From: Candidatus Fibrimonadaceae bacterium
GTDB lineage: Bacteria; Fibrobacterota; Fibrobacteria; Fibrobacterales; Fibrobacteraceae
DNA length: 38,148 bases
NCBI GenBank assembly: GCA_031286305.1
Contig: JAITUM010000078.1
Span: forward strand, 1-38,148
Direction: 5' to 3'
Made by a program: the position numbers and the translations under genes. Within the stretch, counting starts at the first letter, position 1, and every line of letters begins with the position of its first letter. Below, one piece after another: positions 1 through 38,148 of the stretch. A model generated the notes under the pieces. That model saw nothing but the letters and a program-made list of their open reading frames with translations, was not told the origin of the DNA and did not search any database.

Positions 1-131
1 CTAAAAACCGGCCTAAAAACCGGCCTAAAAACCGGCCTAAAAACCGGCCTAAAAACCGGCCTAAAAACCGGCCTAAAAACCGGCCTAAAAACCGGCCTAA
101 AAACCGGCCTAAAAACCGACCTAAAAACCGG
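1..131 (+). repeat. 12-bp tandem repeat, 10 copies plus a partial copy, in-frame
   Basis: The unit CTAAAAACCGGC is repeated ten times from base 1 to 120, with one substitution in the tenth copy (GGC to GAC), followed by 11 bases of an eleventh copy. Because 12 is divisible by three, expansion or contraction changes the protein by whole LKTG blocks without a frameshift. The array runs off the left edge, so the true copy number is unknown. Confidence 0.97.
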
Positions 132-312
132 TGATATAGATGGCGTTATTTTAAATTTAATAAAAGATAATAATAAAATTCCCATCTCGAAAATTGCTCA
201 AAAAATTGGAAGAAGTTTGACTGCTACAAAGGATAGAATCTCCAATCTCAAATCCAAAGGTTTGATTGAGCGTATTGGTCCAAATAAGGGTGGTTACTGG
301 AGAGTACTGTGA
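1..312 (+). CDS. 3' end of a Schlafen/AlbA_2-type ATP-binding regulator (partial)
   Basis: Reading frame 1 is open from the window edge to a TGA at 310-312; no start codon is visible, so the gene begins upstream. The first 43 residues are the tetrapeptide LKTG repeated ten times (one copy LKTD) plus an eleventh, encoded by a 12-bp tandem DNA repeat. The rest (about residues 44-103) reads as a winged helix: a helix around ISKIAQKIG, a recognition helix TATKDRISNLKSKG and the ending GLIERIGPNKGGYWRVL. This ending is typical of the C-terminal HTH of AlbA_2/HATPase_c_4 proteins ('RNA-binding domain-containing' or 'ATP-binding' proteins), which often carry short tandem repeats before the HTH. The catalytic domains lie outside the window, so the family call rests on the C-terminus only. 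Confidence 0.72.
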   Translation, partial: LKTGLKTGLKTGLKTGLKTGLKTGLKTGLKTGLKTGLKTDLKTGDIDGVILNLIKDNNKIPISKIAQKIGRSLTATKDRISNLKSKGLIERIGPNKGGYWRVL

Positions 313-389
313 ACAAACTAAAAAATGATTTAACCGATATGTGGATAACGGGAAAAGCACCTTGGGCGTTATGGTTAAAGTCTTTATAA
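312..389 (+). pseudogene. rfbF: C-terminal remnant of glucose-1-phosphate cytidylyltransferase (rfbF)
   Basis: In the frame ending at TAA 387-389 the translation reads LKNDLTDMWITGKAPWALW, then LKSL and stop. The LW-x-x-GKAPWKxW pattern is the hallmark C-terminus of RfbF, which makes CDP-glucose for the enzyme encoded just downstream. The frame is closed upstream by a stop at 285-287, and RfbF similarity begins essentially where the preceding regulator gene stops (312). So the body of rfbF is missing here and only about 25 codons remain. The remnant overlaps the first 19 bases of rfbG, the normal overlapping arrangement of these two genes. An intact rfbF may exist elsewhere. Confidence 0.7.
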
Positions 390-1399
390 CCGGGCACACC
401 GGCTTTAAGGGCACTTGGTTATGCCAAGTTCTTTTATCTGCCGGAGCAGAAGTAACCGGATACGCTTTGGAACCATCCGTTCCTTCGCTTTTTGTTCAAA
501 CCGGAATGGAGAAAAATATCCATTCCGTAATCGGCGATGTTAGAGATAAAGAATCTCTTATCAAAGCTATGCAAGAAGCAAAACCGGATACTGTATTTCA
601 TCTTGCCGCTCAGCCCTTGGTACGCCGTTCTTACCTTGATCCAGTGCTTACTTATGAAACAAATGTTATGGGAACTGTGAATGTTCTTGAGGCTTTGCGT
701 TTAACTTCATCGGTGAAGTCTTTTGTGAATGTTACTACCGATAAAGTTTATGAAAATAAAGAATGGCATTGGGGATACCGAGAAAATGAAAATCTTTGCG
801 GATTTGACCCTTATTCAAATAGCAAGTCGTGTAGCGAATTGGTGACTTATAGTTATCGTAATTCGTTTTTTTATAATAAAGATGCTCCTGCAATTTCCAC
901 TGCCCGTTCAGGCAATGTAATAGGCGGTGGTGATTATTCCGAAGATCGAATTATTCCTGATTGTGTTCGCGCTGCCGTGGCAGGTAAGGATATTATTGTG
1001 CGTAATCCTTGCTCTATTCGCCCTTATCAACATGTGCTTGACTGCCTTTCCGGTTATCTTTTGCTTGCGAAAAAACAATTTATAAATAAAGAACTTGCCG
1101 GAAATTACAATTTTGGACCTGATGATGAAAGTTGCATTAGTACCGGTGCTTTGGCAGATTTATTTTGCGAGGCTTGGGGCAATGACATTGGTTGGGCAAC
1201 TCAGGGAAGCAATGGTCCTTATGAGGCAAACTCTCTGAAATTAGATTGTTCAAAAGCAAAAACCGTGCTGGATTGGAAGCCGCTATGGAATATAAAAACT
1301 GCGGTGGAAAAAACAGTAGAATTTGCTAAGACCGAAACAGATGAAGAGAAAGCAAAGTGCATTGAAAAACAGGTAGAGGAATATTTTTCTACTTTATAG
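371..1399 (+). CDS. rfbG: CDP-glucose 4,6-dehydratase
   Basis: This extended short-chain dehydrogenase converts CDP-glucose to CDP-4-keto-6-deoxyglucose, the entry step to CDP-linked dideoxy- and branched sugars of O-antigens. Visible motifs (numbered from ATG 371) are the NAD-binding TGHTGFKG at residues 7-14, the subfamily signature TTDKVYENKEW near 122-132, and the catalytic Tyr148/Lys152 pair in YSNSK. The length of 342 residues is slightly short of the usual 350-360. A GTG at 341 would add ten residues with no family similarity. ATG 371 is preferred because it puts the protein at the canonical VKVFITGHTGFKG start and lies inside the rfbF tail, as in other rfbFG pairs. The epimerase gene follows after 2 bases. 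Confidence 0.93.
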   Translation: MVKVFITGHTGFKGTWLCQVLLSAGAEVTGYALEPSVPSLFVQTGMEKNIHSVIGDVRDKESLIKAMQEAKPDTVFHLAAQPLVRRSYLDPVLTYETNVMGTVNVLEALRLTSSVKSFVNVTTDKVYENKEWHWGYRENENLCGFDPYSNSKSCSELVTYSYRNSFFYNKDAPAISTARSGNVIGGGDYSEDRIIPDCVRAAVAGKDIIVRNPCSIRPYQHVLDCLSGYLLLAKKQFINKELAGNYNFGPDDESCISTGALADLFCEAWGNDIGWATQGSNGPYEANSLKLDCSKAKTVLDWKPLWNIKTAVEKTVEFAKTETDEEKAKCIEKQVEEYFSTL

Positions 1400-1401
1400 C
1401 G

Positions 1402-1950
1402 ATGAAACTTGAGCAAACAAAAATAGAAGGCGTTTCCATTATTCATTCCGAGCCTTTCAAAGATGAAAGAGGATTTTTCAATCGTATTTTTTGCCAAAAA
1501 GAATTGGAACTTATAAGGCCGGGAATTGTAATAGCCCAAATTAATCATTCCATGACAAAAACAAAAGGGACTATAAGAGGGATGCACTTTCAAAACCCAC
1601 CCCATGCGGAAATGAAAATCATCCGCTGTGTAAAAGGCAGTATTTTTGATGTTGCAGTTGATTTGAGAAAAGATTCGCCGACCTTTTTGCAGTGGCATGG
1701 CGAAATACTCTCTGCGGAAAATATGAAGGCATTGGTTGTGCCGGAAGGCTGTGCTCATGGGTTTCAGTCGCTTGAGGATGATATTGAGATGATATATTTT
1801 CATACACAATTTTACTCAAAACAATCAGAGGGAGCTATACGCTATGATGAACCAATGTTGAATATTCAATGGCCACTGAAACCTACAATTATTTCAGAGC
1901 GCGATGCCGCATACCCTTTTTTAACAAATAATTATAAGGGAATTTTATGA
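1402..1950 (+). CDS. dTDP-4-dehydrorhamnose 3,5-epimerase-like sugar epimerase
   Basis: This 182-residue RmlC-like cupin is the normal length for the family. The conserved KGTIRGMHFQ segment carries the catalytic base His62. KIIRCVKGSIFDVAVDLR (about 73-90) and VVPEGCAHGFQ (112-122) are the usual core strands, and Tyr138 sits where the general acid is expected. RmlC proteins epimerise C3 and/or C5 of 4-keto-6-deoxy nucleotide sugars. Directly after a CDP-glucose 4,6-dehydratase and before a C-methyltransferase, the likely substrate is CDP- rather than dTDP-4-keto-6-deoxyglucose, but that is inferred from context. The stop overlaps the next start (ATGA at 1947-1950). Confidence 0.88.
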   Translation: MKLEQTKIEGVSIIHSEPFKDERGFFNRIFCQKELELIRPGIVIAQINHSMTKTKGTIRGMHFQNPPHAEMKIIRCVKGSIFDVAVDLRKDSPTFLQWHGEILSAENMKALVVPEGCAHGFQSLEDDIEMIYFHTQFYSKQSEGAIRYDEPMLNIQWPLKPTIISERDAAYPFLTNNYKGIL

Positions 1951-3164
1951 ATTGCAGACATTGTGGCAAAGAATTACAATACGAATTTATAGATTTATAT
2001 AATTCGCCGCCATCAAATTCATATTTAACGAAAGAGCAGTTAAATGAACCGGAAGTTTTGTATCCGCTAAAACTGTTTGTTTGCGAAAATTGTTTTTTGG
2101 TTCAAATTGACGAATATAAAAAGTCAACGGATATATTCAATTCTGAATATGCATATTTCAGTTCATATTCTTCGTCATGGCTTGAACATGCAAAAAAATA
2201 TGTAAATATGATAACAGAAAAAATAAAACTTAACAAAAGTTCTTTTGTGGTTGAAATAGCAAGCAACGATGGATATTTGTTGCAATATTTCAAAGAAAAA
2301 AACATCCCCTGCCTTGGGATTGAACCTACTGCTTCTACAGCAAAAGCAGCAAGAGAAAAAGGTATTGAGGTAATAGAAAAATTTTTCAATGAGTCTTTAG
2401 CGCAAACGCTTAAAAAAGCTGATTTGATAGTAGGAAATAATGTTCTTGCCCATGTGCCTGATATAAATAATTTTGTATTGGGTTTGAAGACAACTTTAAA
2501 GCCTAGCGGGATTATAACAATGGAATTCCCTCATTTGCTGAACTTAATAAAGTTAAATCAATTTGATACCATTTATCATGAACATTTTTCTTATTTATCG
2601 TTAATAGCTACGCAAAAAATATTTAATTTGCAGGGGCTAAAAATATTCAACGTCGAAGAACTCTCAACTCATGGCGGAAGTTTGCGCATTTATGCAACGC
2701 ATAATGAAAATACTCTTTTGGCAATAGAAGATAGTGTTAGTGATATAATTAATAAAGAGAAAGCAGCTAAGCTGGATACTATTGAGGGATATAAGGGGTT
2801 TGAGGAAAAAGTTCGAGAAATTAAATGGGATTTTCTTGATTTTTTGCTAAGAGCAAGAAAGGAAGGAAAAAAAATAGCCGCCTACGGTGCTGCCGCCAAA
2901 GGCAATACATTTTTAAACTATTGCGGCATAAGAAATGACATAATTGATTTTGTTATTGATGCTTCTCCGCATAAACAAGGTAAATACTTGCCGTTAAGCT
3001 ATATTCCTATTGTTTCTGAGGACGTGCTAAAGAAGGAAAGACCGGATTATATTATTATTTTGCCGTGGAATTTAAAAGATGAGATAGTGGAACAGCTAGG
3101 CTATACTAAGGATTGGGGTGCAAAATTTGTTACGGCGATTCCTGGGGTATTAAGGGGTTTATAA
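1947..3164 (+). CDS. SAM-dependent sugar C-methyltransferase (TylC3/NovU type)
   Basis: The 405-residue protein has the three-part layout of NDP-hexose C-methyltransferases. An N-terminal zinc-finger-like domain has Cys3, Cys6, Cys46 and Cys49 in two CxxC pairs. A Rossmann SAM-binding domain follows, with VVEIASNDGYLLQYF around 101-115 and GIEP near 124-127. The C-terminal domain contains KKIAAYGAAAKGNT, typical of the Methyltransf_14 module. Family members add a methyl branch at C3 of a 4-keto-6-deoxy sugar, so with the dehydratase and epimerase this suggests a branched-chain deoxysugar. Translation is probably coupled to the epimerase through the ATGA overlap. The exact position methylated cannot be read from the sequence. 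Confidence 0.85.
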   Translation: MNCRHCGKELQYEFIDLYNSPPSNSYLTKEQLNEPEVLYPLKLFVCENCFLVQIDEYKKSTDIFNSEYAYFSSYSSSWLEHAKKYVNMITEKIKLNKSSFVVEIASNDGYLLQYFKEKNIPCLGIEPTASTAKAAREKGIEVIEKFFNESLAQTLKKADLIVGNNVLAHVPDINNFVLGLKTTLKPSGIITMEFPHLLNLIKLNQFDTIYHEHFSYLSLIATQKIFNLQGLKIFNVEELSTHGGSLRIYATHNENTLLAIEDSVSDIINKEKAAKLDTIEGYKGFEEKVREIKWDFLDFLLRARKEGKKIAAYGAAAKGNTFLNYCGIRNDIIDFVIDASPHKQGKYLPLSYIPIVSEDVLKKERPDYIIILPWNLKDEIVEQLGYTKDWGAKFVTAIPGVLRGL

Positions 3165-3182
3165 TTTTCTATCTTATGCAAC
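3165..3182 (+). promoter_or_regulatory. Promoter of the first AAA-ATPase gene, leaderless type
   Basis: TTTTCTATCTT ends at 3175, and the -10-like TATCTT (3170-3175) lies 7 bases before ATG 3183, so the predicted transcription start falls at or next to the start codon. There is no Shine-Dalgarno sequence. Confidence 0.5.
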
Positions 3183-4787
3183 ATGGGAATCCATGCAACA
3201 TACAAATCTGAGAAGGTTGAGAAGAAGTTTAATGTAACAGGCCTTTGCGTGCCGAGCAAGCATTATATGGCAGATATTAGCGGCAAACTGGCTGAAATAA
3301 TGTTGTCGGTGGAACAAGGAGAATATTTTACCATAAACCGTGCAAGACAGTACGGGAAAACTACAACACTTGCTCTTCTGGAAAAACAACTACCAAAGGA
3401 ATACAGCGTAATATCAGTCAGCTTTGAAGGCGTAGATGATAGTGTGTTTGAAACCCCTGAAAAATTTTGCCAAGGAATTTTAAATATATGTTCAAAATAT
3501 TTCAGAGAAAGGAATTTGCCTGGTTCAGAAACTTGGATAGACAGCTCTGTTACAACTTTTGATTTGTTAGATGATTTTTTAACAAAAACTTGTCAAGACA
3601 AAAAAATCGTTTTAATGATAGACGAAGTTGATAAAGTTTCTAATAACTTTATATTCTTGAAATTCTTGGGAATGCTTAGAGACAAGTATTTGAAACGAAG
3701 CAAAGACATAGGCGCAACATTTCAAAGCGTTATTCTTGCCGGTGTTTATGACATTAAGAATTTGAAAGTTAAATTGGTGCAAAGCGGACATTACCAACTA
3801 CAAGATGGCGAAAAGAGAATCAACAGCCCCTGGAACATAGCAATCGACTTTAACGTTGATATGTCACTTAGTGAAAAAGAAATTGCTTCAATGCTTGTGG
3901 AATACGAAAAAGATCATAAAACCGGAATGGATGTAGAGGTTATGGCCGGCAAAATTAGAACCTACACTAACGGTTATCCTTACTTGGTTTCCAGGTTATG
4001 CCAAAAAATAGATTTGAAGTTAAATAAAGACTGGACTTTGAAAGGTTTGAAAGAAGCGGTAAAATTAATTCTTATTGAGCAAAGCACATTGTTTGATGAT
4101 TTAATTAAAAATGTAGAAAATAATGATGAATTAAATGAAGTTCTAAAAAGATGTATTCTTAACGGTGAGCAAATTCCTTTCAATGTGGATAATTATGCTA
4201 TTAGAACAGGTTTAATGTTTGGTATATTCTTACGAAAAGGAGTGTATGTTTCAATACACAACGAAATTTTTGAACTTAGGCTTTATAATTACTATATCTC
4301 TCAAAAGAGTTCTCAAAATAAGGAGAAAGTTCCGGCAACGCTACTTTCGTATGTTGTTGAGAAAGGCAAATTCAATATGGAGCTTGCCATAAAGAAATTT
4401 ATGCAGCATTATTATGAACTATACCACAAGAGCAGAGAATCATTTTTAGAAGATGAGTGTCGCTTGCTGTTTTTAACTTATCTGCGTCCGCTAATAAATG
4501 GCAATGGTTTTTACCATATAGAGGCTGAAACTCGCAATTTGGAACGTACTGATGTTATAGTTGATTTTGATGATGAACAGTTTATAGTTGAATTGAAAGT
4601 TTGGAAGGGTGAAGCTTCGCACGAAAAAGCTCTGGAGCAGATAGCGAATTATTTGGAAAGCAAAAATAAAAGCGAAGGTTATTTGCTTACTTTTGATTTT
4701 AGAAAAAGGGATAATGTAGGTCAGCCTCAGATGAAATGGGTGGAATACAAAGGCAAGCGTATTTTTGACTGCATGGTGGGAGTTTAA
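3183..4787 (+). CDS. AAA-ATPase with C-terminal PD-(D/E)XK nuclease-like domain (paralog 1)
   Basis: The 534-residue protein belongs to the 'AAA-ATPase-like' families common in anaerobic gut bacteria. A conserved CVPSKHYM box (about 22-29) precedes a Walker A-like RARQYGKTTT (53-62), and Walker B is IVLMIDEVD (142-150). Near the C-terminus, Asp457, Glu470 and Lys472 form a D...ExK set matching a PD-(D/E)XK fold (VDFDDEQFIVELKVWKG region). The middle resembles the lid domain of STAND-like ATPases. The biological role of this family is not established; defence or selfish-element functions are suggested for relatives. It has its own leaderless promoter inside a sugar locus and a paralog at 7784-9361, so it looks like an inserted cargo gene. 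Confidence 0.82.
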   Translation: MGIHATYKSEKVEKKFNVTGLCVPSKHYMADISGKLAEIMLSVEQGEYFTINRARQYGKTTTLALLEKQLPKEYSVISVSFEGVDDSVFETPEKFCQGILNICSKYFRERNLPGSETWIDSSVTTFDLLDDFLTKTCQDKKIVLMIDEVDKVSNNFIFLKFLGMLRDKYLKRSKDIGATFQSVILAGVYDIKNLKVKLVQSGHYQLQDGEKRINSPWNIAIDFNVDMSLSEKEIASMLVEYEKDHKTGMDVEVMAGKIRTYTNGYPYLVSRLCQKIDLKLNKDWTLKGLKEAVKLILIEQSTLFDDLIKNVENNDELNEVLKRCILNGEQIPFNVDNYAIRTGLMFGIFLRKGVYVSIHNEIFELRLYNYYISQKSSQNKEKVPATLLSYVVEKGKFNMELAIKKFMQHYYELYHKSRESFLEDECRLLFLTYLRPLINGNGFYHIEAETRNLERTDVIVDFDDEQFIVELKVWKGEASHEKALEQIANYLESKNKSEGYLLTFDFRKRDNVGQPQMKWVEYKGKRIFDCMVGV

Positions 4788-4796
4788 GATTTCTCA

Positions 4797-5537
4797 ATGG
4801 ACGACAGCAAACAATTTTTAGCGGAATGCGAAGCTAACATAAGCTTGCAGGGCAAAGATGCTCAGTTGCAGGCTACTTCCATAGATTGGCTTGAAACGTC
4901 TGGAAAATATAAATATTCGTATAACTTTCAATGGATGGGCAGACCCATTATTCAGTTGCCTCAAGATATACTTATGATGCAGGAATTGATTTGGGAAATC
5001 AAGCCGGATTTGATTATTGAAACCGGTGTTGCTAGAGGTGGTTCTTTGGTTTTTTATGCTTCCATGCTTGAGTTAATTGGTGAAAGAGGTTGTGTGATTG
5101 GGATAGATATTGATATAAGGGAACACAATAGGCGAGAAATTGAAAAGCATCCTATGTTTAAGAATATTCATTTGATTGAAGGTTCATCTATAAGCAATGA
5201 AGTTTTGAGTCAGGTAAATGATTATATTAAATTGAACAATTGCAAAAAAATTTTGGTTGCTTTGGATTCAAATCATACGCATAGCCATGTTTTAGAAGAG
5301 CTTAGGTTTTACTCGCCCTTTGTTAAAAAAGACAGTTACATTGTTGTTTTTGATACGGTTATTGAAGATGTGCAATTAGATTTTCCGGATAGGCCCTGGG
5401 GTAAAGGAAATAATCCTAAAACTGCAGTTTGGGAGTTTTTGAAAGAAAATGATCGTTTTGAAATTGATGAAAGAATAGATGCAAAATTGTTGATTAGTGT
5501 TGCACCAAGTGGATATTTGAGGTGCAAGAGAGGATAG
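4797..5537 (+). CDS. CmcI / rhamnosyl O-methyltransferase family methyltransferase
   Basis: The 246-residue protein resembles the cephalosporin hydroxylase (CmcI) family, which despite the name are mostly SAM- and metal-dependent O-methyltransferases, many acting on glycans. The SAM-binding loop is IIETGVARGGSLVFYAS (about 73-89), followed by GIDIDIREHN with acidic residues at 104 and 106 that may bind ribose or metal. LVALDSNHTHSHV (about 152-164) fits the metal- and substrate-binding His/Asp region. It starts 9 bases after the AAA-ATPase stop with only a weak upstream GGGAG, and is followed after 4 bases by the aminotransferase. A sugar O-methyltransferase is the best guess; the acceptor is unknown. 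Confidence 0.78.
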   Translation: MDDSKQFLAECEANISLQGKDAQLQATSIDWLETSGKYKYSYNFQWMGRPIIQLPQDILMMQELIWEIKPDLIIETGVARGGSLVFYASMLELIGERGCVIGIDIDIREHNRREIEKHPMFKNIHLIEGSSISNEVLSQVNDYIKLNNCKKILVALDSNHTHSHVLEELRFYSPFVKKDSYIVVFDTVIEDVQLDFPDRPWGKGNNPKTAVWEFLKENDRFEIDERIDAKLLISVAPSGYLRCKRG

Positions 5538-5541
5538 CGGC

Positions 5542-6669
5542 ATGAGTAATCTTTCTCAAATATTTTATACTAAGCCGTCAATTACTCAAAAAGAAATTGA
5601 TTATGCTACAGATGCAGCAACTAATGGCTGGGGAGCAAGATGTTATGAATATATTACACGTTTTGAAAATTTACTTAAAGAGCATTTAGGAGTAAATTAT
5701 GCAATAGCAACTTCAAGCTGTACCGGCGCAATGCATATGGGGCTCTCCGCACTTGGCATAGGGTTAGGAGATGAAGTTATTATTGCAGATATTAATTGGA
5801 TAGCGCCTGCAGCGGCTGTTACTTATTTAGGTGCTAAAGTAGTGTTGGTAGATATTTTGCCTAATACATGGTGCATTGATCCAAGTCATGTTGAAAAAGC
5901 AATAACCAAAAATACAAAGGCAATTATTGCAGTTCATTTATATGGTAATCTTTGTAATATGAATGAACTTCTTAGTATTGGAATAAAGTATAATATTCCT
6001 ATAATTGAAGATGCGGCTGAAGCGGTTGGTTCTATTTATAAAGGAAAACGAGCCGGTTCAATGGGAGCTTTTGGAGTATTCTCGTTTCACGGAACAAAAA
6101 CAATTACCACTGGCGAAGGTGGAATATTTGTAACTCAAGATGCAGAGTTGCACGAAAAAGTATTGACTCTTTCTAATCATGGGCGAAGCAGGGCGCAATA
6201 TAAACAGTTCTGGTTTGATGAGGTTGGTTTTAAATACAAGATGTCAAATATTCAAGCGGCAATAGGGTGTGCGCAGATGGAAAGAATTGATGAATTGATA
6301 AGTAAAAAGCGTATAATATTTAAATGGTACGAAAAAAAATTAAAAGGTTTGCTTTTATCTTTAAATCCTGAACCATTGGATTGTCAAAATGGATATTGGA
6401 TGGTGACAATTGTTGTGGATAAAAACATTTCTTTTGATAGAGATTTGTTGTTGCAAGAATTTAAAAATAACAACATTGATGGCAGGGTGTTTTTCTGGCC
6501 TTTATCGCTTGTTCGAAAGGATGATGAACGTTTTGTAAAGGCGGGGGAAAATTCCGTGTCATACGACTTGTATAATCGTAGCGTGAATCTTCCTTGTTAT
6601 AATGACATTACGGAGGAAGAAGTGGATAGAGTGGTTGCGTGTATAAAAAGAATTATTGACCAAAAATGA
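5542..6669 (+). CDS. DegT/DnrJ/EryC1/StrS family sugar aminotransferase
   Basis: This 375-residue PLP enzyme is of normal length. The PLP-anchoring lysine is Lys186 in FSFHGTKTITTGEGG, and Asp157 in IIEDAAEA is the expected pyridine-nitrogen partner. It has a true Lys rather than the His of RfbH/ColD dehydratases, so transamination of a keto-sugar is predicted. The sequence style (TSSCTGAMHMGLSALGIG, then HLYGN) is close to perosamine synthase-like C4 aminotransferases. It has a good Shine-Dalgarno (AGAGGA before ATG 5542) and is followed by an N-formyltransferase, which suggests a 4-amino-4,6-dideoxyhexose that is then formylated. Confidence 0.9.
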   Translation: MSNLSQIFYTKPSITQKEIDYATDAATNGWGARCYEYITRFENLLKEHLGVNYAIATSSCTGAMHMGLSALGIGLGDEVIIADINWIAPAAAVTYLGAKVVLVDILPNTWCIDPSHVEKAITKNTKAIIAVHLYGNLCNMNELLSIGIKYNIPIIEDAAEAVGSIYKGKRAGSMGAFGVFSFHGTKTITTGEGGIFVTQDAELHEKVLTLSNHGRSRAQYKQFWFDEVGFKYKMSNIQAAIGCAQMERIDELISKKRIIFKWYEKKLKGLLLSLNPEPLDCQNGYWMVTIVVDKNISFDRDLLLQEFKNNNIDGRVFFWPLSLVRKDDERFVKAGENSVSYDLYNRSVNLPCYNDITEEEVDRVVACIKRIIDQK

Positions 6670-6679
6670 GGATAACTGC

Positions 6680-7417
6680 ATGAAGGATTGTAAAATTGGG
6701 CTTTTTGCAGATGGTGTTGTCGGAATGGAAGTTGCAAAATTTATTATTACTGAACACCCTGAAGACTTGGCATTTATCTGTTTAACCACATTTGATTCTT
6801 CAGTAAAAGAAACTTGCATAAAATATGGATATTGTGAGCACAGTATATATACTATTGATACGTTTCCAAATAATTTAGATAACATAGATTATTTTATACT
6901 TGCATGGTGGCCTTACATTGTGAAAGAATCATTTTTCAGTATTCCAAAAATAGGAACACTTAATTTCCATCCTAGTTATTTACCTTATAACAGGGGAAAA
7001 CACCCCTCTTTTTGGAATATTATTGAAGAAGTTCCATATGGTGTTACAATTCACTTTGTTGACAAAGGTATAGATTCCGGAGATATAATTTTCCAAAAAG
7101 AAATTGCAAAAGATTGGCTTGATACGGGGTATTCTTTATATCAGAAATCGTTAAAAATGATAGTACAATTATTTATTGATAATTTTGAGAATATCAAATC
7201 AGGGAATTATGAAAGAAGATGTCAGCCAAATTATGGTACATTTCATTACGCAAAAGAAATGAATGAAAAACTTGAATTAAAACTTGATGAAAAGGTTACG
7301 GCTAGAGAATTGTTGAATTTGTTGCGCGCTAAAGACTTTCCCAATTCTCCACAATGTTATTTTGTGGAGAATGATAAGAAATATACGGTAAAGGTGAATA
7401 TAACATTACAGGCATAA
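6680..7417 (+). CDS. Sugar N-formyltransferase (methionyl-tRNA formyltransferase-like)
   Basis: The 245-residue formyltransferase has the catalytic triad of the 10-formyl-THF-dependent family: Asn95 and His97 in GTLNFHPSYLPYNRG, and Asp132 in GIDSGDII. Length and gene context fit the enzymes that formylate 4-amino-4,6-dideoxy sugars (VioF/QdtF-like) rather than Fmt, which is longer and acts on tRNA. ATG 6680 is chosen because GAGG lies 8 bases upstream. The longer ATG 6656 overlaps the aminotransferase and adds eight non-family residues. The upstream aminotransferase would supply the amine substrate. Confidence 0.85.
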   Translation: MKDCKIGLFADGVVGMEVAKFIITEHPEDLAFICLTTFDSSVKETCIKYGYCEHSIYTIDTFPNNLDNIDYFILAWWPYIVKESFFSIPKIGTLNFHPSYLPYNRGKHPSFWNIIEEVPYGVTIHFVDKGIDSGDIIFQKEIAKDWLDTGYSLYQKSLKMIVQLFIDNFENIKSGNYERRCQPNYGTFHYAKEMNEKLELKLDEKVTARELLNLLRAKDFPNSPQCYFVENDKKYTVKVNITLQA

Positions 7418-7420
7418 ATT

Positions 7421-7435
7421 TGTATATTGCCCTCC
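7421..7435 (+). promoter_or_regulatory. Leaderless-type promoter of the frameshifted orphan gene
   Basis: TATATT at 7423-7428 lies 7 bases before ATG 7436. The geometry matches the other leaderless-type starts in this window, and there is no Shine-Dalgarno. Confidence 0.45.
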
Positions 7436-7763
7436 ATGCACAAATTCAACATCACGGATGAACTAGACGAAATAATTCTTCGCAACGACATAGATGAAGG
7501 CTTTCCCGAATTTCGCAAATACCGGCAAGCCATTGAGCTTATACGAAAGTTCTTTGTTGATTATGGCAAAGACAAGCGCATTATGCTCGTTGCATCTAGT
7601 GCAACTGAATCTGCATTCAAACGACGGAACCGAACTTGCCGCTTATTCTCAGAGGGTGATTTACTTATATGATTACTTAGCCGAGCATGGCATTCATTGC
7701 ACAAGGGCTTTTTTTGAATATGAGTTTAATGAAGAAGATTGCAAGTTTGATTGGGATGTTTAG
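7436..7763 (+). pseudogene. Frameshifted small hypothetical gene
   Basis: The frame from ATG 7436 gives MHKFNITDELDEIILRNDI... through KRIMLVASS and then degenerates to a TGA at 7670-7672. The +1 frame from about 7600 continues sensibly as NLHSNDGTELAAYSQRV and on to FEYEFNEEDCKFDWDV, stopping at 7763. The two halves look like one acidic protein of about 108 residues broken by a one-base indel between about 7596 and 7625. I do not recognise the family. It has its own leaderless-type promoter and sits directly upstream of the second AAA-ATPase, so it may have travelled with it. A sequencing error is an alternative. Confidence 0.55.
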
Positions 7764-7783
7764 TTTTTTCTACATTAACCTTA
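7764..7783 (+). promoter_or_regulatory. Promoter of the second AAA-ATPase and probably of the phosphoramidate operon
   Basis: TTTTTTCTACATTAA at 7764-7778 contains the -10-like TACATT (7771-7776), 7 bases before ATG 7784. No other promoter-like motif was noticed before the downstream cytidine-diphosphoramidate-type operon, which begins 3 bases after the ATPase stop. Confidence 0.55.
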
Positions 7784-9361
7784 ATGCTCCAAAAGTACTT
7801 CAACATAGCCGGCCCCTGCCATCCAAGCAAACACTACATGCTTGATCCCTTCCGTAATATAGGCAAAGAATTGGCGGATTTAATAAATCGAGGGCATTAT
7901 TTTGTTATCCATGCCGCTCGGCAAAGCGGAAAAACAACTTTGCTAAAAGAACTCACTCGCAAAATCAATGCAGAAAATGAATATTACACTTTATACTGCT
8001 CATTGGAAAAGATACAAGAAATTACAGAAGCGAAAGAAGCAATGCCAGAGATAATAGACGTTCTAAAAACTGCTTTTTACAGTTCAAATATTCCAAAAGG
8101 CGATTTTTTTGCAAAAGAACCTAGCGGCATAGGTTTTGCTTCTTTACTGCAATTTGAGCTTTTAAAAATCAGCAAAACCTTAGATAAACCATTGATTATA
8201 TTTTTCGACGAAGCAGATTGCCTTAGCAACGGAGCCTTAATTTCTTTTTTAAGACAGCTAAGAATCGGTTATATAAATAAAGATGACGTTCCTTTTGCCC
8301 ACAGTATCGCCTTAGTCGGTATGCGAAACATTCGAGACTACAAAGCAAAAATCAGAGAAGACAAAGAAACGCTTGGCAGCGCAAGCCCGTTTAATATAGT
8401 TACAAAAATTTTCAATTTAGAGAATTTTACAAAAGAAGATGTAATAGAACTTTATAACCAGCACACAAAGCAAACGGGGCAAGTATTTGAAACGGCTGCA
8501 GTAGATTATATTTTTGAGCAAACTCAGGGGCAACCTTGGTTAGTGAATGCGATAGCGGCAGAAGCAATTGAAATTCTACAAAAAGACTACTCCAAACCCA
8601 TTACAGCAGAAATCGCAAAGCAAGCCATTTATGATATAGTTTTAGCAAGGGGAACGCATTTCGATTCGCTTATGGAACGATTGAAGGAGCCGCGTGTTCG
8701 CAGAATTATACAGCCTTTGATACTAGGCGAATATGTTATAGACAAAACTTCCGATGATTACTTATACACAAGAGATTTAGGGTTGATAAGAGAACTCAGC
8801 AGTGGTTTTGTTGAACCAGCGAATCAAATTTACGCAGAAATAATAATTAGAATGCTAAGTGCTTCTCCTCAAGATAAATTGAAAATTGAGAGACCAGATG
8901 ATAATTTACCAAAGTATATTGTCCAAGGGAAAATAGATATAAACGCTTTGTTAAAAGAATTTCAAATTTTCTGGCGCGAGAACAGCGAGATTTGGATAGA
9001 GCGTTACAAGAAGAATCTTTACCAATACGATGAAGCCGCTCCTCATTTGACTATTCAGGCATTTTTGCAAAGAGTTCTCAATGGCGGTGGTCATATTAGC
9101 AGAGAAATGGCTCTTGGCAAGAATCGTTGCGACATTTGCATTGAGTGGGAGGGGCAAAAATATCCTATTGAGCTAAAACTCAAAGGTAGCAGAACTATTG
9201 GTTCTGCTAACGAGCAGATTTTGAAGTATATGGCTAGCACTGGTTCAGAAGAGGGTTGGATTGTTATGTTTGACCGCGGCGCAGAAAAAAGCTGGGACGA
9301 GAAGATTTATATGCGGGAAGAATTTGTTGATGGGAAAAAAATTACAGTGGTGGGGTGTTGA
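7784..9361 (+). CDS. AAA-ATPase with C-terminal PD-(D/E)XK nuclease-like domain (paralog 2)
   Basis: The 525-residue protein is a paralog of the gene at 3183-4787 with the same plan. A CHPSKHYM box (12-19) is followed by Walker A AARQSGKTT (44-52) and Walker B PLIIFFDEAD (136-145). A C-terminal Asp450...Glu463-Leu-Lys465 set (RCDICIEWEGQ, then YPIELKLKG) fits PD-(D/E)XK. ATG 7784 is preferred over 7751 because a TACATT promoter box lies 8 bases upstream of it and the family similarity starts at KYFNIAGPCHPSKHYM. Overall similarity to paralog 1 is clear only in motifs, so this is not a recent duplication. The phosphoramidate-type operon follows after 3 bases, so the two may be co-transcribed. 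Function unknown. Confidence 0.82.
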   Translation: MLQKYFNIAGPCHPSKHYMLDPFRNIGKELADLINRGHYFVIHAARQSGKTTLLKELTRKINAENEYYTLYCSLEKIQEITEAKEAMPEIIDVLKTAFYSSNIPKGDFFAKEPSGIGFASLLQFELLKISKTLDKPLIIFFDEADCLSNGALISFLRQLRIGYINKDDVPFAHSIALVGMRNIRDYKAKIREDKETLGSASPFNIVTKIFNLENFTKEDVIELYNQHTKQTGQVFETAAVDYIFEQTQGQPWLVNAIAAEAIEILQKDYSKPITAEIAKQAIYDIVLARGTHFDSLMERLKEPRVRRIIQPLILGEYVIDKTSDDYLYTRDLGLIRELSSGFVEPANQIYAEIIIRMLSASPQDKLKIERPDDNLPKYIVQGKIDINALLKEFQIFWRENSEIWIERYKKNLYQYDEAAPHLTIQAFLQRVLNGGGHISREMALGKNRCDICIEWEGQKYPIELKLKGSRTIGSANEQILKYMASTGSEEGWIVMFDRGAEKSWDEKIYMREEFVDGKKITVVGC

Positions 9362-9364
9362 GTA

Positions 9365-9862
9365 ATGGTTTGTTGGCTTACAGGATTATCAGGTGCGGGC
9401 AAAACCACCATTGGTAGAGAACTCTACAAACAATGGAAAAAAAACGAACCCGCTCTTGTGTTGCTAGACGGCGACGAACTGCGCGAAGTATTCGGTGGAG
9501 CTTATGGTTACACGCGCGAAGACCGCAAAAAAATAAGTATGCAATACTCAAAACTTTGCAAAATGCTGGCCGAACAAGGAATCAATGTAATATTGTGCGG
9601 AATTATTCTACTTGAAGAAATTCGACAATGGAATTATGCCAATATTCCAAATTACAAAGAAATATTTATATCCGTGCCAATGGATATACTAAAGCAACGA
9701 GATAAAAAAGGGTTGTACGGCGGCAAAGCAGATAATGTGATGGGCGTTGATATTGCAGCAGACTTTCCCGCCAAGCCTGATTTAGAAATTCTTAACGATG
9801 GTTCCAAAACAGCAGAAGAAATAGCAGGCTATATAATGCAGCAATTAGTGGAGAGCAAATGA
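9365..9862 (+). CDS. APS kinase-like kinase, probable cytidine-diphosphoramidate kinase (Cj1415-like)
   Basis: The 165-residue P-loop kinase of the CysC fold has Walker A GLSGAGKTT (7-15) and LLDGDELREVFG near 33-44, where true APS kinases read DGDNVRHGL. A C-terminal GLYGGKADNVMGVD segment follows. No sulfate-assimilation gene is near. Instead it heads an operon with a PEP-synthase-like enzyme, a class I amidotransferase and a nucleotidyltransferase, the exact enzyme set of the Campylobacter jejuni phosphoramidate pathway. There the CysC homolog Cj1415 phosphorylates the 3'-OH of cytidine diphosphoramidate. This assignment is by family plus context. The stop overlaps the next start (ATGA at 9859-9862). 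Confidence 0.78.
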   Translation: MVCWLTGLSGAGKTTIGRELYKQWKKNEPALVLLDGDELREVFGGAYGYTREDRKKISMQYSKLCKMLAEQGINVILCGIILLEEIRQWNYANIPNYKEIFISVPMDILKQRDKKGLYGGKADNVMGVDIAADFPAKPDLEILNDGSKTAEEIAGYIMQQLVESK

Positions 9863-12174
9863 AACTTACCAAAGCCAATACTCTCAAAATTTTGAAAGAC
9901 AGCGAAAACCCACAACTGTTCCGGGTTTTGCCGCAACTTGTATTCACGGCAAAAGAACTATCAAGCAATTCTCAATATGTACAGAAAGCAATCAAAGAAC
10001 AGTTTTCCTACCCATTGATAGTGCGCTCCTCTGCACTGAATGAAGACACGCAAAATTCATCAAATGCAGGGGCATATCTGTCTCTACTGAACATTGAACC
10101 GAGCAATGCATACGAAGCAGCCAAAGAAGTAATGGCATCTTATGAAACACAGAACCCTGAAAACCAAGTGCTGATACAACCAATGCTAAGTGCTGTAACT
10201 TTAAGCGGCGTACTGTTCACCGCATGCCCAAATACAGGCGGCAATTATTACACCATAAATTACGACTGTTCAGGCGACTCAAGCTCCGTTACCTCTGGCA
10301 AAGATGCCGCCCTGCTTATGGTTTTTAAGGACCGAAAAACTGGCAATCCTCGTTTCGATAATCTTATAACCGCAGCTGATACTATATGCAACATTCTCTC
10401 TCAAAAATTCATGGACATCGAATTCGCTTTTTCGGAAGACGATATACCGTATATTTTTCAAGCACGTCCGCTTGTTATGAAAAAGCCTTTGGCTTCTTTT
10501 GAAATTCAATCGGAAGCCTTGGCACGAGCGGAACACTTGATTCAACGTGAAATGCAACCAAAACCTTACGCAAAAGGGCAACGAACAATTTATGGCATAA
10601 TGCCAGACTGGAACCCTGCTGAAATAATAGGCGTGCGCCCAAAACCTTTGGCTTCTTCACTTTATATGCGTTTAATTACAGACCGCAATTGGGCATACCA
10701 GCGAGACAACTACGGTTACCGCAATATGCGCAGCCACCCGCTTATGCTCGACTTTTTAGGCTTACCCTATATCGATACCCGCGTAAGTTTCAATTCCTTT
10801 ATACCAAAAGAGCTTGATGAAGACTTAGCGGAAAAACTTGTAAACTTCTACCTGAACTCGCTTGCGGCAAATCCAAGCAATCACGATAAAATTGAGTTTG
10901 AAATAGCATTTTCTTGCTATACATTCGATATACAGAAAAGAGCCAATATCTTGCTCCAAAATAATTTCTCAAAAACAGAAGTGGGCAATTTGCTTGAATC
11001 TCTGCGGCACCTAACTAATAATATAATCAACGTGCAAAATGGTTTGTGGATGATAGATGCCGCAAAAATACAGAAACTTCAAGAACGGCAAGAAAAAATA
11101 ATGCATAGCGATATGGATATTATTTCAAAAATTTACTGGCTGCTCGAAGATTGCGGACGCTATGGCACCTTGCCTTTTGCCGGTTTGGCGCGAGCGGGGT
11201 TTATCGCTGTGCAGTTGTTAAAGTCGTTGGTTGCCGAGGGTATTTTGTCAGCTGCGGATTATGAAAATTATATGCGAGGTCTTTATACCGTAAGTTCTCA
11301 AATCTCAAAAGACCAAGCAGAAATGTCTAAATCTGCATTCTTGTCAAAATACGGACATTTGCGCCCTGGCACTTATGACATTACATCACCACGATACGAT
11401 GCCGCCCCAGACTTATATTTCAACCATTCCGAAAATGAAACTTTCCCTAAGCATAACGATTTGGAAACAAAAGAAAAATTTTCTCTAACTTTAAAACAAT
11501 ATACAGCGATTAAAAACGAACTGATTACGCACGGCTTGGGTGATGATCCTTTGGCTCTTTTCAATTTTATAAAGGCTGGCATTGAAGGCAGAGAATACTG
11601 TAAATTTGTTTTTTCCAAAAGCTTATCCGATGCCATAGAGTTTATTGCCGAATTGGGTAAATCGCAGGGATTTTCGCGAGAAGAAATGTCTTATATGGAT
11701 ATTTCCATAATTGACGATCTTTTTTCTTCAGCAGATTGCGTGAAAGAATTGCTTGCACACTCTATTGAAACTGGTCGCAAAAAACATGAAAAAACTTTGC
11801 AGCTTGTGATGCCGCCCATTATTCAATCGCCGAGTGATATTTATGTTTTTGAATTTTCCTCCGGCAGCCCAAATTTTATTACAATGTCGCAAATTACGAG
11901 TTCTGTGATTTATAAGGATTATAGCAGAGAAAATTTGGCAGGCTGCATTTTGTTGGTAGAGGCAGCAGACCCTGGATTTGACTGGATTTTCTCCTGCGGC
12001 ATAACAGGGCTTATTACTGCTTATGGTGGTGCCAACTCTCACATGGCAATTAGGGCAGGAGAATTGGGGATACCTGCGGTAATAGGAGCAGGGGAAAAAT
12101 TATTCAACAAGTGGAAAAATGCAAAAACATTGCATATAGACTGTGCGAATAAAAAAGTGGAGGTATTAAAGTGA
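9859..12174 (+). CDS. PEP synthase-like enzyme, probable L-glutamine kinase (Cj1418-like)
   Basis: The 771-residue protein has the ends of a PEP synthase/PPDK with a divergent middle. The N-terminal ATP-grasp domain has YPLIVRSSALNEDT (about 51-64) and SNAGAYLS, and YIFQARPLVM near 195-210. The C-terminal phospho-histidine domain has GGANSHMAIRAGELGIPAV, with catalytic His728. The pyruvate-binding TIM barrel of true PEP synthase is absent. In C. jejuni the same-sized Cj1418 uses this architecture to phosphorylate the amide nitrogen of L-glutamine with ATP, the first step of phosphoramidate synthesis. The neighbouring genes encode the other three enzymes of that pathway, so the assignment is strong by context. 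It overlaps the genes on both sides by 4 bases (ATGA, GTGA). Confidence 0.8.
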   Translation: MKLTKANTLKILKDSENPQLFRVLPQLVFTAKELSSNSQYVQKAIKEQFSYPLIVRSSALNEDTQNSSNAGAYLSLLNIEPSNAYEAAKEVMASYETQNPENQVLIQPMLSAVTLSGVLFTACPNTGGNYYTINYDCSGDSSSVTSGKDAALLMVFKDRKTGNPRFDNLITAADTICNILSQKFMDIEFAFSEDDIPYIFQARPLVMKKPLASFEIQSEALARAEHLIQREMQPKPYAKGQRTIYGIMPDWNPAEIIGVRPKPLASSLYMRLITDRNWAYQRDNYGYRNMRSHPLMLDFLGLPYIDTRVSFNSFIPKELDEDLAEKLVNFYLNSLAANPSNHDKIEFEIAFSCYTFDIQKRANILLQNNFSKTEVGNLLESLRHLTNNIINVQNGLWMIDAAKIQKLQERQEKIMHSDMDIISKIYWLLEDCGRYGTLPFAGLARAGFIAVQLLKSLVAEGILSAADYENYMRGLYTVSSQISKDQAEMSKSAFLSKYGHLRPGTYDITSPRYDAAPDLYFNHSENETFPKHNDLETKEKFSLTLKQYTAIKNELITHGLGDDPLALFNFIKAGIEGREYCKFVFSKSLSDAIEFIAELGKSQGFSREEMSYMDISIIDDLFSSADCVKELLAHSIETGRKKHEKTLQLVMPPIIQSPSDIYVFEFSSGSPNFITMSQITSSVIYKDYSRENLAGCILLVEAADPGFDWIFSCGITGLITAYGGANSHMAIRAGELGIPAVIGAGEKLFNKWKNAKTLHIDCANKKVEVLK

Positions 12175-12764
12175 AGTATATATTCACCAGCCAAAGAGTA
12201 GATATAGCTGCTAATTACAACGAAAAGCGTGATTGTCTGGACCAACGTTGGGCAGATTTTTTGCATGCTTGCGGTTATATTTTAATATCTGTGCCAAATC
12301 ATACCGAAACCGTTGAAACAATGCTGAAATCATTCGCACCAAGCGGCATATTGCTTACCGGAGGCAACAGTCCTGCCCCTTACGAAGGTAACTCTCCAGA
12401 AAGAGACAAAACAGATGCATTACTTTTGGACTATGCCGTTTCTGCCAATATTCCGCTTATGGGTGTTTGCAGGGGCATGCAATCTATTGTGTTGTATTTT
12501 GGTGGCACATTAAAGGAGGTTCCCAATCATGTATCGGCAATACATAGTATTCACGGTAATATAAACCGAGAAGTGAACAGTTATCATTCATTGTCGGTGA
12601 ATTCTATGCCAAGCGAACTTTCTGTATTGGCAAAAACCAAAGACGGAAACATTGAAGCTATTAAACATAATCGTTATAATATAATCGGCATAATGTGGCA
12701 CCCCGAGCGTGAAACGTCATTTTGCAAAGAAGACATAAAGATGTTCAAGGAGTTGTTTTTATGA
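12171..12764 (+). CDS. Class I glutamine amidotransferase-like, probable gamma-glutamyl-CDP-amidate hydrolase (Cj1417-like)
   Basis: The 197-residue peptidase C26/GATase protein has an intact Cys-His-Glu triad: Cys100 in MGVCRGMQ, and His177 and Glu179 in MWHPERE. TGGNSPAPYEGNSPERDKTD (64-83) is the usual gamma-glutamyl hydrolase loop. The PuuD family is the nearest textbook relative, but the operon points to Cj1417, which hydrolyses CDP-L-glutamine to cytidine diphosphoramidate and glutamate. The start is a GTG at 12171 overlapping the previous stop and preceded by an excellent GGAGG at 12160-12164. The stop overlaps the next ATG (12761). Confidence 0.8.
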   Translation: MKYIFTSQRVDIAANYNEKRDCLDQRWADFLHACGYILISVPNHTETVETMLKSFAPSGILLTGGNSPAPYEGNSPERDKTDALLLDYAVSANIPLMGVCRGMQSIVLYFGGTLKEVPNHVSAIHSIHGNINREVNSYHSLSVNSMPSELSVLAKTKDGNIEAIKHNRYNIIGIMWHPERETSFCKEDIKMFKELFL

Positions 12765-13501
12765 AAGCGATTATACTGGCAGCCGGTCGCGGCAGTAGAA
12801 TGGGTGAAGGCACGGCAAATCTCCCTAAGTGCATGATGACACTTGGCGGCAAAACCCTTATAAGTCGTTGTGTAGAAACATTGGAGGCCGCTGAAATTTC
12901 AAGAGAAAATATTGGCATTGTAACCGGCTACAAATCGGAATCTATTAAACAGCATATATCAGGTGTTCATTATTTTCACAATGCGGAGTGGGAAACAACA
13001 AATATGTTCGTGTCGCTTACAAAAGCAAGAGAATGGTTGCTGAATGAGCCATGCATTGTGTGTTATTCAGATATTATTTTCCATAAAAATGCAATAACAA
13101 TGCTTAAAAATTCGCAAGCCTCAATTGCCATAACTTACTATTCAAAATTCTGGGAGCTTTGGGAAAAGCGTTTTGAAAATCCCTTGGACGACTTGGAAAC
13201 CTTTAAAGTTGCCGGCAAAAAACTGCTTGAAATAGGCCAAAGACCGCATTCAAAAGATGAAGTAGAAGGGCAATACATGGGGCTTTTGCGTTTTGAACCA
13301 CAAGGCTGGCAGATTGCTGAAGATGCTGTTAAAAAGCCAATGCCAAAACCGATTGAACGCTTGGACATGACCGCATTGCTTTCTCATTTATTGAATTTAG
13401 GCATTGAAATAGAAGCGATAAAAACGGATGATCCATGGTTTGAATGCGATAGCTTGAGTGATGTTCACATTGCGACCAGTTTTCATGGTTCTGGTACCTA
13501 A
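12761..13501 (+). CDS. Nucleotidyltransferase, probable CTP:phosphoglutamine cytidylyltransferase (Cj1416-like)
   Basis: The 246-residue sugar/choline-phosphate-type nucleotidyltransferase begins MKAIILAAGRGSRMG with the catalytic Lys in LPKCMMTLGGKTL. CYSDIIFHK near 104-112 carries the metal-binding Asp, and WFECDSLSDV near the C-terminus is typical of phosphocholine cytidylyltransferase-like enzymes. In the phosphoramidate pathway the homolog Cj1416 joins CTP and L-glutamine phosphate to give CDP-L-glutamine. ATG 12761 is chosen (AAGGAG upstream, ATGA overlap with the previous stop) rather than the longer 12722 start inside the amidotransferase gene. It is the last recognisable gene of the operon; no phosphoramidate transferase follows. 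Confidence 0.8.
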   Translation: MKAIILAAGRGSRMGEGTANLPKCMMTLGGKTLISRCVETLEAAEISRENIGIVTGYKSESIKQHISGVHYFHNAEWETTNMFVSLTKAREWLLNEPCIVCYSDIIFHKNAITMLKNSQASIAITYYSKFWELWEKRFENPLDDLETFKVAGKKLLEIGQRPHSKDEVEGQYMGLLRFEPQGWQIAEDAVKKPMPKPIERLDMTALLSHLLNLGIEIEAIKTDDPWFECDSLSDVHIATSFHGSGT

Positions 13502-13525
13502 CCCCAACTAATAAGATTAATACAC

Positions 13526-13681
13526 ATGGCTGATTTCCTACAGAACATTCTTTTTGCTGTCAAGAATTCTGGCATAAAAGTGATCACCTATGTTTCTGAA
13601 AATTTTTACGGTAAACAACTCCTACCTTACCCATACTTGAATGACGCCTCTCTTTGTTTTCTCTTTTCTAGGTCCTCGTAA
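13526..13681 (+). CDS. Possible gene remnant after the phosphoramidate operon
   Basis: A 51-codon frame begins MADFLQNILFAVKNSGIKVI and continues to about LPYPYLND, which looks like a natural amphipathic N-terminus. It then becomes uncharacteristic and stops at 13679-13681. It overlaps the end of the convergent regulator gene by about 55 bases. It could be the 5' end of a further locus gene truncated by recombination, or chance. I do not recognise a family. Confidence 0.25.
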   Translation: MADFLQNILFAVKNSGIKVITYVSENFYGKQLLPYPYLNDASLCFLFSRSS

Positions 13682-13953
13682 AAAATGACTCTTTCAACAA
13701 GTAAATGCGTAAAATCTTGAAGACTCATATCAAAACCATTGGCAAAACAAAGTATGAATTCTAGCTTAGGTATTCTTTTCCCGCTTTCAACAAGTGATAT
13801 ATATTGCCTGCTAGAACCGCATTTTTTTGAGAATTCATGTTGAGACATTTTTTTGATACTTCTTTGACATGGAAGCACAAATCGGAGTGCTTGTTCTATG
13901 GATTTTCGTAAGTGGCAGTAATTTTCCATCTTACCTTTTGCTGGATACGCCAT
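13627..13953 (-). CDS. XRE-family HTH transcriptional regulator
   Basis: The 108-residue protein has a Cro/CI-type HTH: KMSQHEFSKKCGSSRQYISL, then VESGKRIPKLEFILCFANGF. HxFSKKCGSS is helix 2 and the turn, RQYISLVESG the recognition helix. There is no other domain; the C-terminus is a charged tail. ATG 13953 (MAYPAKGKMEN) is chosen because a TATATT box lies 6 bases upstream on the minus strand. The longer upstream frame is hydrophobic, AT-rich and unlike the family. It is divergent from hppA, with about 170 bases between the starts. No target can be inferred; autoregulation in the shared intergenic region is plausible. Confidence 0.75.
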   Translation of the reverse strand: MAYPAKGKMENYCHLRKSIEQALRFVLPCQRSIKKMSQHEFSKKCGSSRQYISLVESGKRIPKLEFILCFANGFDMSLQDFTHLLVERVIFYEDLEKRKQREASFKYG

Positions 13954-13970
13954 TAAATTAATATAATAAA
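13954..13970 (-). promoter_or_regulatory. Leaderless-type promoter of the XRE regulator
   Basis: On the minus strand TATATT (13965 down to 13960) is followed after 6 bases by ATG 13953, with a T-rich stretch upstream as in the other promoters here. Confidence 0.5.
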
Positions 13971-14080
13971 AAAACTCGAAAAAAGCAGAATAAATGATTA
14001 AAAAAAGCAAAAATCTTGCATTTAGCAACTATATGATGACACTTTTTTGATTAATATCACGTTTTTTTGTGTTAAGCAAT

Positions 14081-14123
14081 TTTCTATAATAGTAATCAAT
14101 GATTTTTCTATATTACCCCCACT
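14081..14123 (+). promoter_or_regulatory. hppA promoter region with two -10 boxes
   Basis: A consensus TATAAT at 14085-14090 (in TTTCTATAAT) and a second box TATATT at 14109-14114 (in TTTTTCTATATT) lie upstream of ATG 14124. The distal box would give a leader of roughly 27 bases, the proximal one an almost leaderless message (9 bases from box to ATG). No Shine-Dalgarno is present. Confidence 0.5.
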
Positions 14124-16457
14124 ATGACTACTGCTATACCCTCAATTTGGCTTATTGTTCCTGTTTCCTCAATAATTGCCCTTGTTGCAGCCTTGCTTTT
14201 TTACAAAAATTTAATGAAAAAGCCCGAAGGCAACCAAAAAATGAAAGAAATTGCACAATATGTGCGCGAAGGTGCCATGGCGTACCTAAAACGACAATAT
14301 AAAACAGTGTCAGTTGTATTTGTGGTTTTATCCCTAATGCTGATTGTGCTTGCAGTGCTAGGTGTCCAAAATCCCTTTGTTCCAATAGCATTTATATCAG
14401 GCGGATTTTTCTCCGGGCTTTGCGGGTTCTTGGGCATGAAAGCTGCTACACAGGCAAGCTCGCGCACAGCTCAGGGCGCAACGCAAAGTTTGAACAACGC
14501 TTTGCAAATAGCCTTTAGGGGCGGGGCGGTGATGGGCATGGTAGTGGTAGGTTTTGGCTTGCTGGATATTGCCGCATGGTATTGGTTTTTAAATTACGTT
14601 TTCGATAATAACATATTTGGCATGGGCATTGAAGATCCTTGGCAAAAAATGACTGCAATAACCACCATTATGCTAACCTTTGGCATGGGTGCAAGCGTTC
14701 AGGCATTATTTGCACGTGTGGGTGGTGGAATTTACACAAAAGCCGCAGACGTCGGTGCGGATTTAGTTGGTAAAGTAGAAGCCAACATACCGGAAGACGA
14801 TCCTCGCAACCCGGCAACAATAGCAGATAACGTAGGCGATAATGTGGGCGACGTGGCAGGAATGGGCGCAGATCTTTATGAAAGTTATTGTGTTTCAATA
14901 CTTGCAACTGCAGCTTTAGGCGCGGCAGTTTTCCCGCATCTCGGCGTAAATGCAATAATAGCTCCCATGTTGGTTGCTGCTGTTGGAATTTTATTTTCAC
15001 TCGCAGGCATAATGTTTGTTCGCACAAAAGAAGATGCCAGCTCCAAAGATTTGCTTCGCTCGCTTTTAACCGGAACGCTTGGCAGTTCGGTTTTAACCTT
15101 GATTGCAGTTGCTGTTTTGGCAGGCACAGGCATAATAACATGGGGAATTTTCGGTTCTGTAATTACCGGCTTAGTTGTAGGAGTTATAATAGGGCAATTC
15201 ACGGAATACTATACATCCGATTCATATAAACCAACACAAAGCATAGCGGAACAAGCCAAGTTAGGGCACGCAACTACTATATTAGAAGGTATTTCGGTTG
15301 GAATGAAAAGCGTAGGTTTCCCTGTTATTAGCATTGTTGTAGGTATTATTCTAGCCTTTGGTTTTGCCGATGGTTTTAACAATTTATTGATGGGGCTTTA
15401 CGGAATTGGCTTTGCCTCGGTTGGAATGCTTTCAACCCTCGGCATAACCCTCGCTACAGATGCCTTTGGTCCCATAGCAGACAATGCAGGCGGAAACGCA
15501 GAAATGTCTGGCTTAGCTCCGGAGGTTCGCAAGCGCACAGATGAACTGGATATGCTCGGCAACACCACAGCCGCAACAGGTAAAGGTTTTGCCATAGGCT
15601 CCGCCGCCCTGGCTGCAATGGCGCTTATTGCCGCATACATAGGCGAAACGCAACTTTGGCTCGGCAAATTAGCAAGCAAGAGTGCAGATGGAATTTTCAA
15701 AGCAGGTTCCGTTATATTTACAAACACCAACGAAAAACTCAGCCAGCATTTTGCCGGCAACTCCGGCATTAAAGTTTTAGAAAGCGGAAAGGCAATAAAT
15801 TTGGAAAGCGGAACTCTTGTTGGTATGTCCGCACAAAATGTTAATATAGTCGATTTTATGACTGCATATAATTTAACGCTTATGAATCCGATGCTGCTTG
15901 GTGGTATGTTTATAGGAACAATGTTAATATTCGTGTTCAGCTCAATGACTATTCATGCGGTAGGTAAAGCAGCCGGTGCAATGGTAGAAGAAGTTCGCCG
16001 CCAATTCCGCGAAATTAAAGGTATTATGGACGGCAGCGGCAAACCCGATTATGCTCGTTGCGTAGAAATTAGCACTTTAGGTGCGCAAAAAGAAATGATT
16101 GTGCCTTCTCTAATGGCCGTGCTTGTTCCTATTTTCACAGGGCTTCTCCTAGGAGTGCCGGGTGTTGTTGGTTTGCTTATTGGTAGCCTGGTAGCAGGGC
16201 TTCCGCTTGCAACATTCTTAAATAATTCCGGTGGCGCATGGGACAATGCAAAAAAATTCATTGAAAAAGGAAACATTGGCGGCAAAGGCTCCGAAGCGCA
16301 CAAAGCTGCTGTAACAGGCGATACGGTTGGCGATCCATTCAAAGATACTTCCGGCCCTTCACTCAACACTTTAATGAAACTCATATCAGTGGTCAGCATT
16401 GTATTTGTAGGTTTAGTTATTAAATACAGCGAAGTAATTATGGGAGTTTTTAGGTAA
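14124..16457 (+). CDS. hppA: Membrane-bound ion-pumping pyrophosphatase, K+-dependent type
   Basis: The 777-residue polytopic inner-membrane protein couples PPi hydrolysis to H+ or Na+ export. The active-site signature DVGADLVGKVE begins at Asp209, and DDPRNPATIADNVGDNVGD follows. A second set of catalytic acids lies in AFGPIADNAGGNAEMSG and near the end in GDTVGDPFKDTSGPS. GNTTAATGKGFAIGSA begins at 479; Ala (not Lys) after GNTT marks the K+-dependent subfamily, in which both H+ and Na+ pumps occur, so ion specificity is left open. About 16 hydrophobic segments are visible. It starts from a near-leaderless promoter. A lipoprotein gene begins 1 base after the stop. Confidence 0.97.
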   Translation: MTTAIPSIWLIVPVSSIIALVAALLFYKNLMKKPEGNQKMKEIAQYVREGAMAYLKRQYKTVSVVFVVLSLMLIVLAVLGVQNPFVPIAFISGGFFSGLCGFLGMKAATQASSRTAQGATQSLNNALQIAFRGGAVMGMVVVGFGLLDIAAWYWFLNYVFDNNIFGMGIEDPWQKMTAITTIMLTFGMGASVQALFARVGGGIYTKAADVGADLVGKVEANIPEDDPRNPATIADNVGDNVGDVAGMGADLYESYCVSILATAALGAAVFPHLGVNAIIAPMLVAAVGILFSLAGIMFVRTKEDASSKDLLRSLLTGTLGSSVLTLIAVAVLAGTGIITWGIFGSVITGLVVGVIIGQFTEYYTSDSYKPTQSIAEQAKLGHATTILEGISVGMKSVGFPVISIVVGIILAFGFADGFNNLLMGLYGIGFASVGMLSTLGITLATDAFGPIADNAGGNAEMSGLAPEVRKRTDELDMLGNTTAATGKGFAIGSAALAAMALIAAYIGETQLWLGKLASKSADGIFKAGSVIFTNTNEKLSQHFAGNSGIKVLESGKAINLESGTLVGMSAQNVNIVDFMTAYNLTLMNPMLLGGMFIGTMLIFVFSSMTIHAVGKAAGAMVEEVRRQFREIKGIMDGSGKPDYARCVEISTLGAQKEMIVPSLMAVLVPIFTGLLLGVPGVVGLLIGSLVAGLPLATFLNNSGGAWDNAKKFIEKGNIGGKGSEAHKAAVTGDTVGDPFKDTSGPSLNTLMKLISVVSIVFVGLVIKYSEVIMGVFR

Positions 16458-16458
16458 C

Positions 16459-17028
16459 ATGGCAAACAGACAACTAATTGAGAATGGAGAATGGAGAATG
16501 GAGAATAACTCCACAAATAGTGGCTCTTTTCGCACAAATAGCGGTTCTTTCTGCAAAAATTCTCAATTCTCAACTCTCAACTCTCAATTAAAAATCCCAC
16601 TATACATTCTAATAATAATAATGCTAGTCTCCTGTGCTACTAAGCCTGGGGTGGTTTTTCAGCATCCGCCGGTTAATCCTGATGCGCCTTTAGCGTTTTT
16701 TGGAGAGGGCAATATGAAAAAAGAAATGCGGCGAGAATATGCAGCGGCACTTCAGAACTCCGGACTTTATAATTTTATTTTTGAAGATTTTTCAGAAGAA
16801 CAAATAAAAAATGCCGTTGAGATTCGTTTGAATTATGAAAGAGAAAAAGGCAATTTAATTTTGACAGCGGAATTTGTAAAAAACGATATGGTATGGTTCA
16901 ACTTTACCATAAAAGAAGAGAAAAATAAAAAAGACAGACAAATCCTTTTGAATCGCTTTGTGCAAGAAGTTCAAAGAATAACCACTCAACCCCCTGCGCC
17001 TTCCCCTACTCCTAACTGTAGAGGGTAA
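16459..17028 (+). CDS. Small predicted lipoprotein with repeat-derived N-terminus
   Basis: The lipoprotein signal is IPLYILIIIMLVSC, with the lipobox Cys at the end. The mature part (about 130 residues) has an N-terminal proline-rich stretch, then a charged alpha/beta region and the Pro-rich tail TQPPAPSPTPNCRG. I do not recognise the family; short predicted secreted lipoproteins of this kind are common in Fibrobacter and Bacteroidetes. The 40 residues before the signal (IENGEWRMEN...NSQFSTLNSQL) are encoded by a palindromic DNA repeat (16476-16589) and are probably not ancestral. ATG 16498 inside the repeat is an alternative start. It lies between hppA and priA in the same direction. Confidence 0.65.
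   Translation: MANRQLIENGEWRMENNSTNSGSFRTNSGSFCKNSQFSTLNSQLKIPLYILIIIMLVSCATKPGVVFQHPPVNPDAPLAFFGEGNMKKEMRREYAAALQNSGLYNFIFEDFSEEQIKNAVEIRLNYEREKGNLILTAEFVKNDMVWFNFTIKEEKNKKDRQILLNRFVQEVQRITTQPPAPSPTPNCRG
16476..16589. repeat. Palindromic ATTCTCAATT-type repeat, copy 1
   Basis: The left arm is a run of GAGAATGGAGAATGG units starting AATTGAG at 16476. The right arm ATTCTCAATTCTCAACTCTC continues to TCAATT at 16589. The loop holds CACAAATAGTGGCTCTTTT and a near-repeat, CACAAATAGCGGTTCTTT. A close copy sits at 26403-26538. The transcript would form a long imperfect hairpin. Confidence 0.85.
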
Positions 17029-17029
17029 A

Positions 17030-18936
17030 ATGGAAAAATATTTCGCGGTTGCAGAAGTTTGCATTCCAAGTACCATTTTAGACAGTTTATCGTTTAGCGT
17101 TGATGATGAGAGCATTGTTAGAGGTTCGGTTGTTCGGGTTTCGCTGAGGGGACGCAAAAAACCGCTCTTGGGACTTGTGTTAAACGTTCATAAAAATTTC
17201 CCGAAATTCAAATTGAAACCTGCAGAAAATTGCGAATATATTTTTTCAGAGCGATATGTAGAAACATTTTTGTGGTGCGCAAATTATTACATGTGTTCGC
17301 TAGGCGAAACCCTAACCGCATTTTGGCCGGCAGATTTGGAGAAATATTTATGCACCCCCCGCTAACCGCAGAACAACAAAATGCCGTTGATATTTTAACC
17401 AAAATGTTAACTCCATGCCCCAACTTCCGCGGCGCACTTTTGCATGGTGTCACGGGTAGCGGGAAAACGCGGGTTTATTTGGAACTTGTGCGCAAAGCTT
17501 TGGACTTGGGTTTGAAAACGCTAATACTTGTGCCGGAAATAAATTTAACGCCACAAACTAAAAAACGATTCGAAGATTTTTTAGAATGCAAAATCCCAAT
17601 ACTGCACTCCGCCCTAAGAGCAAAAGAAAAACGAGAAACTTGGCAAAAACTATTAAGCAATGAATGCCGCATTCTAATGGGTACCCGCTCCGCAATCCTA
17701 GCTCCCTTTGAACCTCAATTAATTATTATTGACGAGGAGCACGACGCTTCTTATAAACAGCAAGATCCGGCGCCGCGCTACAATGTTCGGGAAATGGCTT
17801 TTCATATTGCGCATAAATATGGGGCACTTGTGGTTTTAGGCTCGGCTACACCTTCGCTGGAAACTTATGAGAATGCTAAAAATGGAAACTTGAAACTTAT
17901 AGAGATGAAAAGCAGACCGGGAGGCTTGCCGTTGCCGGAAGTGTTCATTGCAGATATGAAAGAGGTGAGAAAAAAACAGGATAAAGATTTGATGCTTTCT
18001 CCGATTTTGCGCGATGCGCTTTCTGCAACAATTTCGCAAGGGAATCAGGCTATAATTTTGCTGAATCGCAGAGGGTACAGCACAAACAGAATTTGCGAGG
18101 AATGCGGAAACCCTTTGCAATGCACGGATTGCAATGTTGTTCTTGTTTATCACAAACAGCATGGCAAACTCATGTGCCACTATTGCGGAAAATTATTTTT
18201 ATCGGATATTCATTGCAAGTGCGGTTCAAAAAAGTTTGCTTTTTTTGGGAGCGGCATAGAAAAGGCAGAAGAAGAAATTAAAGAGTGGCTGCCAAATGCA
18301 AAAGTTCTGCGCCTTGATGCAGACACCACGAGCGGGCTGGGAACTACGGAAAAACTTTTGCAAAAATTCAGAAACAAGGAATGCAATATTCTTTTGGGAA
18401 CGCAAATGGTGGCAAAGGGGCACGACTTTCCGGATGTTTCTCTTGTTGGCATTCTTTGCGCAGATATAGGCAGCGGCATTCCGGATTTTCGTGCCGGTGA
18501 AAGATACTTTCAACTTTTGACACAAGTTGCCGGCAGAGCGGGGCGTTTTTTGGAAAATTCCCAAGTGATAATACAAAGTTTTTGCCCGGAAAATCCTGTT
18601 ATGCAGTTTGCCATTAAACACGATTATTTGGGTTTTTCAAAAGCGGAACTCGTAGAAAGGCAAGAAGCATTTTACCCTCCGTTTTGCAAAATAATGCAAA
18701 TTAGATTGCAAGCAAAAAATAAAACAAAATTAGAAACAGCAGCAAATGAACTGGCTGGGTTATTACGTGGCAAAGGCGGGCAAGTGCTTGGCCCCGCTGA
18801 ACCATTTGTTGCACGGGTGCAAAAATATTTTCGCATGGTTATAACGTTAAAAGCCGCTAGTCCTGCGGATGTAAAAAAAACGCTTGCCGATTTTGATTCT
18901 AAAGGAGTAGAAGTGCGAGTGGACAGAGATTGCTGA
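17030..18936 (+). CDS. priA: Primosomal helicase PriA, interrupted by a -1 frameshift and lacking the winged-helix domain
   Basis: PriA restarts stalled replication forks. The first frame (17030-17365) encodes the 3'-DNA-binding domain, ending ...AFWPADLEKYLCT. The helicase continues in the -1 frame from the CCCCCC run at 17355-17360 with PPLTAEQQNAVDIL. It then shows Walker A GVTGSGKT, the DEEH box in IIIDEEHDASYKQQDPAPRY, and eight paired Cys of the zinc region (CEECGNPLQCTDC, CHYCG, CKCG). Restoring one C would give about 635 residues. PriA is usually 700 or more; the winged-helix domain normally between the N-domain and lobe 1 is missing. AGAGGG precedes ATG 17030. The break may be mutation, slippage or sequencing error. 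Confidence 0.88.
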
Positions 18937-18939
18937 GCA

Positions 18940-21567
18940 TTAACCCATTCCTACGGAATGTAAAAGCTCATTGATAATGCAATCGGCATTGTAAGACTTA
19001 GCACGTTCAATAGCGGCTTGGCGGAATTGCGTTGCATTGCCGTTTTCCAAAAAGCTAAGAATGGTTTGCTGCATTTCGGCAGGCGTTTCAACTAGAAAAC
19101 CACACTCCCCATGCTTGATAATATCCTTTGGACCCTTGGTGTTATAAGCAACCGCAGGCAAACCGCAACTAAGAGCTTCCAAAACCACTAAGGCAAAAGT
19201 ATCAAAGCGAGAAGGAAGAGCCAGTATATCTGCCGAAGCGTAAATAATGGGCAGTTTGCTTTGCTCCACCCAGTCTATAAAAACAGCATCCGGGTTTTCG
19301 CGTTGCAACTGTTCCACAGCGGGACCCTTGCCAACCACCACCAGTTTCACCTTGCTAATTTTTTTCTTTGCCTCGCTATAAATATCGGTTAATTCCAGTA
19401 CCCCTTTCTCATTGCTCACACGCCCCACATAAAGTATCACGCGGCAATCCGCGTCTAATCCAAATGCCCCTTGCTTATCGGGCTTGTGCGGTTTAAAGCG
19501 TTCATTAACCCAGTGCCCGGTTAAACACACTTGCGAAGGGTCTAAATTCATTTGCGTTCCCGAAAGCCACGTTTTTTGGTCGGAGTTTAGAACCAGCACT
19601 TTGTCAAAAGCTTTGTAGAAAGCACGCAATATACGACGAACACGATTAAGATTGCGCCTTTCCATGCCAAGCACTTTGCGGGCAAACATTAACCAGTCGG
19701 TGTGCAAATAAAACGAAGCTTCCACTGTGTATGCACGCTTCAGGTAAAGACCGAGCAAACCCATAATGCCTTCGGTTGAACAAATTACACGGTCATATTC
19801 TCCGCTGGCAAACAAGTTATGCAATTCTACGGATTTGGGAATTCTAAAGCTGTAATCCGGATAGGCGGGAAATGAAAATTCCTTTACGGGTTTAAGCACG
19901 ATTAAGTGATCGTCGGGCTGCACATTTGCGCTGCACACAACTATATCTATAGGGAGATTGCGTTTTTTTATTTCGGTGTGCACTTCCTTTAAAAAAGTAG
20001 AAATCCCATTAGCATCGCCAAAGGTATCGGTGAGCCACATCATGCGTTTGGGATGTTCAAACTTGCCTAGGCGTTTTGAGAAATCACGCAAAAACGGGCG
20101 TGTATTAAACAGCGTTTTGGTGCTGGCAAAATGCGCCACAAACAAAAGCGTTGCACCAAAGAACGGAAGAGTCAGCCCATCTAAAAAATCAACCAAGTTA
20201 AACTTGCCCTTTCCAAGATTCTGTGGGCTAATATAACTTCTTATATCGGTGGGCAATTCCAGTTTTTCAACAAGCTCGGTGATAGAAGCGTTTTTTAATC
20301 TTTCAGTTATTTTTGCCTTGCTCATTTTTTTATCTATGCGCGCTCTTAGAATATCATAAAAACGATTATTTATATTGAGAATGGAATCATAATAATCCTT
20401 TACCATATTTTCATCATTGCGTTCATAGATTTTTGCAATATTTTCCGCCTCTTTGAATATGGGTTTGTATGCTGAAGACACCAACATTTTTTTTAGAAAT
20501 GGTGGTTTTTCACCCATCATGCAGTTTTGGAAAATCTTTATAAATGAATATGCCATCTTGTTTTGTTGCACTTCGCAAAGCAAATTCGACAACGCAAGCG
20601 AAAATAGTTTGTCATTTGTGTCACCCTTGTGCAACAAAAGTCGCACCAATCCGGGATCGTTATAGTTAGTTGCAATTTGGCAAGCAAAGTTTAGCATGGC
20701 AAATGTCATTTTTTCCGTATACTCATATCTCCCGTATGGAGCCATGTTGCCGCTTCGTATAGCTTCCAGTACAAGCTGTGATTTGGGCTGAGTTTTTAAT
20801 TTTTCCGCCAAATTCGGTATATGCAGATAAACGCCGGCTGTACCTGCAAATACGCCCATGTGGCAATCCGAACCTCCAGACATGAATTTGCGGTATGGGT
20901 CTATGCAGTAATTCAAGGGGTTAATATTAAATTTTTTAGAATAGTGGTCTATCATCTCCGGTGTTATTTGCTCAACCCACTCTCTTACAAGAGTGTTTTG
21001 CCATGTATCGCGTTGTCCGTTGAGCACTTCAAAGCGTTCAAACAGGAGCATCATTTTGTCGAAGAAAGCCTGCGGTGGTAGCTGGTTTGCAGCATAATGA
21101 TAAAGGGGATGCGCCCAAATGGTGGGTAAATTGTGCTGCCGCGCATATTCCAAAAACGGATAAATGCTTTTGCGCAATTTTTCCAATTTAACTTCTTGCT
21201 CAGGTGTAAAACCGTAGGCCAGCACATGTACGCCAATGCCAAAATCCGGAACCCGGCAACTGAACTCAGCTGCAGTTAAAACATCAATGCCCTTATCTTG
21301 CATTTGGTAGCACGAGCGAGCATTATTGTGATTGGTAATTATAAAGGCATCGCAACCATTGTGTGTTAGCTTCTTTATCAAGGTCTCGCTTGGGAGCCAA
21401 GTTTCCGGCACATTCAAAATGCGACCAAGCAATTCATCCGGCTCATCACTATTGCAGTCATGGCAATGAAGGTCAACTTTTAAGGTCTCATCTTTAGGAA
21501 ATCTTTTTTCCTGCTCAGCAACAAATTTCTGCTGAGCTTCTCGCAATATTTTTTGAAAACTGTCCAT
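18940..21567 (-). CDS. PHP-domain / GT4 glycosyltransferase fusion protein
   Basis: The 875-residue two-domain protein has no signal or membrane segment. Residues about 30-300 form a PHP metal-dependent phosphoesterase-like domain: VDLHCHDCNSDEP with His34/His36, FIITNHNNA, TIWAHPLYH and SGGSDCHMG. After a helical middle (about 300-500) comes a GT-B family 4 glycosyltransferase beginning MMWLTDTFGDANGISTFL. It has VILYVGRVSNEKGVLEL (sugar-nucleotide domain) and PSRFDTFALVVLEALSCGLP, where the first Glu of the EX7E motif is Asp. The GT part resembles lipid alpha-mannosyl/glucosyltransferases. A glycolipid role with a PHP hydrolase acting on a related phosphate is conceivable but unproven. It is convergent with priA (3 bases between the stops). 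Confidence 0.85.
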   Translation of the reverse strand: MDSFQKILREAQQKFVAEQEKRFPKDETLKVDLHCHDCNSDEPDELLGRILNVPETWLPSETLIKKLTHNGCDAFIITNHNNARSCYQMQDKGIDVLTAAEFSCRVPDFGIGVHVLAYGFTPEQEVKLEKLRKSIYPFLEYARQHNLPTIWAHPLYHYAANQLPPQAFFDKMMLLFERFEVLNGQRDTWQNTLVREWVEQITPEMIDHYSKKFNINPLNYCIDPYRKFMSGGSDCHMGVFAGTAGVYLHIPNLAEKLKTQPKSQLVLEAIRSGNMAPYGRYEYTEKMTFAMLNFACQIATNYNDPGLVRLLLHKGDTNDKLFSLALSNLLCEVQQNKMAYSFIKIFQNCMMGEKPPFLKKMLVSSAYKPIFKEAENIAKIYERNDENMVKDYYDSILNINNRFYDILRARIDKKMSKAKITERLKNASITELVEKLELPTDIRSYISPQNLGKGKFNLVDFLDGLTLPFFGATLLFVAHFASTKTLFNTRPFLRDFSKRLGKFEHPKRMMWLTDTFGDANGISTFLKEVHTEIKKRNLPIDIVVCSANVQPDDHLIVLKPVKEFSFPAYPDYSFRIPKSVELHNLFASGEYDRVICSTEGIMGLLGLYLKRAYTVEASFYLHTDWLMFARKVLGMERRNLNRVRRILRAFYKAFDKVLVLNSDQKTWLSGTQMNLDPSQVCLTGHWVNERFKPHKPDKQGAFGLDADCRVILYVGRVSNEKGVLELTDIYSEAKKKISKVKLVVVGKGPAVEQLQRENPDAVFIDWVEQSKLPIIYASADILALPSRFDTFALVVLEALSCGLPAVAYNTKGPKDIIKHGECGFLVETPAEMQQTILSFLENGNATQFRQAAIERAKSYNADCIINELLHSVGMG

Positions 21568-21592
21568 GTTCTAATTTATGGGAATATAGAAA
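21568..21592 (-). promoter_or_regulatory. Promoter of the PHP-GT4 gene
   Basis: On the minus strand TTTCTATATT ends at 21583, with -10 box 21588 to 21583, 15 bases before ATG 21567, giving a leader of roughly eight bases. It sits immediately downstream of the OmpH stop codon. Confidence 0.4.
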
Positions 21593-22099
21593 TTACCTGT
21601 TCAAGTAATCCAAAACTTTTTGTGTTAAGTCGTTTTCATTTTTCCAGAAAATTACGGAACCGGTGGCTCTGTCTAAAACGTAATCGTAGCCTTCACTCAA
21701 GGCTATTTCCGTTACGGCTTTTCTTATCAGGGCTATGATAGGAGCACTCACTTTTTCATTCTCTTTTAACAGCTCGCCGGTTCGTCCGTAAATTTTTTCT
21801 ATGAAATTTTTGAGTTCAGTATCTCTGCGGGCAAACTCCGCCTCCAATTCTCTTCTTTGCTCATCTGAGAGCATCAAGCTTTGCTTTTCCAATCTCTCTT
21901 TTACAAAGCCAAGTTCTCTCTGGAGCAAATTAGCCTGCTGTTCCCACTTTGCCACCTGACGGTCATATTCTTCTTGCGCCTTTCTTGTGCCCTTATATCC
22001 CTCAAATATTATTTTAGAATCCACATGAGCAACACGCATACCATCTGCAGCCATAGCAAAGGAAGCAAGGAAAAGAAAAATGAAAAGATTCTTTAACAT
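21593..22099 (-). CDS. OmpH/Skp-family periplasmic chaperone
   Basis: The 168-residue protein has a Sec signal peptide MLKNLFIFLFLASFAMA, cleaved before ADG. The mature part begins MRVAHVDSKIIFEGYKGTRKAQEEYD, the usual OmpH start. A long charged coiled coil follows (about 40-115, WEQQANLLQRELGFVKERLE onward), then a C-terminal beta segment VTEIALSEGYDYVLDRATG. Skp proteins hold outer-membrane proteins during export. ATG 22099 is chosen over the 22153 start because it gives a clean signal peptide and has TATATT 6 bases upstream. The earlier start lies within the glucokinase gene end. bamA and lpxD, the frequent neighbours, are absent. Confidence 0.88.
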   Translation of the reverse strand: MLKNLFIFLFLASFAMAADGMRVAHVDSKIIFEGYKGTRKAQEEYDRQVAKWEQQANLLQRELGFVKERLEKQSLMLSDEQRRELEAEFARRDTELKNFIEKIYGRTGELLKENEKVSAPIIALIRKAVTEIALSEGYDYVLDRATGSVIFWKNENDLTQKVLDYLNR

Positions 22100-22115
22100 T
22101 TGGAAAATATAGAAA
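22100..22115 (-). promoter_or_regulatory. Leaderless-type promoter of the OmpH/Skp gene
   Basis: On the minus strand TTTTCTATATT has its -10 box at 22111 to 22106, 6 bases before ATG 22099, placing the predicted transcription start at the start codon. Confidence 0.5.
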
Positions 22116-22130
22116 ACAATCTTGAGAATT

Positions 22131-23186
22131 TTAGCACGCATTTGCTGCGCCATACAGGCTGATTGAATAATCCTTTATCAAATAAACCGGAACTTGCATT
22201 AGAAGCGGCCTTATATTTTTGTTATAAGCCATTTCGTAATATTTCATAAACAGGTTATTGTTGGTGAGCCAGCGAAGTTCTTTTTGCGCAACGCCTCCGG
22301 CCAAATATAAACCGCCAAATGGCAAAAGCAAGGTTGAAATATCGCTTGCATAACGCGCCAGCATCTTAACGAATAAGCATAACATTTCTGCTGCAACAGG
22401 GTCTGAATCGGAGAGCTTGGATATGAGGCGTGGTCTGTCTGTTGGTTTTGCATTTTCAATTTCTGTCCAAGCATCACTTTTTGGCAAGCCTTTTGTGTTT
22501 TGCCACCACTCATAAAGGTTTTGAATGCCCGTGCCGGAAACCAGCACTTCAACATCGGGAACTACTCCTAACTGTTTTTCCATATAGTCTCTGAAAGACT
22601 GGCTGTCTTTGTCAAAGGGAGCGAATGTCAAATGCCCGCCCTCGGAGGAGTTTGGAGCATAACCCGCTTCTGTCCAGGTTAAAAATCCCGCTCCTAGACC
22701 TGTTCCGGGGCCAATTACGGCTTTGGTGGTTTGTTGCGGCGCGGGCTGCGAGCCGTCTGTGTGCGTGAATGTGAAAATTTGTTCCGGGTCATTTACATCC
22801 AAGGTCGGGATTCCGTAGCTTATGCCCAAGAAATCGTTTATTACGCGGATGTCCATGCCGAGTTCTTTTGAGAGTTCGTTTCCATTTATGTCCCAGCTCA
22901 GATTGGTCATTTTGCAATGGTTATCGGAAACAGGGCCGGCAGCGCAAACGCAGCCGCGAGTGGTTGTTAAATCCGCTCGTTCATTTTTTGCAGCGTTCAA
23001 GAGCTCCTTTATGGGCTGTGTTAAGCCGTTTATTTCGCCGGATGGGAAAATAGCTTCTACCACAATGGTAAATTTTCCATTTTTCACGCCAACCAACGCC
23101 AAATTCGTATTGGTTCCACCAATGTCGCCTGCTAAAACCAGACGATCAAACCCTGCATCTTTATTATGCCACTTCAACTTCATCAT
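22131..23186 (-). CDS. glk: Glucokinase (bacterial Glk family)
   Basis: The 351-residue enzyme phosphorylates glucose with ATP and belongs to the E. coli-type glucokinase family rather than ROK. It starts with the phosphate-1 motif LVLAGDIGGTNTNLALV. NDFLGISYGIP (catalytic Asp region), AVIGPGTGLGAGFL and the glucose-binding SSEGGHLTFAPFD follow. A C-terminal GGLYLAGGVAQKEL carries the adenosine motif. There are two consecutive ATGs (23186, 23183); the first is chosen because the TAAATT promoter box lies 6 bases from it. It fits a cellulose/glucose-using lifestyle, though there is no sugar operon around it. Confidence 0.95.
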   Translation of the reverse strand: MMKLKWHNKDAGFDRLVLAGDIGGTNTNLALVGVKNGKFTIVVEAIFPSGEINGLTQPIKELLNAAKNERADLTTTRGCVCAAGPVSDNHCKMTNLSWDINGNELSKELGMDIRVINDFLGISYGIPTLDVNDPEQIFTFTHTDGSQPAPQQTTKAVIGPGTGLGAGFLTWTEAGYAPNSSEGGHLTFAPFDKDSQSFRDYMEKQLGVVPDVEVLVSGTGIQNLYEWWQNTKGLPKSDAWTEIENAKPTDRPRLISKLSDSDPVAAEMLCLFVKMLARYASDISTLLLPFGGLYLAGGVAQKELRWLTNNNLFMKYYEMAYNKNIRPLLMQVPVYLIKDYSISLYGAANAC

Positions 23187-23202
23187 AAGGAGAATTTAGA
23201 AA
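23187..23202 (-). promoter_or_regulatory. Leaderless-type promoter of glk
   Basis: On the minus strand TTTTCTAAATT has its -10 box at 23198 to 23193, followed by CTCCTT and ATG 23186. Confidence 0.45.
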
Positions 23203-23213
23203 ACGCTGATTTA

Positions 23214-23350
23214 CTCGCTTGGGGGAAATCCCCCTCGCTGCAACCGCCCGTTACATTGCACAAGGGCAGACACGTAGGTACTGCCCCTACATTGGACGGG
23301 CGTTTTCCGCTACCCCCAATGCGGGGACACCCCGCAACGCCCCGAAATAT
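23214..23350. repeat. GC-rich multi-hairpin dispersed repeat, copy A
   Basis: The block contains nested inverted repeats: GGGGG/CCCC near 23220-23234, CGCCCGT 23245-23251 with ACGGGCG 23296-23302, GGGCAG/CTGCCC inside, and GCGGGG aca CCCCGC 23321-23335. Long stretches match, in reverse complement, the element at 30985-31215 (for example CCCCCTCGCTGCAACCGCC and CGCTACCCCCAATGCGGGG). The remainder of the 409-base gap between glk and 23596 is AT-rich sequence with no gene I can support, plus the inverted repeat described next. Confidence 0.8.
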
Positions 23351-23483
23351 AAAAAAAAAACGACGAAATTAACCCAAAATCACCGCAAATGACAACAGGA
23401 GATTTCCGATGACAAAGAGGAAAAATAGCAGAAAAGCAAACCAAAGTGGTAAGCGGGCAAACCGTAAATACAAGGATAGCGTA

Positions 23484-23593
23484 ATTGTCTGAATCAGAAT
23501 TGGCCAGGATTACCAAAATTTACAGAATTTTACCACAGCACTCTGCAAATTCTGAGAATTTTAAAAATTCTGGCCAATTCTGATTCAGACAAT
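23484..23593. repeat. MITE-like element with perfect 24-bp inverted repeats
   Basis: The left arm at 23484-23507 (ATTGTCTGAATCAGAATTGG plus CCAG) and the right arm at 23570-23593 are exact reverse complements. They are separated by a 62-base AT-rich loop containing repeated CAGAATTTTA-like pieces. The element ends 2 bases before the ATG of a truncated gene. The ATTGTCTGAATCAGAATT motif recurs as small palindromes in several bacterial phyla. Confidence 0.85.
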
Positions 23594-23595
23594 AG

Positions 23596-23970
23596 ATGGC
23601 AGATAGGAGCCCTACTTTGAGCGGTTATGAGGAGTTTATCTCTGTTATAAGGGACAATTTGAAGTCTATGAATTTGAGGGATGCCATTAGGATTGCTATA
23701 AGAGATTGCATTAGCCGCAATATTTTAGTATATTTCCTTAAGAGGCACGGTTCGGAGGTTGAGAATATGCTGCTTACAGAATGGAATTGGGACGATGCGA
23801 AGTCTGTTTGGCAAGAGGAAGCTCGGGAAACAGGCTGGGAAGAAGGTCTCAAGCAAGGCGTGATAGAAGGCCGCAACGAGGGTCGCGAAGAACGGACTAG
23901 AGAGCTATTTTCCCTTTGGGAGAGCGGCGTTTCTTTGACCGAAGCGAAGCAAAGGTTTGGGTTATTATAA
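23596..23970 (+). pseudogene. C-terminal fragment of an Rpn-family (PD-(D/E)XK) recombination-promoting nuclease
   Basis: The 124-residue frame matches the C-terminal third of Rpn/'putative transposase' proteins. It has a helical LRDAIRIAIRDCISRNILVYF and FLKRHGSEVENMLLTEWNWD. A Gly/Glu/Arg-rich coil (GWEEGLKQGVIEGRNEGREE) and a short helix-turn end at GVSLTEAKQRFGLL. The nuclease core, normally about 200 residues upstream, is missing, and its place is taken by the 24-bp inverted-repeat element. The fragment is probably non-functional as a nuclease. No promoter or Shine-Dalgarno of its own is evident. Confidence 0.75.
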
Positions 23971-24002
23971 CACCCCTTCCGCTTGGTATTATTTGTTGGT
24001 AA

Positions 24003-24085
24003 GTACATTGCACAAGGGCAGCCACGACTAGCTGCCCCAACACCCTTCCCGCTGGACATTTCGCTGGTGAATCGCCAAAGGCGAG
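24003..24085. repeat. Partial GC-rich dispersed repeat with two hairpins
   Basis: ACATTGCACAAGGGCAG repeats a segment of copy A (23252-23270). It contains the stem GGGCAGC (24016-24022)/GCTGCCC (24031-24037), and a second stem TCGCC (24072-24076)/GGCGA (24080-24084) follows. It lies between two convergent genes and could act as a bidirectional terminator, although no long T tract follows. Confidence 0.6.
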
Positions 24086-24117
24086 TATACCCTAAACTAG
24101 GCAATGGGGCTAGCAAG

Positions 24118-25605
24118 TTACCTTGCTAATCTAAACGTTTTCCCGTTCACATTTACCAAATATACGCCTTTTGGTAGGTGTGCAACGGATACGCTTTCGT
24201 TAGGATGTACGGTGCGGTTCATTAAAACTTTGCCGTTCATGCTGAACATGCGCACTGTTTCGGGTTTGGTTATGCCCTGAATTTGGAAGCTTCCGGAGCC
24301 GTTTAACAAACGAATGTTTTGGGCTATTACAGGAGCTTGGGGGATAGTTGGAGTTACAAAATCCGGTTCTTCTTCGGTGTTCCACACTTTCAAACGGTAA
24401 TCGCCGGCACTAAACTCCCAATAATCCGTTACAACAATGTAATAGATACCGTTTTCTTCGGCTGTAAGTTCCAGGTAGGAGTCCGCCCAAGAATCATCGT
24501 CACAAGCATCACTGTCGTAATATTCATCAACATGGCGGCAATCGTCATTCTCAAGCACTAGGGAATACCCATCAGCTGTTGCTTTGTAAATATACAGGTA
24601 AGAATCGCCATTTGGTCTTGAGGAACGTATTTTAATATGATCATCTTCTTGCAACTCTATTTTGTATGAAACAGCAAAATATTTTCCATCGGTTTCCCTA
24701 AAATAAGGCTCTACATCATCGTTACCTATTACCAAATCAGTCAATTCGCCGCCAGTGGAAAAAGACAATTCGCTTTTGTACTCTATGCTTTTTTCAGTTT
24801 TGTCTAGCAACTCTGCTAGGCTGATAGGTTCTCCTATTTCTTTCACTATTATGGTGTAACCCAATAAATTGTTTTCAAGGTCCCCTAATAAAATGCGTAT
24901 TATCCCATCTTCAGCAGCTTCATAAGTGCCTACTATGGTAAATTCAGTGCCATCCATATAATCATGAGAGCCACCTATAGCATCATCCATATTATCCTCT
25001 GCAAAGAGAGAGAAGGCCACTATCGTCTCTACAGGTTCACTTGCTGTATATCGGACAGTTATTTTATATGTTTTGCCTTCTTCCACATCAATGCTGTAAC
25101 CTTTTCCGGAAAAAACATCACCATAAGAGTCTAATATATTGCTTTGAAGCGTTCCGGAAGAGCCTTCGGCTGGCAAAGCTGGGTAATCCAGTTCTGTATA
25201 ATTGATAGGTCCTACATGCTCTTCTACGATTAGCTCGTAATCCAAGGCTTTACTTTCGCTTCCTGTCAGCACAATGCGCATTGTACCGGTTTCGGTGATG
25301 ACAAAAGAATAGACTGTAATTGTCACAGAACCACTACCACAATCATCATAGCTTAATCCGTCATCCCAATCATCCATATCCAAATAGATGAACCCACAAG
25401 TCTCACCAGTCGCTGTGTATTCGACAGTTGCCTTGTAAGTTTTTCCTTCCAGCACATTGATGTTGTAAGTTTTATCACCGTCTATTGGAAGCGTTCCTTG
25501 GGATGGTTCGCCAAGCGTGAGAAGGTCTTGCGCCTGCAATGTGACGGTTGAACATAGGATTATGGTCAAAAATGCCATAATTTTGGGGAAAGTGAAGATC
25601 TTCAT
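24118..25605 (-). CDS. Secreted multidomain protein with type IX secretion (Por) C-terminal sorting domain
   Basis: The 495-residue protein has a Sec signal FPKIMAFLTIILCSTVTLQA before QD. Two related beta-rich modules (about 30-130 and 145-250) share the pattern GTL...YxIxVxEGKTYKxTVxYTA. A third (about 265-410) has an acidic Asp-rich loop with Cys pairs and ends ADSYLELTAEENGIYYIVVT, resembling pre-peptidase C-terminal-like domains. The last 70 residues (FQIQGITKPETVRMFSMNGK, then HLPKGVYLVNVNGKTFRLA) are a typical T9SS sorting tail, so the protein is exported or surface-attached. No catalytic domain is recognised. AAGGAG precedes the ATG, and TACATT at 25648 to 25643 is a probable -10 with a leader of about 30 bases. 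Confidence 0.82.
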   Translation of the reverse strand: MKIFTFPKIMAFLTIILCSTVTLQAQDLLTLGEPSQGTLPIDGDKTYNINVLEGKTYKATVEYTATGETCGFIYLDMDDWDDGLSYDDCGSGSVTITVYSFVITETGTMRIVLTGSESKALDYELIVEEHVGPINYTELDYPALPAEGSSGTLQSNILDSYGDVFSGKGYSIDVEEGKTYKITVRYTASEPVETIVAFSLFAEDNMDDAIGGSHDYMDGTEFTIVGTYEAAEDGIIRILLGDLENNLLGYTIIVKEIGEPISLAELLDKTEKSIEYKSELSFSTGGELTDLVIGNDDVEPYFRETDGKYFAVSYKIELQEDDHIKIRSSRPNGDSYLYIYKATADGYSLVLENDDCRHVDEYYDSDACDDDSWADSYLELTAEENGIYYIVVTDYWEFSAGDYRLKVWNTEEEPDFVTPTIPQAPVIAQNIRLLNGSGSFQIQGITKPETVRMFSMNGKVLMNRTVHPNESVSVAHLPKGVYLVNVNGKTFRLAR

Positions 25606-25650
25606 AATTGATTCTCCTTGTTAGTTTTGTTACCTGCAACCAAATGTAGC
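25606..25650 (-). promoter_or_regulatory. Promoter and Shine-Dalgarno of the T9SS-tailed protein gene
   Basis: On the minus strand TACATT (25648 to 25643) is followed by a leader with AAGGAG about 9 bases before ATG 25605. This gene has a conventional leader, unlike most first genes in the window. Confidence 0.4.
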
Positions 25651-25704
25651 AAACTTCAAAGCAAATGTCAAGGGTGTTTCAACTTTTCGTCAATTTCCCG
25701 TCAA

Positions 25705-25722
25705 TTTTCTACCTTATCCCCG
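25705..25722 (+). promoter_or_regulatory. Leaderless-type promoter of rsmI
   Basis: TTTTCTACCTT contains the -10-like TACCTT at 25710-25715, 7 bases before ATG 25723. No Shine-Dalgarno is present. Confidence 0.5.
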
Positions 25723-26445
25723 ATGTTCAAAAAGAACCCATACACTCTTTATATAGTTAGCACCCCTATAGGGAACTTGGAAGATATGACTTTCAGAGCG
25801 GTGAGGGTGTTAAAAGAAGCAACGCTTATTTTGGCGGAAGATACCCGTCACAGCAAGGTATTATTGGAACATTACGGTATTTCAACAAAAACGGAAAGTT
25901 ATCACGATTTTAACAAAGAAAAAGTGACACCCAAATATGTGGAATACTTAAAAAATACCGGCGATATAGCTCTTGTGTGCGATGCAGGAACACCCGGCAT
26001 AGCAGACCCGGCCTTTAATTTGGTTAGAGCGGCAAAACAAGAACAAATTCCTGTGCGAGCAATTCCGGGAGCAAACGCCTTGCTAACCGCTTTGGTGACC
26101 TGCGGTTTTGCAACGGATAAATTTAGATTTGAAAATTTTTCCCCCAAAAAAAGTGCACAAAGGAAACATCTTTTGCAAAAACTTAAAGATAGCGGTGATA
26201 GCACCTTAATTTTTTATGCAAGCCCTCATAATTTGGTAAAATTTCTGAACGAAATAAAAGAAGTTTATGGCGAAGTAAAGGTAGCTTTAATGAGAGAGCT
26301 AACAAAAAAATTTGAAGAACACCTGATAGGCACCCCAAGCGAGCTTCTAGAGCATTATAAAAACTCCAACCCAAAAGGCGAGTTTGTGCTTCTAATAAAT
26401 AAAATTGAGAATGGAGAATGGAGAATTGAAAATGGAGAGAGATAG
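25723..26445 (+). CDS. rsmI: 16S rRNA (cytidine-2'-O)-methyltransferase RsmI
   Basis: RsmI 2'-O-methylates C1402 of 16S rRNA using SAM. The 240-residue protein shows the tetrapyrrole-methylase-fold motifs LYIVSTPIGNLEDMTFRAV (about 9-27), LAEDTRHSKVLLEHYGI, VCDAGTPGIADPAFNLV and AIPGANALLTALV. ATG 25723 is chosen over the 25618 start because a TACCTT box lies 8 bases upstream and the longer start adds 35 atypical residues. The last 14 residues (ENGEWRIENGER region) are encoded by the invading palindromic repeat and extend the natural end near LLINK. The protein is a little shorter than the ~280-residue norm because it lacks the usual C-terminal extension. Confidence 0.93.
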   Translation: MFKKNPYTLYIVSTPIGNLEDMTFRAVRVLKEATLILAEDTRHSKVLLEHYGISTKTESYHDFNKEKVTPKYVEYLKNTGDIALVCDAGTPGIADPAFNLVRAAKQEQIPVRAIPGANALLTALVTCGFATDKFRFENFSPKKSAQRKHLLQKLKDSGDSTLIFYASPHNLVKFLNEIKEVYGEVKVALMRELTKKFEEHLIGTPSELLEHYKNSNPKGEFVLLINKIENGEWRIENGER

Positions 26446-26538
26446 AATTGAGAATGGAGAATTGAGAATGGAGAATAGCTTCACAAATAGCGGCTCTTTC
26501 TGCAAAAATTCTCAATTCTCAATTCTCAATTCTCAATT
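26403..26538. repeat. Palindromic ATTCTCAATT-type repeat, copy 2
   Basis: GAGAATGGAGAATTG-type units from AATTGAG (26403) to about 26480, loop CACAAATAGCGGCTCTTTCTGC, then AAATTCTCAATTCTCAATTC to TCAATT at 26538. It has the same arms and loop motif as copy 1 (16476-16589). It spans the end of rsmI and the beginning of the following lipoprotein gene. Confidence 0.87.
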
Positions 26539-28309
26539 AAGCAAAACGCTCTGTATTCTAATAATAATCGGGGTTCAGACAATATTGTCTTGTGCTACTG
26601 TTGCGCCTCCTTCCGGTGGTCCTGAAGATAAGTTGCCGCCTAGAGTTAGCGGCTCAACGCTTGTTCCCAATTCTAGGAACCAAAGCGTAAATTTAGATTT
26701 AACCTTGCAATTTGATGAATGGATAATTCAAAAACCACCAAGCGGAGCGGTTGCAATTTCGCCTCCGATTTCCGGCAGGTTACAAATAAAAGCTAAGGGC
26801 GATAAACTGCGCATTTACTCCACCGAACCCTTGGACTCCAACACAACCTATACGCTCACAGTCACAAATGCCATAAAAGATTTGCGTAATAATCCGCTTG
26901 AAAAACCTTTTCAAATTTTATTTTCCACAGGAGATATTTTAGATAGTTTGCAAACAGACTTCTCAGTGCTGCTTCATGATTCCTTGACTAGAAAAAAGAA
27001 ATTCCCCGTTGTTGCATTTTATCCTATAGGTGAAGTTCGTGCTCAGAAAAAATATTTGGAAAGATTTAGAGATTCCACGCTCACCGCAGACATAGACACA
27101 TTTCCAAACATAACAAGAGAAATTCCGCTATACATTGCTCAGGCAGATAGCCTTGGGAAAGGAACTTTGCAAGGAATGCAGGCCGGCACATATTTAGCCG
27201 TAGCTTTTTTGGATGAAAACAATAACCAAAGACTGAATGTAGAGACTGAAATTGCCGGTATTGCAAATTTTCCTTTTGAATTAACCGAAGAAAAAAAACT
27301 GCTCCGATTTTCCCTTGGAGACTTGGACACATCTTCCGTGACTTTGGAGGCGGTTACGCAAAGAGGCAACAGAGAAATTGAACTTGCTTTTTCACGAAAC
27401 ATTGTTTTAGATTCTTTGTTTTTGCAAAAAGATAATTGCTTTTTTACAACACTTTCAAAAGACACTATTTTCCATTCCGATTTTTATACCGAGCCTAATA
27501 ATAAAAATACCGTATTAGTGATAGACGGGTTAAGAAACGACACGCTCTACACAGCTACTTGCCTTTATGCCCGCGATTCTTTGGGAAGGATGCTGGACAC
27601 AACTCGCAACACTGCAAAGTTCAGGTTCAAAAGAATTCCGGATAATGAAGTTCCTCCTACAACCATTTCTAAGATGGAACCATCTTCGAGAACAGCTACA
27701 GATTTTTTGCCCGGGCATCCCATAAAACTGTATTTCAACCGCCCTGTTTCAGCAGACACCTTGCAGTTTCGCATTTATGTAAATGAAGATAGCGTTAATG
27801 TGGAGGTGAAGCAGATTGACGCTATTCATTTGGAAATTTACTCAAATCCACCATTTGGAACGGACTCCAAAATCAAACTTGATCAAGTTATAAAAGACAC
27901 GATTGTTGATACATTGTTCAGAGAAAGAACTTTGGTGCAGTTCAGCACTATTTCGAGGTTGAAGCTAGCTTCTTTGAAAGGCAATATCCCGGGCGGCAAT
28001 GCGCAAACAATAGTAGTTTTGCAAGAAACAACTATTGATAGGGGCAGAAGAACGTCTATTAGAACGCTTGGGCGTGAGTTTAGCGCAAAATGCAATGAAG
28101 CTGGAGATTTTGAAATGGAAGGGTTGCCTGCGGGCACTTACAGGCTTTTGTATTTTAAAGATTTGAATGGAGACGGTCGTTTAAATTCCGGTTCTGTTTG
28201 GCCGCTTTCAGCCGGCGAGCCTTGGATCTCCCCCGAAGAAGAGCTTATACTCCCGGGCGGTGATGATAATTTTTTAAAAGAATTGATAAAAGATTTACCG
28301 AGCTTGTAG
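26468..28309 (+). CDS. Ig-like (Big_5) domain outer-membrane lipoprotein
   Basis: The lipoprotein of about 600 residues has signal TLCILIIIGVQTILSC and mature start ATVAPPSGGPEDKLPPRV, the recurrent beginning of Bacteroidetes/Fibrobacter Ig-like proteins. The first module (about 60-130) has the Big_5 pattern (LTLQFDEWI, then NTTYTLTVTNAIKDLRNNPL). A second Ig-like module follows around 390-470 (HPIKLYFNRPV, DSKIKLDQVIKDT). The C-terminus contains CNEAGDFEMEGLPAGTYRLL and FKDLNGDGRLNSG, a carboxypeptidase-regulatory-like fold with a calcium-type Asp loop. The start is uncertain: TTG 26405 and several ATGs all lie in the palindromic repeat. ATG 26468 is the first ATG after the rsmI stop. Probably a cell-surface structural or secretion-linked lipoprotein. 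Confidence 0.75.
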   Translation: MENSFTNSGSFCKNSQFSILNSQLSKTLCILIIIGVQTILSCATVAPPSGGPEDKLPPRVSGSTLVPNSRNQSVNLDLTLQFDEWIIQKPPSGAVAISPPISGRLQIKAKGDKLRIYSTEPLDSNTTYTLTVTNAIKDLRNNPLEKPFQILFSTGDILDSLQTDFSVLLHDSLTRKKKFPVVAFYPIGEVRAQKKYLERFRDSTLTADIDTFPNITREIPLYIAQADSLGKGTLQGMQAGTYLAVAFLDENNNQRLNVETEIAGIANFPFELTEEKKLLRFSLGDLDTSSVTLEAVTQRGNREIELAFSRNIVLDSLFLQKDNCFFTTLSKDTIFHSDFYTEPNNKNTVLVIDGLRNDTLYTATCLYARDSLGRMLDTTRNTAKFRFKRIPDNEVPPTTISKMEPSSRTATDFLPGHPIKLYFNRPVSADTLQFRIYVNEDSVNVEVKQIDAIHLEIYSNPPFGTDSKIKLDQVIKDTIVDTLFRERTLVQFSTISRLKLASLKGNIPGGNAQTIVVLQETTIDRGRRTSIRTLGREFSAKCNEAGDFEMEGLPAGTYRLLYFKDLNGDGRLNSGSVWPLSAGEPWISPEEELILPGGDDNFLKELIKDLPSL

Positions 28310-28459
28310 CGTTTATTTAAAATAGTGAGCGCTGAATTCAAATATTTGGGAGAAAGTTAGGTTCAAAGTAAATGAGAATATGGTAATTTATGTAATAATA
28401 GTTTTGTAGGAACTCCTATTTGCGGATATACAAAGTTGCTGACATTCATTTCGTTAATA

Positions 28460-28481
28460 AAATATTTACTAAATTACTTCC
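28460..28481 (+). promoter_or_regulatory. Leaderless-type promoter of the [FeFe]-hydrogenase gene
   Basis: TAAATT at 28470-28475 lies 6 bases before ATG 28482 in an AT-rich stretch, with no Shine-Dalgarno. The T tract preceding most copies of this motif is weaker here. Confidence 0.35.
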
Positions 28482-29909
28482 ATGGCCGCAAACAACGATC
28501 AATTAACTCGTCGCGAATTCTTAAAGAAAACTGCAATTTTTGGAGCGGGATTGCTGGTTTGCGGCGTGCAGGTTGGTCATGCTCGCGGACGTGAACGTGG
28601 GCGCGAACGTGGGGGACGTGGTCGAAATCGAGCCTTGCCTATTCATCCGGATAATCCGGCAATTCAGCTTCATGAAAATCGCTGCCGAAATTGCGGAGAC
28701 TGCCAAAAATTTTGTAGCAATACAATGGGTGTGTTCGGGCGGAATGTTCCATCGGGCGAAGAAGCTTGTATTTATTGCGGGCAATGTACATTATTATGCC
28801 CACGGGCAATTTCGGAGCGGTATCACTATTCAGCAGTTGCCAAAGCAATTGCCGACCCTGACAAAATTGTAATCGCATCTACGGCACCGGCAATTCGCGT
28901 TGCGCTGGGCGAAATGTATAGGCTTGCTCCCGGCACCAACGTTGAAGGAAAAATTGTAGCTTCGTTAAAAAGCCTCGGTGTAAATTATGTTCTTGACACA
29001 ACGTTTTCTGCCGATTTAACCGTTATGGAAGAAGCTGCGGAATTACTGTTGCGACTTGAAAATAGCGATGCAAAAAATCCGCTGCCAATGTTTACCAGTT
29101 GTTGCCCTGCATGGGTACGCTTTGTCAAATTATTTTATCCAAATCTCTTGCCGAATCTTTCTACCGCTAAAAGCCCAATGCAAATGCAAGGCGCATTAAC
29201 CAAAACTTATTTTGCACAAAAAATCGGAATAGATCCTGCGAAAATCGTTAATGTTGCTCTAATGCCCTGCACAGCAAAAAAGGCCGAAATATTGCTGCCA
29301 AAAACACGCGATGTAGATTTTGTTCTCACTAGCCGCGAACTTGCGTATTTGCTGAACGATAGCAAGATTGATTTTCTGCAAATGCAAAACGCACCATACG
29401 ATTCGCTGATGGGAACAGGAAGCGGCAGCGGTATGATTTTTGGAAACAGCGGTGGTGTTATGGAGGCGGCACTTAGAACGGCATATAAATTGCTGAACGA
29501 TAAAAATCCGCCAGACAACTTTTTCAATCTCAGTCCTATTCGTGGTTTTGACAACGTGCGGCGGGCAAGCGTTGATCTTGGCAAGCGCACATTGAATGTA
29601 GCGGTTGTTCACGGCGTAAATAATGCAAGGCCGCTTCTTGAATCAATACAGAATGGCACGCAAAAATTGGATTTTGTTGAGGTTATGGCATGTTCAGGCG
29701 GTTGCATTGGTGGTGGCGGGCAGCCTGTCAGCAAAATGAATGCGAAAAAATTGAAGCAACTTCGTCAGCAAGCATTGTATCAGCGTGATGCCAGTCAGGC
29801 AATTCGTTTAAGTTGCGATAATCCGGAAATTCAAACTATTTACAAGGAATTCCTTGGCAAGCCGCTTAGCAAAAAAGCGAAAGAACTTTTGCATGTGTCA
29901 GGGCATTGA
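28482..29909 (+). CDS. Tat-exported [FeFe]-hydrogenase with fused small subunit
   Basis: The 475-residue protein has a twin-arginine signal (TRREFLKK, Arg10-Arg11, then a hydrophobic stretch to about residue 33). An unusual Arg/Gly/Glu stretch RGRERGRERGGRGRNR follows (about 35-50). Two [4Fe-4S] ferredoxin motifs are Cys68/71/74/78 and Cys96/99/102/106. The H-cluster signatures TSCCPAW (205-211), MPCTAKKAE (261-269) and EVMACSGGCIGGGGQP (400-415) are all intact. The C-terminal QLRQQALYQRDASQAIRLS with the following ~40 residues is the Fe-hydrogenase small subunit, here fused. The layout corresponds to the periplasmic Desulfovibrio enzyme merged in one chain. H2 uptake or evolution outside the membrane is implied; HydEFG are not in the window. 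Confidence 0.93.
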   Translation: MAANNDQLTRREFLKKTAIFGAGLLVCGVQVGHARGRERGRERGGRGRNRALPIHPDNPAIQLHENRCRNCGDCQKFCSNTMGVFGRNVPSGEEACIYCGQCTLLCPRAISERYHYSAVAKAIADPDKIVIASTAPAIRVALGEMYRLAPGTNVEGKIVASLKSLGVNYVLDTTFSADLTVMEEAAELLLRLENSDAKNPLPMFTSCCPAWVRFVKLFYPNLLPNLSTAKSPMQMQGALTKTYFAQKIGIDPAKIVNVALMPCTAKKAEILLPKTRDVDFVLTSRELAYLLNDSKIDFLQMQNAPYDSLMGTGSGSGMIFGNSGGVMEAALRTAYKLLNDKNPPDNFFNLSPIRGFDNVRRASVDLGKRTLNVAVVHGVNNARPLLESIQNGTQKLDFVEVMACSGGCIGGGGQPVSKMNAKKLKQLRQQALYQRDASQAIRLSCDNPEIQTIYKEFLGKPLSKKAKELLHVSGH

Positions 29910-30223
29910 AATTAAATTTTATAGCTTTGCTTTTATCAGCTGTGCTGTGCTTGTTATGTGCTGTTTTTTGGGGAAAAATGGCGATTTTGAGCAAAAAACG
30001 CGGAATTCGAGGTTTTTTTTTGGGGTTTTTGAGGTAGAAAAGCGGCGAAATTTGCCTAAAAAGAGGGGTGGAGTGGAGAAATAAAAATAATTTGATATAG
30101 CAAGAATGGTGCCGCAATGCAGTATTGGTCAGCTTTTGGCTGTTTACCAGCGAAATGTAGAGCAGGAAGGGCATTGCAAAAAAAACAGCTAAATTTGCTC
30201 AAAAAACATGAACTTTAATTTTC
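29910..30223. other. AT-rich intergenic region with a nested stem
   Basis: No gene can be supported in this stretch. It has long G/T and A runs, then GCAATGC (30114-30120) pairing perfectly with GCATTGC (30171-30177). These enclose a smaller hairpin TGGTCAGC...GCTG...ACCA (about 30126-30150), and eight As follow. It might be a small structured RNA or a terminator acting on the opposite strand; evidence is weak. Confidence 0.3.
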
Positions 30224-30260
30224 TACATTCTAATTAGGTTTTAACTAGAGGTATTTTAAA
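30224..30260 (+). promoter_or_regulatory. Promoter and Shine-Dalgarno of the small-protein/retropepsin pair
   Basis: TTTTCTACATT with -10 TACATT at 30224-30229 is followed by a short leader with AGAGG at 30247-30251, 9 bases before GTG 30261. The Shine-Dalgarno supports the GTG start. Confidence 0.5.
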
Positions 30261-30497
30261 GTGCGTATCTTGCAAAAAGAAATTGAAACATACAACAAGT
30301 TTTTGCCAAGTTTATTGGACAAAAATGATGGACAGTATGTTTTGATTAAAGACGACAAACTAGTGGGTACTTTTGCCGACATAGGGGATGCTTTGGATAG
30401 GGGCTACGAGGAATTCGGAAAACCTCCTTTTTTAGTACGTAAAGTTTCTGCTGTTCCCGAAGTTCTAGATTTTTCCAATAATTTTTTAATAGCTTGA
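30261..30497 (+). CDS. Small conserved hypothetical protein (DUF5678-like) paired with a retropepsin-like protease
   Basis: The 78-residue protein begins RILQKEIETYNKFLPSLL, then GQYVLIKDDKLVGTFADIGD and GYEEFGKPPFLVRKV. The pattern 'YVLIKDDKLVGTF...ALDRGYEEFGKPPFLVR' resembles DUF5678-type proteins that occur upstream of clan AA aspartic proteases. It starts at GTG with a good Shine-Dalgarno and is followed after 4 bases by the protease gene. There is no signal peptide or membrane segment. The biochemical role is unknown; the steady pairing suggests a partner or substrate of the protease. Confidence 0.6.
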   Translation: MRILQKEIETYNKFLPSLLDKNDGQYVLIKDDKLVGTFADIGDALDRGYEEFGKPPFLVRKVSAVPEVLDFSNNFLIA

Positions 30498-30501
30498 ATA
30501 T

Positions 30502-30924
30502 ATGCCAATTATAAACATAAAATCGCAGAACTTAAAACGGGAAGGACCTGTTATGGACATTGTAGTTTCTGCATCAGAGAGAATGGCAAAAGGGAAACTC
30601 GGCTTGCCAACGGAAACAATATCATTAAAAGCTTTAATAGACACAGGGGCATCCTGTTCTGCGCTTAGTTCTGCTGTTATCAAACAATTAGCTCTTGAGC
30701 CTGTTGGCGAAAGTTTAATGAATACGCCTTCCCACTCAAAAGTTCCTTGTAAAATTTTTGACATAAGAATGATAATGCCAGACAATGTCAGGGTTAAATC
30801 AGTATTAGTTATAGAAGCTCCTTTAGAAGGGCAAAATATCCAATGCTTGATAGGCAGAGATATTTTAGGGTTGGGAATATTAGTTTATAACGGTCAAGAG
30901 GGGCTATTTTCACTTTCTTTTTAA
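30502..30924 (+). CDS. Retropepsin-like (clan AA) aspartic protease
   Basis: The 140-residue single-domain protein has LKALIDTGASCSALS (about 44-58), where Asp-Thr-Gly-Ala is the catalytic motif of retroviral-type aspartic proteases. A second hallmark is the hydrophobic-Gly psi-loop element QCLIGRDILGLGILVYNG. Such one-domain enzymes would act as homodimers with two DTGA motifs. No signal peptide or transmembrane segment is seen, so it is probably cytoplasmic. It is translated 4 bases after the small protein, as an evident two-gene unit. Substrates of these bacterial proteins are generally unknown. Confidence 0.8.
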   Translation: MPIINIKSQNLKREGPVMDIVVSASERMAKGKLGLPTETISLKALIDTGASCSALSSAVIKQLALEPVGESLMNTPSHSKVPCKIFDIRMIMPDNVRVKSVLVIEAPLEGQNIQCLIGRDILGLGILVYNGQEGLFSLSF

Positions 30925-30984
30925 GATTCTCATTGAAAAATAAGGGTAAAACATGCCTTTGTGTTTGTCCTAATTAGTCCTTCG

Positions 30985-31215
30985 GTTCACAGTAAGCGGT
31001 CACGGCGAGCCGCCCCTACATAGTCCGCATCGTCGCCGTTTTTTCGCATTTCTTTGCAACGTTGTCCAAAATCGGGGCGTTCCGCGGCGTTTGGTGAGCG
31101 TAGCCGAACCAGCCCCGCATTGGGGGTAGCGTAAAACGCCGTAGGGGCGTTGCGTGTCAACGCCCATGTGCAACGATGTTGCGCAAAGGCGGTTGCAGCG
31201 AGGGGGACACTCCCT
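30985..31215. repeat. GC-rich multi-hairpin dispersed repeat, copy B (inverted relative to copy A)
   Basis: Long stretches match the reverse complement of copy A: CCCCGCATTGGGGGTAGCG, GGCGGTTGCAGCGAGGGGG, and similar pieces containing GTAGGGGCG and TGTGCAACG. The left end (GAGCCGCCCCTACAT through CCGCATCGTCGCCGTTTTT) also occurs inverted at 37972-38010. It fills most of the 339-base gap between the protease gene and tex. A frame open through it fuses to tex but is not credible as tex coding sequence. Confidence 0.82.
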
Positions 31216-31218
31216 CTA

Positions 31219-31263
31219 AATTTTTCTATATTCTACTCAAACAAAATCCAAAGGAAAAAGTTT
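31219..31263 (+). promoter_or_regulatory. tex promoter and Shine-Dalgarno
   Basis: TTTTTCTATATT with -10 TATATT at 31227-31232 is followed by a leader of about 25 bases with AAGGA (31251-31255), 8 bases before ATG 31264. This decides the tex start. Confidence 0.6.
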
Positions 31264-33627
31264 ATGGTATTCTCAAGCATTATAGCCGAGGAATTGAAAA
31301 TTGAAGAGCATCGCGTTAAAGCGGCGTTGAAGTTGATGGAAGAAGGCGGCACTGTGCCGTTCATAGCTCGCTATCGCAAAGATCAAACCGATAACCTGGA
31401 CGAAACGCAACTGCGCGATATTCAACACAGAAAGGAATCTTTGACCGAGCTGGCAGAGCGCAAAGAAACGGTTCTAAAAACCATTGAAGAGCTTGGTAAG
31501 CTAACTCCGGAGCTAAAGGCTCAAATAGATGCCTGCCGCAATAAAAATTTGCTGGAAGATATTTACGCTCCCTACAAGCCCAAGCGCAGCACGCGTGCCA
31601 CAATCGCAAAAGACAAAGGCATGGAACCTCTTGCAAAAATTATATGGGAACAGGAAGAAACATCCAACTCCGCAGAAACAATTGCAATGGCGTTTCTCTC
31701 AGAAGAAAAAGGCGTTGCAGACCCGGCTGCCGCAATCAAATTCGCTTTGGATATTTTGGCGGAAGATGTTGCAGACAGCACGGAGTTCCGTCAATACTTG
31801 CGCGCGCAAATTGAGAAACAGGGCAAAATGGTTTCCAAAGTTAAAAAGGAATTTGAAGGCAAAGAGAGCAAGTTCAAAAACTACTACGATTTCACCGAAG
31901 CTTTGGGTGCAATCCCAAGCCACAGAATGCTTGCAATGCGGCGCGGTGAAAAAGAAAAAATTTTGCGCTTAACCGTAGAAGTTCCAGACGAAGCTCTGAT
32001 TGGTTATCTTTGCGAAAAAGTGATTAAAAGAGAAAGCGTGTGGAAGTCTCACCTGGAAGCAATGTGCAGAGACTCTTGGGATCGTTTGTTAAAACCCAGC
32101 TTGGAAAGTGAAGTCAGGCTCTCATTAAAAGAGGTTGCAGAGCTGGAAGCGTTCAAAGTGTTCAGCAAAAACCTCACAGATATTTTGCTTGCTCCACCCG
32201 CAGGTCACAAGGCTGTGCTCGCTCTTGACCCCGGTTTTAAAAGCGGAATTAAAGTTGCCGCTCTAGACCCAAACGGCAAGTTTATGGATCATGGTGTAAT
32301 TTACCCCTTGGAGCCGCAAAGAGAGGTTGCAAAGTCAGCCTTGTATTTGGTGGAACTTGTTGAGAAATACGATATTGATTTGATTTCCATAGGCAACGGC
32401 ACTGCAAGCCGCGAAACGGATGGTTTTATAAAAGAAATTTCCGGCAAGCTAAAAAACAAACGCGGTGAATGCCCGGTTACTGTTATTGTAAATGAGTCCG
32501 GAGCTTCTGTATACAGCGCAAGCGAGTTGGCTGTAAAAGAATTTCCCAAAGAAGATGTGACCACAAGAGGTGCAATATCCATAGGTCGCCGCTTGCAAGA
32601 CCCGCTTGCAGAATTGGTGAAAGTGGAACCCAAAGCCATTGGTGTTGGGCAATATCAGCACGATGTGAATCAGCGCGAACTCCAAAAACGTTTGGACGAG
32701 GTTGTGGAAAGTTGTGTGAACAAAGTTGGTGTAGATGTAAATAGCGCAAGTCCGGCGTTGCTGGGTTATGTTTCCGGAGTTAATAAAAGTTTAGCAGAAA
32801 GCATTGTTAAACACAGGGACGAAAACGGCGCATTTGCAAGCAGAGAGTCTTTGAAGGATGTTAAGGGTTTTGGGCAAAAAGCATTTGAGCAGGCCGCTGG
32901 ATTTTTGCGCATTCATAATGCGGAAAACCCGTTGGACAACAGCGCTGTTCATCCGGAAAACTACGATTTGGTAGGTAAAATGGCAGAAAAAGCCGGCACT
33001 CCTCTAAACGAGTTGATAGGCAATGCCACAATTCTTCAATCACTCACTGCAAACGACTTTACCGATGCTGAAAGCGGAGTTGGTAAAAATACCGTTGAAG
33101 ATATTTTATCGGAATTGGAAAAACCCGGGCGCGATCCCCGCAAAGAATTTAGCTATGCAAAATTCAATCCGAAAATCAAAACCATGCAAGACTTGATGAC
33201 CGGCAGTTGGTTGGAAGGTGTTGTTAGCAATGTTACGAATTTCGGTGCATTTGTGGATATTGGTGTTCACCAAGACGGTTTGGTTCACATTTCCGAGATG
33301 AGCGAAAATTTTGTGAAAGATGCAAAAACCGTTCTCACAACCGGCGATGTGGTTAAGGTTCGAGTTGTTTCCGTTGATGCTGCGAACAAGCGCATTTCGC
33401 TTTCAATGAAACAGGAAACCGAGCGCAGAGTTGGCGGCAGAGGCGGCAAAAACTTCCAAGGCAACAGACCGCCGCAAGCAGCAACGCTCGCAGACTTGAA
33501 AGCTCGTTTCTCCGGCAAAGCGCAAAAAATGGCCATGCAAAACGTTCCGAAAAAACCGGCTGCTGCAGCCGTTAAAAAAAGTGATGTGATGTCCAGGCTA
33601 AAAAAAGCAATGAAAGGCGGGTTGTAA
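31264..33627 (+). CDS. tex: Tex, S1-domain transcription accessory protein
   Basis: The 787-residue protein is of typical length for this cytoplasmic nucleic-acid-binding family. The N-terminal region has GTVPFIARYRKDQTDNLDE. The YqgF-like RNase H domain contains AVLALDPGFKSGIKVAALD. A tandem helix-hairpin-helix region follows (SASPALLGYVSGVNKSLAES and VKGFGQKAFEQAAGFLRI). The S1 domain is SWLEGVVSNVTNFGAFVDIG, then DGLVHISEMS, with a basic tail after it. The longer 31150 start would translate the adjacent dispersed repeat and is rejected. It is convergent with speA, with 5 bases between the stops. Confidence 0.96.
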   Translation: MVFSSIIAEELKIEEHRVKAALKLMEEGGTVPFIARYRKDQTDNLDETQLRDIQHRKESLTELAERKETVLKTIEELGKLTPELKAQIDACRNKNLLEDIYAPYKPKRSTRATIAKDKGMEPLAKIIWEQEETSNSAETIAMAFLSEEKGVADPAAAIKFALDILAEDVADSTEFRQYLRAQIEKQGKMVSKVKKEFEGKESKFKNYYDFTEALGAIPSHRMLAMRRGEKEKILRLTVEVPDEALIGYLCEKVIKRESVWKSHLEAMCRDSWDRLLKPSLESEVRLSLKEVAELEAFKVFSKNLTDILLAPPAGHKAVLALDPGFKSGIKVAALDPNGKFMDHGVIYPLEPQREVAKSALYLVELVEKYDIDLISIGNGTASRETDGFIKEISGKLKNKRGECPVTVIVNESGASVYSASELAVKEFPKEDVTTRGAISIGRRLQDPLAELVKVEPKAIGVGQYQHDVNQRELQKRLDEVVESCVNKVGVDVNSASPALLGYVSGVNKSLAESIVKHRDENGAFASRESLKDVKGFGQKAFEQAAGFLRIHNAENPLDNSAVHPENYDLVGKMAEKAGTPLNELIGNATILQSLTANDFTDAESGVGKNTVEDILSELEKPGRDPRKEFSYAKFNPKIKTMQDLMTGSWLEGVVSNVTNFGAFVDIGVHQDGLVHISEMSENFVKDAKTVLTTGDVVKVRVVSVDAANKRISLSMKQETERRVGGRGGKNFQGNRPPQAATLADLKARFSGKAQKMAMQNVPKKPAAAAVKKSDVMSRLKKAMKGGL

Positions 33628-33632
33628 TTCAA

Positions 33633-35528
33633 TCACTCCAAATAAGTATATCCATACAATCCGGAGCGGTAGATGCTTAAAAAGCCTCTGCCCTCTTGAG
33701 CGGTGATTTTTCCTTCTTGAATGGCCCTCTTAACCCAGTTTTCCATTGTGCGCACAAGAGCTTTATCTGAGAAATTCACATATTCCAAAACATCAGAAAC
33801 CGATTCACCGCCTATTATCTTTTCAATCTCATAAGAATCACCGTTGCAAGCTATGTGAACAACGTTAGTGTCACCAAAAAGATTATGCAAATCGCCTAAA
33901 ATTTCTTGATACGCTCCAACCAAGTAAACGCCCAAATAATAAGACTCATTACTCTTTAAGCTATGGAGCGGAAGCGTTCTGCTTATTTCACCTCTGCGAA
34001 CATATAAATCAATTTTTCCATCGCTGTCGCAGGTGATGTCTTGAATGGTCACATTTACGGTTGGTTCTTCATTCAAGCGCTGAATAGGCATTATCGGAAA
34101 AATCTGGTCTATGGCCCAAGCATCCGGCAAGCTCTGGAAAAGCGAAAAATTGCCAAAATATTTTTCTGCAAGCAAACGCGGTAATTCTTCCAGTTCATAA
34201 GGCGGGTGCCGCATATCTTTTGCTATACGATTCGCCTTGCGCGCTATAGACCAAAACAATCGCTCTGCAATGGCACGATTTTCCAAATTAATCATTCCCA
34301 TGCGGAAAGCGTTTAAAACATCATCGTGAAGCTGAACCGCATCGTGCCAACTTTCGTTCAAGTTTTTTTGCACAAGCCCTTTATAAATGAAATACAAGTC
34401 TTGCAAAATATCAGGGTCATCATCTTTGATTTCTCTTTTTACATCTTCAAAAAACGCGGGAGCAGTCCGCTCCAAAACATCAAAAACCAGCAAACTGTGA
34501 TGAGCAGTCAAGGCTCTGCCCGCTTCTGCAATTATGTTCGGATGAGGAAGCTCTAATTTGTTGCAGGTTTCGGCAAGCGCATAAACAACGTCGTTTGCAT
34601 ATTCCTGCACAGAATAATTAACGGAACTTGAGCGAGTGCTGCCCGTGCCGTCGTAATCCACGCCAAGACCACCACCAACATCAACAAATTCCACATTAAA
34701 ACCAAGCGCAATTATTTCAGAATAAAATTGCGCAATTTCTTTTAAACCGGATTTTATCTTGCGTATATTGGTTATTTGGCTGCCCAAATGGAAATGTATA
34801 AGTTTAAGGCAATTTGTCAGTCCGCTTTTTTTAATGCGCTCCAAAGCGTCTATAAGTTCTGAGCTGTTAAGCCCAAACTTGCTCTGATGCCCACCGGATT
34901 CCTCCCAGTGCCCGCTGCCGCTGCTTGCAAGTTTTATGCGAATACCTATATTGGGCTTCACTCCCAGCCTTTTGGAAAGTTTTATTATCAGCACTAATTC
35001 GGTGATTTTTTCAACAACCAAAAAAATTCTTTTTCCCATTTTTTGAGCCAGCAGTGCAAGTTCTATAAAATCCTCATCTTTATAACCATTGCAGACAATT
35101 AAAGATTCGGGGCTATCCACATTTGCAAGCACGGCATGCAACTCAGATTTAGAGCCTGCCTCCAAGCCTATGTTGAATTTTTTCCCATGCCGCATCACTT
35201 CTTCCAAAACGGCTTTCTGCTGATTTACTTTTATGGGAAAAACATTGTAAAAAAAACCTTTGAACTCATATTCCTTTATGGACTTTTCAAAGCAACCGTT
35301 GATTTTTTTAATGCGTGAGTCCAGGATATCCGGGAACCTAAGCAGCACAGGTGTTGCAATGTCCCTAAGCGACAGGTCTCGCATAACCTCAGTTAAATCT
35401 ATAGCGGGTCCTTCACTTTTTAGGGGCGAAACTGTTGCTCGCCCTTTTTCATTTATGTCGAAGTAAGAAACACCCCAACCTTTTACATTATATAGCTCTC
35501 GAGAATCATCGACAGTCCATTTGCGCAT
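33633..35528 (-). CDS. speA: Biosynthetic arginine decarboxylase
   Basis: This 631-residue PLP enzyme of the alanine-racemase-fold (group IV) family converts arginine to agmatine for polyamine synthesis. It has the family start WTVDDSRELYNVKGWGVSYF, PLP-binding Lys100 in NVFPIKVNQQ, and LEAGSKSELHAVLA. The PLP-phosphate loop is FVDVGGGLGVDYDGTGS, and EAGRALTAHHS and YLVGAYQEILGDLHNLFGDT follow, all as in SpeA. It has no own promoter; it begins 3 bases after the stop of the upstream GH5 gene, so the two are presumably co-transcribed and coupled. Confidence 0.97.
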   Translation of the reverse strand: MRKWTVDDSRELYNVKGWGVSYFDINEKGRATVSPLKSEGPAIDLTEVMRDLSLRDIATPVLLRFPDILDSRIKKINGCFEKSIKEYEFKGFFYNVFPIKVNQQKAVLEEVMRHGKKFNIGLEAGSKSELHAVLANVDSPESLIVCNGYKDEDFIELALLAQKMGKRIFLVVEKITELVLIIKLSKRLGVKPNIGIRIKLASSGSGHWEESGGHQSKFGLNSSELIDALERIKKSGLTNCLKLIHFHLGSQITNIRKIKSGLKEIAQFYSEIIALGFNVEFVDVGGGLGVDYDGTGSTRSSSVNYSVQEYANDVVYALAETCNKLELPHPNIIAEAGRALTAHHSLLVFDVLERTAPAFFEDVKREIKDDDPDILQDLYFIYKGLVQKNLNESWHDAVQLHDDVLNAFRMGMINLENRAIAERLFWSIARKANRIAKDMRHPPYELEELPRLLAEKYFGNFSLFQSLPDAWAIDQIFPIMPIQRLNEEPTVNVTIQDITCDSDGKIDLYVRRGEISRTLPLHSLKSNESYYLGVYLVGAYQEILGDLHNLFGDTNVVHIACNGDSYEIEKIIGGESVSDVLEYVNFSDKALVRTMENWVKRAIQEGKITAQEGRGFLSIYRSGLYGYTYLE

Positions 35529-35531
35529 GTC

Positions 35532-36737
35532 CTAATGCCCTCGCCAACTAGCGGTTGCAGCATAAGCTTGAAGCTTGTGATAAACATATTGCCCGGAAGG
35601 AGTCATTTCGTTTAAATTTGTCCAACCATCCCAAGCTTTAATTTGCTCAATAGTTAAGGTTCTAACCGGACGAATTCCAAAGAAAGCCGAACCTTCACCT
35701 TTATAATTCGGATTCCAAGCAGCAGATGAAATCATGTTTGCATCCATGAAAGCATGCCATTCATCAGTTCTTTGCGCATTGTGTGTATTATAATTATCCC
35801 TAGCAGGGTCGGCATTAAATGCTCCACCATCAGAATGAGTGGTGCCATATTCAGACACAAATACCGGATAACCTGCTTCAAGAACTCTGTTTAGCCTAGC
35901 AGAATAGCTATTTTGCATGCTTGGATCACCTAAGCTGTGGCTATGCGAATAAAAATGGAATACATAAGCAATGTTGCCGTCGGTAAGTGGGCTTTCCAGT
36001 GGGGCATCTATCAACTGGCACCATCTTGGGGTACCTACTAGAATAAGGTTTTGAGAACCTTGACCGCGTATTACCGGAATAATTTGCTCTGCATAACCCC
36101 TTATATTAGGCCAAGTCCCTTGGTTATCAACTACCGGTTCATTGTAGATTTCAAATATTACATTATCAAGGTGTCCGTAGTCTCTAGCCATTTCTGTAAA
36201 GAAAGTTGTAGCTTGAGGAACTTCATTATGAGCGTTATGAGAATGCCAGTCAATAATTACATAAACACCTTTTGCTAGAGCGGCATCTATGGTTGTTCTA
36301 ACACTAGCCATATTGTTTGGCCAACTGTGAGCGCCGGCGGCTGTGTTTGTGTTGTTAAAGCAAGTATTGTTTGTACAGCCCATAGGAACTCTGATTATTT
36401 CGGCTTTCCAATGGTCAACCATAGCATTTACTGTTTCAGCGTTAAAAAAACGACCGCTTTCCCAATTCGGTTGGCTCCAGCCAAGGCTAACTCCACGCAA
36501 TATCACCGGCTGACCGTCTGTTTTGGAGCCTATTAGCTTGTTTCCTTGTGCTTGCAACTTTCCGTAGCAGGCTACTGGGCCACTTGCTTCTAAACAACGC
36601 CCCGGATCACCACCATTGCTACTGCTACTGATGTCGCTACTACCGCTGCTGTTACCGGAATCTGCACCACCAGTGGTACAGGAGAGGACAAAGCACAGAA
36701 ACGCTGTGCCGAATAAAAATAAAAGGGAATTTCTCAT
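35532..36737 (-). CDS. GH5 endoglucanase lipoprotein
   Basis: The 401-residue protein has a lipoprotein signal (LFLFGTAFLCFVLSC, Cys20). A Ser/Gly linker follows (about 25-45), then a glycoside hydrolase family 5 (subfamily 2-like) domain. Catalytic residues are the acid/base Glu200 in VIFEIYNEP and the nucleophile Glu296 in PVFVSEYGT. Supporting motifs are VILRGVSLGWSQ, EIIRVPMG, VYVIIDWHSHNAH and YVFHFYSHSH. It is predicted to cut cellulose or other beta-1,4-glucans at the cell surface. ATG 36737 is chosen over the TTG at 36746 because it gives a clean signal peptide and lies 7 bases after a TATATT box. No carbohydrate-binding module or type IX tail is present. It is upstream of speA in the same transcript. 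Confidence 0.93.
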   Translation of the reverse strand: MRNSLLFLFGTAFLCFVLSCTTGGADSGNSSGSSDISSSSNGGDPGRCLEASGPVACYGKLQAQGNKLIGSKTDGQPVILRGVSLGWSQPNWESGRFFNAETVNAMVDHWKAEIIRVPMGCTNNTCFNNTNTAAGAHSWPNNMASVRTTIDAALAKGVYVIIDWHSHNAHNEVPQATTFFTEMARDYGHLDNVIFEIYNEPVVDNQGTWPNIRGYAEQIIPVIRGQGSQNLILVGTPRWCQLIDAPLESPLTDGNIAYVFHFYSHSHSLGDPSMQNSYSARLNRVLEAGYPVFVSEYGTTHSDGGAFNADPARDNYNTHNAQRTDEWHAFMDANMISSAAWNPNYKGEGSAFFGIRPVRTLTIEQIKAWDGWTNLNEMTPSGQYVYHKLQAYAATASWRGH

Positions 36738-36755
36738 AGTTTTCAATATAGTAAA
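36738..36755 (-). promoter_or_regulatory. Leaderless-type promoter of the GH5-speA operon
   Basis: On the minus strand ACTATATT has its -10 box at 36750 to 36745, 7 bases before ATG 36737. Confidence 0.5.
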
Positions 36756-36804
36756 TAGGCAATGCTTAATTCAACGCTTTGGGATATGGCACAAGCGAAA
36801 TGTG

Positions 36805-36938
36805 AAGCTACATTGGTTGGGACATGGGACATGATATGCAAATAAAATGGCTTTTTTAAGCAGTTTTGTAGGAAAATCATGTCCCGGTCAATGTAGCTCC
36901 GCATCCCGCTTATCCCATGTCCCATGTCCCATGTCCCA
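36805..36938. repeat. Inverted repeat with CCCATGT tandem units
   Basis: GCTACATTG plus GGGACATGGGACATGAT (36807-36835) pairs imperfectly with ATCATGTCCCGGTCAATG plus TAGC (36876-36897). At 36914-36938 CCCATGT is repeated three times plus CCCA, complementary to the GGGACATG units of the left arm. Located between the divergent GH5 and pdxA promoters; a MITE remnant or a strong cruciform are possible readings. Confidence 0.75.
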
Positions 36939-36954
36939 AGCAAGTAATTCGGCG

Positions 36955-36971
36955 TTTTTTACATTACCCTT
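36955..36971 (+). promoter_or_regulatory. Leaderless-type promoter of pdxA
   Basis: TTTTTTACATTA contains the -10-like TACATT at 36960-36965, 6 bases before ATG 36972. Confidence 0.5.
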
Positions 36972-37964
36972 ATGCAAAATAAACCTATTCTCATAACTAT
37001 CGGCGATCCTAATGGTATTGGGCCGGAAATTTGTTTAAAACTTATGGCAAAACTGCCGAAAATCAAGCATCCGGTGGTTTTAATCGGTGATATGGATGTG
37101 ATGGAAGAGTGCAGAAAAGCTTTGAAAATCAGCAAAGCCGGAAAGGGGGGCGTGCCGATTTATGCGGATAGCGTGCCGTTTAAGGGGAAATTGCAGCCCG
37201 GAAAGGTTTCAAAGGCGGCTGGAGCGGCAAGTTTAGCCTGGGTTTGCCAAGCGGTGGAAATTGTGCAAGACGGTTATGCAGCAGCGGTGGTAACGGCTCC
37301 GCTTTGCAAAGAGGCGGTGGAAAAAACTTTGCCGGGATTTCAGGGGCACACGGAATATATAGGCGAAATGTGCGGCGATAAGGAGCCGGTGCTTGCTTTG
37401 GTTCTTGGAGATTGGGTGGTTGCTCATGTTAGCACCCATGTCTCCCTTGCAGACTCTATAAAAAAGGCCACAACTGAACGAATTGTAAAAACCGGCAAAT
37501 TGCTGAACGAATTTCTGAAAAAGTATAAGAACATAAAAAATCCCAAAATAGGAGTTGCGGGGATAAATCCCCATGCCGGTGAGCATGGCTTGTTTGGCAA
37601 AGAAGAAATGCAAAAAATTATGCCGGCGGTTAAAAAGCTTCGTTCAATGAAAATAAATGCCGTAGGTCCTTTGCCGGCAGACGTTGTTTTTCCGCAGTTA
37701 GGCAGCAAAGTTTTTGATGGCGTTATTGCTATGTACCATGACCAGGGGCATGTTGTCACAAAGACCCTCGCTTTTGACCTCGGTAAAAACCGCAAAGTTG
37801 GCGGCGTTAACACAACGCTCGGTTTGCCGGTTCTGCGCACAAGCGTTGACCACGGTGTTGGTTTTGACATAGCGTGGCAAAATAAAGCAGATGAAACATC
37901 GCTCAGAGACGCATTGTTATTAGCAGACAAACTATTAGCTACTAGCCAGGATCAACGCATCTAA
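36972..37964 (+). CDS. pdxA: 4-hydroxythreonine-4-phosphate dehydrogenase
   Basis: The 330-residue enzyme is of normal length and performs an NAD-dependent step in pyridoxal phosphate synthesis by the DXP-dependent route. It begins ILITIGDPNGIGPEI, the family signature, and has VTAPLCKEAVE. The metal-binding His residues are seen in FQGHTEYIGE, GINPHAGEHGLFGKEE and VIAMYHDQGHV. A C-terminal RTSVDHGVGFDIAWQNKADE completes the substrate site. It is transcribed alone from a leaderless-type promoter divergent from the GH5-speA unit. SpeA upstream is itself PLP-dependent, but a regulatory link is not visible. Confidence 0.96.
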   Translation: MQNKPILITIGDPNGIGPEICLKLMAKLPKIKHPVVLIGDMDVMEECRKALKISKAGKGGVPIYADSVPFKGKLQPGKVSKAAGAASLAWVCQAVEIVQDGYAAAVVTAPLCKEAVEKTLPGFQGHTEYIGEMCGDKEPVLALVLGDWVVAHVSTHVSLADSIKKATTERIVKTGKLLNEFLKKYKNIKNPKIGVAGINPHAGEHGLFGKEEMQKIMPAVKKLRSMKINAVGPLPADVVFPQLGSKVFDGVIAMYHDQGHVVTKTLAFDLGKNRKVGGVNTTLGLPVLRTSVDHGVGFDIAWQNKADETSLRDALLLADKLLATSQDQRI

Positions 37965-37971
37965 TTTTTTA

Positions 37972-38010
37972 AAAACGGCAACGATGCGGAATATGTAGGG
38001 GCGGCTCACT
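37972..38010. repeat. Partial GC-rich dispersed repeat (end fragment)
   Basis: AAAAACGGCAACGATGCGGA, with the following TATGTAGGGGCGGCTCAC, is the reverse complement (few mismatches) of the left end of copy B at about 31003-31041. Confidence 0.7.
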
Positions 38011-38014
38011 TTCA

Positions 38015-38036
38015 TTTTTCTACATTACCCTCAATG
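38015..38036 (+). promoter_or_regulatory. Leaderless-type promoter and start codon of an interrupted gene
   Basis: TTTTTCTACATTA with -10 TACATT at 38021-38026 is followed 7 bases later by ATG at 38034-38036, exactly the geometry of the other first genes in the window. After the ATG the sequence turns into what looks like a group II intron, so the gene itself should continue beyond the window. Read literally, the frame would stop after 20 codons. Confidence 0.5.
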
Positions 38037-38148
38037 GTGCGCCAGTTCGGTGCATGTAGTATAGCATGGTGCAATTCCATGTCCGGTAAAGCCTAGCCAG
38101 CAGCTGGTATTGAGCCCTTGGAGCCGAAGCCGCGAGGTTAGGTTTAAG
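38037..38148 (+). mobile_element. 5' end of a group II intron (partial)
   Basis: From 38037 the sequence begins GTGCGCC, matching the GUGYG 5' boundary of bacterial group II introns. It continues as a compact structured RNA: hairpin ATGG...CCAT around GGTGCAATTCC, then TCCGGTAAAGCCTAGCCAG. A stem CCAGC/GCTGG follows, and CCTAGCC (38090-38096 region) pairs with GGTTAGG near 38137-38143. This style fits domain I of reverse-transcriptase-encoding introns. The rest, including any RT gene and domains V-VI, is outside the window, so the identification rests on the first 112 bases. Confidence 0.55.

Follow-up and report, generated by a model that had tools for sequence, protein, structure and literature searches.

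Results

Layout of the cassette and assignment of its proteins

The window is a stretch of 38,148 nucleotides from a Candidatus Fibrimonadaceae bacterium and represents the whole of contig C15 of genome G000, which is 94.7% complete. Four genes on its forward strand form a compact cassette. The first (K, 9365..9862, 165 residues) encodes a putative CDP-phosphoramidate 3'-kinase of the Cj1415 type with an APS-kinase fold, and the second (GK, 9859..12174, 771 residues) a putative L-glutamine kinase of the Cj1418 type with an ATP-grasp and a phospho-His mobile domain. These are followed by the genes for a putative gamma-glutamyl-CDP-amidate hydrolase of the Cj1417 type (H, 12171..12764, 197 residues, GTG start) and a putative CTP:phosphoglutamine cytidylyltransferase of the Cj1416 type (CT, 12761..13501). 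The initial annotation had described this gene order, four-base overlaps at the junctions and four protein families, all of which were borne out. The ORF coordinates give the order K-GK-H-CT, every start overlaps the preceding stop at the three junctions (AATGAAA at 9859, AGTGAAG at 12171 and TATGAAA at 12761), and Pfam placed the proteins in the APS-kinase fold, PPDK_N plus PEP-utilizers, class I amidotransferase and NTP_transf_3, respectively. The length of 246 residues given for CT is correct when counted from the ATG at 12761; an alternative TTG start upstream at 12722 would yield 259 residues.

GK scored 931 bits against NF004508 (PRK05849; cut-off 501), which we take to be the family of Cj1418, compared with at most 56 bits against PEP-synthase models (cut-off 883) and 37 bits against the rifampicin/rifamycin phosphotransferase model (cut-off 999). 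Its only Pfam domains are PPDK_N and PEP-utilizers; no match to a PEP/pyruvate barrel was detected by Pfam, in agreement with the earlier claim that GK lacks this barrel. With scores below both cut-offs and no barrel domain, GK was rejected as a PEP synthase or a rifampicin phosphotransferase. Across 27 aligned relatives, R56, S57, E62 and D63 of the ATP-grasp domain are unvarying and the motif TxxGGxNSHMxIR (T720-G723-G724-N726-S727-H728-M729-I731-R732) is invariant, including the mobile-domain His728 that had been reported as intact. Identity to all of the relatives is only 25-49%. Searches with GK returned no relative from viral contigs and one relative only from genome contigs. Two-row alignments yielded unusable structure models of GK and CT, with mean pLDDT values of 34 and 45, respectively.

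The predicted Cys100/His177/Glu179 triad of H is present and is invariant in 24 relatives. The best NCBI model for H is NF045546 (GCDPHdlase, gamma-glutamyl-CDP-amidate hydrolase), at 122 bits and under the cut-off of 250. Since the hydrolases from four other cassettes score only 75-113 bits against it, this model is probably narrow, with a cut-off fitted to Campylobacter. CT matched general models only (NTP_transf_3; the library hits listed include no specific model). Both H and CT fall short of every specific equivalog cut-off. A family profile built from 13 CT relatives found the CTP:phosphocholine cytidylyltransferase LicC (1jyk) as the best solved structure (1.9e-24). Substrates vary within this fold, as the related cytidylyltransferase CpgD acts on phosphoglycerate, and the assignment of CT therefore leans on linkage. 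Its position and its linkage to GK and H fit the role of a phosphoglutamine cytidylyltransferase.

The kinase is distinct from APS kinases

Both Pfam and NCBI name the fold of K after APS kinase. K nevertheless exceeded the cut-off of NF004041/PRK05541 (163 bits against 127) and failed that of the apsK model TIGR00455 (94 bits against 138.7), and four other cassette kinases likewise passed the former and failed the latter. The controls showed the reverse pattern: Escherichia coli CysC and a CysC-like protein encoded next to sulfate-activation genes passed apsK and failed PRK05541. In a 23-row tree, K lies within a group of 12 cassette kinases (99/98) and apart from true CysC/APS kinases. The exact split between 13 cassette kinases and 10 APS kinases was supported at only 75/43 because one kinase, from genome G007, is long-branched. 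K also departs from APS kinases at about ten positions where these hardly vary. In addition, genomes G544, G042 and G007 each have a separate true APS kinase besides the cassette kinase.

The gene content of G000 points in the same direction. K is the sole full-length gene with an APS-kinase fold in this genome. PF01507 (CysD or PAPS reductase), which was present in all 14 control genomes, is absent from G000, as is PF01747 (ATP sulfurylase). This absence is strong but not absolute, since the genome is 94.7% complete, and it makes a role of K or the operon in sulfate assimilation very unlikely. The grouping of K with cassette kinases, in a genome that lacks the partners for sulfate assimilation, is the opposite of what an APS kinase in that pathway would have shown. 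We conclude from the scores, the clade and the replaced residues that K is a putative CDP-phosphoramidate kinase type distinct from APS kinase, and these results suggest that a whole subfamily is mislabelled as "adenylyl-sulfate kinase" in the databases.

Sugar genes upstream of the cassette and on contig C276

The forward strand upstream of the cassette carries a series of genes for sugar modification. RfbG, a CDP-glucose 4,6-dehydratase (341..1399; TIGR02622, 434 bits, cut-off 278), is followed by an RmlC-like 3,5-epimerase (1402..1950; TIGR01221, 168 bits, cut-off 155.75) and a sugar C-methyltransferase (1947..3164; Methyltransf_13 and Methyltransf_14). Further downstream are a protein of the CmcI/rhamnosyl O-methyltransferase family (4797..5537; PF04989, 286 bits), a DegT-type sugar aminotransferase (5542..6669; PF01041, 389 bits) and a sugar N-formyltransferase (6656..7417) with Formyl_trans_N and N_formyltrans_C domains, which scored 114 bits against NF005755, below the cut-off of 238. 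Together, the upstream genes are consistent with the formation of a CDP-activated, C-methylated sugar that is probably formamido-substituted. The CmcI-family protein is possibly an O-methyltransferase of either the sugar or the phosphoramidate; its homologues also adjoin the cassettes in loci L019 and L048.

The end of contig C276 of the same genome carries an intact rfbF, the gene for glucose-1-phosphate cytidylyltransferase (RfbF). Using blastn and direct comparison of the window with locus L096, we found a second copy of the rfbF 3' end, 58 bp long and 93% identical, just before rfbG (321..378, forward strand). Because of this repeat, C276 is very probably located directly upstream of the window. 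The break between C276 and C15 would hold an inserted gene that ends in a winged-helix region, contains an array of 12-bp repeats and presumably has a DUF4062-like start. C276 also carries genes for GT2, GT4 and GT25-like glycosyltransferases and for a polysaccharide pyruvyltransferase. The surface-polysaccharide setting proposed in the initial annotation is thus strengthened by the CDP-sugar genes in the window and the glycosyltransferases on the probably adjoining contig. The CDP-sugar genes have counterparts of 44-51% identity next to the cassette of genome G544 (locus L048), so that two different phyla show this combination.

Candidate transferases and methyltransferases

No phosphoramidate transferase of the Cj1421/Cj1422 type was recognisable by domain among the genes of the window or of C276, as had been noted earlier for the vicinity of the cassette. 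Within G000, Glyphos_transf, Sulfotransfer_1, Sulfotransfer_3 and a cassette-linked Glyphos-like profile gave no match. The neighbours of other cassettes include sulfotransferase-fold proteins (L014, L039, L040, L043, L048 and others) and Glyphos_transf-like, that is CDP-glycerol-transferase-like, proteins (L016, L041 and L046). These associations suggest two candidate transferase families, and the sulfotransferase fold would fit a PAPS-like 3'-phosphorylated donor. Several neighbouring proteins of about 600 residues were considered as transferases and rejected, as they turned out to be ankyrin, chemotaxis, flagellin or CysNC-like proteins. A UbiE-like SAM methyltransferase occurs in the loci of about 12-13 other cassettes and was not found in the window. 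That the CmcI-family protein takes the place of this missing methyltransferase is speculation.

Distribution of the cassette and its probable horizontal transfer

Above its cut-off, GK was found in 3 of the 168 genomes from the phylum of the window. Among 399 Pseudomonadota genomes it was found in 15, including a centre genome known beforehand to carry it; the rate in the Pseudomonadota sample is about 3.5%. Plasmid-borne copies occur in Azospirillum, Roseovarius, Vibrio, Cupriavidus, Microvirga and Agrobacterium, among others. The plasmid copies of Agrobacterium and Allorhizobium have LysE exporters, an aminoacyl-tRNA-ligase-like protein and a CDP-alcohol phosphatidyltransferase encoded alongside. 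Some other cassettes are located in exopolysaccharide or flagellin regions. Among 29 loci examined, GK, H and CT occur in one locus in 24, a linkage that places the cassette far beyond chance; a kinase gene is close by in 15, two of them weak matches. Loci L045, L046 and L048 share the order K-GK-H-CT.

In the GK tree, the copy in the window pairs with that of G554 (95/91), while the copy of G007, a genome from the window's own genus, is placed elsewhere with Smac51 (100/99). Since the three GK copies of the phylum are thus not one lineage, horizontal transfer of the cassette is the simplest reading. Contig C15 additionally holds genes for PriA, OmpH, glucokinase and a cellulase, and the cassette matches the contig in G+C content (0.406 and 0.408, respectively), which together speak against a chimeric fragment.

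Discussion

We propose with considerable confidence that the four genes provide the activation steps of a pathway for phosphoramidate decoration, of a kind known mainly from the MeOPN-bearing capsule of Campylobacter. This reading, put forward in the initial annotation, is supported as a whole by the family scores, the kinase clade and the lack of sulfate-assimilation partners in G000. We infer the reactions by analogy with the enzymes of C. jejuni. CT would combine phosphoglutamine with CTP to give gamma-glutamyl-CDP-amidate, from which H would cleave off glutamate to leave cytidine diphosphoramidate. K may then phosphorylate the 3'-OH of this compound to give a PAPS-like donor, and a transferase would pass the P-NH2 group to a surface polysaccharide containing the CDP-derived, C-methylated and probably formamido sugar. 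We likewise infer the polysaccharide acceptor and any biological role of the phosphoramidate, such as a possible shield against phage or host.

Three other explanations have to be weighed. K could be an ordinary adenylyl-sulfate kinase in an operon that serves PAPS formation for sulfation or assimilation, with its PEP-synthase-like neighbour there by chance. The name given to its fold and the sulfate-activation genes next to the cassettes of G007 and Vibrio alfacsensis would agree with this, but G000 lacks CysD/PAPS reductase, ATP sulfurylase and sulfotransferase, K has lost the residues invariant in APS kinases and groups with cassette kinases, and three genomes, including G007 itself, possess a true APS kinase alongside; we consider this explanation highly improbable. 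The proposed chemistry might instead be applied to some other amide or phosphate and yield another CDP-activated group. The low identity of GK to all its relatives, the scores of H and CT below specific cut-offs and the varied substrates of cytidylyltransferases of the CT fold leave some room for this. A gamma-glutamyl hydrolase-like step beside a member of a glutamine-kinase family, in a constant gene set, argues for one pathway, however, and a different substrate appears quite unlikely.

The third explanation concerns the product rather than the chemistry, namely that the cassette makes a soluble phosphoramidate metabolite or antibiotic instead of decorating a surface glycan, with the amino-sugar genes supplying its sugar part. 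The operon itself is without a glycosyltransferase, and the Agrobacterium and Allorhizobium plasmid copies lie in a natural-product-like setting. On the other hand, the rfbF-bearing contig that is probably joined upstream encodes three kinds of glycosyltransferases and a polysaccharide pyruvyltransferase, and other cassettes are found within exopolysaccharide or flagellin regions. A soluble product is therefore unlikely, and decoration of a surface polysaccharide is the reading we prefer.

In C. jejuni, all four genes cj1415c-cj1418c are required for MeOPN, and Cj1421 and Cj1422 transfer the O-methyl phosphoramidate (PMC3907429). Three of the four bear the annotations CDP-amidate kinase, phosphoglutamine cytidylyltransferase and gamma-glutamyl-CDP-amidate hydrolase. 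When compared by family assignment, both cj1415c-cj1418c and the window group the four enzyme families in a surface-polysaccharide locus. The gene order differs, K-GK-H-CT in the window and GK-H-CT-K in C. jejuni as implied by the c-strand numbering. Unlike C. jejuni, the window lacks a transferase recognisable as Cj1421/1422-type as well as a cassette methyltransferase near the four genes, and its cassette is linked to CDP-sugar, aminotransferase and formyltransferase genes. The order of the window is shared by the cassettes of two Pseudomonadota, G554 (L046) and G544 (L048). G544 resembles the window and C276 in having RfbF, RfbG, RmlC-like, C-methyltransferase and CmcI genes beside its cassette but differs by a sulfotransferase-fold protein, whereas G554 differs by Glyphos_transf-like proteins and a cassette methyltransferase. 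Compared with CysC and PEP synthase, K has the fold of the former without the signature residues of APS kinases, and GK has the domain folds of the latter without the PEP/pyruvate barrel.

A review from 2022 termed the glutamine kinase C. jejuni-specific (PMC9561416). A MeOPN-like cluster described in 2025 extended O-methyl phosphoramidate synthesis beyond Campylobacter, to a cell-surface region of a Borg (PMC12660748); judged from its published description, that cluster is similar to the window but belongs to an archaeal extrachromosomal element. The cassette in the window is a known kind of pathway in a new setting. Its presence here and in about 3.5% of the sampled Pseudomonadota suggests that the formation of such P-N bonds is a general, transferable bacterial trait; the cassettes supply diverse enzymes for the pathway, and the related loci name candidates for the transferase. 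More tentatively, activated phosphoramidate might be a widespread, horizontally moving donor comparable to PAPS that feeds different transferase families across bacteria, with the P-NH2 group here destined for a polymer with a CDP-derived formamido sugar.

Genes and repeats in the window and on contig C276

The genes for glucose-1-phosphate cytidylyltransferase (rfbF) and CDP-glucose 4,6-dehydratase (rfbG) appear to be separated by an inserted gene, which spans positions 1-312 of the window and 1-305 of C276 (locus L096), another contig of the same genome that probably lies upstream. The start of this gene on C276 is DUF4062-like and its end in the window is winged-helix. At the contig break lie 11 copies of a 12-bp repeat (LKTG), followed by a second copy (58 bp) of the 3' end of rfbF. 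The polysaccharide operon is interspersed with genes for AAA ATPases, several of them bearing a PD-(D/E)XK nuclease domain as well (3183-4787 and 7751-9361 in the window; 9854-11434 and 1104-2678 in L096). The second window copy (7751-9361) shares 77% DNA identity with one of the C276 copies. The tandemly repeated heptamers AATGGAG and AATTCTC are found as pairs at two window sites (16476-16589 and 26403-26538).

Surroundings of related cassettes

In two Pseudomonadota loci, the cassette kinase is adjoined by a formyltransferase-fold protein (L048, 12282-13049; L049, 7781-8521) with weak similarity to the window formyltransferase (6656-7417, + strand). TPR-sulfotransferase proteins recur around Pseudomonadota cassettes (L013, L039, L043, L044, L047, L049 and L050) and are candidate phosphoramidate transferases. 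A flagellin adjoins one cassette (L041, 11547-13223), and the cassette product may thus have a flagellar target.

On Pseudohalocynthiibacter and Vibrio alfacsensis plasmids, the glutamine kinase carries an extra, fused N-terminal cytidylyltransferase domain (L015, 13296-16349; L016, 13347-16331) alongside a separate cytidylyltransferase gene. A faecal scaffold with an unverified 'bacteriophage' label (L021, MT837632.1) encodes a glutamine kinase and hydrolase at 676-3660; it is probably of bacterial origin or an element that was given the wrong label.

Agrobacterium/Allorhizobium plasmids carry glutamine kinase, hydrolase and cytidylyltransferase genes (L018, 13902-18981; L054, 11902-16991), and the S4 kinase is split into two ORFs. 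Since LysE exporters, a CDP-alcohol phosphatidyltransferase and an aminoacyl-tRNA-ligase-like gene accompany them, these surroundings suggest a soluble phosphoramidate product.
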